The notes beneath the pieces are model-generated. The model saw only the letters and a program-made list of their open reading frames with translations. It searched no databases and was not told where the DNA came from. Made by a program: the position numbers and the translations under genes. From positions 1 to 38,208 of the forward strand of contig NZ_JAFKIC010000153.1 of assembly GCF_017306585.1 (NCBI RefSeq): 38,208 bases of DNA. The letters are read 5' to 3'. Below, in pieces: positions 1 to 38,208 of the stretch. Within the stretch, counting starts at the first letter, position 1. Each line of letters starts with the position of its first letter. This DNA is from Mesorhizobium sp. Lineage in GTDB: Bacteria; Pseudomonadota; Alphaproteobacteria; Rhizobiales; Rhizobiaceae.

Positions 1-27
1 CATTTAAGACGCCGGACACGATCAAAA

Positions 28-2322
28 ATGCGAGCCAGCCCCGAGCCAGCCAGCATGAAACCTGGACTTTGGAGTTGGGGCATGGGGTTGGTGAATTGGG
101 AACGGCGCGGCCGGCCGGCGGCGGGCGTGGCGGTTTTGTTGGCAGGCGTGGCGGGGATCGCCCTGTCGGCGCAATCAGCCAGCGCCCAGCAGTCAACGCA
201 GCCTGCGGGTCAACAGACCGATCAATCAAAAAAGGCCGAGCAGGAGAAGGCGGCGCCGGCTGGCGCGACTTTGCTCGACAAGATCCTCGTGCTGAGCCGC
301 ATCGGCGAGACGGCGATCCAGTCCCTGGCTTCGGCCAGCCATCTCGACCAGGAGCAGCTCGACCGCCGCATGGCGACGACGCCCAATGAGATGCTGTTCG
401 GCGTGCCCGGCGTCGCGGCACAGGCCGACGCAAGGCGCGTCAGCACCAGCGTCAACATCCGTGGCCTGCAGGATTTCGGCCGCGTAGCCGTCATCGTCGA
501 CGGCGCGCGCCAGGATTTCCAGCGCTCCGACCATGGCACGCAGTCGACCTTCTACATCGACCCCGAACTCATCAAATCCGTCGACGTGATTCGCGGCCCT
601 GTCGCCAACACTTATGGCTCCGGCGCCATCGGCGGTGTCGTCTTCTTCGACACCAAGGACGCAGCCGACTTCCTCAAGACGGAAGAGACATGGGGCGCCT
701 CGGTAACCGGTCGCTACGAAAGCAACGGCAAGGGCTGGACCACCAGCGCCACCGGCGCCTACCGCCTCAATGAGAACTGGGATGTGCTCGGCAACATCGT
801 CTATCGCGACTATGGCGACTACAAGGATGGCGGCGGCGATACCGTCAAGGGCACCGGCTTCGACGTGCTGAGCGGCATGCTCAAGACCAGCATCCGCCCG
901 ACCGAGAACAGCGAACTGAAACTCGGCTGGGTCGGCTCAAGCGACGGCTGGAACGAGATAAGCCGAGGCGTGCCGGCGAATGATGTCGACCTGAAGTCGA
1001 ACGCCTTCACCGCTCGCTACAACATTACGGATGAGAACAAGAGCTGGCTCGATCTGCACATCAATGCCTCCTACAACAAGACTAATCTCGATTTGACAAC
1101 GCTTGTACCGCAGCCCCGGTATAACCCTTCGACAGGTCAAGCGATAATCCTGCCAGCGGGCTCGCAATCCAACTTCGATATCGGCACCACCGGGATCGAC
1201 ATCTGGAACACATCGAGATTCGAAACCGGCGCGGTGGCGCACGAATTGACCTATGGCGGCGATTGGGTCGGAGACGACGTCAAGACGGACGGCTCGACTG
1301 GCGGCGATAGCTTCTACACGCCCTCAGGCAAACGCAATGTCTCGGGTGCCTATATCCAGGACAAGCTGACCTGGGACTGGCTCGAAGTCATAAGCGGCTT
1401 GCGCTATGACAGCTACAGCCTCAAGGACAGCACGCATGAAACCTCAGGCGACCGTTTGTCGCCGCGCATAACCGTCGGTGTCTCGCCATTCCAAAGCGCT
1501 GGCCTTGATGGACTGCAATTCTATGGCACCTATGCCGAGGGCTATCGCTCTCCGTCGCTGACCGAGACGCTGATCAGCGGACTGCATCCAGCCGGCGTCA
1601 CCTTCCCGTTCCTGCCCAATCCAAACTTGAGGCCTGAGACCGGCAAGACGACAGAATTCGGCGTCAACTACAAACAGAACGACATCCTGGAGCCAGGCGA
1701 TGCTTTCCGGTTGAAGGCTGCCTACTTCCACAATGACGTCGATGACTACATTGGCTTGAATGACGAAGTCGCGATCGGCACCAATGGCTGCCGCTTCATT
1801 CCCGGCCTGCCGATAATCGGTACGCCAGGCGGATACTACATCCCTGCCTGCGCCCAGTATCAGAATTTTGCCAATGCGAAGATACAAGGCTTTGAGCTGG
1901 AGGGCGTCTATGAGGCTGGCTGGGGCTATGCCGGCCTGTCGGCATCGATCATCAACGGCCACACAACATCCTACGAGGGTGTTCGCGCCGATCTCAGCAC
2001 CATCCCCTCCTCGCAGGTCACGGCACAACTCGGCTTGCGCTTCCTCGAGGACAAGCTGACGGTCGGCGGCGAGGTGCAGTACAATGGCAAGCCGAAAGGC
2101 AATCCGATTGCCGACGACTATACGCTGGTCAATGCCTTCGTCAGCTATCAGGCGACCGAGAACTTCAAGATTGATTTCCGCGCCGACAATCTGTTCGATG
2201 TCAAATACGCCAATCCGCTCAACGTTGTTCCGGCGACCAATCCGTCCGCGCAACCGACCTTCGCGGCCTATGAGCCCGGCATAACGTTGAAGCTGGCGGC
2301 AACCATGCGCTTTGGAGGCTGA
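28..2322 (+). CDS. TonB-dependent heme/hemoglobin outer-membrane receptor
   Basis: Predicted outer-membrane beta-barrel that imports heme using TonB energy. The 764-aa length fits the family. An N-terminal export region (hydrophobic stretch AGVAVLLAGVAGIALSA, then SAQSASAQQ) is followed by a TonB-box-like stretch (DKILVLSRIGE), a plug domain (about residues 90-215, with VDVIRGPVANTYGSGAIGG) and the barrel. Around residues 500-540 YRSP and NPNLRPE flank a histidine (GLHP), matching the FRAP/NPNL heme-receptor signature. The protein ends in an aromatic-rich barrel strand. ATG at 28 and ATG at 55 are both possible starts; the one at 55 gives a more compact signal peptide. Neighbours (TonB, HmuQ) support heme as substrate. 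Only 27 bases lie upstream, so no Irr or RirA site could be examined. Rhizobial homologs are called ShmR or HmuR; I did not choose between them. Confidence 0.9.
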   Translation: MRASPEPASMKPGLWSWGMGLVNWERRGRPAAGVAVLLAGVAGIALSAQSASAQQSTQPAGQQTDQSKKAEQEKAAPAGATLLDKILVLSRIGETAIQSLASASHLDQEQLDRRMATTPNEMLFGVPGVAAQADARRVSTSVNIRGLQDFGRVAVIVDGARQDFQRSDHGTQSTFYIDPELIKSVDVIRGPVANTYGSGAIGGVVFFDTKDAADFLKTEETWGASVTGRYESNGKGWTTSATGAYRLNENWDVLGNIVYRDYGDYKDGGGDTVKGTGFDVLSGMLKTSIRPTENSELKLGWVGSSDGWNEISRGVPANDVDLKSNAFTARYNITDENKSWLDLHINASYNKTNLDLTTLVPQPRYNPSTGQAIILPAGSQSNFDIGTTGIDIWNTSRFETGAVAHELTYGGDWVGDDVKTDGSTGGDSFYTPSGKRNVSGAYIQDKLTWDWLEVISGLRYDSYSLKDSTHETSGDRLSPRITVGVSPFQSAGLDGLQFYGTYAEGYRSPSLTETLISGLHPAGVTFPFLPNPNLRPETGKTTEFGVNYKQNDILEPGDAFRLKAAYFHNDVDDYIGLNDEVAIGTNGCRFIPGLPIIGTPGGYYIPACAQYQNFANAKIQGFELEGVYEAGWGYAGLSASIINGHTTSYEGVRADLSTIPSSQVTAQLGLRFLEDKLTVGGEVQYNGKPKGNPIADDYTLVNAFVSYQATENFKIDFRADNLFDVKYANPLNVVPATNPSAQPTFAAYEPGITLKLAATMRFGG

Positions 2323-2327
2323 TACCC

Positions 2328-2765
2328 ATGACGAGCTTGACGACATCCCTTCGTCTGCTGACCTCGACGCTGGCGATATCGCTTGCGACGGTTCCGGCGT
2401 GGGCTGAACAGTCCGCGCCGGTCCTGACCCTCGAACTCAACGCCGCGCAGCCCTCCGACAAGGGCTGCCGGCTGACCTTCCTGGTCAACAACAATCTCGG
2501 CGCCGACCTTTCCAAGGCGGCATTCGAGATCGCCCTGTTCAACGAGGCCGGCGTCGTCGACCGGCTGACCGTGCTCGACTTCAAGGACCTGCCGGCGGGC
2601 AAGACCAAGGTGACGCGCTTTGATCTCGCCGGCACCGACTGCGCCAAGGTCAGCCGCGTGCTGATCAACAGCGCGACCGAGTGCACGGGCACAGGCGTGG
2701 AGCCGGCGGCCTGCATGCGCAAGCTCAAGACAGACACCAAGACCGGCATCGCTTTCGGCGTCTGA
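2328..2765 (+). CDS. Small exported protein of unknown function in the heme-uptake cluster
   Basis: A 145-aa protein with a clear Sec-type signal peptide (about residues 1-26, ending AWA), so probably periplasmic. The mature part resembles a small beta-sandwich: it begins with alternating strands (VLTLELNAAQ, CRLTFLVNNN) and has four or more cysteines (near residues 47, 105, 118 and 129) that could form disulfides. It starts 5 bases after the receptor stop with the Shine-Dalgarno GGAGG overlapping the receptor's end, so the two are almost certainly cotranscribed and translationally coupled. I recognise the type as a conserved hypothetical found beside rhizobial heme receptors but know no assigned function. 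Heme binding or receptor assistance would be guesses from position only. Confidence 0.85.
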   Translation: MTSLTTSLRLLTSTLAISLATVPAWAEQSAPVLTLELNAAQPSDKGCRLTFLVNNNLGADLSKAAFEIALFNEAGVVDRLTVLDFKDLPAGKTKVTRFDLAGTDCAKVSRVLINSATECTGTGVEPAACMRKLKTDTKTGIAFGV

Positions 2766-2794
2766 GCCGTTGGGGATGCGTGCCGCATTCGCTG

Positions 2795-2834
2795 GAAATG
2801 CCGTGGCCTGTCTGCCGGCCGGCACCGGCATTTC
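2795..2834 (+). repeat. Inverted repeat between the exported protein and tonB
   Basis: The arms GAAATGCCG (2795-2803) and CGGCATTTC (2826-2834) are perfectly complementary, and the loop holds the self-complementary GCCGGCCGGC. It lies in the untranslated gap after the gene ending at 2765. It could be an attenuator or an mRNA-stabilising hairpin. It also argues that translation of TonB starts downstream, at 2902. No T-run follows it, so a simple intrinsic terminator is unlikely. Confidence 0.45.
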
Positions 2835-2901
2835 GCCGTTTGGGGCAATCGATCTTGATTTGACTTTTGCCCGCCGGTCGCGGCAGTTTCCGGCCCGCGA
2901 C

Positions 2902-3912
2902 ATGCAGGAAATCAGTCCCCTCACCGACGCCGGCGACGAACTGGCGATAGCGCCGGCAGAGCCGCTTGCACCCGCGACGGTCGCGCGCAACGGGAAATGG
3001 CCCGCCGCCTTCGTTGCCTCATGCCTGCTCCATGGCGCGGCCGCCGCGTTCTTCCTGATCTCGCCCTCCAGCTCGTCAAATCTCCATGATGCGGCGCAAT
3101 CCCAAGGCAGCGATCAGTCCGGTGACAAGGTCGCCGGCAATGCCCTGGACCGGAATCCGGATGCGGTGAGCGTGACGCTGGTGCCGAACCCCACACCCGT
3201 CAAACCGCAGCAGCAAAAGACTGTCGCGCCGGCGCCGCCGCCCAAACCCGCGCAGCCTGCGCAACAGGAGATCAAACAGGCCCCCACTCCTGCGACCGAC
3301 ACGCCAAAGCCGCCACCCGAACCTTTGCCGGAAACCGCCAGACAATCGCCGGACAGACCAGACATATTGGTTTCGGCAACGCCGCGCATGGACGATCAGA
3401 GTGTGGCGGCCAAGCCGGAAGCACCGGAGCAGCCAGACGCCCAGACCCAAACCGTCGAGACGCCGGTTGCCGTTCCCGACCGGCCGCCTGTCCCCACGGC
3501 GAGACCGACGCCGCCGGCAAGCCCTGCGGCGGCCGGCGGAGCGGACGAGAGAAGCGGCACCGCCGACGGCAAGGACCGGGCCGCGCTGGCGGCGAGCACA
3601 GGCAAGAACAGCAAGGAGACAGGAAGCGCCATCCAGGACAGCTATCGCGGTGAGGTCTTCAGAAAGCTCGGCCGCGTCAACCGCACGCTCCCGCCTTCGC
3701 TGCAACTGACCGCCCGCAACAATGCGATTGTCGCATTCGTCGTCGGCAGCAAGGGCACCATCGATGAACTGCGCATTCTGGAAAGCTCGGGGTCGGCGGC
3801 ATTCGACAAGGCCGCGCTCGGCATTGTGCGCAAGGCTGCCCCCTTCCCGCCTATTCCCGCACAGGCCGATAGGCCAAGTCTCGAATTCGAGGTCGATATC
3901 GGTCCGTTCTGA
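2902..3912 (+). CDS. tonB: Energy transducer TonB
   Basis: Inner-membrane protein that transmits proton-motive-force energy to the outer-membrane receptor. From ATG 2902 it is 336 aa: a short cytoplasmic N-terminus, one membrane segment (around AAFVASCLLHGAAAAFFLI), a long Pro/Lys/Gln-rich periplasm-spanning region (PAPPPKPAQPAQQ, KPPPEPLPE) and a C-terminal TonB domain (about the last 90 residues, starting YRGEVFRKLGRVNRTLPPSL, with the family's G-x-I-D-E-L-R-I-L-E-S-S-G and PFPPIP elements). An in-frame ATG at 2770 would add 44 residues, but these run through a hairpin and look non-coding; 2902 is preferred. ExbB and ExbD are not in the window, so they must be encoded elsewhere. Its position between the heme receptor and hmuQ implies a dedicated heme-uptake TonB. 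Confidence 0.88.
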   Translation: MQEISPLTDAGDELAIAPAEPLAPATVARNGKWPAAFVASCLLHGAAAAFFLISPSSSSNLHDAAQSQGSDQSGDKVAGNALDRNPDAVSVTLVPNPTPVKPQQQKTVAPAPPPKPAQPAQQEIKQAPTPATDTPKPPPEPLPETARQSPDRPDILVSATPRMDDQSVAAKPEAPEQPDAQTQTVETPVAVPDRPPVPTARPTPPASPAAAGGADERSGTADGKDRAALAASTGKNSKETGSAIQDSYRGEVFRKLGRVNRTLPPSLQLTARNNAIVAFVVGSKGTIDELRILESSGSAAFDKAALGIVRKAAPFPPIPAQADRPSLEFEVDIGPF

Positions 3913-3968
3913 ATGGACATGCAACGGACCGCGACGGCAACCATCACCATCCGTATGAAAGGAACTCC

Positions 3969-4283
3969 ATGTACATCGCCATGAACCGCTTCAAGGTGCA
4001 GAACGGCTCCGAGGCCGATTTCGAGGCCGTGTGGAAGAACCGCGATTCCAGCCTCGCCGAGATGAAGGGCTTTCGCGAATTCCACCTGCTGCGCGGCCCG
4101 GTCAACGAAACCGAGGGCTATACGCTGTTTGCCTCGCACACGGTGTGGGCGAGCCACGACGATTTCGTCGCCTGGACCAAGTCGGAGAATTTCCGCGCCG
4201 CGCACAGGAATGTCGGCACCACCAAGGTCCACTATCTCGGCCACCCGCAATTCGAGGGCTTTTCCGTCGTGGAAGGCACCTGA
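3969..4283 (+). CDS. hmuQ: Heme-degrading monooxygenase HmuQ (IsdG-like ABM fold)
   Basis: A 104-aa cytoplasmic protein of the antibiotic-biosynthesis-monooxygenase (dimeric alpha-beta barrel) fold that opens the heme ring to release iron. The catalytic triad typical of IsdG-type enzymes is visible with the right spacing: Asn6 (MNRF), Trp69 (VAWT) and His79 (AAHR). The sequence matches my knowledge of HmuQ/HmuD of Bradyrhizobium. Shine-Dalgarno AAGGA precedes ATG 3969. It follows tonB by 56 bases and is followed after 2 bases by the VOC gene, so the run receptor, exported protein, tonB, hmuQ and VOC gene reads as one heme acquisition and use operon. Rhizobial homologs are controlled by Irr or iron; no site for that is visible here. 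Confidence 0.88.
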   Translation: MYIAMNRFKVQNGSEADFEAVWKNRDSSLAEMKGFREFHLLRGPVNETEGYTLFASHTVWASHDDFVAWTKSENFRAAHRNVGTTKVHYLGHPQFEGFSVVEGT

Positions 4284-4285
4284 TC

Positions 4286-4657
4286 ATGACGACGCCGGCC
4301 GAAGATCCCGCGCGCAGCATACCTGTCCTGCCCTCGCCTGATATCGCGTCGACACGCGATTTCTACCGCGACGAACTTGGCTTCGGCATCGTCGGACCGG
4401 AGATGGAGGATTATCTCATCGTGCGTCGTGGCGAGATCGAAATCCATTTCTGGAAGAGCGACGACCGCAAACTTCCCGAGGTTTCATCCTGCTACATCAG
4501 GGGCGGCGAAGTGCCGGCGCTGCATGCCGAATTTTCGGCGCGCGGTGTGAAGGAGCTCAGCCCCTTTCTCGTGCGACCCTGGAATATGAAGGAGTTCTAT
4601 ATCCGGGATCCGCACGGCAATCTCCTGAGGTTCGGCTGCGCGCCTGAAGAGGTGTGA
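4286..4657 (+). CDS. VOC-family (glyoxalase/bleomycin-resistance-like) protein
   Basis: A 123-aa single-unit VOC protein. Visible family features are the opening PVLPSPDIASTRDFYRDELG (strand and helix of the first beta-alpha-beta unit), the metal-side strand IEIHFW and the closing FYIRDPHGNLLRFG. It resembles bleomycin-resistance-type members, which bind small molecules and often have no enzymatic activity. The ATG at 4286 lies 2 bases after the hmuQ stop, so translation is probably coupled. The same frame is open further upstream, but that part overlaps hmuQ and is not coding. The substrate is unknown; coupling to hmuQ could suggest a tetrapyrrole or other product of heme handling, but that is inference from position only. 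Confidence 0.8.
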   Translation: MTTPAEDPARSIPVLPSPDIASTRDFYRDELGFGIVGPEMEDYLIVRRGEIEIHFWKSDDRKLPEVSSCYIRGGEVPALHAEFSARGVKELSPFLVRPWNMKEFYIRDPHGNLLRFGCAPEEV

Positions 4658-4672
4658 AGACAGCCTTACAGC

Positions 4673-7600
4673 TCAGGCCGCCGCGAGCAGGCTGGCATTG
4701 CCGCCGGCCGCGGTGGTGTCGACGCAGACGGCCCGCTCATGCGCATAGGCGGCCGGGTTGAGCACTTCGCTGACCAGAGGCACGATCGGGCCAGTCCTGT
4801 CCGCGATGACCTTGCGCACGATGCGCGCCGCTTCAGGCGTTCCCGAGAAGGCGACGACATCGACACGCAGCGAGCGCGCCTCGACCGGATCGGGACGGCC
4901 ATCGATGGCGGCCAGAGGCAGGCCTTTGCCGGTCAGGGCCGAAAGCGCCGCCGGCGCGCCCGGCGCGACGGCCAGCACGGCATTGCCGGCGGCAAGCGCC
5001 TGGATCGTCTGCGCAAGCAGCGTATCGCCATCCGGCCCCAGGCACAGCACCCGTCCGCGCGGCGACAGCGACAGCGTATTGGCCTCGCCTGTCGGTCCAG
5101 GCAGATCCACCTGGCCGAAATCGATTGCTGCTGCCGCGGCGATGGCCGCGGCTCCCTTGCCGCGCAAATGCTTGCGCAGGATGGCGATGCGGTCCGGACG
5201 TGTCGACCAGCCGCCCAATGCGGGATCGGGCAGATTGTCGGCAAGCTCCGTCGCGGTCACCTTGTGGCCTTCGCCGACTTCCGTGCCCGCTTCCGGTCCC
5301 TTGCGGAAACGCCTGAGATAATGCGGGCCGCCGGCTTTCGGTCCGGTCCCCGACAGCCCCTCGCCGCCAAACGGCTGCGAGCCGACGACGGCGCCGATCT
5401 GGTTGCGGTTGACATAAATGTTGCCGGCATGGATGCCGTCAACGAAATGCTGCACGCGGCCCTCGATGCGCGTGTGCAGGCCGAAGGTAAGCCCATAGCC
5501 CTTGCGGTTGATCGCGGCGATGACGGCGTCGATCTCGTCGGCGTCGAACGTCGAGACATGCAGCACCGGCCCGAACACCTCGCGCTCCATCTCCTCGATG
5601 CCCTTGACCCGGAAGACATGCGGCGCCACGAAACGGCCGTCCTTCGGGGCCTCGAGCTTGGCGATCAGGCGGCCCTGCAGACCCATCGTGGTGCAATAGT
5701 CCCGGATCGATCCTTGAGCCTCGTCGTCGATCACCGGGCCGACATCGGTCGAGATCAGCCAGGGATCGCCGATATTGAGCGCCTCCATGGCGCCCTTCAG
5801 CATCTCCAGCATCTTCTTCTCGACATCCTTCTGCACGTAGAGCACGCGCAGCGCCGAGCAGCGCTGGCCAGCACTCTGGAATGCCGAGGCAAGGATGTCG
5901 CGCACCGCCTGCTCGGGCAATGCGGTGGAATCGACGATCATGGCGTTGAGACCGCCGGTCTCGGCGATCAACATGGCGTCGGGCGCGGCTGTCTCGGCGA
6001 GTTGCTTCTCGATCAGCTTGGCGACCTCTGTCGATCCGGTGAAGCAGACGCCGGCGATGCGCGGGTCGGCGGTGAGCGGCGCGCCGACCGTCGGTCCGTC
6101 GCCCGGCAGAAGCTGGATGACGTCCTCAGGTACCCCGGCCTCGCGCAGCAGTTCGACGGCGCGGAAAGCGATGAGCGGCGTCTGCTCGGCCGGCTTGGCG
6201 ATAACGGAATTGCCGGTCACCAATGCCGCCGCGATCTGCCCGGTAAAGATGGCGAGCGGGAAATTCCACGGCGAAATGCACACGATGGCGCCGCGCGCCT
6301 CGGTGCCCGCCTCGGCATTAGCCGCTTCCGCCGCGTAGTAACGCAGGAAGTCGACGGCCTCGCGCACCTCCGCCACACCGTCAGCCAGCGACTTGCCGGC
6401 CTCGCGCGTGGCCAGCGCGAAGAACTCGACGGCATTGGCCTCGTAGAGATCGGCGGCGCGGTTGAGAATGGCCGAGCGCTCGGCCACAGGCCGTTTCGCC
6501 CAGGCTGGCTGGGCCTCCACGGCGATCCGTACCGCCGTCGAGACCTGCTTGGCCGCGGCCTCGTGCACCGTGCCCACCACCTCGGAAGGCTTTGCCGGAT
6601 TGACCACCGGGCGTTGCTTGCCATAGCCGGCCGCACGCGTGATCGGCTTGGCATGCCAGCGGTCCGGCCCGGCAAAGGCGGCCTTGGCCTTGTCGATCGC
6701 CGCCAGTGTCACCGGATCGGTGATGTCGAATCCTTTCGAATTGCGGCGACCGGTTCCAAAAATCTGGGAAGGCCGGGCAATCGCCGGATTGGCGGCGGGC
6801 CCCTGGCTCTCGACCGTCTCCAGCGGATCGCGCGCGATATCTTCCGGTTCGACCTCCTCGTCGGTCAGTTGGTGCACGAAGGAGGAGTTGGCGCCGTTCT
6901 CAAGCAAGCGGCGCACGAGATAGGCAAGCAGGTCGGAATGGGCGCCGACTGGCGCGTAGATGCGGCAGCGCGTGCCCTCGGACTGGCGCACCGTCTCGTG
7001 CAGCGCCTCGCCCATGCCGTGCAGGCGCTGGAACTCGAATGAATCGCGATTGCCGGCCATCGACAGGATGGCGGCGACGGTGTGGGCGTTGTGAGTGGCG
7101 AACTGCGGATAGATGCGGTCGGTCATGCCGAGCAGCTTCTTAGCGCAGGCCATGTAGGAAACGTCGGTGTTGGCCTTGCGGGTGAAGACGGGATAGGAGG
7201 CCAGGCCGAGCGTCTGCGCCCGCTTGATCTCGGTGTCCCAATAGGCACCCTTGACCAGCCGCACCATGATGGTGCGGTCGTATTTCTTCGCTAGCGCGTA
7301 GAGCCAGTCGATGACGAAGGCCGCCCGGGGCCCATAGGCCTGGACGACGACGCCGAAGCCGTTCCAGCCGGCGAGCTCGGGCTCGGCCAGCACCCGTTCG
7401 ATGACATCGAGCGACAGGTCGAGGCGGTCGGCCTCCTCGGCGTCGATGTTAAGGCCCATGCGCGAATGGCGGGCGGCGAGTGCCAGCGACAAGAGCCGCT
7501 CGGCCATCACAGGCAGCATCTCCTCCTTCTGCGCCACCTCGTAGCGCGGGTGCAGAGCCGACAGCTTGACCGAAATGCCGTGGTTGTGGCGGATGTCAGG

Positions 7601-8281
7601 CCCGTTGGAGCCGGAATCCAGCGAGGATATCGCGTCGGCATAGGCCTTGTGGTAGCGCAGCGCATCCGCCTCGGTGCGGGCCGCTTCGCCCAGCATGTCG
7701 AAGGAATAGAGATAGCCCTTCTGTGTCATCGGCCGGCCGCGCTTGACGGCCTCGGCTATGGTACGGCCAAGCACGAACTGTTCGCCCATTTCGCGCATGG
7801 CGGCGGCCACCGCCTTACGGATGACCGGTTCGCCCAGCCGCCGCACCATGGAGCGCAGCGTGCCTTCGATACCGCCCTCGCCTTCGTCGAGCACCCTGCC
7901 GGTCAGCATCAGTGCCCAGGTCGAGGCATTGACGAAGATGGAACTCGAACCACCCGAATGCGCCGACCAGTCATGCGGCGCGATCTTGTCGGCGATCAGG
8001 TCGTCCATGGTCTCGGTGTCGGGCACGCGCAGCAGCGCCTCGGCGAGGCACATCAGCGCCACGCCTTCCTTGGTCGAGAGACCATAGGCCGAGAGGAAAA
8101 CCTCCATCAATCGGGGATCAGACGAGCCGCGCACCGCTCGCACCAGATCGGCGGCTCGCGTCGAAATCGCGTTACGGTCATTCGCGGAAAGTCCCGTCGC
8201 ATCGGCCAGCCGCTTCACGGCCGCCTCCTCGTCGGGCAGGTAGTTGGCGCGAATCTGCTGGCGGATGGTATCGAGCGGCAT
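4673..8281 (-). CDS. putA: Bifunctional proline dehydrogenase / glutamate-semialdehyde dehydrogenase PutA
   Basis: Oxidises proline to glutamate in two steps: FAD-dependent proline dehydrogenase, then NAD-dependent P5C dehydrogenase. From ATG 8281 it is 1202 aa, normal for rhizobial PutA. The proline dehydrogenase barrel covers about residues 110-445 (signature RLVKGAYWDTEI at about 341-352). The aldehyde dehydrogenase domain follows (about 560-970), with ISPWNFP, catalytic Glu774 in AETGG and catalytic Cys808 in SAGQRCSA. A C-terminal degenerate ALDH-like region completes it. The N-terminus lacks the ribbon-helix-helix DNA-binding domain of E. coli PutA, so it should not be a self-repressor. 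An upstream in-frame ATG at 8386 was rejected: the MPLDTIRQQ start fits the family and has TAGGA before it. Divergent putR is its expected activator. Confidence 0.97.
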   Translation of the reverse strand: MPLDTIRQQIRANYLPDEEAAVKRLADATGLSANDRNAISTRAADLVRAVRGSSDPRLMEVFLSAYGLSTKEGVALMCLAEALLRVPDTETMDDLIADKIAPHDWSAHSGGSSSIFVNASTWALMLTGRVLDEGEGGIEGTLRSMVRRLGEPVIRKAVAAAMREMGEQFVLGRTIAEAVKRGRPMTQKGYLYSFDMLGEAARTEADALRYHKAYADAISSLDSGSNGPDIRHNHGISVKLSALHPRYEVAQKEEMLPVMAERLLSLALAARHSRMGLNIDAEEADRLDLSLDVIERVLAEPELAGWNGFGVVVQAYGPRAAFVIDWLYALAKKYDRTIMVRLVKGAYWDTEIKRAQTLGLASYPVFTRKANTDVSYMACAKKLLGMTDRIYPQFATHNAHTVAAILSMAGNRDSFEFQRLHGMGEALHETVRQSEGTRCRIYAPVGAHSDLLAYLVRRLLENGANSSFVHQLTDEEVEPEDIARDPLETVESQGPAANPAIARPSQIFGTGRRNSKGFDITDPVTLAAIDKAKAAFAGPDRWHAKPITRAAGYGKQRPVVNPAKPSEVVGTVHEAAAKQVSTAVRIAVEAQPAWAKRPVAERSAILNRAADLYEANAVEFFALATREAGKSLADGVAEVREAVDFLRYYAAEAANAEAGTEARGAIVCISPWNFPLAIFTGQIAAALVTGNSVIAKPAEQTPLIAFRAVELLREAGVPEDVIQLLPGDGPTVGAPLTADPRIAGVCFTGSTEVAKLIEKQLAETAAPDAMLIAETGGLNAMIVDSTALPEQAVRDILASAFQSAGQRCSALRVLYVQKDVEKKMLEMLKGAMEALNIGDPWLISTDVGPVIDDEAQGSIRDYCTTMGLQGRLIAKLEAPKDGRFVAPHVFRVKGIEEMEREVFGPVLHVSTFDADEIDAVIAAINRKGYGLTFGLHTRIEGRVQHFVDGIHAGNIYVNRNQIGAVVGSQPFGGEGLSGTGPKAGGPHYLRRFRKGPEAGTEVGEGHKVTATELADNLPDPALGGWSTRPDRIAILRKHLRGKGAAAIAAAAAIDFGQVDLPGPTGEANTLSLSPRGRVLCLGPDGDTLLAQTIQALAAGNAVLAVAPGAPAALSALTGKGLPLAAIDGRPDPVEARSLRVDVVAFSGTPEAARIVRKVIADRTGPIVPLVSEVLNPAAYAHERAVCVDTTAAGGNASLLAAA

Positions 8282-8443
8282 GACGGTCCTATGGAGCAAG
8301 CACCAGGGAGCGGACCGGCGGTCACCGGACCGAATGGCGCAAGCTAGCACAGGTCTGAATTTCAGTCGGTCCGAAGAAATCGACATATCAGCCCATTCGA
8401 TCTAACATGGCAGGCCATTATCGATGATTGGACTGCGATTTTC
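8282..8443. promoter_or_regulatory. putA-putR divergent control region
   Basis: This 162-base gap between divergent putA and putR must hold both promoters and, by analogy with other rhizobial put loci, the PutR (Lrp-type) operators. The part nearest putR is less GC-rich than the flanking genes and contains short imperfect palindromes such as ATTATCGATGAT. I could not define exact -35/-10 elements or operators. Confidence 0.45.
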
Positions 8444-8896
8444 ATGACGGAAGACCAATTGGACCGCATCGACAGGAACATCCTGTCGGCGCTGGCAGGC
8501 AATGGCCGGCTTTCCATGTCGGAACTGGCGGCAAAGGTCGGCCTCTCCAAGACGCCGGTGCAGGCGCGGGTGAAGCGGCTGGAGAAGGATGGCTATATCA
8601 GGGGCTATCAGGCGATCATCGACCGGGAGCGCATGGGTGAAGGCCATGTCGCCTTCGTCCAGGTGAAACTGTCCGACACCCGCTCCGCCGCGCTCGACGC
8701 CTTTAACCGCGCCGTCCAGAGCGTGCCTGAGATCGAGCAATGCCATATGATGGCGTCCAGCTTCGACTATCTGCTGAAGGTCCGCACCAGGGATATCGCC
8801 GCCTATCGCCGCGTACTGGGCGAGCGCATCTCTGCCCTTCCCAATGTCGCCCAGACATCCACTTTCGTGGCGATGGAGACGGTGAAGGACAGGTAG
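8444..8896 (+). CDS. putR: Lrp/AsnC-family regulator of proline catabolism (PutR)
   Basis: A 150-aa Lrp/AsnC protein. The N-terminal winged helix-turn-helix (about residues 4-55: LDRIDRNILSALAGNGRLSM, then a recognition helix around GLSKTPVQARVKRLEKDGY) leads to a C-terminal RAM ligand-binding and oligomerisation domain (about 70-145, ending TFVAMETVKD). Such proteins sense amino acids. Divergent placement against putA identifies it as PutR, which in Agrobacterium and related rhizobia activates putA when proline is present. The start at 8444 gives the standard family N-terminus. It ends 5 bases before the convergent peroxidase gene. Confidence 0.93.
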   Translation: MTEDQLDRIDRNILSALAGNGRLSMSELAAKVGLSKTPVQARVKRLEKDGYIRGYQAIIDRERMGEGHVAFVQVKLSDTRSAALDAFNRAVQSVPEIEQCHMMASSFDYLLKVRTRDIAAYRRVLGERISALPNVAQTSTFVAMETVKDR

Positions 8897-8901
8897 CCCT
8901 T

Positions 8902-10101
8902 CTATTCCGACAACGTCTTCAAAAACGCCACCAGCGCCGCGCGTTCACGGTCCGACAGCTGCAGCGGGTGGATTTCCGAGGTGCCCTCCACACTCGGCGC
9001 CGCTTTCGCATAATGCGCGACCACTTCGTCGAGCGAGGAAAACTGCCCGGCATGCATATAGGGCGGGCGCGCGGCAGCACCACGCAGCGACGGCGTCTTA
9101 TAGGCGCGCACCAGTTCCGGCGCATCCTTGACCATGAAGCGCAACTCGCCGCAGGCGCTTGTATCGCCGTCGCGATAGGCGCCGAAGCAGTTGAACGGAT
9201 CGGCCTCAACCTGCGCCACGGCATCGATGCGCCCGCGATCCGGCGGCAGGTCCTCGACCGGGGGCACGCCGGTATTGTGGAAACCATTGTCGGTGAAGCG
9301 CGGGCCGTTGTGACACGTCACGCAATTGGCCTTGCCGATGAACAGCTTCAGGCCGAGGATTTCCTCCCTGGAAAAGGCCGCGTCGTCCTTCGGCTCGGCG
9401 CCGGTGGCGAGATCGAGCGCAAAGCGGTCGAAACGCGTCTGTGCCGGCTCGATCGACCGTTCGAAGGCAGCGATCGCCTTGCCGATATTGGCAAACACGC
9501 GGTTGATGCCGTCGCGCTGTGCCTCGCTCATTGCGTTCCACGCGGCCTTCTCTGCATCGGTCCCGAGCGGGCTGGCATTTGGCGGAATGCCGGAAAAATC
9601 AGGCAGCGGCCCGAAGATGCGTTCATAGCGTTCGCCGAAGCGCGCCTTGATGTAATGTGCATAGGCGGTGCGGTTTCCCGCCTGCTCCAGCGGATTTTCG
9701 AGCGGCGTCAGCGCCTGCGCCCACAGGCTGTCGCGGCGGCCGTCCCAGAAGAACCAGGGGTCGCGCGCCACCCCGGCCAGCGGCATGGTGCGCCGGTTGG
9801 TGCGGCCGACGCCCACCGCCTGCGGCAGGTCGTCCTGGAACTGCCTGTCGATCTTGTGGCAGGTGGAACAGGACACCGTGCCGTCACGGCTCATTCCGAG
9901 ATCGAAAAACAGCGTCGAACCGAGAGCCGCGGCGGCTGGCACATCGGCAAAGCGGTTGGTGGTGTCGGGCTTCAGCGGCGGCAGCGTGTTCAGCGCCAGC
10001 GAGGCGATGGTCTTCTTCTCGGCGTCGGAAAAATCAGGCTTGCCGCAGCCGGCAAGAATGGCCACCACCGTCAGCGCCATTAAGCAGACAAGGCGCCTCA
10101 T
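8902..10101 (-). CDS. Di-heme cytochrome c peroxidase (CcpA/MauG family) lipoprotein
   Basis: A 399-aa periplasmic di-heme protein. The signal peptide ends in a lipobox (ILAGC, Cys19), so it is probably a lipoprotein. Two heme-binding motifs are present: CSTCH (78-82, high-spin peroxidatic-side heme) and CVTCH (260-264, electron-transferring heme). The C-terminal half has the family's conserved KTPSLRGAA and PPYMHAGQFSSLDEVV elements. The family reduces H2O2 using cytochrome c or, in MauG types, oxidises a protein partner; the motifs do not settle which. It lies 7 bases downstream of the FixH-like gene on the same strand and is presumably cotranscribed with it, so the membrane-anchored partner may donate electrons or metal. 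Confidence 0.92.
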   Translation of the reverse strand: MRRLVCLMALTVVAILAGCGKPDFSDAEKKTIASLALNTLPPLKPDTTNRFADVPAAAALGSTLFFDLGMSRDGTVSCSTCHKIDRQFQDDLPQAVGVGRTNRRTMPLAGVARDPWFFWDGRRDSLWAQALTPLENPLEQAGNRTAYAHYIKARFGERYERIFGPLPDFSGIPPNASPLGTDAEKAAWNAMSEAQRDGINRVFANIGKAIAAFERSIEPAQTRFDRFALDLATGAEPKDDAAFSREEILGLKLFIGKANCVTCHNGPRFTDNGFHNTGVPPVEDLPPDRGRIDAVAQVEADPFNCFGAYRDGDTSACGELRFMVKDAPELVRAYKTPSLRGAAARPPYMHAGQFSSLDEVVAHYAKAAPSVEGTSEIHPLQLSDRERAALVAFLKTLSE

Positions 10102-10108
10102 CGATCGC

Positions 10109-10558
10109 TCACAGCACCACGTTGAACAGCACCGTATCGGATCCGGCGGTGGCCGAGATGGCGAAATGGAACTGCCACCAGCCGCTCATGGTGAATTTCA
10201 CCCCTTCGATCCTGTAGCGCCCGTCGCCGAGATAATCGGTCGCCTGCGGGCTGGTCGGCAGGCCGTGATTGTGCTGCGGCATGCCTCCGGAGATGGCGAT
10301 CGCGGCGCCCTCCACGGGCGCGCCGGCCTTCGTCTTCAGCGTCAGCAGCCAGGATTCCAGTTCGCCCTGCTGTATGACACCGCGTTCCGGCTCGAAACTC
10401 GCGACGAACAGCCCGTTTTCCGTGCTCTTGGTGCGCGAGACATCCGGGCCGACGGGCTGCGCCGATTGCGGCGCCGTCAGGTAGACGACCGCGAGCACAC
10501 CGACCAGCAGAGCGGCCAGGCCAAGACCTGCCAAGAGATAACGCCATAACGATGCCAA
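10109..10558 (-). CDS. FixH/YtkA-like membrane-anchored periplasmic protein
   Basis: One N-terminal membrane segment (YLLAGLGLAALLVGVLAVVY) is followed by an approximately 100-residue periplasmic beta-sandwich domain of FixH/YtkA type. The domain carries GGMPQHNHGLPT and FTMSGWWQFHF. The Met/His cluster (M-P-Q-H-N-H, then a later Met) resembles copper-binding sites, but metal binding is inference. I place the start at TTG 10558 (149 aa): AGAGGAA sits five bases before it, while the in-frame ATGs upstream (10603, 10657) have weaker ribosome sites and would add an unusual soluble N-terminal extension. It is transcribed just ahead of the di-heme peroxidase. Similar proteins are sometimes annotated auxin-binding, with little support that I know of. 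Confidence 0.8.
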   Translation of the reverse strand: MASLWRYLLAGLGLAALLVGVLAVVYLTAPQSAQPVGPDVSRTKSTENGLFVASFEPERGVIQQGELESWLLTLKTKAGAPVEGAAIAISGGMPQHNHGLPTSPQATDYLGDGRYRIEGVKFTMSGWWQFHFAISATAGSDTVLFNVVL

Positions 10559-10711
10559 ACCGGTTCCTCTTCTGCAGACAACGTCTGGCTGGATGGATTG
10601 CATCCCGTCAGGCTGTGGGAAAACGCTGTGGCGCAAAAAAGCCTGCTTGCCAAGCATGGCGCTGCGCCAACCAAAAAGCTACAGGACCGAAATCCACTGG
10701 AGGATTACAGG

Positions 10712-11632
10712 ATGGCGGGAAACGGCATCGCTTCGATCGGCGAGTGCATGCTCGAACTGTCGGGCCAGCACGGCGCGAACTGGCGAATGGGCTTTGCCGG
10801 CGACACGTTCAACACGCTGTGGGCCCTGCATGCGTTGAGCGATGGGCGGCCCGCAACCTACGTGTCCGCCTTTGGCGACGACCCCTTCTCACAGGACCAG
10901 ATCGGCTTCCTCGCGGAAAACGGCATCGGCATCGGCTCCAGCCCGGTCATACCGGGCGCCCGCCCCGGCCTCTATGCCATTACCCTGACCGGCGCCGAGC
11001 GTTCCTTCACCTACTGGCGCGGCGACGCCGCCGCACGGCAGCTTGCATCCGATCCGGGCGCACTTTCGAAAAACTTGAAAAATCAGTCGCTTATTTACTT
11101 TTCCGGAATCACTTTGGCAATTCTGGACACCGCCGCGCGCAAGACGCTTCTGGCGGCTGTGGCGAGCGCTCGCGCCGCCGGTTCGAAGATCGCTTTCGAC
11201 CCCAATTACCGGCCACGGCTCTGGCGCAGTCGCGAAGAGGCCCAGGCCGTCATCGTCGATGCGCTCGCGGCCACCGACATCGCCTTGCCGACCTTCCCCG
11301 ACGAACAGATGTTGTTTGGCGATGAAACGCCGCAGGCCACCGCCACGCGCCTCGCGCGTCTTGTCGGGGAAGTCGTCGTCAAGAATGGTGAGGCACCGGC
11401 GCTGGTCGCCCAGGCCGGAACGCTGCGGGAGGTCCCGGCAATCCATGTCGCCGCACCGCTCGACACCACAGGCGCCGGCGATTCCTTCAATGGCGGCTAT
11501 CTCGCCGCCCGCCTTGCCGGTCTTGGCCCGGCTGACGCCGCACAGCGCGGGCACAAGGTCGCGGCCGGTGTCGTGCAGGTGCGCGGCGCGCTGGCGCCGT
11601 TCGAAACGCTGCGAACCGCCTTCGCCGGATAA
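10712..11632 (+). CDS. kdgK: PfkB-family sugar kinase, probable 2-dehydro-3-deoxygluconokinase
   Basis: A 306-aa ribokinase-fold kinase predicted to phosphorylate 2-keto-3-deoxygluconate to KDPG, feeding the lower Entner-Doudoroff route. Visible are the N-terminal strand and lid pattern IASIGECMLEL, with GFAGDTFNTL at the substrate site, and the PfkB signature DTTGAGDSFNGGY (anion hole and catalytic Asp in GAGD) near residue 250. ATG 10712 is preceded by GGAGG at a good distance; the open frame reaching back to 10598 lacks such a site and has no family similarity. It is convergent with the aldose epimerase. Assignment to KDG rather than fructose or ribose rests on overall resemblance to rhizobial KdgK and is not proven by the motifs. 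Confidence 0.85.
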   Translation: MAGNGIASIGECMLELSGQHGANWRMGFAGDTFNTLWALHALSDGRPATYVSAFGDDPFSQDQIGFLAENGIGIGSSPVIPGARPGLYAITLTGAERSFTYWRGDAAARQLASDPGALSKNLKNQSLIYFSGITLAILDTAARKTLLAAVASARAAGSKIAFDPNYRPRLWRSREEAQAVIVDALAATDIALPTFPDEQMLFGDETPQATATRLARLVGEVVVKNGEAPALVAQAGTLREVPAIHVAAPLDTTGAGDSFNGGYLAARLAGLGPADAAQRGHKVAAGVVQVRGALAPFETLRTAFAG

Positions 11633-11668
11633 CAACCAGGGCCAGATAACAATCAGGCCGGATTGCAA

Positions 11669-12685
11669 TCAAGGAAGGCGGAAACGGTATTCCGTCACGT
11701 GGTGGTAGATAGCGCCGGGCCACAGCGTCGCCTGCGGGAAATACGGCCGGTTCGGCGCATCAGGCCAAACCTGCGGTTCCAGGCAGAAGCCGCAGAAGGC
11801 CTTGTAGTTGCGTCCCTCCAGCCCGGTGCGCGGCGTTACATACTGGCCGGTGTAGAGCTGGACGCCAGGCTCGGTGGTCCAGACCTCCATCTCAACGCCC
11901 GAATTCGCCCCTTGCGCCCATGAAGCCTGCCGGAGCGGCCCTCGCGCCGAAGCGAGGCAGAAATTCTGATCGTAGGGCAACTGCTCGCCCTCGGTCTCCA
12001 TGCGCAGCGGCCGCGCCTGGCGGAAATCGAAGGGCGTGCCGTCCACCGGCTTGACCACGCCGGTCGGGATCATGTCGCTGTCGACGGGCAGATAGGCGCC
12101 GGCATTCAGCATCATCCTGTGGTCGAGAATGTCGCCGGCGCCGCCATCATCGAGGTTGAAATAGGTATGCTGGGTCAGGTTGCACAGCGTCGGCTCCTCG
12201 CAGGTCGCTGTCAGTTCGACGCTGAGCGTACCCGGGATTTTCAGCCGGTAGGTGCAGGTGACGTCGAGGGCGCCGGGAAAGCCCATGGCGCCGTCGGGGT
12301 CATGCAACGACAGCGTGACGAAATCCTTGCCATGCAGCGAAACCGCCCATGGCCGATGGGAGTAGCCCTGCGAGCCGCCATGCAGCGTGTGCTTGTCCAG
12401 GAAATTGGGCTCGGTCTGATAGCGGTTGCCGGCGATGGTGAAACGGCCGTCGCGGATGCGGTTGGCATAGCGACCGACAACCGCGCCGAAGAAAGCATTG
12501 TCGGCCTCGTAGGCCGCCAGATTGTCATAGCCGAGCACCAGCGGTGCGTCATGGCCGGTCAGGCGCAAATCCTGAATGATCGCGCCAAGCCCGATGATGT
12601 TGGCGGTCAGACCGCCGCCCCTGATCGCGAAGCGGCGGATCGGATCGCCCGCCTGCGTCGTGCCGAAAACCTCGCCGTCCTTCAT
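11669..12685 (-). CDS. galM: Aldose 1-epimerase (galactose mutarotase)
   Basis: Interconverts the alpha and beta anomers of aldoses. The 338-aa length fits. Conserved features are the substrate-site NRI (YANRIRDGRF), the sequence LDKHTLHGG with the conserved HGG, the catalytic-His motif LTQHTYFNLD in mid-protein, and the C-terminal Glu-containing LEPQVWPDAPNRP. ATG 12685 is chosen; a GTG six bases upstream is the alternative, and neither has a strong ribosome site. It lies 36 bases from the convergent kdgK. The pair suggests hexose or uronate use, but no transporter is adjacent. Confidence 0.92.
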   Translation of the reverse strand: MKDGEVFGTTQAGDPIRRFAIRGGGLTANIIGLGAIIQDLRLTGHDAPLVLGYDNLAAYEADNAFFGAVVGRYANRIRDGRFTIAGNRYQTEPNFLDKHTLHGGSQGYSHRPWAVSLHGKDFVTLSLHDPDGAMGFPGALDVTCTYRLKIPGTLSVELTATCEEPTLCNLTQHTYFNLDDGGAGDILDHRMMLNAGAYLPVDSDMIPTGVVKPVDGTPFDFRQARPLRMETEGEQLPYDQNFCLASARGPLRQASWAQGANSGVEMEVWTTEPGVQLYTGQYVTPRTGLEGRNYKAFCGFCLEPQVWPDAPNRPYFPQATLWPGAIYHHVTEYRFRLP

Positions 12686-12742
12686 CGCCACGCCCGCAAA
12701 TGCCGGTTGATATAAGGACTTCGGCAGGTTTCCGCAGCCCAG

Positions 12743-12769
12743 GGCGGGCAGGTTACAGACCTGCCCGCC
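12743..12769 (-). terminator. Probable terminator hairpin after gabD
   Basis: A perfect 11-bp stem, GGCGGGCAGGT (12743-12753) with ACCTGCCCGCC (12759-12769) and a 5-base loop, lies 15 bases beyond the gabD stop on the minus strand. The following sequence is not T-rich, so termination may be Rho-assisted, or the hairpin may stabilise the 3' end. Confidence 0.6.
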
Positions 12770-12783
12770 TCAGGGAAAGACTA

Positions 12784-14241
12784 TCAGAGGCCGAGGCCGC
12801 CGATGCACACATATTTGGTATCGAGGTAATCCTCGATACCCTGGTGCCCGCCTTCCTTGCCGAGGCCGGATTCCTTGACGCCGCCGAACGGCGCTTCCGG
12901 CGTGGTGATGAGGCCTTCATTGACGCCGACCATGCCGTATTTCAGCCCTTCCATGATGCGGAAGGCGCGGCCGAGATCGCCGGTGTAGAAATAGCAGGCA
13001 AGGCCGAACTCGGTGTCGTTGGCGAGCGCGACGGCCTCTTCCTCGGTCTCGAACTTGAACACCGGAGCGACCGGGCCGAAGATCTCTTCCTTCATGAAGC
13101 GCATCTTGGGGGTGGCGTCGGCGATGACGGTCGGCTGGAAGAACGAGCCGCCCAGCGCATGGCGATGACCGCCGGCGACGATCTTGCCGCCCTTGGCGGT
13201 GGCGTCGGCGATCAGTTCCTCGACCTTCTCGACCGCCTTCTCGTCGATCAGCGGTCCCTGCTGCACGCCTTCCTCGAGGCCGGAGCCGACCTTCAGCGCG
13301 TTGCTGGCGGCGGCGAGCTTTTCGACGAACTTGTCGTAGACGCCGGCCTGAACGAGGAAACGGTTGGTGCAGACACAGGTCTGGCCGGAATTGCGGTACT
13401 TGGCGGTGATCGCGCCGGTCACGGCGCGGTCGATGTCGGCGTCATCGAAGACGATGAACGGCGCGTTGCCGCCAAGCTCCATCGACACCTTCTTGACGGT
13501 CACCGACGACTTCTGGATGAGCAGCTTGCCGATCTCGGTCGAACCGGTGAAGGTGATCTTCGACACCAGCGGGTTGGCGCAGATCTCGTCGCCGATCTCG
13601 GCCGCCGAACCCGTCAGGATGTTGACGACGCCCTTGGGGAAGCCGACTTCCTCGGCGAGCGCGCCCCAGGCAAGACCCGAATACGGCGTCTGCGAGGCCG
13701 GTTTGACCACCGCGGTGCAGCCGGCGGCGAGCGCCGGGCCGAGCTTGCGGGCCAGCATCGAGGACGGGAAATTCCACGGCGTGATGGCGGCGATGACGCC
13801 GACCGGCTCCTTGGTGACCAGAATGCGGCGGTCCGCCCACGGCGACGGCACGACGTCGCCATAGGTGCGGCGGCCTTCCTCGGCGAACCAGAGAATATAG
13901 GCGGCGGCCGAGCCGATCTCGCCCTTGGATTCGAACAGCGACTTGCCCTGCTCGATGGTCAGCAGTTCGGCCAGCACGTCCTGATTGTCCATCATAGCGT
14001 CATGCAGCTTGCGCAGCAGCTTGGAACGCTCGAGCGCGGTCGTCTTGCGCCAGGACTTGAAAGCTTCGTTCGCGGCCTCGATGGCGCGGCGGGTTTCGGC
14101 CTTGCCGGCCTTCGGCACCGTGCCGATCTTGAGGCCGGTCGCCGGATTGGTGACGTCGACCGTCTGGCCGCTGTCGGCCTGCACCCATTCGCCGTTGATG
14201 AGATTGGCCTGCCGCATGAAATGGCTGGTTTTCTGAAGCAT
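12784..14241 (-). CDS. gabD: NAD(P)-dependent succinate-semialdehyde dehydrogenase
   Basis: A 485-aa aldehyde dehydrogenase that oxidises succinate semialdehyde to succinate, the last step of GABA degradation. Motifs in order: ITPWNFPSSM (about 153-162, cofactor site), FTGSTEIGK (about 231-239), catalytic Glu255 in MELGG and catalytic Cys289 in SGQTCVC. The second cysteine at 291 gives the C-x-C arrangement that in SSADHs can form a redox-switch disulfide. ATG 14241 is preceded by GGAGG at good spacing. No gabT is adjacent, so a wider aldehyde specificity (for example glutarate semialdehyde) remains possible. Confidence 0.93.
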   Translation of the reverse strand: MLQKTSHFMRQANLINGEWVQADSGQTVDVTNPATGLKIGTVPKAGKAETRRAIEAANEAFKSWRKTTALERSKLLRKLHDAMMDNQDVLAELLTIEQGKSLFESKGEIGSAAAYILWFAEEGRRTYGDVVPSPWADRRILVTKEPVGVIAAITPWNFPSSMLARKLGPALAAGCTAVVKPASQTPYSGLAWGALAEEVGFPKGVVNILTGSAAEIGDEICANPLVSKITFTGSTEIGKLLIQKSSVTVKKVSMELGGNAPFIVFDDADIDRAVTGAITAKYRNSGQTCVCTNRFLVQAGVYDKFVEKLAAASNALKVGSGLEEGVQQGPLIDEKAVEKVEELIADATAKGGKIVAGGHRHALGGSFFQPTVIADATPKMRFMKEEIFGPVAPVFKFETEEEAVALANDTEFGLACYFYTGDLGRAFRIMEGLKYGMVGVNEGLITTPEAPFGGVKESGLGKEGGHQGIEDYLDTKYVCIGGLGL

Positions 14242-14458
14242 GGTCTATCCTCCATTCGGCGCGCTGACGGGCCGGTCTGTGAAGTGTTCGGTGAGCGTGC
14301 GCGAGCGCTTGGAAGGCCGGCACGGCGGAGCCACTGCTCTTTACCTAGGGCAAGCCCAGCAAGCAATTGCAAGATGGCATATAGGCTTTAGTCCAGCCAA
14401 ACGCGAGAAAAATTAACATGTAAATTAATTTGAATTCCAAACTCGAACCGAGCCGAGC

Positions 14459-15409
14459 CTATCCAAAGACATGCACCGCCACCATCAGCCAGAATGCGGT
14501 GGTGATAGCGGCGCTGGCGGTGGCGATGGTCATCTGGTTCGAGGCCAGTGCCTGGCCGGTATTGAACTGCACGGCGATCAGGTAGGAATTGATGCCCGAC
14601 GGCAGCGCCGCCACGACGACAGCCACCTTGGCAGTCATCGGCGGCAGACCGAGCAGCCAGACGAAGACGAGAACCAGCGCCGGCATCAGGAACAGTTTCA
14701 GCACAGAAAGCGCCAGTGCCGGCCGGACATTGCCGGAAACGCCGAAACGACGCAGGCTTAGCCCCATGGCGAACAGCGCCACCGGCCCGGCGGTGTCGGC
14801 CAGCGCATCGACCAGGCGCATGACGAGACCGGGCAGCGGTATGCCACTGACGCGCCACGCCAGCCCCAGCAGAATGCCGATGATCAGTGGGTTGATGAAC
14901 AACCGTCTGAGGAAACTCCTGATAACCCGCAGCGGATGCACGTGCTCGCCGCTGTCACGGCCAAACATCTCGAACAGCACGATAGAGGCCATCATCATGA
15001 CCGGCAGGTGCACGGAGACAAGCAGCGACAGCACCTCGAAGCCGCTTGCGCCGAATATGCCAAGGATGAACGGCGCGCCGAGCAGCACGACATTGGAATA
15101 GGCCGACGAGACGCCGCCCACCACGCTGGCGCGTGCGTCGCGCCCGAACATGCGCGTGGTGACGAGATGGCCCGCCGCCCAGGTGATCGCCACGGCCGAG
15201 AAATAAGCGCCCCACAGCGGCCACGGCGCCACCCCATGGAAATCGGCGTTGACCATGGTCTGGAACAGCAGCAGCGGCATCGCCACGCTGACGGCGAAAT
15301 CGGATATCCCCTCGCCGCTCGCCGGTTTCAGGTAGCCGGTGAGCCCCGCGAGATAGCCGAGCGCCACGAGGCTGAAGACAAAGAGGACCGTTTCGGTGAG
15401 TGGAGACAT
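14459..15409 (-). CDS. AEC-family (auxin efflux carrier) transporter
   Basis: A 316-aa membrane protein with about ten hydrophobic segments in two inverted halves, typical of AEC proteins. Visible are the first segment VLFVFSLVALGYLAGLTGYL, the mid-protein LVTTRMFGRDARASVVGG, and the late helix-break motif VVVAALPSGINSYLIA, which matches the conserved P-x-G-x-N of the family. Bacterial AEC members export small organic acids such as malate or malonate; the substrate is not visible here. ATG 15409 begins just before the first helix; a TTG 30 bases upstream would add a short charged tail. Two 14-base direct repeats lie in its upstream region. Confidence 0.9.
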   Translation of the reverse strand: MSPLTETVLFVFSLVALGYLAGLTGYLKPASGEGISDFAVSVAMPLLLFQTMVNADFHGVAPWPLWGAYFSAVAITWAAGHLVTTRMFGRDARASVVGGVSSAYSNVVLLGAPFILGIFGASGFEVLSLLVSVHLPVMMMASIVLFEMFGRDSGEHVHPLRVIRSFLRRLFINPLIIGILLGLAWRVSGIPLPGLVMRLVDALADTAGPVALFAMGLSLRRFGVSGNVRPALALSVLKLFLMPALVLVFVWLLGLPPMTAKVAVVVAALPSGINSYLIAVQFNTGQALASNQMTIATASAAITTAFWLMVAVHVFG

Positions 15410-15436
15410 TTTCCGGCGATGGGCGGGATGGCTTGG

Positions 15437-15491
15437 CAAACTTCAAATTCGTTAGCCATTGATGACATCGCCGCCGACAAACTTCAAATTC
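15437..15491. repeat. Pair of 14-base direct repeats upstream of the AEC gene
   Basis: CAAACTTCAAATTC occurs at 15437-15450 and again at 15478-15491, a 41-base (about four helical turns) repeat distance. This lies in the gap between the divergent AEC transporter and caspase-like genes. GATATC also recurs three times between about 15500 and 15565. This could be a tandem operator; there is no proof. Confidence 0.55.
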
Positions 15492-15692
15492 AAAACCGGG
15501 CCGGATATCAATAGTTTGCACTCGATATCAAAACATGCATCGGCACCGGACGATGCTCGATATCCCGCCGACACCAACAGCAAGATCAAATGCCTTCGAA
15601 ACGACGGCTTGATCAAGCTGCCCGAATTTGATCATGGTCGGCAGGCAACGGTATAGAGGGTTTGGATTTATCAGGGCGGACACGGGCGACAA

Positions 15693-18600
15693 ATGATCTT
15701 TGTCGGAACCTCGAAGCGTAGTCTTTTCCATCAGGCTTGGCTGACGGCTCTGGCCGTCTTGCTGCTATGCCTTGCCGTGCCGACGCAGCGTGCTGGCGCG
15801 AAAGACCTGAAGGGCGTGGCGCTGGTCGTCGGCCAGTCCAAATATGAACACATCGCAGCCCTTCCCAACCCGGCCAACGACGCCCGCGACATGGCCAAGA
15901 TGCTGACCGATCTCGGCTTCGACGCGCGAAGCGTCACCGACCGCGATGCCGGCAAGCTCAGGCGCGATCTGGAACGGTTCGCCGAGGATGCGGAAGGCGC
16001 CGACGTTGCCTTCATCTATTATTCCGGCCATGGCATCGAAGCCGGCGGCGAGAATTATCTGGTTCCGGTCGATGCCGACGTCTCCTCGCTGAAGGACGCC
16101 GGCCAGGCGCTGGTGCCGATTTCAGCCGTCATGGAGGAATTGAAGAAGACCGTGCCGGTGACGATCATGCTGCTCGACGCCTGCCGCACCAATCCGTTTC
16201 CGGCAGATGCCCTGGTGCGGCGTGCTCCCACCGCCTCCGCCGAACCGATCGGCGCAGGCGGCCTTGAGCCGGTGCGCGGCGCCAAGGCGCTCGGCAACGC
16301 TCCGGCGGACGACGCGAGCCTCGGCACGGTGGTCGGCTTCGCCGCCGAACCGGGCCGCCCGGCGCTGGATGGTGCCGCCGGAGAGAACAGCCCTTATGAC
16401 GACACGCTGCTGCGCCACCTCGCGGCAATGAAGGGCACCGAGTTCGGCTCGGTCATGCGCATGGTGACCGAGGAAGTCTATCTCGACACCAAGGCCAGGC
16501 AGCGCCCCTGGGTCAATGAAAGCCTGCGGCGCCTGCTCTATTTCGGTGTTGCTCCGCCCGAACCCACCGGCGACGACGGCCTGATCACCGGCGAGCGGCG
16601 GCAATTGCTGTTGACGATTTCCGACCTGCCCGACCCCAAGCGCGCGCAGGTGGAACTGGCCTCGCTGCAGGATGGCGTGCCGCTCGACGCGCTCTACGGC
16701 GTGCTGAAGGCGCTTGGCACCGAGAAGATCCCGGAAGATCCCACCGATCTGCAGAAAGTGCTCCAGGCGCAGTCCGAGCGCCTGAAGAAGATGATCGCGG
16801 AAAGCGACGCGCTGCGCACCGACGATCCGGAAATCAAGCGGCTCGTCGCCTCCGCCGACAAGGCGATCGGCCAGGGCGCGATCGCGACGGCGCGCAAATT
16901 CCTCGATCAGGCCGTTGGCCGGGTCGAGGAAACCAGCGACACGGTCGACCAGGCAGAAGAACTGATCAGGCAGAAGCGCATCGCCGATGCCGCGATCTAC
17001 GCCAAGCGGGCCGATGCCTCGGCGCTCGTCTTCGACTACATGGCGGCGGCAAAGGACTACGCCAAGGCTTTCTCGCTGATCGAGAAATGGGACGAGAAGC
17101 TGCGCTGGAACTACAAGAACCAGGAAGCGGAGGCGCTGAATTCCTATGGCTATGCAACGGGCGACCTCAAGGCGCTGCAAGGTTCGATCGACGCCTATCG
17201 CGCCATCCTGAATTTCATCCCCAACGGCGAACAGGACCGCGACTGGGCGATCACCCGCAACAATATGGCGGTGGTGCTGCAGAACATCGGTGAGCGCGAA
17301 ACCGAAACCGCGCATCTCGAAGAGGCGGCACAGATCTTTCGCGATTCGCTTGCCGTCTTCGAACGCGTGAAAGACGACCGCAACTGGGCCGCGGCACAGA
17401 ACAATCTCGGCAATGTGCTCTTGAAGATCGGCGAACGCGAAAGCGACCCGAAGCGCCTCAATGAAGCGGTGGCGGCGATGCGCGCCACGCTGGAGAAGCG
17501 CCCGCGCGACAAGCTGCCGCTCGACTGGGCCGCATCGCAGAACAATCTTGGCCTTGCCCTCTATGCGCTTTCCGAGCGCGAACCGGCCGGCGAGCACTTG
17601 GCGCAGGCTGAGGCCGCCTACCGGCTGGCGCTTCAGGAGTACACAAGGGCAAAAACGCCCGTGGAATGGGCGATGGTCGAGAACAATCTCGGCAACACCC
17701 TTGTCACGCTGGGCATCCAGTTGAACCAGAAGGCGAAAATCAGCGAGGCGGCCGATGCCTTCCGCGCGGCGCTCGAGGTGCGAACCCGCGAGACCTTCCC
17801 CGTTTCCTGGGCAACCAGCCGGCTCAATCTCGGCAATGCGCTGAGCGGCATAGCCCGCTTCGACATGGGCACCGGCACGCTCGAGGAGGCCGCCGCCGCT
17901 TATGACGATGCTCTGACGGTCTTCACGCGCCAGCGCTTCCCCATGGATTGGGCATCGGCCCAGAACAATCTCGGTTCGATCTACCAGACGCTTGGCCAGC
18001 GCGGCCGCGACGCGAACAGGCTGGAACAGTCTGTAGCGGCGTTCCAGGCCGCCAGGCAGGTCTATGTCAGGCGCAAATTTCCGCTCGATTGGGCGATGAG
18101 CTACTACAATCTCGGCAACACGCTGCAGCTTCTTGGCGCGGTGACCGAGAAGCCGGAGCACTACAGCGCGGCCGCCGACGCCTACCGCGACGCCCTGCGC
18201 GAATACAAACGCGAGACGAACCCGCGGCAGTGGGCGCTGACCCAGGCCGGTCTCGGCTCGACGCTGCACTGGCTGAGCATGAGCAATGCCGATCCGAAAA
18301 TCCTGCATGATTCCATCGCGGCGCGCCGGGCGGCGCTGGAAGTGCTGACCATCGAGGCCGCGCCGGTCGATTGGGCCAACGCCCAGAACGGCATCGGCAT
18401 GAGTCTGCTCAATCTCGGCACCATCGAGCGGACCGGAAAATATCTCGACGAAGCCGAGGCGGCGTTCACCGCGACGCTGAAGGTGTTCACCAGGGAGAGC
18501 CAACCCCTGCAATGGGCTTTCGAACAGAACAATATCGGCGACGTCTACTGGAACCGCGCCAGCTATGGCGGCGGCAAGCCTCAATATCTCAAGGCTATCG

Positions 18601-18710
18601 AGTTCTTCGAGAATGCCAAACAGGGGTTCAACGAGGCGGGCTACACGATCCCGATCCCGCTGACCGACCAGAAGATCGATCTGGTGAAGAAGCAACTCGC
18701 CAAAAAGTGA
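15693..18710 (+). CDS. Exported caspase-like (peptidase C14) protein with TPR-like repeats
   Basis: A 1005-aa protein. After an N-terminal export signal (about residues 1-36, hydrophobic core LTALAVLLLCLAVP) comes a caspase-fold p20-like domain (about 38-285). It has the catalytic dyad: His113 in YYSGHG and Cys164 in LLDACR. Asp162 and Asp129 are near the expected acidic S1 pocket. A linker with helical segments (about 300-505) follows, then about ten repeats of roughly 45-50 residues (about 510-960), each carrying a WAxxQNNLG-like core (for example RNWAAAQNNLGN, LDWAASQNNLGL, MDWASAQNNLGS), which should fold as a TPR solenoid. The TPRs suggest protein binding. Bacterial caspase homologs usually prefer Arg/Lys or Asp substrates; specificity is unknown here. 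Export places it in the periplasm, unlike cytoplasmic CHAT-TPR immune proteases. Confidence 0.9.
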   Translation: MIFVGTSKRSLFHQAWLTALAVLLLCLAVPTQRAGAKDLKGVALVVGQSKYEHIAALPNPANDARDMAKMLTDLGFDARSVTDRDAGKLRRDLERFAEDAEGADVAFIYYSGHGIEAGGENYLVPVDADVSSLKDAGQALVPISAVMEELKKTVPVTIMLLDACRTNPFPADALVRRAPTASAEPIGAGGLEPVRGAKALGNAPADDASLGTVVGFAAEPGRPALDGAAGENSPYDDTLLRHLAAMKGTEFGSVMRMVTEEVYLDTKARQRPWVNESLRRLLYFGVAPPEPTGDDGLITGERRQLLLTISDLPDPKRAQVELASLQDGVPLDALYGVLKALGTEKIPEDPTDLQKVLQAQSERLKKMIAESDALRTDDPEIKRLVASADKAIGQGAIATARKFLDQAVGRVEETSDTVDQAEELIRQKRIADAAIYAKRADASALVFDYMAAAKDYAKAFSLIEKWDEKLRWNYKNQEAEALNSYGYATGDLKALQGSIDAYRAILNFIPNGEQDRDWAITRNNMAVVLQNIGERETETAHLEEAAQIFRDSLAVFERVKDDRNWAAAQNNLGNVLLKIGERESDPKRLNEAVAAMRATLEKRPRDKLPLDWAASQNNLGLALYALSEREPAGEHLAQAEAAYRLALQEYTRAKTPVEWAMVENNLGNTLVTLGIQLNQKAKISEAADAFRAALEVRTRETFPVSWATSRLNLGNALSGIARFDMGTGTLEEAAAAYDDALTVFTRQRFPMDWASAQNNLGSIYQTLGQRGRDANRLEQSVAAFQAARQVYVRRKFPLDWAMSYYNLGNTLQLLGAVTEKPEHYSAAADAYRDALREYKRETNPRQWALTQAGLGSTLHWLSMSNADPKILHDSIAARRAALEVLTIEAAPVDWANAQNGIGMSLLNLGTIERTGKYLDEAEAAFTATLKVFTRESQPLQWAFEQNNIGDVYWNRASYGGGKPQYLKAIEFFENAKQGFNEAGYTIPIPLTDQKIDLVKKQLAKK

Positions 18711-18744
18711 GGCCGCGCCGGCGCCCGGCCCTTTGCTTGTCTTT
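18711..18744 (+). terminator. Probable terminator after the caspase-TPR gene
   Basis: GGCCG (18711-18715) pairs with CGGCC (18726-18730) around a GC-rich self-complementary core, followed directly by the pyrimidine-rich CTTTGCTTGTCTTTG. It starts one base after the stop codon. Confidence 0.55.
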
Positions 18745-18810
18745 GTCTCGGCTTTCCGATCCCTATATGCGAATAGCCGGCGCTGATGCCAGGCTCGTGG
18801 AAGGGTGGCG

Positions 18811-19359
18811 ATGATCCGATTTGCCTTGGCGTTGTTCCTGCTTGTTGTCCCAGCGGCGGCCCATGCGACCGATGCCGGCTGGGCACTGCTGCGCGATGGC
18901 GGACATGTCGTGCTGCTGCGCCATGCCATGGTGACCGGCAGCACCGACCCAGCCGGCTTCGACATCGACAGCTGCGCCACGCAGGTCAATCTCTCGGCGC
19001 GCGGCAAGCAGCAGGCGAGCAAGATCGGAGCTCTGTTCGCCGCGCGCGCCGCCCCTGTCGCGCGCGTGCTCTCAAGCCGCTATTGCCGCTGCCTCGACAC
19101 CGCCCGCATCGCCTTCGAGGCCGAGCCAGAGCTTTTTGCCCCGCTCGATTTGCTGAAGGGCGACGATGCGCAGAAGGCCGCGCAGATCGCCGCCATCATG
19201 AAGGAAATCCGCGCCTATTCCGGCTCCGACAATCTGGTCATGGTCACGCATCTGGAAGATATCGTGGCGCTCACCGGCATCTCGCCGCGCGAAGGCGAGG
19301 CCGTGGTCGTCGAGCCGCAGGGCGATGGCTTGCGCGTGCTTGGCCGCGTCACCTTCTGA
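18811..19359 (+). CDS. Exported histidine phosphatase family protein
   Basis: A 182-aa branch-2-sized histidine phosphatase domain protein. The signal peptide (IRFALALFLLVVPAAAHA) targets it to the periplasm. The phosphate-pocket motif is LLRHAM (RHA instead of the classical RHG) with the phospho-acceptor His; the SSRYCRCLDTA block supplies the second Arg, and MVTHLEDI holds the second catalytic His. ATG 18811 is preceded by AAGGG; a GTG two codons earlier is the alternative. The family covers phosphatases and mutases with varied substrates, so the substrate cannot be named. It follows the caspase-TPR gene by 100 bases, with a terminator-like hairpin between them, so cotranscription is uncertain. 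Confidence 0.85.
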   Translation: MIRFALALFLLVVPAAAHATDAGWALLRDGGHVVLLRHAMVTGSTDPAGFDIDSCATQVNLSARGKQQASKIGALFAARAAPVARVLSSRYCRCLDTARIAFEAEPELFAPLDLLKGDDAQKAAQIAAIMKEIRAYSGSDNLVMVTHLEDIVALTGISPREGEAVVVEPQGDGLRVLGRVTF

Positions 19360-19587
19360 GAGCGCGGCGCTCGATCGCAGCGCAGCAAGCAGTGTTGCCA
19401 AAATGCCACCACCGAAAGAAGCCACGAATTCGCCGCGACAATGCCGCTTGCGACAACCCGTCGCAGGCTCTATAGCCGCGCTCCCGGTCACGAGAACCGA
19501 AGTGAGCACAACGGTTGGAGCTTTCGTCTCCGCCCGTGCAGGCGGCTTTGCCGCCCTGTATACGGTGCCGCTTTGGGGATTGGGATC

Positions 19588-19661
19588 TCGGATATAGCTC
19601 AGCGGGAGAGCGCCGGATTTGGGTCCGGAGGTCGCAGGTTCGAATCCTGCTGTCTGAACCA
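19588..19661 (+). tRNA. tRNA-like sequence, Pro(UGG)-type, with abnormal anticodon loop
   Basis: All four stems can be drawn. The acceptor is TCGGATA with TGTCTGA (seven pairs, two of them G-U). The D stem is GCTC/GAGC, the anticodon stem CCGGA/TCCGG, the variable loop AGGTC, and the T stem GCAGG/CCTGC with loop TTCGAAT. Discriminator A and an encoded CCA end it at 19661. The anticodon loop has only six bases (TTTGGG; or eight if the closing A-T pair is opened), whereas a tRNA needs seven. Read as TT-TGG-G the anticodon is UGG (proline). It may be a pseudo-tRNA, a tRNA mimic, or an odd tRNA. The next tRNA-like element begins in its CCA. Confidence 0.6.
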
Positions 19662-19731
19662 CGGATAGCTCAGTTGGGAGAGCATCAGACTTATAATCTG
19701 ACTGTCGAAGGTTCGATTCCTTCTCCATTGG
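19659..19731 (+). ncRNA. Second tRNA-like sequence (UAU anticodon) with defective acceptor stem
   Basis: It has a regular D arm (GCTC/GAGC), anticodon arm (TCAGA/TCTGA, 7-base loop CTTATAA, anticodon UAU at 19692-19694), variable loop and T arm (GAAGG/CCTTC, loop TTCGATT). The acceptor (CCACGGA against TCCATTG) has two mismatches in tRNA register, or forms GGA/TCC plus CCA/TGG around an internal loop if shifted by one base. No CCA follows (GCCT). It uses the CCA of the preceding element as its own first three bases, so both cannot be processed intact from one transcript. tRNA-Ile(UAU) is rare in bacteria, where AUA is normally read by a lysidine-modified CAU tRNA. I favour a tRNA-mimic ncRNA or a pseudo-tRNA. 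Confidence 0.55.
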
Positions 19732-20091
19732 CCTGATAAGCCAGCACCCTGCCACGGTGTTATCTGAAAACGGTCCGGGGACTGGAATGCTGAAGACCTG
19801 ATGGACGGCTCAAGCCTTCGGGCGTGGGCCGAACAGACGGTCTGACGCCATCGGCTCGCGGCCAGGCCCGCGGTGATGGTCAAGGCGCGGCGTCGCCGGC
19901 AAGGGAGGCCAAGGCTTCCCGCGCCCGCTTCGCTGCCTCGCGACCCGCTCCCGAAGGCCCGCCACGGATCGATGCCACCGGTCCCCGGATCATTCGTGCC
20001 CGGACCATGAAGACGTGAAACGAGAAACGAAGGGAAGATCGACGCATGACGTGACGCCTCGCATGGGGCCATGCCCGACAGGAGTAAGACA
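19732..20091 (+). other. 360-base untranslated stretch before the slipin gene
   Basis: I see no convincing gene here. Directly after the second tRNA-like element a bulged hairpin can form: GATAA (19735-19739) and CACC (19745-19748) pair with GGTG (19756-19759) and TTATC (19760-19764). The rest is GC-rich with short local inverted repeats, ending in the slipin ribosome site GGAG (20081-20084). It may be a long 5' leader of the slipin mRNA that carries the tRNA-like domains at its start. Confidence 0.4.
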
Positions 20092-21237
20092 ATGACGACC
20101 ATTCTCGATAAGGCTCTTGGACGCGTACGCGTCCTCGTAAAGGAAAATGAACGTGCCATCACCCTCCAGAAGGGTGAGATCAAGGCTGTCCTGATGCCGG
20201 GTGAGCATTCGCTCTCCAACCGGCGCCAGAGCCTTGAAGTGTCCCGGCACGATCTGAAGAACCCGGAATTCGTTTCGGCGTACGAGAAGGCGTTGTTCGA
20301 CAAGCTCCCGGATGTCGCCGCGCGTCATTTCACCGTCGTTCGCACGGGACGCACGGAGGTCGCCGTCATCGAGCGTGACGGCAATCTGCACGCCGTCCTG
20401 GCGCCGGACCGCAAGCTCGTGCTGTGGACGGATGCCGGGCCGTGGAAGGTGACGCTGGTCGACACATCAGTCGATCTCGCCATCGACCCGGCGGTCATGC
20501 GCCGGCTCGGCCAGGCCCGCAAGACGGAGCTGATGTCCGTGCATCCCGTGGTGGATGGACAGGCCGGGCTGCTGTTCATCGACGGCGTGCTTGTACGCAC
20601 GCTCGCCGCTGGCGTGCATGGCTTCTGGAATGTCGGGCGCATGGTGCAGACCAAGGTCGTCGACCTCAAGCGCCAGTCGCTCGATGTCGCCGGGCAGGAA
20701 GTGCTGACCAGGGATCGCGTCACGATCCGGGTCAACATCTCCGCCGAGTACCGGGTCGCCGATCCGGTCAAGGCGGTGAGCGCCGTGAAGGACTTCTCCG
20801 AAGCCCTTTACCGCGCCCTGCAGTACGCCTTCCGCAAGACGCTGGGCGCGCTCACGCTCGACCAGATCCTTGAAAAGAAGGTGACGGTCGACGAGGAGGC
20901 CGCGTCCAAGGTCCGTGCCGACATGGCCGAGATCGGGGTCGAGGTCAGCGATATCGCGCTTAAGGACGTGATCCTGCCGGGCGAGATGCGCGAGATCCTC
21001 AACCAGGTGGTTTCGGCCGAAAAGCAGGCCGAGGCCAACGTCATCCGCCGCCGCGAGGAGACGAACGCCACGCGTTCCCTGCTCAACACGGCCAAGGTGA
21101 TGGCGGAGAACCCGGTGATGCTGCGGCTGAAGGAGCTCGAAGCCCTGGAAGCCATCGCCGGCAAGGTCGAGAGGCTGACCGTCCACAACGGAACGGGCGG
21201 GCTGCTGAACGACCTGGTCAAGCTCCGCGACAGCTAA
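20092..21237 (+). CDS. Slipin (SPFH/band 7) protein without membrane anchor
   Basis: From ATG 20092 (GGAG at 20081) the protein is 381 aa. A charged N-terminal region of about 145 residues, with no membrane-spanning segment, precedes an SPFH domain (about 148-320: AGLLFIDGVLVRTLAAGVHG, then VDLKRQSLDVAGQEVLTRD and RVTIRVNISAEYRVADPVKA). A C-terminal helical, coiled-coil-prone tail follows (AEKQAEANVIRRREETNATR, NPVMLRLKELEALEAIAGKV). Ordinary stomatins have an N-terminal membrane hairpin, so this one probably assembles as a soluble or peripheral ring. This long-N-terminus slipin type is one I associate with RtcB/RtcA RNA-repair operons, but no rtc gene is in the window. Instead tRNA-like sequences lie upstream. 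It is followed by a strong terminator, so it is a single-gene unit. Confidence 0.88.
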   Translation: MTTILDKALGRVRVLVKENERAITLQKGEIKAVLMPGEHSLSNRRQSLEVSRHDLKNPEFVSAYEKALFDKLPDVAARHFTVVRTGRTEVAVIERDGNLHAVLAPDRKLVLWTDAGPWKVTLVDTSVDLAIDPAVMRRLGQARKTELMSVHPVVDGQAGLLFIDGVLVRTLAAGVHGFWNVGRMVQTKVVDLKRQSLDVAGQEVLTRDRVTIRVNISAEYRVADPVKAVSAVKDFSEALYRALQYAFRKTLGALTLDQILEKKVTVDEEAASKVRADMAEIGVEVSDIALKDVILPGEMREILNQVVSAEKQAEANVIRRREETNATRSLLNTAKVMAENPVMLRLKELEALEAIAGKVERLTVHNGTGGLLNDLVKLRDS

Positions 21238-21259
21238 GCTTACGCAGCGTTAATGGGAG

Positions 21260-21295
21260 GGGCCGCCTGGCGATCAGGCGGCCCTTCTTGCGTTT
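21260..21295 (+). terminator. Intrinsic terminator after the slipin gene
   Basis: A perfect 10-bp stem, GGGCCGCCTG (21260-21269) with CAGGCGGCCC (21275-21284) and a 5-base loop, is followed by the T-rich TTCTTGCGTTT. It separates the slipin unit from the acpXL cluster. Confidence 0.85.
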
Positions 21296-21414
21296 CCCGA
21301 TAACCCTACCCATCTGCGCCCGGACTATCAGGCCTTTTCCTGCCGGGAAAAACCGATTAGACAGCGCCCAAACAAGATGCGGACAGATTCCGCCCGCAAC
21401 CGAAGGAAGAGCCC

Positions 21415-21696
21415 TTGTCCACCACGTTCGACAAAGTCGCCAAGATCATTGCCGACACCAGCGAGATCGATATCGACACCATCACGCCCGAGAGCCACAC
21501 GATCGACGATCTCGGCATCGACAGCCTCGATTTCCTCGACATCGTCTTTGCCATCGACAAGGAATTCGGCATCAAGGTGCCGCTGGAAAAGTGGACGCAG
21601 GAAGTCAATGACGGCAAGGCTTCCACCGATGATTACTTCGTCATGAAGAACCTGTGCGCCAAGATCGACGCGCTGGTCGCCGCAAAGACCGCCTGA
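21415..21696 (+). CDS. acpXL: Acyl carrier protein AcpXL for very-long-chain fatty acid
   Basis: A 93-aa acyl carrier protein that carries the growing 27-hydroxyoctacosanoate chain for lipid A. The 4'-phosphopantetheine site is Ser37 in [12 protein letters not shown]. The long C-terminus ([18 protein letters not shown]) and overall sequence match AcpXL rather than the housekeeping AcpP. The start codon is TTG at 21415, chosen because AAGGAAG lies seven bases upstream and no ATG or GTG fits the family N-terminus [12 protein letters not shown]. It leads the cluster with fabF2XL, fabF1XL, adh and lpxXL, all on the same strand. The terminator at 21260-21284 isolates it from the slipin, so its promoter should lie in 21290-21414. 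Confidence 0.95.
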
Positions 21697-21751
21697 CATC
21701 GGCTGGTGCGCGGCCTTGACGGGCTGCGCCGCCTGACCCACAAAGCCGCTC

Positions 21752-22942
21752 ATGAGCAGCCCCCGCGACGTCGTCATCACTGGTATCGGCCTTGTTTCCT
21801 CGCTTGGGGAAGGTCCGGACGCCCATTGGCAGAAGCTATCACAACCCGGCCTGCAGCCGGTGCTCGAAGCGGCGCGCTTCGCGCCCTACACGATCCATCC
21901 GCTGCCCGAGATCGACTGGAACCTGCAGATTGCCAAGCGCGGCGACCAGCGGCAGATGGAAACCTGGCAGCGGCTCGGCACCTATGCCGCCGGCCTGGCG
22001 CTGGACGATGCCGGCATCAAGGGCAATGACGACCTCTGTGCCACCATGGACATGGTTGTAGCCGCCGGCGGCGGTGAGCGAGACGAGGCGGTCGACGCCG
22101 CCATTCTCGCCGCCTCGGAAAGCCGCAACGACCGCGACGTACTGCTCAACGAGAAGCTGACGACCGAACTGCGGCCGACACTCTTTCTCGCTCAGCTTTC
22201 AAACCTGCTCGCCGGCAACATCTCCATCGTCCACAAGGTGACAGGCTCGTCGCGCACGTTCATGGGCGAGGAAGGCGCCGGCGTCTCCGCCGTCGAGACG
22301 GCTGCCGCGCGCATCCGCTCCGGCCAGTCCACGCACATTCTGGTCGGCGGCGCCTTCCAGACCGAACATTCCGACATGCTGCTCGGCTATGAATTGGCCG
22401 GCTATCTGCATCGCGGCCCCTGGAAACCGGTCTGGCAAAGACAGGGCGCCGAGGGCGGCGGCGTGGTGTCCGGTTCCGGCGGCGCCTTCCTGGTGCTGGA
22501 ACAGCGCGAACACGCGGTGAGCCGTGGCCGCAAGATTTACGCCGAACTCGGACCGGTCGTCTCCAGCCGCGCCAGGCGCTCGCGCGGAGAACTCGATACT
22601 GAGATCGCCGCGCTGCTCAGCCGGGCGGCGCTGCCCGACGGCAAGTTGCTGGCAATGTCGGGCGCATCCGGCGCGCATGCCGCGACGGCTTCTGAAAAAG
22701 CAGCGTTCGAAGCCCATCCGGCGGTCGCGGCGCGTGGCTTCGCGACGCTTACCGGCCATATGAAGGAAGCACAGTTTCCTTTCGCCGTGGCGTTGGCGGC
22801 ACTGGCCGTCGATCGCAAGGCCGCCTACCCCGTCTTCGACGCCACGGCTGAGAAGCCGTTTGAAGGCATTCCCGCCAGCGTCCTTGCAACGGCGATCGGC
22901 TATCACCAATTCGAGGGCATGGCGCTGGTCAACGCCGCGTAA
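21752..22942 (+). CDS. fabF2XL: FabF2XL, ketosynthase-like protein lacking the active-site Cys
   Basis: A 396-aa thiolase-fold ketosynthase homolog of the VLCFA lipid A cluster. The N-terminus (DVVITGIGLVSSLGEG) and the overall order are KS-like. Where an active KS has TACxSG at the nucleophile elbow, this protein reads MGEEGAGVSA (about 171-180), so the Cys position is an acidic residue (E174 by my alignment). This parallels the Gln in the EQAGG of polyketide chain-length factors. The first catalytic His motif (HGTSTP) is also absent (SGASGAH instead), whereas a TGHMKEA element survives near the second. It should therefore be catalytically impaired and act with FabF1XL, perhaps setting chain length. 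It starts 55 bases after acpXL; the ATG at 21752 has only a weak ribosome site. Confidence 0.9.
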   Translation: MSSPRDVVITGIGLVSSLGEGPDAHWQKLSQPGLQPVLEAARFAPYTIHPLPEIDWNLQIAKRGDQRQMETWQRLGTYAAGLALDDAGIKGNDDLCATMDMVVAAGGGERDEAVDAAILAASESRNDRDVLLNEKLTTELRPTLFLAQLSNLLAGNISIVHKVTGSSRTFMGEEGAGVSAVETAAARIRSGQSTHILVGGAFQTEHSDMLLGYELAGYLHRGPWKPVWQRQGAEGGGVVSGSGGAFLVLEQREHAVSRGRKIYAELGPVVSSRARRSRGELDTEIAALLSRAALPDGKLLAMSGASGAHAATASEKAAFEAHPAVAARGFATLTGHMKEAQFPFAVALAALAVDRKAAYPVFDATAEKPFEGIPASVLATAIGYHQFEGMALVNAA

Positions 22943-22987
22943 GGCGGCCAGCGCAACTCACGTTTCAAAGGTTAAGAGGGCTTCCGG

Positions 22988-24259
22988 ATGGCCAAACTCA
23001 GAGATCACATGGGCAGGCCGATCGTCGCCGTAACCGGCATCGGCGTGGTGACCTCGCTCGGTGTCGGCAAGGCGGACAATTGGGCGGCGCTGACCTCGGG
23101 CAAGTCGGGCATCCATCCTATCACCCGCTTTCCGGTCGATCACCTCAACACCCGCATCTCCGGCATGGTCGACTTCCTCGCGTCGAGCTCAAAGGGCGCC
23201 AGCCCCCTCACCTACGAGCTGGCCGAGACCGCCGCACGTGAGGCGGTGGCCGAATCCGGCCTCGATTCCGGCGATTTCGGAGGTCCGCTCTTCCTCGCTT
23301 CGCCGCCGGTAGAGCTCGATTGGCACGAGCGCTTCGCGCTCTACAATTCCGACAAGGACGATGCCGGCGCCGAAAGGCTGCTGCGGGTTGCGCGTGGGCT
23401 GAAGGAACTGGATGTTTTCGAGACCACCCAGTTCGGCTCGATCGCCGACCGGCTCGCCGACCGGTTCGGCACGCGCGGCCTGCCGATCACGCTGTCGACC
23501 GCCTGCGCCTCCGGCGCCACCGCCATCCAGCTCGGCGTCGAAGCGATCCGGCGTGGCGAATGCGACCGGGCGCTGTCGATCGGCGCCGACGGTTCGGCGA
23601 CCGCCGAGGCGTTGATCCGCTTCTCCCTGCTTTCGGCGCTCTCCACCCACAACGACAATCCTGAGAAGGCGTCGAAACCCTTCTCCAAGGATCGCGACGG
23701 TTTCGTGCTGGCGGAAGGCTCCGGCGCGCTTGTGCTGGAATCGCTGGAGGCAGCACTCGCTCGTGGGGCTGCCGTTCTCGGAATCCTGAGCGGCTGCGGC
23801 GAAAAGGCCGACGATTTCCACCGCACCCGCTCCAAGCCGGACGGCTCGCCGGCGATTGCCGCTGTCCGCGCGGCCCTTGCCGATGCCGGCTTGAGCGAAG
23901 ACGAGATCGACTACGTCAACGCGCACGGCACCTCGACGCCGGAAAACGACAAGATGGAGCACCTGTCGCTGTCGACGGTGTTCGGCGAGCGGATCGGCTC
24001 GATGCCGATCTCTTCCAACAAATCGATGATCGGCCATACGCTGTCGGCCGCTGGCGCCATCGAGGCTGCGTTTTCGCTGATGACGATGCGCGAAAGCGTC
24101 ATTCCCCCGACCATCAACTACGACAACCCAGACCCTGCGATCGTGCTCGACGTGGTGCCGAACAAGAAGCGCGATGCTCAGGTTCGCACGGTCCTGTCGA
24201 ACTCCTTCGGCTTCGGCGGCCAGAACACCTGCCTTGTCATGGCGCGGGAACCGGTCTAA
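22988..24259 (+). CDS. fabF1XL: FabF1XL, beta-ketoacyl-ACP synthase II-type enzyme for VLCFA
   Basis: A 423-aa active-type ketosynthase that elongates acyl-AcpXL toward C28. The full Cys-His-His set is visible: Cys173 in STACASG, His313 in NAHGTSTP and His350 in SNKSMIGH; the C-terminal NSFGFGGQN loop is also present. The start at 22988 follows AAGAGGG. A short N-terminal extension (MAKLRDHMGR) precedes the usual PIVAVTGIGVVTSLG. It follows fabF2XL by 45 bases in the same operon, and the pair probably forms a heterodimer analogous to KS and chain-length factor. A 116-base gap with an inverted repeat separates it from the dehydrogenase. Confidence 0.94.
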   Translation: MAKLRDHMGRPIVAVTGIGVVTSLGVGKADNWAALTSGKSGIHPITRFPVDHLNTRISGMVDFLASSSKGASPLTYELAETAAREAVAESGLDSGDFGGPLFLASPPVELDWHERFALYNSDKDDAGAERLLRVARGLKELDVFETTQFGSIADRLADRFGTRGLPITLSTACASGATAIQLGVEAIRRGECDRALSIGADGSATAEALIRFSLLSALSTHNDNPEKASKPFSKDRDGFVLAEGSGALVLESLEAALARGAAVLGILSGCGEKADDFHRTRSKPDGSPAIAAVRAALADAGLSEDEIDYVNAHGTSTPENDKMEHLSLSTVFGERIGSMPISSNKSMIGHTLSAAGAIEAAFSLMTMRESVIPPTINYDNPDPAIVLDVVPNKKRDAQVRTVLSNSFGFGGQNTCLVMAREPV

Positions 24260-24277
24260 GCGAGCGGTTTCCGCCAA

Positions 24278-24323
24278 TGCATGTCGCGCAAAAGTAACCT
24301 CGGATTTGCGACAACGACATGCA
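24278..24323. repeat. Dispersed-type palindromic element between fabF1XL and adh
   Basis: TGCATGTCG (24278-24286) and CGACATGCA (24315-24323) are perfect arms; inside them CGCAAA (24287-24292) pairs with TTTGCG (24305-24310). The sequence looks to me like a palindromic repeat common between genes of Mesorhizobium and other rhizobia. A second GC-rich palindrome (GCGCGACGCGC) follows at about 24341. Only this copy is in the window. Confidence 0.7.
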
Positions 24324-24375
24324 TAAAACAAAGAGCTGAAGCGCGACGCGCTTTAGAACAGAACCGACAGGCTCC

Positions 24376-25404
24376 ATGCGCGCTCTGCAACTTATAGAGG
24401 ACCGCCGTCTTGAGACGGTGGACCTGCCACCCCCGCCGCCGCCAGCACTTGGCGAAGTCACGTTGCGCATCAAGGCGGTGGCGCTGAACCACATCGATGT
24501 CTGGGGCTGGCGCGGCATGGCCTTCGCCAAGCGCAAGCTGCCGCTGGTCGTCGGCGCCGAAGCCTCCGGCGAGGTCGAGGCCGTCGGCCCCGGCGTATCC
24601 AGCCTGCTGCCGGGACAATTGGTGTCGATCTACGGCGCGCGCACCTGCGGCCTTTGCCGCGCCTGCCGCGAGGGCCGCGACAATCTGTGCGAACACGTCT
24701 CGGGCGTTCACGGCTTCCATCTCGACGGCTTCGCGCAGGAGAAGATCAACCTGCCAGCTCGCCTGCTCGTCCCTGCCCCGCCCGGCGTGACCGACATCGG
24801 CGCGGCGGTGGCGCCCGTTACCTTCGGCACGGTCGAGCACATGCTGTTCGACAATGCCAGGCTGCAACCCGGCGAGACGATCCTCGTCCATGCCGGCGGC
24901 TCCGGTATCGGCTCCGCCGCCATCCAGCTCGCCAAACGGATGGGCTGCACCGTCATCACCACGGTCGGCTCGAACGACAAGATCGACAAGGCCAAGGCGC
25001 TTGGCGCCGACCATGTCATCAACTATCGCGACGACCGCTTCGAAGGCGTCGTACGCAAGCTGACGAAGAAAAAAGGCGTCGATGTCGTGTTCGAACATGT
25101 CGGCGCCGACACTTTCGCCGGCTCGATGCTGTGCCTAAAGCGCGGCGGCCGCCTGGTGACCTGCGGCTCGACATCGGGCGTCTCGACGCAGATCAACCTC
25201 ATGCAGCTCTTCCAGCAGCAGTTGAAACTGCTCGGCTCCTTCGGCTGCCGCATGGAAAACATGACCAACGCCATGCAGAAGATGGCGGCGGGACAGGTCG
25301 CGCCCGTCATCGACACCGAGGTCGGCTTCGATGACATCGACGCCGCGCTGAAGCGCATGGAAGGCCGCGACGTGTTCGGCAAGATCATCCTGCGCATCGC
25401 CTGA
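24376..25404 (+). CDS. adh2XL: Zinc-binding dehydrogenase of the VLCFA/lipid A cluster
   Basis: A 342-aa medium-chain dehydrogenase/reductase. A GroES-like N-terminal domain holds the structural-zinc cysteines Cys91, Cys94, Cys97 and Cys105 (TCGLCRACREGRDNLC). A Rossmann domain follows with VHAGGSGIGSAAIQLA as the NAD(P)-binding loop (about 172-187). The usual catalytic-zinc Cys near the start is replaced (ALNHIDVW), as in quinone-oxidoreductase-like members, so it may be an enoyl or quinone reductase rather than an alcohol dehydrogenase. In rhizobia this gene sits between fabF1XL and lpxXL, and a role as the enoyl reductase or oxidation step of VLCFA synthesis has been supposed. I recall the symbol adh2XL from rhizobial work. 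It ends 12 bases before lpxXL. Confidence 0.88.
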   Translation: MRALQLIEDRRLETVDLPPPPPPALGEVTLRIKAVALNHIDVWGWRGMAFAKRKLPLVVGAEASGEVEAVGPGVSSLLPGQLVSIYGARTCGLCRACREGRDNLCEHVSGVHGFHLDGFAQEKINLPARLLVPAPPGVTDIGAAVAPVTFGTVEHMLFDNARLQPGETILVHAGGSGIGSAAIQLAKRMGCTVITTVGSNDKIDKAKALGADHVINYRDDRFEGVVRKLTKKKGVDVVFEHVGADTFAGSMLCLKRGGRLVTCGSTSGVSTQINLMQLFQQQLKLLGSFGCRMENMTNAMQKMAAGQVAPVIDTEVGFDDIDAALKRMEGRDVFGKIILRIA

Positions 25405-25416
25405 GGCCTGACGTCG

Positions 25417-26403
25417 GTGCTCAAGAAGTTCCGCCGCGATCTCAGGTTTCGCTTTGGCCGTCAGCTGCGCCAGGTGAACTACTGGCTGGTCGCGCGCGCC
25501 GCCATGATCATCATGTCGGTACTGCGCCTGCTGCCGGTCGACAGCGCGCTGAATTTCGCCGACCGCGTCGCGCGCCTCATCGGCCCAAGGGTCGGACGCC
25601 ACCAGGTCGCCATCGACAATCTGCGCAAGGCCTATCCGGAGAAGAGCGAGGACGAAATCCAGGCCATCGCCTCCGACATGTGGGGTAATATGGCCCGGCT
25701 TGCCGCCGAGTACATCTTTCTCGATGCCCTGTTCGACTATGACCCCGCCGCCAGCAAGCCGGGCCGCGTCGAGGTCAAGGGCATAGAGCACTTTGTCGAG
25801 ATCGCCGCCGAAAAGCAGCCGCACATCGTCTTCACCGGCCATCTCGGCAATTTCGAGCTCCTACCGGTGGCCGCGGCCACTTTCGGCATGAACATCACCG
25901 CGCTGTTCCGGCCGCCCAACAACCCCTATCTCGCCGACTACATCCTTTCGACGCGGCGATCGACCATGGGCGGCTTGCTGCCGTCGATGGCCGGCGCCTC
26001 CTTTGCCCTTGCTGGCGTGCTGGAAAATGGCGGCAATATTGGTGTTCTGGTCGACCAGAAGTTTTCCAACGGCCTCGACACGACCTTTTTCGGCCGCCCC
26101 TGCCAAAGCAACCGGGTGCTCGGCACGCTTGCCCGCCACTATGACTGCGACGTCTATCCCGCCCGCTGCGTCAGGCTGCCAGGCAATCGCTTCCGGCTCC
26201 AGATCGAGGACAAGCTGGTGTTGCCGCGCACAGCCGACGGCAGCGTCGACGTTCACGCCACCACCCAGATGCTCAACGACGTCGTCGAACGCTGGGTGCG
26301 CGAGGATCCCGGCCAGTGGATGTGGTTCCACAAAAGGTGGGAGATCACCAAATGGCGGCGCAAGCCCCGCCCGCCGGCAAAAGCACAGCCAGCAAAGAGC
26401 TGA
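25417..26403 (+). CDS. lpxXL: Lipid A VLCFA acyltransferase LpxXL (HtrB/LpxL family)
   Basis: A 328-aa inner-membrane acyltransferase that moves the C28 hydroxy acid from AcpXL to lipid A. The HX4E motif is His142 to Glu147 (GHLGNFE). Other family blocks are RVEVKGIEHF, LVDQKFSNGL and the C-terminal WMWFHKRW. One membrane-associated segment lies near residues 22-40 (YWLVARAAMIIMSVLRLLPV). The start is GTG 25417, just 12 bases after the dehydrogenase stop; the family N-terminus (LKKFRRDLRFRFG) fits. It closes the cluster. Confidence 0.93.
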   Translation: MLKKFRRDLRFRFGRQLRQVNYWLVARAAMIIMSVLRLLPVDSALNFADRVARLIGPRVGRHQVAIDNLRKAYPEKSEDEIQAIASDMWGNMARLAAEYIFLDALFDYDPAASKPGRVEVKGIEHFVEIAAEKQPHIVFTGHLGNFELLPVAAATFGMNITALFRPPNNPYLADYILSTRRSTMGGLLPSMAGASFALAGVLENGGNIGVLVDQKFSNGLDTTFFGRPCQSNRVLGTLARHYDCDVYPARCVRLPGNRFRLQIEDKLVLPRTADGSVDVHATTQMLNDVVERWVREDPGQWMWFHKRWEITKWRRKPRPPAKAQPAKS

Positions 26404-26551
26404 CGTCTCTCGCGAAGTGCGACTGCCGGCCCTTTGACCGTTCCCATGGCCCCGCGATCCAGACATTCGTAACGTTCCAGGTCAGGAAATCTTAAGCGAC
26501 CGGAGCGCACATATCCCGCAAGATGATGATCGACCGGGATGGAGCCGTGGC

Positions 26552-27385
26552 ATGACGAATATCGAGATGCCGCGCCTCGACCGTGACGGCATCGAAGACC
26601 GTTCGTTCGGCCGTTTTGGCCGGGCATGGTCCCACCTTCGTCGGCATGGCCTGCTTGAGCCGCTGAGGCTGGTTTACCGGCACGGTCCGCGCGCGAGCCT
26701 TGGTTTCATCAGGCGAAACATCAGGCATGTCATGGCGGATCGCCTCGCCCGCGAATGGGACCGCCGGCACGGCGTCGATACCGCGGGTTCGATCCAGCTT
26801 GCCGCCCTGACCATCGCCGGTCCGCACCGGGCCAAGGGCAACGAAGCCGTATGTACATCGCCCAAGACCTTCGACTTCATCATGAAGTCACTGCCCCGTG
26901 ACCTCCATGATCATACATTCGTCGATATCGGCTCCGGGAAATCGCGGACCTTGTTGCTGGCGTCGCGGTATTCGTTTGCCGAGATCATCGGCGTGGAGTT
27001 CGCCTGCGAACTGGTCGAAATCGCCAGGGCCAACATTGATCGCTTCCGGGATTCGTCACGCAAATGCCGGGCACTCAGTGTCGTCGAAGCCGATGCCGCG
27101 GCCTACGGCTTTCCCGAGACGCCCCTGGTGGTTTATTTCTACAATCCCTTTTCAAAGGACGTCTTCGACATCGTCCTGAAAAACCTGGTGTCTTCGCTGG
27201 AGCGGCGGCCGCGCAGCTGCTTCGTCATCTATGGAAGTTCCAGCCACCGCGCCATCGATTGGGCAAGGCCCGCAATCCGTGAAACCGGGATTTTCAGGGA
27301 ATTGTCCGTCAGGCCGATGCCCGGTTTCCTCGACGCGATCCGCCCGATCGACTACGCCGTCTTCCGGTTTCAGGCCGCCGCATAG
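26552..27385 (+). CDS. Class I SAM-dependent methyltransferase-like protein
   Basis: A 277-aa protein. A basic N-terminal region (about 1-75, RFGRAWSHLRRHGLLEPLRL) precedes a Rossmann methyltransferase core. Motif I is FVDIGSGKSRTLL (about 123-135), with the acidic residue GVEF at about 147-150; VVEADAAAYGFPE fits motif II, and VYFYNPFSKDVFD fits motif IV. The latter resembles the NPF/NPP-type motif of amino- or protein-directed methyltransferases, but the substrate is unknown. The start has GGAG upstream. It converges on the FAD oxidoreductase gene and overlaps its end by 16 bases (27370-27385). A link to that pair is possible from location only. Confidence 0.78.
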   Translation: MTNIEMPRLDRDGIEDRSFGRFGRAWSHLRRHGLLEPLRLVYRHGPRASLGFIRRNIRHVMADRLAREWDRRHGVDTAGSIQLAALTIAGPHRAKGNEAVCTSPKTFDFIMKSLPRDLHDHTFVDIGSGKSRTLLLASRYSFAEIIGVEFACELVEIARANIDRFRDSSRKCRALSVVEADAAAYGFPETPLVVYFYNPFSKDVFDIVLKNLVSSLERRPRSCFVIYGSSSHRAIDWARPAIRETGIFRELSVRPMPGFLDAIRPIDYAVFRFQAAA

Positions 27386-28587
27386 CCCTTGCCGGCGGCC
27401 TTGCGGACGAAACGCGCAACCGTACGCGCCGCGAACGGCGTGCCGGCGGTGAAGCGCATCAGCGGGCCAAAACTGCCGACAGCGCTCGCGCCGATGAAAT
27501 GCAGGCCGGGAATGCTGGATTCGAAACCGGCGGAGAGCATCGGCATTCCCTCCCGGCGCGCGATCGCACCAAGCGTGTCGGGCGCGAACAGTCCCAGCTT
27601 GGCGATATCGATCCGGTAGCCCGTGCCCAGCAACACATGATCGAAAGTCGCGGCATCCTTCTCGAACCGCAATTCGATGCCGTTATCCCTGGCGGAGGCG
27701 CCGACGATCCTGCCGCCGGCCCTGATCCTTATCCCGTCGAAATCCGGCCGCAACCAACCGGTCGCGCCAGCGCCGAGACTGCGCCTGTTCAGGCCGGCTC
27801 TGGCAACCTCGGGGAACATATGTACGAAACCCGGCACCTCGACCAGCCAGGAGATGGGGAACGGGCCGACCCGAGAAGGCGATGCGAGCCGCTCCGACAG
27901 GAAGTCGCGCAAGCTCCAGCTCTGTTTTCCGGATAAGGCCCGGTACCCCAGCCAGTGGACGGGGCCATGGCAGACGAGTTCCACATCCGCGCCGCCGCGC
28001 TTGAGCAGCACGGCGGATTCGCAGGCGCTTTGCCCACGTCCGATGACAGCGACACGCTTGCCGCGAAAAGACCCATAGTCGGTATGCTCGCTGGCATGGC
28101 TGACCAGCTCGTCAGAAATCCCCTGGAAAACGGTTGGGATCAACTGCTGGTTCATCAGCCCCATCGCCACCACGACCCGTCGCGCGGTGACCGCGTCGCC
28201 GTCGGCAAGGGCCAATCGAAACCCGCCATTCGCCAGCTCGACGCGACCTACCCAGCGTGTATCCAGGTCCGGAACCGCCTGGGCTTGAATCCACAATCCA
28301 TAGCCGACGAAGTTTTCGAGATGCAAGGGTTCGTCTGGCGAGATTCCAAGGGTCTTCGCATAGGAATCCAGCGACAGCGGGCCGTTCGTATGGCCGATAT
28401 AGGTCGCATGCCAGGGAGAGCGCAGCCTCATGCCCCTCGGCATATGATCGCGCCAGAAAGACATCGCACCGCCAAAGGTTCTCGTATCGATGCCCGCGGC
28501 CTTCAGCGCGGAGGCCGCAGCCAGGCCAAAGGGGCCGGCACCGATCACGGCAACTTCGCAGTCCGTCCCTGGGGTGGAAGCGGTCAT
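27370..28587 (-). CDS. FAD-dependent oxidoreductase (flavin monooxygenase-like)
   Basis: A 405-aa two-dinucleotide-domain flavoprotein. An N-terminal FAD loop, VIGAGPFGLAAA (about 14-25), is followed by the typical WRDHMPRGMRLRSPW and, after a helical part, a second nucleotide loop VIGRGQSACES (about 181-191, probably NADPH). The C-terminal VLLGTGYRID closes the FAD domain, as in flavin-containing monooxygenases and lysine/ornithine hydroxylase relatives. ATG 28587 is chosen, with GGAG upstream; the open frame further upstream has no family similarity. It follows the ATP-grasp gene by 152 bases on the same strand, suggesting a shared pathway (for example N-hydroxylation and ligation), but the substrate is unknown. 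Confidence 0.86.
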   Translation of the reverse strand: MTASTPGTDCEVAVIGAGPFGLAAASALKAAGIDTRTFGGAMSFWRDHMPRGMRLRSPWHATYIGHTNGPLSLDSYAKTLGISPDEPLHLENFVGYGLWIQAQAVPDLDTRWVGRVELANGGFRLALADGDAVTARRVVVAMGLMNQQLIPTVFQGISDELVSHASEHTDYGSFRGKRVAVIGRGQSACESAVLLKRGGADVELVCHGPVHWLGYRALSGKQSWSLRDFLSERLASPSRVGPFPISWLVEVPGFVHMFPEVARAGLNRRSLGAGATGWLRPDFDGIRIRAGGRIVGASARDNGIELRFEKDAATFDHVLLGTGYRIDIAKLGLFAPDTLGAIARREGMPMLSAGFESSIPGLHFIGASAVGSFGPLMRFTAGTPFAARTVARFVRKAAGKGYAAA

Positions 28588-28739
28588 CTCCGTGGCCTCG
28601 CATTTGGCTTTCCGCGATCGGATCGCAGCCGGGAAAGGCAATCCATCATGATGTCGTCCTAGATATTCTCCGGTTAAGATTGCGGAAACGAGATCGCGAT
28701 GCGGCTTGGCTGATGTCCGCCCTGCCGCCGGCGGCCAAG

Positions 28740-29951
28740 CTAGCGCAGCAGTCGAAAGATCCGTCTGGTCAGCACTCTCCAGATCGTCAAGGGCAAGTCG
28801 ATCAAGGCAGGGATCGGATCGCGCGCCATGAATGTCGCCCATGCGCTGACGGAGGCGAACGACCCGAAATAGGCGCGTTTCGTCAGCCTGCCGCTCGCGA
28901 TCAACTGGCAAGCCGCTACCATGTCGCGCACGAGATACATCCACGATGTGCCCGGCCGCGCCGAGGCAACCGTCGGATTTCGGCCCGACCGGACCGCCCA
29001 CAGCATCGCGCCAAGATCGACGCCGGCGGCCGCACCCAGTCCAAACCATGTCCAGGGGCGCGGATTGACGTCGAGCACCTTCATCGTGCCATCACGGGCG
29101 TCCCGTTTGAACTCGACCTCCACGAGCCCGTGATGCCCGATCGATTCCAGCAGCCGGCGCGCGGCGGCGATCAGTTGCGGTTCATCGACGACCTCGACGA
29201 AGGTGCTGGTGTAACCGAAGTCGACCGGATACTGGCGCGTGCGGCGCGCGGTGAATTCCGCCACCGGCGCACCCTCGTTCCAGAGCGCAGCGTAGGAGAA
29301 CTGACATTCTCCTCCGCCCGGTATCATCTCCTGGACCACGACATTCTCGCCGCCGATCTCCCCGGCCGCCCATTCATAGGCTGACAGGAACGATTTCGGA
29401 TCATTGGCGAGAACGGCCTTGGCGCGCGCGAAGCGGCTCTTCCCACCCATATTCGGCTTCAGGATGACGGGAAAGCGAAGCTCGGCCCGCGCCGCCTGTT
29501 CAGGTGAAGTCACCTCGTAGGTCAGCGGCACGGCGAGTCCAGTTTCGCTGGCGCGGCGATAGAGGAGCGGCTTTTCACATACCCATTTCAGTTGCTGCCA
29601 TGGCGGCAGCACCACCTCGAACACCGCTGACAATTGATCGATGGCCTGCGACAGGAAGCGAACCTCGGGATCGCCGCCGGCGACCAGAAGAAAGCCACCT
29701 AGCCCTTGAGCCTTCGCCAGATCGAGGAGGAAAGCGACGGCGCCGCTGTCGTCGGGACCGGGCCATGTCGTCTTGCGACGGGCGTATCGCGAGAATCGGG
29801 GCAACGGGGTGTCGTTGCTCACCAGCCACACAGGTACTTTGCGGATACCCAGGCTCCTGGTGAGCGCCAGGGTTCCATGCGCACCGCCGAGAATAACCAC
29901 CCCGGCGGGCCGGCTGGGAGCGTGATCGTCCGTCTCTGGCTGGGCAAGCAT
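28740..29951 (-). CDS. ATP-grasp ligase of unknown substrate
   Basis: A 403-aa ATP-grasp protein. The N-terminal pre-ATP-grasp Rossmann part (VVILGGAHGTLALTRSLG) is followed by the ATP-binding lid and loop (VILKPNMGGKSRF, about 155-170) and the metal/ATP residues VEVEFKRD and KVLDVNPRPWTW (Glu and Asn ligands). The C-terminus (RDPIPALIDLPLTIWRVLTR) is amphipathic and may contact membrane. The family joins a carboxylate to an amine, thiol or similar through an acyl-phosphate. It resembles carbamoyl-phosphate-synthase-like and D-aspartate-ligase-like members, without a clear substrate. It is transcribed ahead of the FAD oxidoreductase. Confidence 0.86.
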   Translation of the reverse strand: MLAQPETDDHAPSRPAGVVILGGAHGTLALTRSLGIRKVPVWLVSNDTPLPRFSRYARRKTTWPGPDDSGAVAFLLDLAKAQGLGGFLLVAGGDPEVRFLSQAIDQLSAVFEVVLPPWQQLKWVCEKPLLYRRASETGLAVPLTYEVTSPEQAARAELRFPVILKPNMGGKSRFARAKAVLANDPKSFLSAYEWAAGEIGGENVVVQEMIPGGGECQFSYAALWNEGAPVAEFTARRTRQYPVDFGYTSTFVEVVDEPQLIAAARRLLESIGHHGLVEVEFKRDARDGTMKVLDVNPRPWTWFGLGAAAGVDLGAMLWAVRSGRNPTVASARPGTSWMYLVRDMVAACQLIASGRLTKRAYFGSFASVSAWATFMARDPIPALIDLPLTIWRVLTRRIFRLLR

Positions 29952-30302
29952 CCGTCAAATTCCGGCAAAACGACACGCGATGGCGCGTTTCCCGGCGCAC
30001 CGATTGACCGGCCTGCAAAATGTAAGCGGAGCCTAATAAAGGAGGCCGCACGTCACTATTGATCCATGCCGTCCAGGTTCCGCAAAAGAACCGGAAGCAC
30101 AAATCCTAGTAACAGCTTCAAGGGATATCCGAACAGATGCAACTTGGCCGGATGCTTTGCCAGCGGTAAAAATGCCGCCTCGAGCGATCGGGCACCGCGA
30201 CGGGAACCGCATCCGGAACAGGCCCGCAGGCCCGGCATCGACGCACACAATGCTCCTGGACCGGCTCAGCGATTGGCTGCACCGGCCCGGAACAAGAAAG
30301 AC
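29952..30302. other. About 350 bases without a supported gene
   Basis: The gap between the ATP-grasp gene and the L,D-transpeptidase terminator holds the promoter of the ATP-grasp gene near its left end. A short minus-strand frame (TAG at 30056, open to TTG 30250, stop at 30268) encodes a hydrophobic C-terminal-like stretch (LFGYPLKLLLGFVLPVLL). It may be a decayed gene end, but I could not match it to a family. Confidence 0.35.
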
Positions 30303-30324
30303 CGCGCCGCGTGTTGGCGGCGCG
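30290..30324 (-). terminator. Intrinsic terminator of the L,D-transpeptidase gene
   Basis: An 8-bp perfect stem (30303-30310 with 30317-30324, 6-base loop) is followed on the minus strand by GTCTTTCTTGTT. It lies 12 bases past the gene's stop. Confidence 0.8.
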
Positions 30325-30335
30325 TGTGGCAGGCG

Positions 30336-30764
30336 CTAGTTGGTCACCACGATGCGCGTGTTGCCGAAGCCCACTTCCCGCACCATCGAGTAGAAGGTCG
30401 CGGCATTGGCCGTGTGGAGCCGCACGCAGCCATGCGAAGCCGGGCGCCCCAGTTGCCTGACGGCGCCGGTGCCATGAATAGCGTAGCCGCCTTTGAAGAA
30501 CACGGAGTAAGGCATTGGCGACATGTCGTATTTGCGCGAATACCACATCCGCGCGGTGCGCTGCGGCCGATAGGTTCCGCGCGGCGTGAAATAACCCGGA
30601 CGGGCGGTGGACACGGCCCATCGATAAACCGTCGAGCCGTATCTGACCGTCATCGTCTGCGTCGACACGTCGATATTCGCCGTCAGCATGGCCGCCTGGC
30701 TGGCGACCGATGTGGCGAAAAGCGCGATGGCCATCATCGCTGCCATGAGAAATGACTTTTTCAT
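30336..30764 (-). CDS. L,D-transpeptidase (YkuD domain), exported
   Basis: A 142-aa periplasmic enzyme that makes 3-3 peptidoglycan crosslinks or attaches proteins to peptidoglycan. The signal peptide (MKKSFLMAAMMAIALFATSV) is followed by a YkuD domain covering nearly all of the mature protein. The catalytic block is IHGTG, then SHGCVRL with the nucleophilic Cys and the paired His. ATG 30764 is preferred (AAGGGG upstream, immediate signal peptide) over in-frame codons up to 30863. Small single-domain enzymes of this type are numerous in rhizobia. It is transcribed alone. Confidence 0.92.
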   Translation of the reverse strand: MKKSFLMAAMMAIALFATSVASQAAMLTANIDVSTQTMTVRYGSTVYRWAVSTARPGYFTPRGTYRPQRTARMWYSRKYDMSPMPYSVFFKGGYAIHGTGAVRQLGRPASHGCVRLHTANAATFYSMVREVGFGNTRIVVTN

Positions 30765-30982
30765 GCGATCAAACCCCTTTGATGCCCCTTGCTTGTCTGC
30801 CCTCACGTGATTTTTCACCTTTTTAATGGCAGGTGAACGGGATAGCACACACTCCTTGATCAATTAGCCAATTCAAAGCAGCGAATTTGAACGATTTCGC
30901 GCGATAGTTGCCGCAACGACACGCCGCACGGCATTGATCGACGGGCTTGCAAAACCGCTGAGATCACTGCTCAACTCGCCGC

Positions 30983-32263
30983 ATGAACCAGCGACTCCTC
31001 AAGGCGATCGATGCCAGACGCGAAGATCTCATCGCGCTGACCGCCGACCTCATCCGCTTCCCGACCATCAATCCGCCCGGCGAGGCCTACCGGCCATGCG
31101 CGGAATATATTGGCGCCCGGCTGAAGAAGCGCGGCTTCGAGATCGAATTCATCCGCGCCGAAGGCACGCCCGGCGACACCGACCGCTACCCGCGCGTCAA
31201 TGTCGTGGCCCGCTTCGACGGCAGATCACCCGGCCCTTGCGTCCATTTCAATTCGCATATCGACGTGGTCGAGGCCGGCGATGGCTGGAGCGTCGATCCC
31301 TTTGCCGGCATCGTCAGGGACGACAGGGTCTATGGCCGCGGCGCCTGCGACATGAAAGGCGGCCTGGCCGCTTCCATCATCGCGGTCGAGGCCTTCATGG
31401 ATGTCTTCCCCGATTTTCCCGGTGCCATCGAGATATCGGGCACGGTCGATGAAGAGTCCGGCGGCTTCGGCGGTGTCGCCCATCTGGCCAGGCTCGGCTA
31501 TTTCTCGAAGCCCCGGGTCGACCATGTCATCATCCCCGAGCCGCTGAACAAGGACCGCATCTGCCTGGGCCACCGTGGCGTCTGGTGGGCGGAAATCGAG
31601 ACCAAGGGCGAGATCGCGCACGGCTCGATGCCCTTCCTCGGCGACAATGCGGTGCGCCATATGGGTGCCGTGCTGCAGGCCTTCGAGGAGGAGTTGTTCC
31701 CGGCGCTCGACCGCAAAATGACGCGCATGCCGGTCGTTCCCGAGGGCGCTAGGCGCTCGACCATGAACATCAATTCCATCCACGGTGGCCAGACCGAGGA
31801 TTTCCGGCCCGGCCTGCCCTCGCCCAACGTGCCCGATTCCTGCCGGCTGACCATCGACCGCCGCTTCCTGCTCGAGGAAGATCTGGCCACGGTCAAAGGC
31901 GAAGTGACCGGTATTTTGGAGCGGCTGAAGCGCGAGCGCAAAAAGTTCGACTATGAAATCCGCGACCTCATGGAAGTGTTGCCGCTGATGACCGAGCGTG
32001 ACGCGCCGGTGGTAAAGGCAGTGGCGCAAGGCATTCATGCCATCTTCGACCGCGAGCCCGACTACGTCATTTCGCCCGGCACCTACGACCAGAAGCACAT
32101 TGCCCGCATCGGCCATATCTATGACTGCATCGCTTATGGGCCCGGCATTCTCGACCTCGCTCACCGGCCGGATGAGTGGGTCGGCATTTCGGACATGGTG
32201 GAATCGGCCAAAGTGATGGCCATCGGCCTCAATGTGCTGCTGCGCGGCACCGCGGCGGGATAG
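30983..32263 (+). CDS. M20-family deacylase/peptidase (ArgE/DapE-like)
   Basis: A 426-aa metallohydrolase of the ArgE/DapE/Acy1 group that cleaves N-acyl or peptide-like amide bonds. Probable di-zinc ligands and catalytic residues: His92 and catalytic Asp94 (SHIDVV), bridging Asp123 (GACDMKGG), catalytic and ligand Glu157-Glu158 (DEESGG), Glu186 (IPEPLN) and His394 (DLAHRPDE). A dimerisation lid domain (about 195-310) interrupts the catalytic domain, starting around HRGVWWAEIETKG. It is a desuccinylase-like member, but substrate identity cannot be read. It precedes a complete peptide-type ABC importer on the same strand with a 158-base gap, so it probably processes the imported compound in the cytoplasm. 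Confidence 0.88.
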   Translation: MNQRLLKAIDARREDLIALTADLIRFPTINPPGEAYRPCAEYIGARLKKRGFEIEFIRAEGTPGDTDRYPRVNVVARFDGRSPGPCVHFNSHIDVVEAGDGWSVDPFAGIVRDDRVYGRGACDMKGGLAASIIAVEAFMDVFPDFPGAIEISGTVDEESGGFGGVAHLARLGYFSKPRVDHVIIPEPLNKDRICLGHRGVWWAEIETKGEIAHGSMPFLGDNAVRHMGAVLQAFEEELFPALDRKMTRMPVVPEGARRSTMNINSIHGGQTEDFRPGLPSPNVPDSCRLTIDRRFLLEEDLATVKGEVTGILERLKRERKKFDYEIRDLMEVLPLMTERDAPVVKAVAQGIHAIFDREPDYVISPGTYDQKHIARIGHIYDCIAYGPGILDLAHRPDEWVGISDMVESAKVMAIGLNVLLRGTAAG

Positions 32264-32421
32264 GCCCCGGCCGGCAAGCTTCGGCCGGCCAATGAAGCCA
32301 GCGGAGAAAAACATTCCCGGCCACGCCGCCGCACAGCATGAAACGCAATTTACTCCCGCGCGAAATCACGCTTCTATCCGCATGGTTCGAGCGCATGTCT
32401 GACCACACGGGGAGTTGCACG

Positions 32422-33903
32422 ATGAAATTGTGGAAAACCATTCTGGCCGCGGCAGTCCTGACGCTGGCCGCCGCCGGCACCTCGGCGTTCGCCGCGCGCA
32501 CCGATCTCGTCATCGGCATTCCGCTGGAGCCCCCGCATCTCGATCCGACGGCAGGAGCGGCCGCGGCCATCCGGGAGGTCACCTATGCCAACGTCTTCGA
32601 GGGCCTTACCCGCATCGGCCCCAACAGCGAAGTCCTGCCGGACCTCGCCGAGAGCTGGACCGTCTCGGACGACGGCAAGGTCTATACGTTCAAGCTGCAC
32701 ACCGGCGTGAAATTCCACGACGGCGCCGACTTCAGCGCCGACGACGTGAAATTCTCACTCGACCGTGCCCGCGCGGAAAACTCGCTCAACGCGCAAAAGC
32801 AACTCTTTGCCGCCATCGACAAGGTCGAAGTGGTCGACCCCGCCACGGTGAAGATCACGCTGACCCACCCGCAGGGTGGTTTCCTCTACAATATGGGCTG
32901 GGGCGACGCGGTGATCGTGTCGCCGAAATCCGCCGACACCAACAAGGAAAAGCCCGTTGGCACCGGGCCTTTCAAGTTCGACAGCTGGGCCAAGGGCTCG
33001 TCGATCACCCTGGTGAAATCGGACCATTACTGGGGCGCGCCCGTATTCCTCGAAAAGGTCGAGTTCCGCATCGTTCCCGATGCCGCGGCCGCTGTGCCGG
33101 CGCTGCTTTCCGGCGACATCCAGGCTTTCCCCTTCTTCGATCCCGACAGCGTCGCCCAGGTCAAGGACGATCCCCGCTTCAAGGTCGTGGTCGGCGCCAC
33201 CGAAGGGGAGACCATCCTGTCGATCAACAACAAGCAGCCGCCCTTCGACAAGCTGCAGGTGAGGCAGGCGATCTCCTATGCGCTCGACCGCAAGGCGATC
33301 ATCGATGGCGCCTCGGCCGGGCTCGGCCTGCCGATCGGCTCGCATATGTCGCCGACCAACAAATACTATGTCGACCTCACCGGCCGCTATCCGCACGATG
33401 TGGCCAAGGCCAAGGAACTTCTGAAGGAAGCAGGACTGGAGAACGGCTTCAAGGCGACGCTGAAGCTGCCGCCACCCTCTTATGCGCGCCTCGGCGGCGA
33501 GATCATCGCCTCGGAACTGCGCGACGTCGGCATCAACCTTGAGATCATCCCGGTCGAGTGGGCGCAATGGCTGGACCAGGTGTTCACCAAGAAGGACTAT
33601 GACCTGACCATCGTTTCCCATACCGAACCGAACGACATCGATATCTATTCGCGCAAGGACTATTACTTCAATTACGACAACCCCACCTTCAACAAGGTCA
33701 TCGCCGATCTGGACGTGACGACCGATGAGGCCAAGCGCAAGGAACTCTACGCCGAGGCGCAGAAAATCCTGGCCGACGACGCCGTGGTCGGCTTCCTCTA
33801 CGAACTGCCGAAGGTCGGCGTCTGGGACGCCAAGCTGCAGGGCCTGTGGGAAAACGCGCCGATCCCCGCCAACGACCTGACCAAGGTGAAGTGGAGCGAG
33901 TGA
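32422..33903 (+). CDS. Periplasmic binding protein of a peptide/opine-type ABC importer
   Basis: A 493-aa SBP_bac_5 family (DppA/OppA-like) protein. The signal peptide is KTILAAAVLTLAAAGTSAFA; the mature part starts with the family-typical LVIGIPLEPPHLDPTAG and contains LAESWTVSDDGKVYTFKLH. ATG 32422 is chosen for its ribosome site (GGGGAG) and immediate signal peptide. It binds oligopeptides, dipeptides or related compounds and delivers them to the permeases downstream. A 250-base gap with a large inverted repeat lies before the first permease. Confidence 0.94.
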   Translation: MKLWKTILAAAVLTLAAAGTSAFAARTDLVIGIPLEPPHLDPTAGAAAAIREVTYANVFEGLTRIGPNSEVLPDLAESWTVSDDGKVYTFKLHTGVKFHDGADFSADDVKFSLDRARAENSLNAQKQLFAAIDKVEVVDPATVKITLTHPQGGFLYNMGWGDAVIVSPKSADTNKEKPVGTGPFKFDSWAKGSSITLVKSDHYWGAPVFLEKVEFRIVPDAAAAVPALLSGDIQAFPFFDPDSVAQVKDDPRFKVVVGATEGETILSINNKQPPFDKLQVRQAISYALDRKAIIDGASAGLGLPIGSHMSPTNKYYVDLTGRYPHDVAKAKELLKEAGLENGFKATLKLPPPSYARLGGEIIASELRDVGINLEIIPVEWAQWLDQVFTKKDYDLTIVSHTEPNDIDIYSRKDYYFNYDNPTFNKVIADLDVTTDEAKRKELYAEAQKILADDAVVGFLYELPKVGVWDAKLQGLWENAPIPANDLTKVKWSE

Positions 33904-33940
33904 GGCTGTTGGGCAATAGGCGACGCTTGCGTTCCGTCAC

Positions 33941-34097
33941 GCCCCCCTCTGCCCTGCCGGGCATCTCCCCCTCAAGGGGGGAGATTGGCAGTTTCTACGC
34001 CCGCGATTTCAATGCAGTGTTGCTTATCGGCAAAGGCCCTGATGAAAGAGCGATCTCCCCCCTTGAGGGGGAGATGTCCGGCAGGACAGAGGGGGGC
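33941..34097. repeat. 45-base imperfect inverted repeat inside the ABC importer operon
   Basis: The arms at 33941-33985 and 34053-34097 are complementary at 43 of 45 positions, separated by 67 bases. Each arm also contains its own palindrome (ATCTCCCC...GGGGAGAT). The CCCTGCCGGGCATCTCCCC-type sequence resembles a dispersed intergenic repeat of Mesorhizobium. In RNA it would form a very stable hairpin between the binding-protein and permease coding regions. Confidence 0.85.
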
Positions 34098-34156
34098 CTC
34101 ATAGAACTCTGCCGTGCCCAGTTGTTTGCTTTCGCAACTGCACCCCTTCACCGCCC

Positions 34157-35104
34157 ATGATCGCCTACCTCCTCAAGCGCCTCGCCATCGCGCTCGCCAC
34201 GCTGATCCTCGCATCCATCGTCGTGTTCGCCGTGCTGGAAATCCTGCCCGGCGATCCGGCACGGCTGATGCTGGGCATGAACGCAAGCGCCGATCAGATC
34301 GAGCTACTGCGCGACCAGATGGGCCTCAACGCGCCGCTGATCTGGCGCTACCTGCATTGGGCCGGAGGCCTGCTCAGCCTCGATTTCGGCCGTTCCTACA
34401 CCTATTCGGTGCCGGTCATCGATCTGGTGCGTGAGCGGCTTGCCGTGTCGCTGCCGCTGGCGCTGATCGCGCTTGCGCTCTCCACCGTCATTGCCATTCC
34501 GGTCGGCCTGTTTTCCGCCAGCCGGCGCGGGCGCGCCGGCGACACGATTTCGATGGGCGCCGCGCAGCTTGGCGTCGCGGTGCCCAATTTCTGGTTCGCG
34601 CTGATGCTGATCTATGTCTTCGCCGTCTGGCTGAGGCTGGTGCCGGCCGGCGGTTTCCCGGGCTGGAGCGCCGGCATCTGGCCGGCGCTGAAATCGTTGC
34701 TTCTGCCGGCCGTGGCGCTCGCCCTGCCCCAGGCTGCGATCCTGGCGCGCGTCACCCGGTCGGCTCTGATCGAGGTGCTCAACGAGGATTATATCCGCAC
34801 CGCCCGCGCCAAGGGCCTGCCCTATCGCACCGTCCTGTGGCGGCACGCGCTACGCAACGCCATGATCCCGGTGCTGACCATCCTCGGCCTGCAATTCGCC
34901 TTCCTGCTTGCCGGCACCATCATCATCGAGAATGTCTTCTATCTGCCGGGCCTCGGCCGCCTGGTCTTCCAAGCCATTACCCAGCGTGACCTGATCGTCG
35001 TCGAAAGCGTCGTCATGCTGCTGGTCGCCGCCGTCATCGCCGTCAATCTCCTGGTCGACTTTTCCTATGCGGCGGTAGACCCGCGCCTGAGAAGCCGGTC
35101 ATGA
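34157..35104 (+). CDS. ABC importer permease, DppB-like
   Basis: A 315-aa inner-membrane permease with about six membrane helices. N-terminal segment IALATLILASIVVFAVLEIL carries the family's LPGDPA. The cytoplasmic EAA loop that contacts the ATPase is visible as DYIRTARAKGLPYRTVLWRH (about residues 211-230). It ends DPRLR and overlaps the next gene by 4 bases (ATGA-type), so the two are translationally coupled. Confidence 0.94.
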   Translation: MIAYLLKRLAIALATLILASIVVFAVLEILPGDPARLMLGMNASADQIELLRDQMGLNAPLIWRYLHWAGGLLSLDFGRSYTYSVPVIDLVRERLAVSLPLALIALALSTVIAIPVGLFSASRRGRAGDTISMGAAQLGVAVPNFWFALMLIYVFAVWLRLVPAGGFPGWSAGIWPALKSLLLPAVALALPQAAILARVTRSALIEVLNEDYIRTARAKGLPYRTVLWRHALRNAMIPVLTILGLQFAFLLAGTIIIENVFYLPGLGRLVFQAITQRDLIVVESVVMLLVAAVIAVNLLVDFSYAAVDPRLRSRS

Positions 35105-35970
35105 CGCTCCACATCGACATCCCCGAGGAGACGCTCGGCGGCATCCTCGCCAAGGCATTCAGGAACACCGCTTTCCTGACCGGCTTCGTCATATCAGTGC
35201 TGATTCTGCTGATGGCCGCGACTTCCTACGTCTGGACGCCCTACGATGTGACGAAGCTGGTCATAGCCGACAAGACGCAAGGCCCCTCGCTGGCGCATTG
35301 GTTCGGCACGGACCATTTCGGCCGTGACATCCTGTCGATGGTCATGGTCGGCGCCCGCAATTCCATCGCCGTGGCACTGGTGGCGGTCGGCATCGGCATG
35401 GGCGTCGGCGTGCCGCTCGGCGCCTTTGCAGCGGCGCGCGGCGGGCTCGTCGACGAGGCGCTGATGCGCATCAACGATCTCGTCTTCGCCTTCCCCGCAC
35501 TGCTGTCGGCGATCATGATCACCGCCATCTTCGGCCCGGGCGCGGTCAACGCCATCATCGCCATCGGCATCTTCAACATCCCGGTCTTTGCCCGCGTCGC
35601 GCGCGCCGGCGCGCTGGCCATCTGGCCGCGTGAATTCATCCTTGCCGCACGCGCCGCCGGCAAGAGCAGCACGCAGATCACGATCGAACATGTCCTGCCC
35701 AACATCGCCACGCTGCTCCTGGTGCAAGGCACCATCCAGTTCGCGCTGGGCATCCTGGCGGAGGCCGGGCTTTCCTATCTGGGCCTCGGCGCCCAGCCGC
35801 CAATGCCGAGCTGGGGCCGCATGCTGTTCGACGCACAGACCCGCATGGTGGCAGCACCATGGATGGCGATCTTCCCCGGCATGGCGATCGTCGTCACCGT
35901 GCTCGGCCTGAACCTGCTCGGCGACGGCATCGCCGACATTCTCGACCCGAAATCGCGGCGGCAACGATGA
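35101..35970 (+). CDS. ABC importer permease, DppC-like
   Basis: A 289-aa permease forming the transmembrane heterodimer with the preceding protein. N-terminal helix TGFVISVLILLMAATSYVW; the family's HWFGTDHFGRDILS lies around residues 62-75. The EAA loop includes EFILAARAAGKSSTQITIEH, and the C-terminus GDGIADILDPK is typical. It overlaps both neighbours by 4 bases. Confidence 0.94.
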   Translation: MTLHIDIPEETLGGILAKAFRNTAFLTGFVISVLILLMAATSYVWTPYDVTKLVIADKTQGPSLAHWFGTDHFGRDILSMVMVGARNSIAVALVAVGIGMGVGVPLGAFAAARGGLVDEALMRINDLVFAFPALLSAIMITAIFGPGAVNAIIAIGIFNIPVFARVARAGALAIWPREFILAARAAGKSSTQITIEHVLPNIATLLLVQGTIQFALGILAEAGLSYLGLGAQPPMPSWGRMLFDAQTRMVAAPWMAIFPGMAIVVTVLGLNLLGDGIADILDPKSRRQR

Positions 35971-37589
35971 GCCTGCTCGAGATCGAGAACCTGTCGCTGA
36001 CCATCGGCGACACACCGATCCTAAGAGGTGTGGAGCTTTCCGTCGCGCCCGGCGAAGTGATGGGGCTGGTTGGCGAATCAGGCTCCGGCAAGTCGATGAC
36101 TGCTTTGACGGTGATGCGGCTTCTGCCACACGCAGCTCGGGCCGCCGGGCGCGTCACATTCGACGGCATCGATATCCTCGCCGCCACCGAGGACCAGATG
36201 TGCGCTTTGCGCGGCGACGACATCGGCATGGTGTTCCAGGAGCCGATGACGGCGCTCAATCCGGTGAAAACCATCGGCGAACAGGTCGCCGAAGGTATAC
36301 GCTGGCACACCAGGGCCACGCGGGCCGATGCCGAGCAGCGGGCCCGCAGGATGCTCGACCGCGTCGGTCTGCCCGAGGCGAAATTCCCGCTGTCGCGCTA
36401 TCCGCACGAACTGTCCGGCGGCCAGCGCCAGCGCGTCGTCATCGCCATCGCCTGCGCGCTGAAACCGAAACTGCTGATCGCCGACGAACCGACGACAGCG
36501 CTCGACGTCGTGCTGCAGGCGCAGATTCTCGACCTCCTGCGCGACCTCGTGGCCGAGAGCCGCATGGGCCTGCTGCTGATCTCGCACGACCTTGCCGTGG
36601 TGACAGAGATGTCGGACCGCATCACCATCCTGCGCCATGGCGAGGTGATGGAGTCCGGCGACACGGCGCGCACGCTGTCGGAACAGCTGCATCCCTACAC
36701 GCGCCAGCTGGCGCTGGCCTCGATGCATGTGCCGGCGCGTGCGCGGCCGCATGGTGCCGAAAGCAGCCAACCCTTGCTGCAGGTCGAAGGCGTCACCCGC
36801 GACTATGCCGGCCGCCGCGTCTCGTTGTTCCGCCGCGCGCCCGATATCCGCGCGGTCGACGATGTCTCGCTGTCGATGGCGCCAGGCCAGTCGGTGGCGC
36901 TGGTCGGCCGCTCCGGCTGCGGCAAGTCAACGCTTGCCCGCATGATCCTGGCGCTGGACCGCCCGAGTTCGGGCACGATCCGCTTTCGCGGCGAAACCAT
37001 CACCGGCAAGAGCGAGCCCGAATTGAAACCGGCCCGGCGCGACATGCAGGTGGTCTTCCAGGACCCTTACGGCTCCTTCGACCCGCGCCAGAAGGTGGAA
37101 AAACTGGTCGCCGAACCCCTGCATGTGCTGGAGAAAAAGCCGACACGCGCCGAGCGCCGTGAGATGGTGGCACATGCCCTGCACGAGGTCGGCCTCGGCC
37201 AGGGCGACATGGACAAATACCCGCATGAGTTCTCGGGCGGCCAGCGTCAGCGCCTGTCGATCGCGCGCGCCATCATCACGCGCCCCAAACTGGTCGTCGC
37301 CGACGAGCCGGTCTCGGCGCTCGATGTCTCGATCCGCGCCCAGATCCTCGACCTGTTCGCCGAACTCAACCACAAGCTCGGCATCGCCTATCTCTTCATC
37401 ACCCACGACCTGACCGTCGCCCGCGCCATCACGGACGAGGTTCTGGTCATGCACGAGGGCAGGATCGTCGAGCGTGGCAAGACGAGCGAAGTGCTGGATC
37501 ACCCCCAATCGGAGGCCGCCAAAGCGCTGGTTGCAGCAGCGCCCGATCTGCACCGCGCGATCGCGCGCAGGATGCAGGAACAGGGGTGA
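35967..37589 (+). CDS. Fused double-ATPase subunit of the peptide-type ABC importer (DppD-DppF-like)
   Basis: A 540-aa protein with two complete nucleotide-binding domains. Domain 1: Walker A GESGSGKS (36-43), signature LSGGQRQR, Walker B LLIADEP, switch His in LLISHDLA. Domain 2 (from about residue 270): Walker A GRSGCGKS, signature FSGGQRQR, Walker B LVVADEP, switch His in FITHDL. Between them, HPYTRQLALASMHVP is the usual C-terminal tail of DppD-type ATPases. Both sites look competent, so one chain replaces the usual DppD and DppF pair. ATG 35967 overlaps the permease stop (ATGA). Confidence 0.95.
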   Translation: MSLLEIENLSLTIGDTPILRGVELSVAPGEVMGLVGESGSGKSMTALTVMRLLPHAARAAGRVTFDGIDILAATEDQMCALRGDDIGMVFQEPMTALNPVKTIGEQVAEGIRWHTRATRADAEQRARRMLDRVGLPEAKFPLSRYPHELSGGQRQRVVIAIACALKPKLLIADEPTTALDVVLQAQILDLLRDLVAESRMGLLLISHDLAVVTEMSDRITILRHGEVMESGDTARTLSEQLHPYTRQLALASMHVPARARPHGAESSQPLLQVEGVTRDYAGRRVSLFRRAPDIRAVDDVSLSMAPGQSVALVGRSGCGKSTLARMILALDRPSSGTIRFRGETITGKSEPELKPARRDMQVVFQDPYGSFDPRQKVEKLVAEPLHVLEKKPTRAERREMVAHALHEVGLGQGDMDKYPHEFSGGQRQRLSIARAIITRPKLVVADEPVSALDVSIRAQILDLFAELNHKLGIAYLFITHDLTVARAITDEVLVMHEGRIVERGKTSEVLDHPQSEAAKALVAAAPDLHRAIARRMQEQG

Positions 37590-37598
37590 CGGCCGCCT

Positions 37599-38030
37599 CT
37601 ACTCCTGCGGCTTCACGACATCGACCGGGCTGATATCGAGCAGGTCGAGCGTGCGCCGCAGCAGCCGCACCTCGGTCTCGGACAGTTGCGAATCCGCTTT
37701 GGCGATCTCCGCCATGTGCTGCGCCAGCAGCCTGCGCCGTTCGACATCGAGATCACGAAACAGTGCGATTGCCTGCGAGCCGTTGGTCTCGTAGCCGAAC
37801 TCGTTGAGATATTCGATGACCGCGTCGATGCTGCTTTCCGGTATGTCGAAAGCCTCCTTGCAAATGCGCCGGAAGGCAACCATCTCGCTCTCGCTGACCG
37901 TTCCGTCCGCCAGGATCATGCGAAACAGCATCAGCAGCTCCGCCGACAGCACGGGATCGTCCGCCACCTTGCGCACGCCCGGGTCGCCGTCAAAGATCGA
38001 GCGTATCTGGTCCAGCAATGCGAACGCCAT
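37599..38030 (-). CDS. TerB-like (tellurite-resistance-type) domain protein
   Basis: A 143-aa all-helical cytoplasmic protein of the TerB/TerB-like superfamily. The acidic helix-turn ILADGTVSESEM (about 40-51) and the second, AEIAKADSQLSETEVRLLRR (about 106-125), are the two pseudo-repeated putative metal-binding motifs. The family is linked to metal and phage stress in ter operons, but isolated TerB-like proteins like this one, without other ter genes, have no assigned role. It is convergent with the ABC operon, 9 bases away. Confidence 0.85.
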   Translation of the reverse strand: MAFALLDQIRSIFDGDPGVRKVADDPVLSAELLMLFRMILADGTVSESEMVAFRRICKEAFDIPESSIDAVIEYLNEFGYETNGSQAIALFRDLDVERRRLLAQHMAEIAKADSQLSETEVRLLRRTLDLLDISPVDVVKPQE

Positions 38031-38145
38031 GAGCGGCCCCTTTCCGATTCCTCTTCACTAGAGTTAGCGCGGAATCGGCCTTGCGCAAACGGGGCGGCCA
38101 TGATCGAACGCCTCCTATCTCAGCGAACCGGCATTCGTCACGCCA

Positions 38146-38208
38146 ATGATCGACCTCAGCCTGCAAACCGTCGCCATGCTCGCCTTCGCGGCCTTTGCCG
38201 CCGGCTTT
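38146..38208 (+). CDS. TauE/SafE (TSUP) family permease, N-terminal fragment
   Basis: An open frame from ATG 38146 runs off the window end. The 21 visible residues (hydrophobic LQTVAMLAFAAFAAGF) match the first membrane helix of YfcA-type sulfite-exporter TauE/SafE proteins, which are usually about 250 aa. It diverges from the TerB-like gene with a 115-base gap. The call rests on a very short piece. Confidence 0.5.
   Translation, partial: MIDLSLQTVAMLAFAAFAAGF

Follow-up and report, generated by a model that had tools for sequence, protein, structure and literature searches.

Tandem tRNA-like RNAs precede a slipin gene in Mesorhizobium, a conserved arrangement with relatives at RNA-repair loci

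In rsr-yrlA-rtcBA operons, a tRNA-mimic RNA and its partner protein are encoded beside rtcB, under RtcR. The locus described here is similar, but its partner protein is a slipin and not Rsr, and its genome has no match to RtcB (PF01139), RtcR (PF06956) or RlaP, nor to TROVE (PF05731) at E 0.001. YrlA (RF02553) also carries D- and T-arms, whereas the RNA of this locus has full cloverleafs, anticodon arms and hypervariable anticodons and scores below the YrlA cut-off. Hughes et al. found that the Salmonella nuclease left YrlA itself uncleaved (PMC7790460). A second comparison is PaFlo8 (PA14_60630) of P. aeruginosa, an SPFH protein in an rtcA-rtcB-rtcR locus, likened here by its description; the passages considered mention no RNA, and no effect of its single deletion in the assays they cover (PMC13086221). 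The TrcR regulon of Anabaena brings tRNA-type RNAs, RtcB and a slipin (alr0739-alr0740) into one translation-stress response, slipin and rtcB sharing it with a 26-tRNA operon (PMC10272220). There, however, trn is a separate tRNA operon, and alr0740 is again likened by description. The vault particle, consisting of major vault protein and vault RNA, is also among the closest known systems. A search of the open-licence literature found no paper linking a slipin with tRNA-like RNA, a link that Burroughs and Aravind 2016 (10.1093/nar/gkw722) may describe in part, and no reported function for the slipins of RNA-repair loci.

The DNA studied, referred to as the window, is the whole stretch of 38,208 nt at positions 1-38,208 of contig NZ_JAFKIC010000153.1, forward strand, from Mesorhizobium sp. 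GCF_017306585.1. A promoter-like element, a leader hairpin, two tRNA-like elements and a UTR lead in this order to the slipin gene (Table 1). The original prediction, made from the window sequence, had described two abutting, defective tRNA-like sequences, about 360 untranslated bases and an anchorless SPFH slipin, and these descriptions hold, the last of them as a structural prediction. It had let the RNA start at 19588; the elements do begin there, but the conserved RNA starts about 100 nt earlier, with the promoter-like element and leader. The terminator it had given the slipin is readable by eye as a GC hairpin, but it went uncalled in a terminator scan. Four features had gone unnoticed: that the anticodon is hypervariable, that a leader is present, that the elements have a CCA in common, and that rtcB and rtcR are absent beside all the examined alphaproteobacterial and acidobacterial loci.

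Table 1. Features of the tRNA-like RNA and slipin locus in window coordinates
Feature	Position	Strand	Evidence and remarks
Promoter-like element, CTTGCGA-N17-CTATAG	19448..19476	+	Kept in 45 unique Mesorhizobium loci aligned; putative function
Structured leader RNA, bulged hairpin, core GUGCAGG...CCUGUAU	19490..19587	+	Fold z-score, covariation, entropy
tRNA-like element 1	19588..19661	+	RF00005 and ARAGORN; 6-nt anticodon loop UUUGGG, encoded CCA
tRNA-like element 2	19659..19733	+	RF00005 and ARAGORN; anticodon UAU, acceptor with internal loop
UTR between tRNA-like elements and slipin start	19734..20091	+	358 nt; conserved blocks, GGAG before start codon
Slipin (SPFH/Band 7), 381 aa	20092..21237	+	PF01145 E 1.2e-31; model pLDDT 86; fold searches
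Terminator-like hairpin, 10 GC-rich pairs, then TTCTT	21260..21284	+	Read by eye from sequence

Both elements exceed the RF00005 cut-off of 29 bits, element 1 (19588-19658) with 62.3 bits and element 2 (19659-19731) with 59.6 bits. They abut and have one CCA in common, the 3' CCA of element 1 being the 5' acceptor strand of element 2. Both depart from the working tRNAs of the same genome. All 37 comparison tRNAs (30 loci) have 7-nt anticodon loops and none has an acceptor mismatch (0/37), whereas element 1 has a 6-nt loop and element 2 lacks a fully paired acceptor stem. The YrlA model gives 31.5 bits across both elements, sub-threshold against its cut-off of 69, and we reject YrlA membership; of the two covariance models, tRNA is matched above its cut-off and YrlA is not. 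A tandem tRNA-like array used as control also gives a partial YrlA match, at 18.8 bits, and part of the YrlA likeness is therefore due to tandem order. A plastid-ycf2 match on the minus strand, covering the reverse complement of element 2, was discarded as sub-threshold. The slipin start was placed behind the conserved GGAG, an in-frame ATG at 20071 being less likely. Its N-terminus consists of SPFH1-like beta modules with no membrane helix in the structure model and fold searches, and the protein is predicted to lack a stomatin-type N-terminal membrane anchor. It is unmatched among the PADLOC defence families. Slipins as a family form rings or cages.

To see how general the arrangement is, consider the 85 slipin relatives whose upstream DNA is long enough, including 19 from Mesorhizobium (L128 and L149 were set aside for short upstream sequence). 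An ARAGORN element is present in 72 and either that or a T-arm motif in 83. The ARAGORN elements within 700 nt are all on the slipin strand, with ends 191-625 nt upstream. A more even Pseudomonadota sample was built from 20 of the 23 hits in the phylum (G000, G015 and G030 left out), less L216, which has 71 nt upstream. Here a tRNA-like element precedes 17 of 19 slipin relatives versus 0 of 20 other SPFH genes. The RNA-slipin arrangement is far beyond chance, which tRNAs elsewhere in the same loci put at 0.018 per 700 bases. Homologous slipins that have no tRNA-like element, the case named as contrary to the original prediction, are a minority only. They number 2/85 in the larger set (L141 and L142, the latter with elements further upstream) and 2/19 in the even sample (L218 and L234, searched over 750 nt upstream, both beside rtcR and rtcB). 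Two enterobacterial records have a T-arm-like motif only, and one Clostridia record has a T-arm-bearing form. Among the larger clusters listed, the orphan branch has no conserved protein neighbours beyond apparent lineage synteny. These comparisons show that RNA and slipin form an old, conserved unit that extends across Pseudomonadota and Acidobacteriota.

Of 61 Mesorhizobium genomes, 34 have both RNA and slipin, 26 have neither and none has one only; G019 was set aside, as 30 nt of contig follow the match. Integration often takes place at tRNA genes, and the elements could in principle be remnants of such a site, or tRNA genes in decay, with no relation to the neighbouring slipin. This strict co-occurrence, the empty control SPFH genes and the invariant, covarying stems described below all run counter to that explanation. 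The conservation of stems and unit speaks against remnants as the main explanation, and we consider it very improbable.

Element 1 is base-paired in 44 distinct Mesorhizobium rows, with covariation in the acceptor and T stems. In element 2, 44 distinct rows show no variation in the stems of the D, anticodon and T arms or in the three inner acceptor pairs. Across the alignment 97.7% of cells are paired, and changes on both sides of a pair number 42 versus 16.3 in shuffles. The anticodon stems have 0 changes in 20 columns (45 unique Mesorhizobium loci). Elbow signatures are nearly universal among the Mesorhizobium elements (D-loop GG in 78/79, T-loop TTC in 79/79), and CCA is encoded in 34/79 as called; these 79 pool elements 1 and 2, and the motif separating the two is also present in some D-loops. 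The anticodon loops behave differently. There are 14 different loops among 35 unique second elements, the slipin tree requires 14 changes at anticodon position 34 and 16 at position 35 of element 2, and orthologous elements swap anticodons with the body unchanged. Seven-base loops outside Mesorhizobium have a purine at 37 in 52/59 and U33 in 34/59. The RNA keeps a tRNA body, in its elbow signatures and anticodon stems, while its anticodon varies freely. A total of 14 changes is also reached by 10/94 ungapped intergenic columns and 2/39 fourfold sites; the anticodon changes no faster than the fastest neutral-like sites, and its variation is therefore compatible with simple lack of constraint. 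Compared with the genome's own 31 tRNA loops, exact matches are found for 2/14 loop types (14/35 second elements), and we rejected the idea that the loops are exact copies of the genome's own.

One might argue that these are spare or special tRNAs, real ones that are made under stress and take part in translation, an idea put forward for long tRNA operons. The good cloverleafs with their elbow signatures and the CCA encoded in some elements would fit, as would the longer arrays with differing anticodons in L137, L142 and L147. However, the 6-nt loop is the commonest form of element 1 and stop-codon anticodons occur among the elements, making them unsuited to translation. The mismatched acceptor of element 2 and the exchange of anticodons on a constant body are also difficult to reconcile with such a function, which we regard as improbable.

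The leader (19495-19587) has a fold z-score of -2.73 and a mean entropy of 0.218 bits, and its hairpin shows both-sides changes across 20 alphaproteobacterial loci. The strict leader motif occurs in 25/66 non-Mesorhizobium upstream regions versus 10/66 in the reverse-complement control, and the leader is therefore claimed only within Alphaproteobacteria, by alignment. A conserved, covarying hairpin is what would be expected of a Y-RNA-like scaffold, in which the hairpin would be the docking site for a ring or cage of slipin, the mimics would recruit tRNA-handling proteins and the unused anticodon would drift. Such a scaffold would account for the free anticodon drift and could draw on the sub-threshold YrlA match, but the tandem array control also produces a YrlA score, and the kept purine 37 and anticodon stems are left unexplained. 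Also in its favor, a Ro60-type protein and YrlA adjoin rtcR and rtcB in 2/3 rtcR-bearing Mesorhizobium loci examined; YrlA scores 72.0-74.4 bits in two sister genomes. We rate a scaffold as rather unlikely.

Downstream of the elements, conserved blocks in the UTR reach the slipin start codon in an alignment of 30 loci, with a mean entropy of 0.357 bits. This continuity, together with the shared strand and upstream position of the ARAGORN elements, raises the possibility of a cis sensor, whereby mimics in the slipin mRNA leader are cut in the anticodon loop or processed by RNase P and so set slipin translation, letting the locus sense anticodon nucleases directly. The orphan branch lacks RtcR and would therefore profit from a different sensor; the tree cited for this absence leaves out L113, L135, L068 and 16/19 named Mesorhizobium loci. 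However, leader and both elements together are no more stable than shuffles (z -1.17), and the elements of L137 span an array of >2 kb that misfits a simple leader. A cis sensor is, in our estimate, unlikely.

The promoter-like element departs from its pattern twice among the 45 aligned loci, once in the -10 (L040) and once in the repeat spacer (L088). A perfect inverted repeat, TGCGAC-AACCC-GTCGCA (19449-19465), overlaps its -35 and spacer and is possibly an operator. By exact matching the repeat occurs once in the genome, with no further sites elsewhere; a reversed control pattern also occurs once. The element was not called by a promoter scan, which is E. coli-type. Among the best 80 of 553 genome_contigs relatives, the set used here, none has a sigma-54 site with at most one mismatch within 900 nt upstream, and a sigma-54 promoter in Mesorhizobium was rejected on the lack of a site at one mismatch.

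Outside Alphaproteobacteria, the unit is often beside rtcB and partly also beside rtcR and RlaP. In the Pseudomonadota sample, rtcB is at most 5 kb away in 14/14 loci outside Alphaproteobacteria and 0/6 inside. Neither rtcB nor rtcR adjoins any examined locus of Alphaproteobacteria or Acidobacteriota. A link to RNA repair is supported, since relatives of this slipin that have the same kind of RNA adjoin rtcB and rtcR. Within Mesorhizobium, rtcR is present in 2/34 genomes with the unit versus 7/27 without (p 0.06). At this p value mutual exclusion is not claimed, but the rarity of rtcR in genomes with the unit suggests that the unit does not need the repair operon. RNA and slipin as a unit, standing alone without ligase or regulator in the window genome and linked to RNA-repair operons, had all been anticipated by the original prediction and are borne out here. 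The decoy, sensor and scaffold roles that it had proposed are candidates of differing probability.

Taken together, we tentatively favor the explanation that the locus is an orphan branch of a unit tied to RNA repair, in which a tRNA-mimic RNA is paired with a slipin and the mimics may be baits for anticodon nucleases. For the mimics, a decoy role against such nucleases seems the most likely function. A single locus would yield the slipin and a structured RNA made up of the leader hairpin, a varying number of tRNA mimics (one to several) and an untranslated tail. The mimics would offer nucleases real-looking anticodon arms that are dispensable for translation, and the anticodon would drift, or be selected to match the nucleases encountered by a lineage. 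Where the operon includes RtcR, tRNA cleavage would induce the bait together with ligase and slipin. Mesorhizobium would use a vegetative-type promoter instead of RtcR, and this promoter may have a repressor site of its own. By analogy with its family the slipin would form a ring or cage, and it may bind the RNA through the leader hairpin or bind the nuclease-bait complex, a partnership modelled on the ring protein Rsr and the tRNA-mimic YrlA of the sister operon type. We count for the bait reading the 0/20 control SPFH genes, paired structure, kept elbow signatures, anticodon-like loops, variable anticodons, the 6-nt loops and stop-codon anticodons that do not suit translation, repair context and the Anabaena regulon. 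Counted against it are the uncut YrlA, the neutral-like anticodon rate, the 2/14 loop match, the rarity of rtcR, the T-arm-only records and L218 and L234.

Relatives of the pair adjoin known RNA-repair genes, and the pair may therefore be an overlooked RNA-based guard against tRNA-cutting enzymes. If so, RNA-repair loci have a protective RNA arm in addition to the ligase, the varying anticodons document which tRNA-cutting nucleases each lineage has met, and the slipins of RNA-repair loci gain a testable substrate. A bolder version, which we doubt, would have a widespread, unrecognised bacterial RNP in which a vault-like slipin cage and a tRNA-mimic RNA under diversifying anticodon selection form a renewable nuclease bait; its regulated form would then be found at the loci adjoining rtcB and rtcR, and its autonomous form at the loci of Alphaproteobacteria and Acidobacteriota.

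Carriage by phage was seen for one relative, an E. coli-like locus, among 19 candidate stretches in viral_contigs. Plasmid-collection relatives with 80% coverage came to 9 records, of which 6 were examined. A reduced relative, in which a slipin is accompanied by an RlaP homolog, is present in 1617/5426 complete E. coli genomes (coverage at least 80%), which makes the question workable in a model species.

The window slipin is 94% identical to the slipins of named Mesorhizobium relatives, which places its genome of 7.09 Mb (385 contigs, completeness 99.99%) in that genus. The two tRNA-like elements upstream of it have a CCA in common, which is both the 3' end of element 1 and the 5' acceptor strand of element 2. 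The anticodon loop of element 1 has six nucleotides, the acceptor stem of element 2 holds an internal loop, and 358 untranslated bases lie between element 2 and the slipin gene. A promoter-like element, CTTGCGA-N17-CTATAG, and a conserved leader precede both elements. Across 45 unique aligned Mesorhizobium loci, the promoter-like element and its inverted repeat are conserved with two single departures, found in L040 within the -10 and in L088 within the spacer of the repeat. The repeat occurs once in the window genome and may be the site for a regulator. Rfam 15 at gathering threshold found no family but tRNA in this region, and a looser search matched other families at sub-threshold scores only.

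Features of the tRNA-like RNA and slipin locus in the window
Feature	Position	Strand	Description
Perfect inverted repeat TGCGAC-N5-GTCGCA	19449-19465		Overlies promoter-like element; no change in either arm across 45 unique Mesorhizobium loci
tRNA-like element 1	19588-19661	+	RF00005, 62.3 bits; ARAGORN
tRNA-like element 2	19659-19733	+	RF00005, 59.6 bits; ARAGORN
Slipin		+	381 aa, 3' of untranslated stretch; PF01145, E 1.2e-31

The original prediction proposed that the RNA and the slipin belong together, and their distribution bears this out. A close slipin (~83% identity or more) is present in 34 of 61 Mesorhizobium genomes. tRNA-like elements lie 5' of it in all 30 loci first fetched, where ARAGORN calls two in 25 and alignment recovers both in every one; the remaining four slipin loci have two each. 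Searched as DNA, the RNA region matches strongly (E < 1e-50) in these 34 genomes and also in G019, which was set aside because its contig stops 30 bases past the match. With that genome excluded, 34 genomes have both and 26 have neither. In three of the 34 the slipin match is split across two frames (G043, G045 and G058; loci L160, L159 and L158), and the tRNA-like elements are still there. One further genome retains a slipin remnant of ~45 residues without the RNA.

Beyond the genus, we collected 87 relatives by slipin resemblance, including 80 genome loci that are the best 80 of 553 relatives. Two had too little upstream DNA, leaving 85 (19 of them Mesorhizobium). ARAGORN finds a plus-strand element within 700 bases 5' of the slipin in 72 of the 85 and a minus-strand element in none; a T-arm motif occurs in 65, and one or the other in 83. 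The background is 25 ARAGORN tRNAs in the other 975,363 bases of the same loci, or 0.018 per 700 bases. Among 398 Pseudomonadota genomes sampled more evenly, the slipin subfamily was found in 23 at E 1e-60 and 20 loci were fetched; among the 19 with upstream DNA, 14 have ARAGORN elements, three a T-arm motif only, and two (L218 and L234) neither. As a control, 20 other SPFH genes of related genomes had no tRNA-like element upstream. By these comparisons of sequence, tRNA-like RNA and slipin constitute a conserved unit. Longer arrays occur in some gammaproteobacteria. At one of these, L137 (1351-4039, a metagenome-assembled genome), nine ARAGORN elements with differing anticodons lie around an AAA ATPase gene, the last before the slipin, and four of the nine lack the D-loop GG.

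In 44 distinct Mesorhizobium rows, 97.7% of cells of the two cloverleafs are paired, falling to 36-51% in a sliding control, and both-sides changes number 42 against 16.3 in shuffles. In element 1 these changes fall in the acceptor and T stems, and in element 2 at a single outer pair; all other stems are without variation in the genus. Across 20 alphaproteobacterial loci, covariation is seen in the leader hairpin, the T-arm of element 1 and the cloverleaf of element 2, anticodon stem included. The leader alone is more stable than shuffles (z -2.73), while leader plus both elements is not (z -1.17). Of 79 Mesorhizobium elements, nearly all retain the elbow signatures. Regarding what such a fold is for, a scaffold RNA seems doubtful to us and a sensor acting in cis unlikely.

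The anticodon behaves otherwise. Across 45 unique Mesorhizobium loci, entropy is zero in the two anticodon stems and 0.89 bits in the element 2 loop, where positions 34 and 35 reach 1.74 and 1.52 bits. Mapped onto the slipin tree, position 34 requires 14 changes, position 35 requires 16 and the 20 stem columns none, compared with averages of 2.4 for UTR columns, 4.2 for fourfold sites (14 or more in 2 of 39) and 7.4 for ungapped intergenic columns (14 or more in 10 of 94). Turnover at the anticodon thus equals or exceeds that of typical unconstrained sites, in an arm otherwise frozen. ARAGORN reports 14 loops among 35 unique second elements and 17 among 43 first elements. Outside Mesorhizobium, 59 seven-base loops carry 28 anticodons, some for stop codons, with A at position 37 in 43, A at 38 in 41 and U at 33 in 34. 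The RNA looks selected for tRNA shape rather than for any one anticodon. We regard it as very improbable that the elements are spare tRNAs.

In the Pseudomonadota sample, rtcB, encoding an RNA ligase, lies within 5 kb at 14 of 20 loci: all 14 outside Alphaproteobacteria and none of the six inside. It directly follows the slipin in eight, lies downstream in four more, no further than 2.1 kb from the slipin start, and upstream in two; 12 of the 14 have a tRNA-like element or T-arm. The regulator gene rtcR is present at seven of the 20, six with a sigma-54 site (one mismatch). Among the 87 resemblance-selected loci, rtcB occurs in five (one a Clostridia record) and rtcR in four, and several gammaproteobacterial loci have neither within the flanks examined. 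In Citrobacter, an RlaP gene (PF10127) and a gene annotated as rtcR adjoin the same slipin. A quick tree built from 89 slipin rows, with a weakly supported root split (59) and short flanks at some loci, places every rtc-linked row in one half together with beta-, gamma- and Clostridia rows, and none among 54 alphaproteobacterial and acidobacterial rows. Judged by gene neighborhood and slipin resemblance, the unit is akin to the rtc-linked loci. Of 5426 complete E. coli genomes, 1617 carry a reduced form, slipin plus RlaP homolog (L063), at 80% coverage or more; the record examined has a T-arm-like motif and sigma-54 site upstream and no adjoining rtcR, and the locus may be a second RtcR target.

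Searches of the window genome gave no match to RtcB, RtcR, RlaP or TROVE. RtcB matches occur in 4 of 34 Mesorhizobium genomes with the unit (two partial) versus 7 of 27 without, and on another contig in five of six genomes of slipin relatives from the same order (G068, G069, G071, G092, G097 and G098), so RtcB can occur elsewhere in unit-bearing genomes. Three rtcR-bearing Mesorhizobium loci were fetched (G005, G009 and G025); two have a Ro60-type protein and a true YrlA beside rtcR and rtcB, a sister arrangement to the slipin unit, and the third has no YrlA match.

We class the unit as a variant of an already known kind, the tRNA-mimic RNAs of RNA-repair operons; none of the papers found in the open-licence literature searched joins slipin with tRNA-like RNA. 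The likeliest reading, which we hold tentatively, is that the RNA would serve as a decoy for anticodon nucleases with the slipin as its partner. Elements and slipin would be transcribed as one RNA, the slipin would bind it, nucleases would cleave it, and regulation would pass through the palindrome. The decoy reading is supported by published results: RtcR reacts to tRNA fragments and YrlA was proposed as a competitive inhibitor, although it was not cut (PMC7790460), and in Anabaena the targets that TrcR represses include a tRNA operon, rtcB and a slipin gene (PMC10272220).

Upstream of the unit, the window encodes a 1005-aa protein with a caspase domain (PF00656) and TPR repeats (15693-18710), for which PADLOC gives a weak caspase match. 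A further run of genes, at 21415-26403, encodes an acyl carrier protein, two ketoacyl synthases, a zinc alcohol dehydrogenase and a lipid A acyltransferase, and resembles the rhizobial very-long-chain lipid A cluster.
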